Positions 1 to 11,920 of a stretch of 11,920 nucleotides of DNA are shown one piece after another. The notes below the pieces were generated by a model. That model made no database searches and had not been told where the DNA came from. It saw only the letters and a program-made list of their open reading frames with translations. This DNA comes from Pirellulaceae bacterium. GTDB lineage: Bacteria > Planctomycetota > Planctomycetia > Pirellulales > Pirellulaceae. Both the position numbers and the translations under genes were made by a program. Where the stretch lies: the NCBI GenBank assembly GCA_020846515.1, contig JADLDX010000284.1, positions 1-11,920 on the forward strand. The letters run 5' to 3'. Within the stretch, counting starts at the first letter, position 1. Each line of letters opens with the position of its first letter.

Positions 1-2355
1 CGCAGTTTTCTGCTGACAGTGATTGTCTTCTCTGCCGGTGTCGTCAGCGCAGCAGCCTCGCTGGGAACAGTTTGGATTACTGGCCAGACGATCGATGCCA
101 TTTTGATGTCGATGCCTTCCCTGGTCTACGTGCTCTCGATCTCAGGAGCCGTCCACTTAATCAACTATTATCGCGACGCCATTCGCGAAGGTGGCTTGCA
201 TGGCGCGGTTGAGCGTGCGGTTGTGCATGCCTGGAAGCCTGCCGCGCTGTCTTCGATCACGACGGCCTTAGGACTGATCTCGTTGTACGCCAGTGAACTC
301 GTGCCGATCCAAAAGTTTGGGTTGTACTCGGCCATCGCCATGATCACGCTGGTCTGCATTCTGTTCTTGTTCCTGCCCGCCGCTCTGCATGTGTTTCATA
401 TTGGCCGACGATGGGTGGAACCGGCTCATATTCGTGCCGCTCGGCTGCGTCACGATGTACAGCCACCACTGGAAACGTTAACCAAAGCCGAGCGATTCTG
501 GCGCTGGTTCGCGAGCAAACTTGTCAACAACCATGCCCTGGTAATGACGACCTGCTTGTTGGTCATCGGCGTGATCGGCTGGGGTATTACGCGCAACCGG
601 ACCAGTATCAATCTGCTGGAGCTGTTCGATAGCAAGGCGCGGATCCTGCGTGACTACGCATGGCTGGAAGATAACCTAGGCGTGCTCGTGCCGATGGAGA
701 TTGTGCTCAAGTTTGATCCAAACTCTGTCTTAGGCAGCGATGCTTCGCATCATCAGAGCAGCGAGGACTTGTACCGCTTGTCGTTTCTGGAACGCATGGA
801 AACGATTGCCCGCGTGCAAGCAGTGATCACTGATAAATTTGGGGCTGAAGGCCAAGGCATTGTCGGCTCATGTATGTCGGCGGTTTCTTTTGCACCCACC
901 CTGCCATCGGCCAGTGGCAATACTGTCAGCTTCATGCACCGCAAAGCACTGAACATGCGACTGGAGAGCAGTCGTCAGGGCTTCATGGACGCGGGCTTTC
1001 TGCAAATCGACCCGGATGATGGATGCGAACTTTGGCGCATTAGCTTGCGTGTCGCAGCCTTTAAGGGAGTTGACTATGGTCAACTGGTTACGGAAATCAA
1101 GGATGCTGTCCAACCGGTAGTCCAGGCACACGTCGATCGAAATCGCGTTCTCCGCCAAATAGCCGCCTGGTCGCCAGGCAACAGCTACGGCGGCGCAAGG
1201 ATCATGGTTTGGGATCGCACTGGCCAAAACAAGGACATCGCCTCGCCCAATGCGGAGCCCGCCAGCGCATCGGACAAGCCGTCTGCTAATAATGCAGCGA
1301 GTAACGATGTAGCGCGGGGTGCGGAGTCTGCCACAGACAACACCGCCACAATCAATACCGTTAAGCCGATACTTGCGCAGAACCATGTTGACCAAACGGC
1401 GATGGGAACCGCCCCACACGTTGAAACCTTGAGCTCGCTCTTGGTGAATGCTCGCTGTCGCGTATTCAGCACGGATGTTGATCCAACCTCGATAACGTTG
1501 ACCAATCTGGAACGTTTAAACGCGACCGACGCGGTGGTACTGGTGGGTAATTTCAGCGATTCGGACATGCGAACGATATCTGGTTCGCTGCCGCACACGA
1601 TCGTAGCCGGCGAACATGGTGGCTCCCGCGTGCGACGCTCGTTGGGTGGCGACTCAGGGATTGGCAATCGCGAACCAGAGCTACACGCCGTATACACCGG
1701 CGTTGTACCGATCGTTTATAAAGCTCAGCGAGCCCTGTTGGATAGTCTTATTCAAAGCACCTTGTGGTCCTTCTTGACCATTACGCCGCTGATGATGATT
1801 GTCTCGCGGTCCTTGACTGCTGGCGCCGTCGCCATGATACCGAACGTTTTGCCCGTGCTGGTAATCTTTGGTGCCATGGGCTGGATGGGCATAGCCATCG
1901 ACATTGGATCAATGATGACTGCCTCGATCGCCTTAGGGGTGGCCGTGGACGATACGATTCACTTCTTGTCATGGTATCGAGACGACCTGGATCGCATGGG
2001 CAACCGTCGTCAAGCGATTATCTCGTGTTACGCCAAATGCGCGACACCCACTTTGCAAGCTGCCCTGATCAGCGGCCTGGGCCTATCGGTGTTCGCCTTT
2101 AGCACGTTCACACCTACCCAACGCTTCGGCTGGTTAATGCTCTCGATTCTGGTTGCTGGCGTGGTGGCTGAGTTGCTGATGCTGCCTGCTCTGCTGGCCG
2201 GCCCACTGGGCGTCGTCTTCAAAGCGCATACGAAACGACACTCCTTCACTGGCCGACTCTATTTGATTGTGCGATATCAATTCCGGCGTTGGCAGAGCGA
2301 CCATCGCCATCCAGAATCCACTCAACAAGCTCGCTCCCGTCGCGAAGCGGCTTGA
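1..2355 (+). CDS. RND/MMPL-family membrane transporter, C-terminal portion (5' end outside window)
   Basis: The frame is open from base 1, so the GTG at 19 is not a reliable start and the N-terminus with the first soluble loop lies outside the window. Visible parts: helices of the first membrane half (about 13-400), a large extracytoplasmic loop (about 600-1740), then the second membrane half (about 1756-2220). The second half has the MMPL-like segment 'VAVDDTIHFLSWYRDD', with acidic residues in the helix where RND proton relays sit. The equivalent first-half helix ('SISGAVHLINYYRD') lacks that acidic pair. The loop contains a low-complexity insert rich in Ala, Ser, Asn and Asp at about 1228-1371. 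The family exports lipids or hydrophobic compounds by proton antiport; the substrate here cannot be told. The C-terminus ends in a basic cytoplasmic tail. Family assignment is confident, function is not. Confidence 0.88.
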   Translation, partial: RSFLLTVIVFSAGVVSAAASLGTVWITGQTIDAILMSMPSLVYVLSISGAVHLINYYRDAIREGGLHGAVERAVVHAWKPAALSSITTALGLISLYASELVPIQKFGLYSAIAMITLVCILFLFLPAALHVFHIGRRWVEPAHIRAARLRHDVQPPLETLTKAERFWRWFASKLVNNHALVMTTCLLVIGVIGWGITRNRTSINLLELFDSKARILRDYAWLEDNLGVLVPMEIVLKFDPNSVLGSDASHHQSSEDLYRLSFLERMETIARVQAVITDKFGAEGQGIVGSCMSAVSFAPTLPSASGNTVSFMHRKALNMRLESSRQGFMDAGFLQIDPDDGCELWRISLRVAAFKGVDYGQLVTEIKDAVQPVVQAHVDRNRVLRQIAAWSPGNSYGGARIMVWDRTGQNKDIASPNAEPASASDKPSANNAASNDVARGAESATDNTATINTVKPILAQNHVDQTAMGTAPHVETLSSLLVNARCRVFSTDVDPTSITLTNLERLNATDAVVLVGNFSDSDMRTISGSLPHTIVAGEHGGSRVRRSLGGDSGIGNREPELHAVYTGVVPIVYKAQRALLDSLIQSTLWSFLTITPLMMIVSRSLTAGAVAMIPNVLPVLVIFGAMGWMGIAIDIGSMMTASIALGVAVDDTIHFLSWYRDDLDRMGNRRQAIISCYAKCATPTLQAALISGLGLSVFAFSTFTPTQRFGWLMLSILVAGVVAELLMLPALLAGPLGVVFKAHTKRHSFTGRLYLIVRYQFRRWQSDHRHPESTQQARSRREAA
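1228..1371 (+). other. Low-complexity insert in the RND extracytoplasmic loop
   Basis: About 48 codons encode mostly Ala, Ser, Asn, Asp, Thr and Pro, with no predicted fold, between two ordinary-looking parts of the second soluble loop. The reading frame stays open on both sides, and structured sequence resumes around 1420. It probably forms a flexible tether in the periplasmic domain. Confidence 0.6.
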
Positions 2356-2360
2356 TTTTT

Positions 2361-2468
2361 GGAGTAATGTGTGAGGTATAAGCGGTAAGGAGTAAGCTGT
2401 AAGGGATAGCCGTAATTGGTTAGCTTTGGCAGTCAGCTTACTTCTTACCCCTGACAACTCTTTACTCC
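2361..2468. repeat. Heptad-repeat long hairpin in the RND-queG gap
   Basis: On the left side the triplet TAA recurs every 7 bases (2379-2402: ...TAA GCGGTAA GGAGTAA GCTGTAA). The right side carries the complementary pattern (2434-2449). Arms 2384-2399 (GGTAAGGAGTAAGCTG) and 2434-2449 (CAGCTTACTTCTTACC) pair at 15 of 16 positions across a 34-base loop. An outer pair, GGAGTAA at 2361-2367 with TTACTCC at 2462-2468, could extend the stem. There is no T-run after it on the + strand, so a simple intrinsic terminator is unlikely. It may be a dispersed intergenic repeat or an mRNA-stabilising structure. Confidence 0.65.
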
Positions 2469-2474
2469 TCTTTT

Positions 2475-2478
2475 GAGG
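2475..2478 (+). promoter_or_regulatory. Ribosome binding site of queG (GAGG)
   Basis: GAGG lies 7 bases before the GTG at 2486. An in-frame TGA at 2474-2476 rules out any earlier start, so GTG 2486 is the furthest possible start and has a suitable site. Confidence 0.55.
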
Positions 2479-2485
2479 CCAGCCA

Positions 2486-3523
2486 GTGGAAACGTTCACC
2501 GAGGCGTTAAAACTCCGGGCTCTCGAACTGGGCTTTGTGCTGAGCGGTGTGACTGCAGCGGCAGAGCCTGCACGATACAAGCAGTTCTTGACCTGGCTGG
2601 ATACTGGCATGCATGGCCAGATGCATTATCTAGAAACGCGGCGGGCGGCGTATGCCTCGCCTGCGAGCATCTTGGATGGCTGCACCACGCTGCTCATGTT
2701 GGCTTATCCCTATCGTACACAAGAACCGTCGACGATCGAACCCGGTTCGGGGCGAGTAGCCCGCTATGCGTGGGGTGAACCTGACTACCATGATCAGGTC
2801 TTCACCCAATTGAAGTCGCTCAAGCATTGGATACAAGAACAACATCCAACGGCCCAGGTGCGCGGAGTCGTCGACACCGCACCACTATTGGAACGCGAGT
2901 TTGCGGAAGCGGCCGGATTGGGTTGGGTCGGCAAGAATACGCTGCTCCTGAATCGAACATGGGGAAGCTACTTCTTCCTGGCTGCGCTGCTTACCAATCT
3001 GCCGTTGCGATTAGACGAACCCTATTCGAAGAACTATTGCGGCACCTGCCAGGCATGCCTGAAGGCTTGTCCAACCGATGCGTTCCCTCAAGCCTATGTG
3101 CTCGATGCACGGCGTTGTATCAGCTACTTGACCATCGAACATCGCGAGGCGATCGACCCCGAACTGGCCAGCCGCATGGGTGATTGGATGTTTGGCTGCG
3201 ACATCTGCCAGGAGGTCTGTCCCTGGAATCGTCGCGCTGCCACCAGTCCGACCGCCCTTCCGCATCCATTTCCAAGCCTTTCCCCCGCATCGCTGGTCGA
3301 GATTCTGCAACTGAACGACGACCAGTTTAAACGACTCTATCGTCAAACCCCACTCTGGCGAGCCAAGCGCCGCGGGATCATTCGTAATGCCTGCCTGGTA
3401 CTGGGCAATCAACGTTATCGGGCGGCCTTGTCAGCGCTGGAGACTTTACTGGGCGACGAGGAACCGCTCATCCGCGGCGCGGCCGTTTGGGCGATCGACA
3501 AGATCAACAACTCGGCAACTTGA
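2486..3523 (+). CDS. queG: Epoxyqueuosine reductase QueG
   Basis: Cytoplasmic cobalamin- and [4Fe-4S]-dependent enzyme that reduces epoxyqueuosine to queuosine in the wobble position of GUN-anticodon tRNAs, the last step of the Q pathway. The 345-residue product matches the family's usual length. An N-terminal DUF1730 region leads to 'VVDTAPLLERE', where Asp130 matches the family's catalytic acid. Next come the conserved 'GWVGKNTLLL' stretch and two ferredoxin-like cluster motifs: Cys185, 188, 191, 195 (CGTCQACLKACP) and Cys238, 241, 245 (CDICQEVCPWN), with an extra Cys211 between them. The C-terminal part (about 270-345) is HEAT-like helical repeats that bind the tRNA. GTG start with a GAGG site. 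The neighbours are unrelated to queuosine, so it is probably transcribed alone or with the upstream gene. All key residues are present. Confidence 0.95.
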   Translation: METFTEALKLRALELGFVLSGVTAAAEPARYKQFLTWLDTGMHGQMHYLETRRAAYASPASILDGCTTLLMLAYPYRTQEPSTIEPGSGRVARYAWGEPDYHDQVFTQLKSLKHWIQEQHPTAQVRGVVDTAPLLEREFAEAAGLGWVGKNTLLLNRTWGSYFFLAALLTNLPLRLDEPYSKNYCGTCQACLKACPTDAFPQAYVLDARRCISYLTIEHREAIDPELASRMGDWMFGCDICQEVCPWNRRAATSPTALPHPFPSLSPASLVEILQLNDDQFKRLYRQTPLWRAKRRGIIRNACLVLGNQRYRAALSALETLLGDEEPLIRGAAVWAIDKINNSAT

Positions 3524-3550
3524 TATCTTGTCTTGGTAGCGTGACAACTT

Positions 3551-3579
3551 CTGACTGACGGCTCGAGGTGTGTTAGAAT
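3551..3579 (+). promoter_or_regulatory. Candidate sigma-70-type promoter for the 3645 gene
   Basis: CTGACT (3551-3556, four of six to TTGACA), a 17-base spacer and TAGAAT (3574-3579, five of six to TATAAT) precede the oxidoreductase gene, giving a leader of about 60 bases. An inverted repeat GGTGTG-N13-CACACC (3567-3572 / 3586-3591) encloses the -10 box. It is placed where a repressor would block polymerase, or where the first transcribed bases could fold. Sequence match only. Confidence 0.35.
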
Positions 3580-3591
3580 CACGACCACACC
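3567..3591. promoter_or_regulatory. Inverted repeat around the -10 box (possible operator)
   Basis: Perfect 6-base arms GGTGTG and CACACC separated by 13 bases span the TAGAAT box. Centre-to-centre spacing of 19 bases, about two helical turns, suits a dimeric regulator. A chance occurrence is possible with arms this short. Confidence 0.3.
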
Positions 3592-3644
3592 CAAGGATTT
3601 GAGTTTGCGTATCCCACCCACAACTTCATGTAAGAGCCCTGGCC

Positions 3645-5012
3645 ATGCAACGCAGAGAATTTGTGTCCAGTACTGCCGCACTGGCGGCAATGACAGTCCT
3701 ATCCCAACATGCTTATGCAACGGCTGTGGACAAACCACGTCGCGTCGGATTGATCGGTCCAGGTTGGTATGGCAAGTGCGATTTATTACAGCTTCTGAAC
3801 GTGGAACCGGTCGAGGTTGTCTCGTTGTGTGATGTTGATTCAAACATGCTCAACACGGCAGCCGACTTGATTCAATCACGTCAGCCTTCGGGAAAGCGAC
3901 CGCAGACGTACGCCGACTATCGTCAGATGTTGGCCAAGAAAGAGCTGGACATCGTGCTGGTAGATACACCGGACCACTGGCACGCGCTGCCGATGATCGC
4001 AGCCGTGGAATCAGGCGCTGATGTGTATTGTCAAAAGCCGACCGCTGTGGATGTGCTGGAAAGCAAAGCCATGCTGGATGCGGCGCGACGTACGCAGCGG
4101 GTGGTTCAAATCGGAACGCAGCGACGCAGTACGCCGCATTTGATCGAGGCCAAGCAACGCGTGATCGACGCAGGCCTGTTGGGCGATGTGGCTTACGCAG
4201 AAGTTTGCTGTTACTACCACATGCGCAATCGCAAGACCGTCCAGGACGCGCCCGACAAGCAACCGCCCGCCCATCTGGATTGGGACATGTGGACCGGACC
4301 AGCACCACTGAAACCCTACAACGACATTGTGCATCCGCGTGGCTGGCGAGCCTTTATGGAGTATGGCAATGGCATTGTAGGTGACATGTGCGTGCATATG
4401 CTCGACATGGTCCGCTGGATGCTCGACCTGGGATGGCCAACCTCGGTCGCCAGCTCTGGCGGCATCATGGTCGACTCGGCCGCTCGCGCCAACATCACCG
4501 ACACCCAAACCGCTACCTATCACTTTGGCAATCTGGACGTCGTCTGGACACATCGCTCTTGGGGTGCAGCACCAGACGCAGACTATCCATGGGCAGCAAT
4601 CATCTATGGCGATAAAGGTACCTTGAAGCTGAGCGTCAATCGCTACGAGTTCATTCCACAAGGCCGCGGTGAGAAGCTAAAAGGCGAAGCCGTCATCGAG
4701 TTGGACAAGTATCAGCATGATGCCGAAGATCAGAAGAAGTGGGCTCTTGAGCTACACGTGGCATCCGCTATCCGCGGCCATATGCGAGACTTCCTGAAGG
4801 CCATCGACCAGCGCAGCAAGCCCGTAGCGGATATTGAGCAAGGCCATATTTCCTCTTCAGCCTGTATCCTGGCGAATTTGTCGCAAAAGCTCGGCCGCTC
4901 ACTAAAGTTCGACCCGGTGACGCATACCATCGACAATGATGCTGAAGCTACAGCTATGCTCAAACGGACCTACCGCGCACCGTGGCAACATCCTGCTTCA
5001 ACGGGGACCTGA
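3645..5012 (+). CDS. Tat-exported Gfo/Idh/MocA-family NAD(P)-dependent oxidoreductase
   Basis: A 455-residue product starting MQRREF, with a twin-arginine motif and a short hydrophobic stretch (about 7-25, possible cleavage near AYA). This suggests folded, cofactor-loaded export to the periplasm, as is common in planctomycetes. The Rossmann nucleotide-binding motif is GPGWYG (38-43), followed by acidic residues 'CDVD' near 62-65. 'TPDHWHA' (108-114) is a subfamily marker. The usual EKP motif reads QKP (130-132), keeping the active-site Lys131. The C-terminal catalytic segment 'GDMCVHMLDMVRW' supplies Asp247, His251 and Asp254. Family members oxidise or isomerise sugars, inositols or glycoside intermediates; the substrate cannot be read from sequence. 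ATG 3645 is chosen because it gives the intact Tat motif. The next gene follows after 41 bases with no terminator, so co-transcription is likely. Confidence 0.9.
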   Translation: MQRREFVSSTAALAAMTVLSQHAYATAVDKPRRVGLIGPGWYGKCDLLQLLNVEPVEVVSLCDVDSNMLNTAADLIQSRQPSGKRPQTYADYRQMLAKKELDIVLVDTPDHWHALPMIAAVESGADVYCQKPTAVDVLESKAMLDAARRTQRVVQIGTQRRSTPHLIEAKQRVIDAGLLGDVAYAEVCCYYHMRNRKTVQDAPDKQPPAHLDWDMWTGPAPLKPYNDIVHPRGWRAFMEYGNGIVGDMCVHMLDMVRWMLDLGWPTSVASSGGIMVDSAARANITDTQTATYHFGNLDVVWTHRSWGAAPDADYPWAAIIYGDKGTLKLSVNRYEFIPQGRGEKLKGEAVIELDKYQHDAEDQKKWALELHVASAIRGHMRDFLKAIDQRSKPVADIEQGHISSSACILANLSQKLGRSLKFDPVTHTIDNDAEATAMLKRTYRAPWQHPASTGT

Positions 5013-5053
5013 AATCAGTGACGGTGCCACCGCCCTACAATTCAAGAAGACCC

Positions 5054-6655
5054 ATGAATCAATCGTTAAACTTGAGCCGAGTGATCTTGCTACTGATGTT
5101 GCTCACCTCCACAGCCTGGGCCGAGCCTACGGATCAGACATACGTCAATCCGAAGCTGTTCGATGGTGCGATTTGCATAAACACGGCCAAGGAGTTTAGC
5201 CGCCGGCAAGCCGGGCTATTGGACGCCATTCTCTCTGCGAAGCCCGATCGCCTGATCGTGGTGGGTACCAGCCAACAACGCGAAGGTTCGCCAAGTCTTG
5301 AGGTGTTGCGATCGATTAAATGGACAAGTGAGCCCAGCGAGCACTCCTCGCTGCTCGAGCATCCCGATCAGTTGCAGCAACAAATCAAAGACCTAAAGCC
5401 TGGCAGTTGCATATGGCTCAGCCAAGCGGCTTTGCCACCTGAGTCCCAAGCGGCAACGCCAGCATGGCTGCCGCCCGCACTAAGAAGTCTGCTCGACCGC
5501 GGTGGGCTGGTCTTCGTCGAAGCCACCTCTATTCCAGCCGGTAATGAAATCGCCGCTGATTTAAACCTGTTGCCCGATATACGGATTCGCAAATTGGGCG
5601 ACAAAGGCGGCCAGGAATTAGCAGCACCAAATGACAAACCCCAAGACAAGCTCAACGCTGACAAGCCCAACGCTGACAAGCCCCAAAAGAATTACGCCAC
5701 GCTCTTGGCACCTGACCATAGTTGGCTGTTCATTGGTAGTCGCGAGTTGGTGAATTTGTCGGAGGAGGGCACCACGCCTTGCCGGCTTGTGTTGCCAGCT
5801 CCTAGCAACTACCCCGAGGCGCTGAGCGAAGACATCCTTCCACGCATGCGCAGCGATTTAGTAGTCGTACGCCGCGCTCTGGAGGAACGCCAGTTGCCGG
5901 TGTTTCCATCGTCTGCCGATTACGACCCACGTTTGCCCAAAGGCAGTTTGGTGATTGTGGGCGGTGGTGGTATGTCCCAAGAGATTTGGAAAAAGTTCAT
6001 CGAATTGGCCGGCGGAGAAAATGCCAAGATCTTGGTCTTGCCAACGGCCGTGCCAGAGCCCACGGTCGAAGATGCCGACGAAGTCGATATTCTAAATCGA
6101 TTGGGAGTAAAGCAAGTGCGGGTCTTGCCGCAGGTTGCACGCGACGACGTCTCAAAGCCTGAGTACTTGGAGAATTATCGATGGGCGACGGGCATCTGGT
6201 TCGGAGGTGGACGCCAATGGCGTTTCGTCGATGCCTATTGGGGTACTCCCGCCTGGCAAGAGATTAAACAAGTCGTGGCGCGCGGCGGAGTAATTGCCGG
6301 CAGTTCGGCCGGCGCGACCATCCAAGGTGACCTACTGGTGCGCGGTCATCCGCTGGGCAACCAAATCATGGTGGCCGACGGCTACCGACGCGGTCTGGGG
6401 CTACTGCCAGGCGTGGCCATCGACCAGCATTTCAGTCAACGCAACCGTTTCGATGATTTGGCCAGCGTCGTCAAACGCTTTCCGAAAGTCATCGGCATCG
6501 GCATTGACGAAGCCACGGCTCTAGTGGTCCAAGCTCCCAATCAATGTTCGGTGTTAGGCAAAGGCAGCGTCTGGCTGACGCTGCCCGTATCCGGCGACGC
6601 CCAACGCATGTACTTAGAGAAGGCTACCGGCAGCCAATTCGAGCTGACACGCTGA
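5054..6655 (+). CDS. Secreted peptidase S51, cyanophycinase-like, with an extra N-terminal domain
   Basis: Serine hydrolase of the S51 (cyanophycinase/dipeptidase E) family. I start it at ATG 5054 (533 residues) because that gives a clean signal peptide (hydrophobic 9-19, cleavage after AWA near 23). The in-frame GTG at 4982 would overlap the upstream gene and bury the signal. Residues 30-280 resemble a second, degenerate glutamine-amidotransferase-like fold and include a charged repeat linker (about 193-212). The S51 core runs from about 295 to 500: GGGG (303-306), GGGRQ (384-388), nucleophile elbow GSSAGA with Ser418, DQHF (457-460) with His459, and GIDEATA with Glu486. The Ser-His-Glu spacings agree with the Ser132-His174-Glu201 triad I recall for Synechocystis CphB. 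Known enzymes release beta-Asp-Arg dipeptides from cyanophycin; the substrate here is unproven. Confidence 0.85.
   Translation: MNQSLNLSRVILLLMLLTSTAWAEPTDQTYVNPKLFDGAICINTAKEFSRRQAGLLDAILSAKPDRLIVVGTSQQREGSPSLEVLRSIKWTSEPSEHSSLLEHPDQLQQQIKDLKPGSCIWLSQAALPPESQAATPAWLPPALRSLLDRGGLVFVEATSIPAGNEIAADLNLLPDIRIRKLGDKGGQELAAPNDKPQDKLNADKPNADKPQKNYATLLAPDHSWLFIGSRELVNLSEEGTTPCRLVLPAPSNYPEALSEDILPRMRSDLVVVRRALEERQLPVFPSSADYDPRLPKGSLVIVGGGGMSQEIWKKFIELAGGENAKILVLPTAVPEPTVEDADEVDILNRLGVKQVRVLPQVARDDVSKPEYLENYRWATGIWFGGGRQWRFVDAYWGTPAWQEIKQVVARGGVIAGSSAGATIQGDLLVRGHPLGNQIMVADGYRRGLGLLPGVAIDQHFSQRNRFDDLASVVKRFPKVIGIGIDEATALVVQAPNQCSVLGKGSVWLTLPVSGDAQRMYLEKATGSQFELTR
5654..5683 (+). repeat. 15-base exact tandem repeat coding a charged linker
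   Basis: The unit AACGCTGACAAGCCC occurs twice back to back (5654-5668 and 5669-5683), coding NADKP-NADKP. Related DKP-type codons lie just before it (PNDKPQDKL). It lengthens a hydrophilic linker inside the N-terminal half of the S51 protein and could vary in copy number among strains without breaking the frame. Confidence 0.8.
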
Positions 6656-6667
6656 TGACGGGGCTTT

Positions 6668-6731
6668 CCGAGTCGCGGAGCGATTCGGCCACATGTAGCC
6701 GAGGCACTCCGTGACTCGGTTCTTTGGTTTT
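6668..6731. terminator. Hairpin terminator between convergent genes
   Basis: Two 22-base arms (6668-6689 and 6698-6719) match at 18 positions, plus a G-T wobble, around an 8-base loop. The T-rich tract TTCTTTGGTTTT follows at 6720-6731. The hairpin starts 12 bases after the stop of the S51 gene and lies downstream of the convergent gene that ends at 6785. It fits an intrinsic terminator for the + strand unit and may also stop the opposing one. Confidence 0.7.
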
Positions 6732-6772
6732 ATAAGCTGATTCAGAAGAGTCATTGACGAGTCGCGGAGCGA
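6669..6772. repeat. Two copies of a 15-base GC-rich repeat (CGAGTCGCGGAGCGA)
   Basis: Identical 15-mers lie at 6669-6683 (inside the terminator's left arm) and 6758-6772. The unit itself contains a small hairpin-forming core, GTCGC-GGA-GCGAC in the second copy. The terminator's right arm is a diverged inverted copy, so three related units lie within about 105 bases. This resembles a palindromic dispersed intergenic repeat. Confidence 0.65.
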
Positions 6773-6784
6773 CGCGTTTACAAA

Positions 6785-7564
6785 CTACGTCGTTAGCGGC
6801 AGTGGGCTATCGGCGAAATCTTCATAGACTTGTTGGATCGTTCTGGCGTCCAACTGTTCGCGACAGACCAGGCAGCGCACGCGTGCTCGACGAATGACTC
6901 CCTTCTCCATGAAGTTGCCGAACAATCGCAAACGCGTGATGCCCTCGCCGGTCAACAGCTCCGTTTGCGGCTGGTCGCTAGGATGGATCAAGATGGCGAT
7001 AGAGCCGCGTTGGCTTTGACAGGTTAACATCCCCACCGCGTTATGAACCAGCGACGCATCGCCATCGATTGCCAGGCCATCACCATCAAAAGCTTTCCAT
7101 TGGCTGTCGGATACTTGGTTAGACAATTCAAGCGTGGGATATGAATCCAACAGTTGAGTTTGCACGCTTAGCCATATATCCAAACCACAGCTCTGCTTTC
7201 CGGGACTCAAGAACTGCCCTGTCGATGAGTCCGCGGATGGAACAGCGCGATAGTCGAGTTGAAAAGCGAATTGATCAGCGTTCGATTGGCCATAACGCAC
7301 CATTAAATCGCTGCCTCGGGCGAACCAGTCGTCGATCTGACAAGCGTGGCCCGGAATAGGGTTCACCTTCAGAAGATGTCCAAGCATGAGCCGCGACTGG
7401 GCACATGTGTATCGGCAAGCGACTCCGGAGTTGGGTTGGCTCATGTCCAGCGACCATTGCCAATCGGCGGAGTCAAGCGTGGCCATCTGGCCGGTCACGG
7501 ACCATTGCATGATCAAAGCATTTCTCGTAGGAGGGATGTCTTCCAGCGGCTTGATGTTATCCAA
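6785..7564 (-). CDS. Conserved-looking protein of unknown function
   Basis: I do not recognise this family. The frame gives 259 residues from a TTG at 7564; the next in-frame start is ATG at 7510 (Met19, 241 residues). No convincing Shine-Dalgarno sequence precedes either. The frame stays open well upstream but without any ATG, GTG or TTG, and that stretch runs through a GC-rich palindrome, so it is unlikely to be coding. The product has no signal peptide or membrane helix. It is Gln-, Asp- and Trp-containing with alternating hydrophobic patterns that suggest mostly beta structure, and it has one CxxC (Cys231, Cys234) near the C-terminus. It lies between the S51 hydrolase (convergent) and the ABC exporter (divergent, sharing the upstream region), which hints at a shared process without showing one. 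Coding is supported by length, sensible composition and the convergent terminator. Confidence 0.65.
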   Translation of the reverse strand: MDNIKPLEDIPPTRNALIMQWSVTGQMATLDSADWQWSLDMSQPNSGVACRYTCAQSRLMLGHLLKVNPIPGHACQIDDWFARGSDLMVRYGQSNADQFAFQLDYRAVPSADSSTGQFLSPGKQSCGLDIWLSVQTQLLDSYPTLELSNQVSDSQWKAFDGDGLAIDGDASLVHNAVGMLTCQSQRGSIAILIHPSDQPQTELLTGEGITRLRLFGNFMEKGVIRRARVRCLVCREQLDARTIQQVYEDFADSPLPLTT

Positions 7565-7605
7565 GGTGGCTCGTCGTTTGGGGTGTATGGTCGTCCAAGG
7601 AGTAT

Positions 7606-7670
7606 GGCCGCTGGCGCGCGGCCTGCGCCCGGGCGAACAACCCGGGCGGAGAACCGGGACTAAAGCGGCC
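7606..7670. repeat. REP-like GC-rich palindromic element in the divergent intergenic region
   Basis: Outer arms GGCCGCT (7606-7612) and AGCGGCC (7664-7670) are exact inverted repeats. Inside them CGCCCGGG (7626-7633) and CCCGGGCG (7641-7648) form a perfect 8-base stem with a 7-base loop. A third CCGGG lies at 7655-7659. GGCCG can alternatively pair with CGGCC at 7619-7623. The block is far more GC-rich than the AT-rich stretch beside it (7685-7705, with seven T at 7697-7703). It is probably a small dispersed palindrome, or a structured leader of the - strand gene. Confidence 0.6.
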
Positions 7671-7712
7671 CACGCACCAATTGAGTTGTATCCTAGTTTT
7701 TTTCTTACGACT

Positions 7713-7751
7713 TTGACAAGGACGGGACCAAAATTCCGAACGGCGTATAAT
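7713..7751 (+). promoter_or_regulatory. Possible promoter elements upstream of the ABC exporter gene
   Basis: A perfect TATAAT (7746-7751) sits 29 bases before the GTG at 7781. A perfect TTGACA (7713-7718) lies upstream, but the gap between them is 27 bases, about 10 too long for ordinary sigma-70 use. No good -35 lies at 16-18 bases. The TATAAT may work with an activator, or the match may be partly chance. Confidence 0.3.
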
Positions 7752-7780
7752 CGTGATCGTCCAGCCGTCGGTGCAGATCG

Positions 7781-10700
7781 GTGGAAACGAAATCGATAGT
7801 CACAGGCCGGACAATAAACCTTTTATGGAGATTGCGTCACTTGATCAGCACGGTACTGGTACCAGCCATGGTACGCGGTTGTTTGGACAATCATGGACTG
7901 AATCATCGCCCGATTCTGCTAGCACTAGACACCGATGTCGACCTGGCAGGTCGCAACGCTCGACAGTGGCTGGTGATCACCCCTGATCACTATTCGCTGG
8001 TCGAAGAATCGACCGTAGGCTCTAGCGAGCCGAAATCACTCCACGGCACTACGGCCATCTCGGGACGAGATACTGGCCCATCTCCCACCAACCCAGTTCA
8101 GGGTTTATCGCTGGTAAATGCAGAGGAAGCACCGTATGGGTCTGCAGGATCTGTGGCATCCGGCGCTGCTGGACTAAGCCCTGGCGCGCGGTTGCTGCGG
8201 CATGTGGCCACGGCTGAAGTGACATCGGCGCGCACTCACACGGGCGTTGGTTCCGGTGTTTTGCAGTTGAAGATCGACGGCCAGTGGATCGACTGGCTAC
8301 GCTATTCCAATGCTATGGCCACACGCTTTCACAAAGTGTCGCGCATGATTGAGCGATATTGTGAGCAAGGCTATGCCGCTGAGTTGCTAGCGTTGGTGCC
8401 GAGTGAAGATTCTAAACTGGATCCTCATCGTTGCCCCAAGTGCAACCTGCGTTTGAATTCAGCCACGGAAAGTTGTCCTCGGTGCGTACCCAAAGGCCAA
8501 ATAGCTCGTCGCGTTATTGATCTGCTGCGGCCGTATAGACGCGGTGCCCTGATGCTGTGCGCGCTAACAGTCGTCGGCGTGGCGGCTGAGCTGATTCCGC
8601 CCAAGCTACAGCAGACCATGGTCGACAACATTCTAACGACGCCCATCGCCAACCACACACCAGCAGTAGCCACGGGATCGACCACCGCCATTACCACCGG
8701 ATCAACAACATCCTCTGGGCCTGATGGCGCGGTTGGTCAAGTCCCCCCGGTGCCGGTGACAGAGCAGGTCGATTTCAAAACCGCTTTGCTGGTAGTTGTG
8801 TTGGCTTTGGCCATGTCGCGCGTGCTGCTGTCGGTAGTAGCTGTATTCAAGGGACATCTCGCGACGCGCATTGGTACTGGACTGACCAGTACCCTGCGCG
8901 CTCAGATGGTTGAAAAGCTGCAGAAGTTAGCCATCGCTTATTATGATCGTCATCAGGTTGGGTCGATGCTCAGCCGCGTGGCTCACGACAGCGAAGTGCT
9001 GCATGGTTTGATGCACCAATTCACCGGTGGTTTTCTGTTGCAAATTGTGCAACTGTTTGGTGTGGGAGCGATGTTATTGTGGATCAACCCCAAGCTGGCC
9101 ATGTTTACGTTGATCCCAGTGCCCTTGGTTTTTCTGGGCTCTTGGATCTTTTGGCGCAAAGTCTATCCTCGGCACTACCGGTTGTGGGATGCATCCAGCA
9201 AACAAATGTCGGTGCTCAGCGGCATGCTGTCAGGCATTCGCGTAGTCAAGGCATTTGCCCAGGAAGACCGTGAGTTCGCCCGGTTTCGAACGGCCAGCGA
9301 TCAGCTGCGAGATTGGCGATTGTGGGTTGAATCGACCAATGCGAACTATTCAGCGGCCATGCAGATCGTGTTTAGTTTGGGCGGCCTGATTGTGTGGTAC
9401 GTGGGCGGCCGCGACGTGATTGGTCACGACATGACTCTTGGACAATTGATTGCCTTTCTGGCCTATCTGGCCATGTTCTACGCGCCGCTAAGCGCTCTAT
9501 CAAGCTTTACGACCTGGCTGACCAGCTTTCTATCGGGTAGCCAGCGCGTGCTGGAACTGCTCGACACCCCACTGGCTATCGATGAACCCAAACAACCTCA
9601 AGCTTGGAACGATCCCCAGGGAGCCATTCGTTTTACCAATGTGTCGTTCGGTTACGATCGAAATCAACCTGTCCTCAAGAACATCTCCTTTGATGTCGCG
9701 GCCGGTGAGATGGTGGGTATTGTCGGACGCAGTGGTTCAGGCAAGACGACCATGGTGAATCTACTGGGCCGTTTCTACGATGTACAAGAAGGGAGTATCA
9801 CGGTCGATGGCATCGACATTCGGAATATCTCCCGACAACAGTTGCGAGAGCGTCTAGGCATTGTCTTTCAGGATTCATTCCTGTTTCGCGGTACGATCTG
9901 GAAGAATTTGTCCTATGGAAAACCTGACACTCTCATTGAAGCCGGTATCTCCGCGGCAAAGGCTGCGGGGGCCCATGATTTTATTTGCCGTCAATCGCTG
10001 GCCTATGAGACGTTGCTAGGTGAACACGGGGCGGGTTTGTCGGGCGGCGAAAAACAACGGCTGTCGATCGCGCGCACATTGCTATACGACCCACGCATTC
10101 TGGTGCTGGACGAAGCGACAAGCAACATTGATGCGGAAGCCGAACGTAGCATTCAGCAGGCTTTGGAGGTGTTGATTCGTGGTCGCACGACGGTGGCCAT
10201 CGCCCACCGTTTGTCTACCTTACGCAACGCCGATCGTATCCTGGTATTCGATCGTGGCATGTTGGCCGAACAAGGCTCACACACTGAACTGCTCAACCAA
10301 GATGGCATCTATGCCAAGTTAGTGCGCATGCAAACACAAGTGACGAAAGCACCGTCGGTCGACAGCCTGCTGACAGAACCGACTGCTACGCAAGCGCGCG
10401 CGGTAGAAAGCGGTAGCGATACCGCCGTGGCCACTTTGGCTCAACCTACCGTTGCCACCAAGAGTCGGCGAATCGCAGAACCCTCTATCCAAAGGAACCC
10501 TACCGAGGAACTGGAGCCCAAAAAGAACTTTATTCAGTGGCTGGATCCGAATGAATGCCAGTTTAAGCACGGGCCCTATGGTCAATTGGAAGTTTGGCGC
10601 CATGGTGAGTGTATTGGGCGAAGTGTGTTTGTATTACGAACTTTCCCAGCTACTCATCGCGATGCGTACTTGAGTATTCGCGGTTGGTGCGAAGGCAACG

Positions 10701-11032
10701 AAGAGATAGAAGTAGGTATGATTCGCCAGTTGGAGAATTGGTCTGCAGAATCGCAGCAGTTGATCAATGAGAGCTTGGATCGGCGTTACCTGCTGCGGGA
10801 AATCAAGAGCGTCTCCAACATCACACTCAGCCATGGATTCCTGAATCTTGAAGTCGACACCAACAGCGGGCCTCAACGCTTTACCATGCGGTGGACACAG
10901 AGTCAGGCAATGGATTTCGGCGACAACGGCAAATTGATGATCGATAGCGAAGAGAATCGTTACCTGGTGCGCGACATAGACGCTTTACCTGCTCGCGATC
11001 GCGAACGCTTCTTGCAGTATGTGTATTGGTAA
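7781..11032 (+). CDS. ABC exporter fused to DUF1854 (cyanophycin-associated type), with N-terminal domain and zinc ribbon
   Basis: A 1083-residue inner-membrane ATP-driven exporter. Order: an N-terminal beta-rich, possibly PH-like domain (about 40-195) interrupted by a Gly/Ser/Pro-rich insert (80-135); a zinc ribbon at Cys218, 221, 232, 235; a type-I exporter membrane domain (about 245-590, six helices, first near 255-275) with a Thr/Ser-rich loop at 285-330; an ATPase domain (615-850) with Walker A GRSGSGKTT (649-657), Q-loop Gln697, signature LSGGEKQR (753-760), Walker B ILVLDEATS (773-781) and His809; a variable linker (851-912); and a DUF1854 domain (about 915-1083) ending 'RYLVRDIDAL...'. 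All ATPase motifs are intact. I recall DUF1854 and this ABC type as separate genes in cyanophycin loci. The start is uncertain: GTG 7781, TTG 7841 (GGAG 10 bases upstream) or ATG 7868; the recognisable domain begins after all three. The cargo is unknown. Confidence 0.9.
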   Translation: METKSIVTGRTINLLWRLRHLISTVLVPAMVRGCLDNHGLNHRPILLALDTDVDLAGRNARQWLVITPDHYSLVEESTVGSSEPKSLHGTTAISGRDTGPSPTNPVQGLSLVNAEEAPYGSAGSVASGAAGLSPGARLLRHVATAEVTSARTHTGVGSGVLQLKIDGQWIDWLRYSNAMATRFHKVSRMIERYCEQGYAAELLALVPSEDSKLDPHRCPKCNLRLNSATESCPRCVPKGQIARRVIDLLRPYRRGALMLCALTVVGVAAELIPPKLQQTMVDNILTTPIANHTPAVATGSTTAITTGSTTSSGPDGAVGQVPPVPVTEQVDFKTALLVVVLALAMSRVLLSVVAVFKGHLATRIGTGLTSTLRAQMVEKLQKLAIAYYDRHQVGSMLSRVAHDSEVLHGLMHQFTGGFLLQIVQLFGVGAMLLWINPKLAMFTLIPVPLVFLGSWIFWRKVYPRHYRLWDASSKQMSVLSGMLSGIRVVKAFAQEDREFARFRTASDQLRDWRLWVESTNANYSAAMQIVFSLGGLIVWYVGGRDVIGHDMTLGQLIAFLAYLAMFYAPLSALSSFTTWLTSFLSGSQRVLELLDTPLAIDEPKQPQAWNDPQGAIRFTNVSFGYDRNQPVLKNISFDVAAGEMVGIVGRSGSGKTTMVNLLGRFYDVQEGSITVDGIDIRNISRQQLRERLGIVFQDSFLFRGTIWKNLSYGKPDTLIEAGISAAKAAGAHDFICRQSLAYETLLGEHGAGLSGGEKQRLSIARTLLYDPRILVLDEATSNIDAEAERSIQQALEVLIRGRTTVAIAHRLSTLRNADRILVFDRGMLAEQGSHTELLNQDGIYAKLVRMQTQVTKAPSVDSLLTEPTATQARAVESGSDTAVATLAQPTVATKSRRIAEPSIQRNPTEELEPKKNFIQWLDPNECQFKHGPYGQLEVWRHGECIGRSVFVLRTFPATHRDAYLSIRGWCEGNEEIEVGMIRQLENWSAESQQLINESLDRRYLLREIKSVSNITLSHGFLNLEVDTNSGPQRFTMRWTQSQAMDFGDNGKLMIDSEENRYLVRDIDALPARDRERFLQYVYW
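8672..8710 (+). repeat. Thr/Ser-rich short repeat in the first exporter loop
   Basis: The codons for TGSTT occur at 8672-8686 and again at 8696-8710, a 24-base offset with diverged third positions. They lie in the hydrophilic stretch between membrane helices 1 and 2, which is unusually long for a type-I exporter. Diverged duplication is a likely origin. Confidence 0.5.
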
Positions 11033-11063
11033 GCGCGAAGTCAAAACGTGAAGCGCCGGTAAC

Positions 11064-11920
11064 TTAGAACTTCCATCGCAATTCGACGCGATTGCCGACA
11101 ATATCGTCGGCATTTCGCAGGAAGCCAACCATGCTGTCGGTTCTGAAAATCCAACGATGGCTGAGTGGTCGTTGGTACCGGACGCCCAGCGCGTATTGAT
11201 CGCCTATAACTCGGCGAAAAGTGTCACTGCCGTAGGAACCCAGCGCCGCCGCTTCAAGCACCAGTTGATCGCTGAAGTTAGCGCCCAGCATGTTCACGCC
11301 CAGCGCGGCACCATAGGTATTGGCAGCCGTGGGATCCAAGGTGGGATAGCCGGTCAAGGCATCGGTTTCGAAATTGATGCCAGTGTTTCGAAGTATACCG
11401 CCCGCCCCGGCGGCACGGGCCGCGCTTTGCGGACGCCCCGAACCATAGAACAGGTTGCAGTAAGGGACGAAGGTATTGGGCGAAGAACTGATCAGCGAGT
11501 TCTCGACCAGCAGCAGATATCCATCGGCGGTGCGTTGTGCGTCAGGCAGATCCTGACCGAAGTTGGTTATGAATCGAACGGAGTTGGATAGACGCATCAG
11601 ATAGCGTCGCGTGAAGGCCACTGCAAAGTTGTTATAGCTGCGCCCGCGACCAACATCGTCGTGGATATACGCGTAGTCCAACTCGAAATAGCCGTCATAG
11701 GCTTCGATAAACCAAGCCGTGCCCAACATCTCTGCCGCTGAATTGCTGCCCGCGAACGCATCACTGGTAATTTGATCCACTGCGGCAAAGAAGGTGGCAT
11801 CAAAATTCGACCAATGCAATGCCGAACTATGACGTGACGGCACGGCGAACGCAGCCCCCAACACCGCATCTTCCATCCAAATACCGTTCTGATACAGCAG
11901 CGGTACCAAACCAAATGTAA
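11064..11920 (-). CDS. Outer-membrane beta-barrel protein, C-terminal portion (5' end outside window)
   Basis: The reverse frame is open to the right edge (11918 and beyond), so the TTG at 11909 is not a trustworthy start and the signal peptide is not visible. About 284 residues remain. They show alternating hydrophobic/polar strands rich in Tyr, Phe, Gly and Asn ('GYFELDYAYIHDD', 'YGAALGVNMLGANF', 'YALGVRYQRPL') and end in RWKF, the C-terminal aromatic residue typical of outer-membrane barrels recognised by the BAM machinery. No specific porin family is recognised. The gene is convergent with the ABC exporter, separated by only 31 bases (11033-11063) with no clear terminator, so the two transcripts may overlap. 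Role: pore or surface barrel, substrate unknown. Confidence 0.72.
   Translation of the reverse strand, partial: TFGLVPLLYQNGIWMEDAVLGAAFAVPSRHSSALHWSNFDATFFAAVDQITSDAFAGSNSAAEMLGTAWFIEAYDGYFELDYAYIHDDVGRGRSYNNFAVAFTRRYLMRLSNSVRFITNFGQDLPDAQRTADGYLLLVENSLISSSPNTFVPYCNLFYGSGRPQSAARAAGAGGILRNTGINFETDALTGYPTLDPTAANTYGAALGVNMLGANFSDQLVLEAAALGSYGSDTFRRVIGDQYALGVRYQRPLSHRWIFRTDSMVGFLRNADDIVGNRVELRWKF

Follow-up and report, generated by a model that had tools for sequence, protein, structure and literature searches.

Domain architecture of the fused chain

The window, that is, the whole stretch of 11,920 nucleotides analyzed here (Pirellulaceae bacterium, contig JADLDX010000284.1), harbors at 7781..11032 on the plus strand an open reading frame of 1083 codons with a GTG start at 7781, in which an ABC exporter is fused to a DUF1854 domain. 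The assignment of the start codon carries an uncertainty of roughly 20 codons: translation may in fact begin near 7841, and the database copy of the protein comprises 1063 amino acids. Upstream on the plus strand, a cyanophycinase-family (S51) protein is encoded at 4982..6655 (TIGR02069, 144.4 bits, cut-off 126.6), described here as context only, and a minus-strand frame (6785-7564, 259 aa) is located between both genes. At E 0.01, neither this frame nor the minus-strand frame at 11064-11918 (approximately 284 aa) had a match in Pfam or NCBIfam. In addition, the window encodes MMPL, QueG and a Gfo/Idh/MocA protein. By eye, the protein encoded at 4982-6655 has an extended N-terminal region and a segment resembling a signal peptide.

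When the 1083-codon chain was subjected to Pfam analysis, ABC_membrane (residues 315-570), ABC_tran (632-781) and DUF1854 (948-1075) were detected, all above their cut-offs. All parts of the chain described below lie on the plus strand. The transmembrane domain (8543..9502) is that of a type IV ABC exporter, as assigned from ABC_membrane and from six hydrophobic stretches in the hydropathy profile. The ATPase or nucleotide-binding domain (NBD, 9674..10123) was assigned from ABC_tran and its motifs: Walker A at 9725, the Q-loop at 9863, the signature LSGGE at 10037 and Walker B at 10097, with the H-loop at 10202 just past the end of the Pfam match. The chain is therefore an ABC exporter by both domains and by Walker A, Q-loop, signature, Walker B and H-loop. 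A sequence-only reading had described one intact frame of ABC exporter, Cys4 motif and DUF1854 with complete ATPase motifs, and this observation is confirmed over the 1083 codons.

The DUF1854 domain (10622..11005), which the same reading had placed in the C-terminus, was recovered there by PF08909 with 73.7 bits against a gathering cut-off of 26.8, and its predicted model has a pLDDT of 93.7. It is a plain member of PF08909, from which no difference was seen; the Pfam text for this family presumably mentions ABC C-termini. A search for a solved relative by sequence found none, and comparison of the predicted fold gave no clear match. To our knowledge, no function is known for DUF1854, and the term was absent from the literature searched. 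NBD and DUF1854 are connected by a tether (10358..10621, start approximate). A variable linker of about 60 residues had been proposed; variability was borne out by 40 fused chains (54-118 residues, median 72), but the length in the window chain is approximately 98.

Upstream of the membrane domain, a PH-like domain is predicted at 7919..8368. Its model is a seven-stranded barrel with a C-terminal helix that matches solved PH folds and would be PH-like by structure. The suggestion of a PH-like N-terminal domain is upheld by this predicted fold, but not by Pfam, which at E up to 1 returned no PH family for any of 26 N-domains; in this, the N-domains differ from the bacterial PH domains of PDB 3hsa, 3dcx and 3b77. 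An insert of about 60 residues (8009..8185), modeled with low pLDDT, stands out in the alignment, where almost every relative has a shorter version or lacks it. Between PH-like and membrane domain lies a zinc-ribbon-like Cys4 motif, CPKC-x10-CPRC (8432..8485). The four cysteines are invariant in the 26 aligned N-domains, a sample chosen for having the motif; among ABC chains of at least 600 residues, the motif is present in 35 of the 40 fused chains and in 16 of the 22 split ones. Matches of the N-domains to Pfam DZR and DZR_2 were weak (best 0.0023; window DZR 14.2 bits, cut-off 27.3).

Membrane domain and NBD of the window resemble MsbA-type exporters (412 bits with TIGR02203, 408 bits with TIGR02204). 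However, these scores are below the cut-offs of 602 and 780.4, and the PH-like domain, the Cys4 motif and DUF1854 are additional to the MsbA-type architecture.

Distribution of the fused chain

A protein search with the window chain, in which 7999 candidates were scored, yielded 1259 relatives. Among the matches listed, 119 of 120 (the window's own included) contained PF08909 together with both ABC domains. The lone exception among them, P0012, runs into a shifted frame where DUF1854 begins and ends there, and the remainder is carried by P0152, whose contig has the same length; this close relative is probably frame-shifted. In named genomes, 80 loci were collected by a DUF1854 peptide pattern. 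ABC motifs and DUF1854 were found in the same frame in 68 of these, four lacked a shared frame and eight were cut by contig ends. In one of the four (L183) the frame is broken inside the ABC part, yet the ABC signature is still joined to DUF1854. The named loci are mostly labelled as planctomycete MAGs, with some Kuenenia and one TA06, and include the named strain Lacipirellula limnantheis I41 (L218), in which the gene is fused. Among the loci fetched from the window's order and scored as fused type, 37 of 38 had ABC and DUF1854 in one frame, most of the 38 having been picked for a long open frame. The two sets overlap in many contigs and are not independent. Fusion is not unusual.

It was also considered whether the one-chain form is an assembly artefact or results from a lost stop codon. 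P0012/P0152 and L141, with their parts in different frames, and the broken frame of L183 would fit this explanation. It is nevertheless contradicted by the single frame in 37/38 order loci and 68/80 named loci, which refutes it for the lineage and leaves it very improbable for the window chain. The possibility of a frameshift in close relatives, raised in the sequence-only reading, was probably realized in P0012/P0152; the large majority of the named loci keep one frame.

For the count of fused loci, a locus was called fused when ABC and DUF1854 lie in the same frame. Open-frame length was rejected as a test for fusion, since a frame of 981 codons (G096:C326) turned out to be a shadow frame that overlies the ABC gene of a split locus.

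In three loci labelled Verrucomicrobia or Akkermansiaceae (L212, L220, L224) a fused chain is likewise present, and its DUF1854 shares 49-53% identity with that of the window; these reflect either transfer or wrong binning. In the control genomes, DUF1854 exceeded its cut-off in 1 of 14, the archaeon Sulfolobus acidocaldarius. Plasmid records searched with the window's DUF1854 gave no match. With DUF1854 of the CphA-associated type one match was obtained, on a plasmid of Gemmatirosa kalamazoonensis, where no CphA match lies within 16 kb and an ABC gene is located upstream.

Position of the ABC gene relative to DUF1854

According to the sequence-only reading, DUF1854 and its ABC transporter are usually separate neighbors. 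Of 32 loci from the phylum, inspected over 20 kb where available, 21 have an ABC gene directly upstream on the same strand (L053 and L066 as pieces), and two (L067 and L068) are fused. In L050 the ABC gene is on the other strand, beyond the cphA genes. No ABC gene was found beside DUF1854 in eight of the 30 non-fused loci (L040, L043, L046, L062, L064, L069, L070, L071), so a neighboring ABC may not be required by DUF1854 in every case; the DUF1854 match of L071 falls below the cut-off. By eye, L062 and L064 contain a RecA-like frame a few kb upstream. Split loci of the order, for which only 1.5 kb of flank was available (n=30), had ABC directly upstream in 21 cases and not in nine. The neighborhood link between ABC and DUF1854 is strong, not absolute.

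For 18 split loci other than the cyanophycin-linked ones, the surrounding genes (99 neighbors) were compared by blastp. A few pairs crossed families, no neighbor set occurred in more than two loci, and the context points to no particular substrate or function. At the fused loci, an all-against-all comparison of neighboring frames gave sets that mostly stay within one family, several of them being shadow frames.

Phylogeny and co-inheritance

A tree was built from 66 ABC cores. Of its 40 fused chains, 39 group with one split row (L141) in a single clade (support 100/99), which sits inside a grade of two-gene pairs. The rows nearest outside this clade (L055, L058, L063, L065) consist of two genes side by side. 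In L141 the two parts are in different frames; this chain was either split again or frame-shifted. The remaining fused chain, L067 (genome G008, family f11), is an independent second fusion in a different family and without the Cys4 motif; it clusters with split pairs from the same family as itself in the ABC tree (97/92) as well as in the DUF1854 tree (93/71). The fusion has one main origin, and L067 arose independently.

The DUF1854 tree (42 rows) recovered the same main groups as the ABC tree, although the placement of L055 varies with the root. Across the 26 split rows in which an ABC gene is present, DUF1854 and ABC distances were correlated with r 0.87 (reached in 0 of 2000 permutations), a value that also reflects shared species history. 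Six paralogues from three genomes were compared individually: the nearest ABC and the nearest DUF1854 row were the same in three, in the same group in one and in different groups in two (L041, L055). The distance correlation is the strongest evidence here for DUF1854 and ABC being one unit. The sequence-only reading had instead taken the natural fusion as strong evidence that the parts act together; joint action is supported by the correlation, whereas fusion alone gives weaker support.

Proposed role of DUF1854 in the exporter

The best reading of these data, which we favor with moderate confidence, is that DUF1854 serves as the tethered cytoplasmic subunit of a type IV ABC exporter. The domains, the single frame, the main origin of the fusion and the co-inheritance of the pair are direct results. 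Beyond these, we infer that the gene product would be an MsbA-like (type IV) half-transporter, forming a homodimer in the cytoplasmic membrane and acting in the export direction. On the cytoplasmic side, each chain would carry the PH-like domain and the zinc-ribbon-like motif N-terminal to the membrane domain, and DUF1854 C-terminal to the ATPase. DUF1854 would be an accessory subunit of this exporter branch that is usually supplied from a neighboring gene. In the fused form, the flexible tether would fix it to the ATPase, placing two copies per dimer near the nucleotide-binding domains. There it would most likely bind cargo or a cytoplasmic partner, coupling either to the ATPase cycle. The earlier interpretation of the fused chain, in which DUF1854 would sit next to the ATPase and could gate or load the exporter, is partly supported; gating or loading would be a candidate role.

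Alternatively, DUF1854 might be a stabilizer or assembly factor, for instance in membrane targeting or as a dimer clamp, rather than a cargo binder or gate. Such a function would likewise explain why its distances track those of the ABC partner, and would agree with the 18 split loci, around which no common pathway was seen. However, the length and variability of the tether fit a mobile domain no worse than a clamp, and we consider this alternative rather unlikely.

The window chain is a conserved, uncharacterized exporter of the planctomycete line and of known kind. Co-inheritance with one ABC exporter branch, whether separate or fused, makes DUF1854 a testable candidate for a transporter subunit.

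Relation to the cyanophycin-linked split pair

NCBIfam already names a split pair of this type, the cyanophycin metabolism-associated ABC family NF052233 and the DUF1854 family protein NF052234. This pair and the window chain are alike in N-domain, homologous ABC core and DUF1854; the pair is split and located by cphA, whereas the window chain, a fusion, falls into a different clade. The CphA-linked chains tested (L050, L143, L144) lack the Cys4 motif that the window chain has. CphA-linked ABCs form a distant, separate clade in the 66-row tree, and the CphA-linked DUF1854 rows are one clade as well (100/98).

To survey CphA and DUF1854, 244 genomes of the phylum (CphA limit E 1e-150) and 296 of the order (E 1e-120) were drawn. 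At these limits the CphA model matched 1 of 14 controls (Deinobacterium chartae), compared with 14/14 at E 1e-3. In the phylum draw DUF1854 was found in 26 genomes, CphA in 33 and both in five, all five in the window's class; in the order draw the numbers were 124 and 99. The split type was assigned to 105 order genomes and the fused type to 66, with 47 genomes counted in both numbers; the assignment used the DUF1854 score (at least 106 versus at most 101.7 bits), frame-checked only in fetched loci and with matches beyond the listed rows counted as fused type. With relatedness ignored, CphA was present in 94 of 105 genomes with the split type and in 5 of 191 without it, so that 94 of the 99 CphA genomes have the split type; for the fused type the association is looser, with CphA in 44 of 66 genomes with it versus 55 of 230 without. 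Genomes with the fused type only had CphA in 4 of 19 cases, the window's genome included.

Split DUF1854 genes were found near CphA genes in L050, L040, L043, L143 and L144. An ABC gene was present in L050, L143 and L144, and none was found within the stretch examined in L040 and L043. L144 passes both family cut-offs (NF052233 1032.7, cut-off 880; NF052234 164.6, cut-off 150); L050 passes NF052233 (1018.2) and is below the cut-off of NF052234 (140.4). The window chain (518), the fused chains L113 (531) and L067 (514) and the split L065 (615) all remain below 880. A passage of PMC10687191 reports two cphA genes and an ABC transporter as one cluster, and passages of PMC10206079 mention only transporters of cyanophycin-scavenging loci.

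The fused chain could itself be a cyanophycin transporter, for polymer or dipeptide, and partner of the neighboring cyanophycinase-family enzyme. Consistent with this, its top NCBIfam match is the cyanophycin metabolism-associated ABC family, the cyanophycinase-family gene lies upstream, and the window's genome encodes a CphA over the family cut-off (G000:C17:3-2294) and a weaker CphA-like protein (G000:C526:44-2065; L072 and L073). On the other hand, the 518 bits are far under 880, compared with 1018 and 1033 for two CphA-linked split ABCs, cphA adjacency is lacking on the window's contig, and the fused form has a clade of its own, with CphA in few of the fused-only genomes. No homologue of the cyanophycinase-family protein was found by tblastn (E 1e-5) near 38 fused-type or 80 named loci, sets that overlap and include some short stretches. 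The neighbor is moreover one of four paralogues in its genome, separated from the ABC gene by the minus-strand frame, and its family model matched 5 of 14 control genomes and hence describes a broad family. The proposed link was set back by family cut-off, tree, neighborhoods and paralogues alike; a cyanophycin role for the window chain is possible but not favored, and we rate it as improbable.

On a wider reading, DUF1854 would define a broad class of ABC exporters that have a cytoplasmic subunit devoted to cargo. The cyanophycin-linked pair would be one specialized branch of this class and the fused Pirellulales chain a second, exporting another non-ribosomal or charged polymer with synthesis genes elsewhere. 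Taken as a whole, this is a speculative proposal that we think doubtful. What is gained at present is that the fused paralogue is told apart from the cyanophycin-linked split pair, together with the evidence for co-inheritance. The close association between the split paralogue and cyanophycin synthetase within a single order offers a second test system, and raises the question why a storage-polymer pathway retains an ABC transporter.

The second CphA-like protein of the window's genome (648 bits, 703 aa) has a Mur-ligase P-loop that looks degraded by eye. No cphA gene lies on the 11.9-kb contig, which ends 0.9 kb past the fused gene. This genome, which is 81% complete, yielded no clear ABC of the split type from the cyanophycin branch; contig C891 encodes a 200-residue ATPase piece that is 47% identical to a split-type ABC of that branch.
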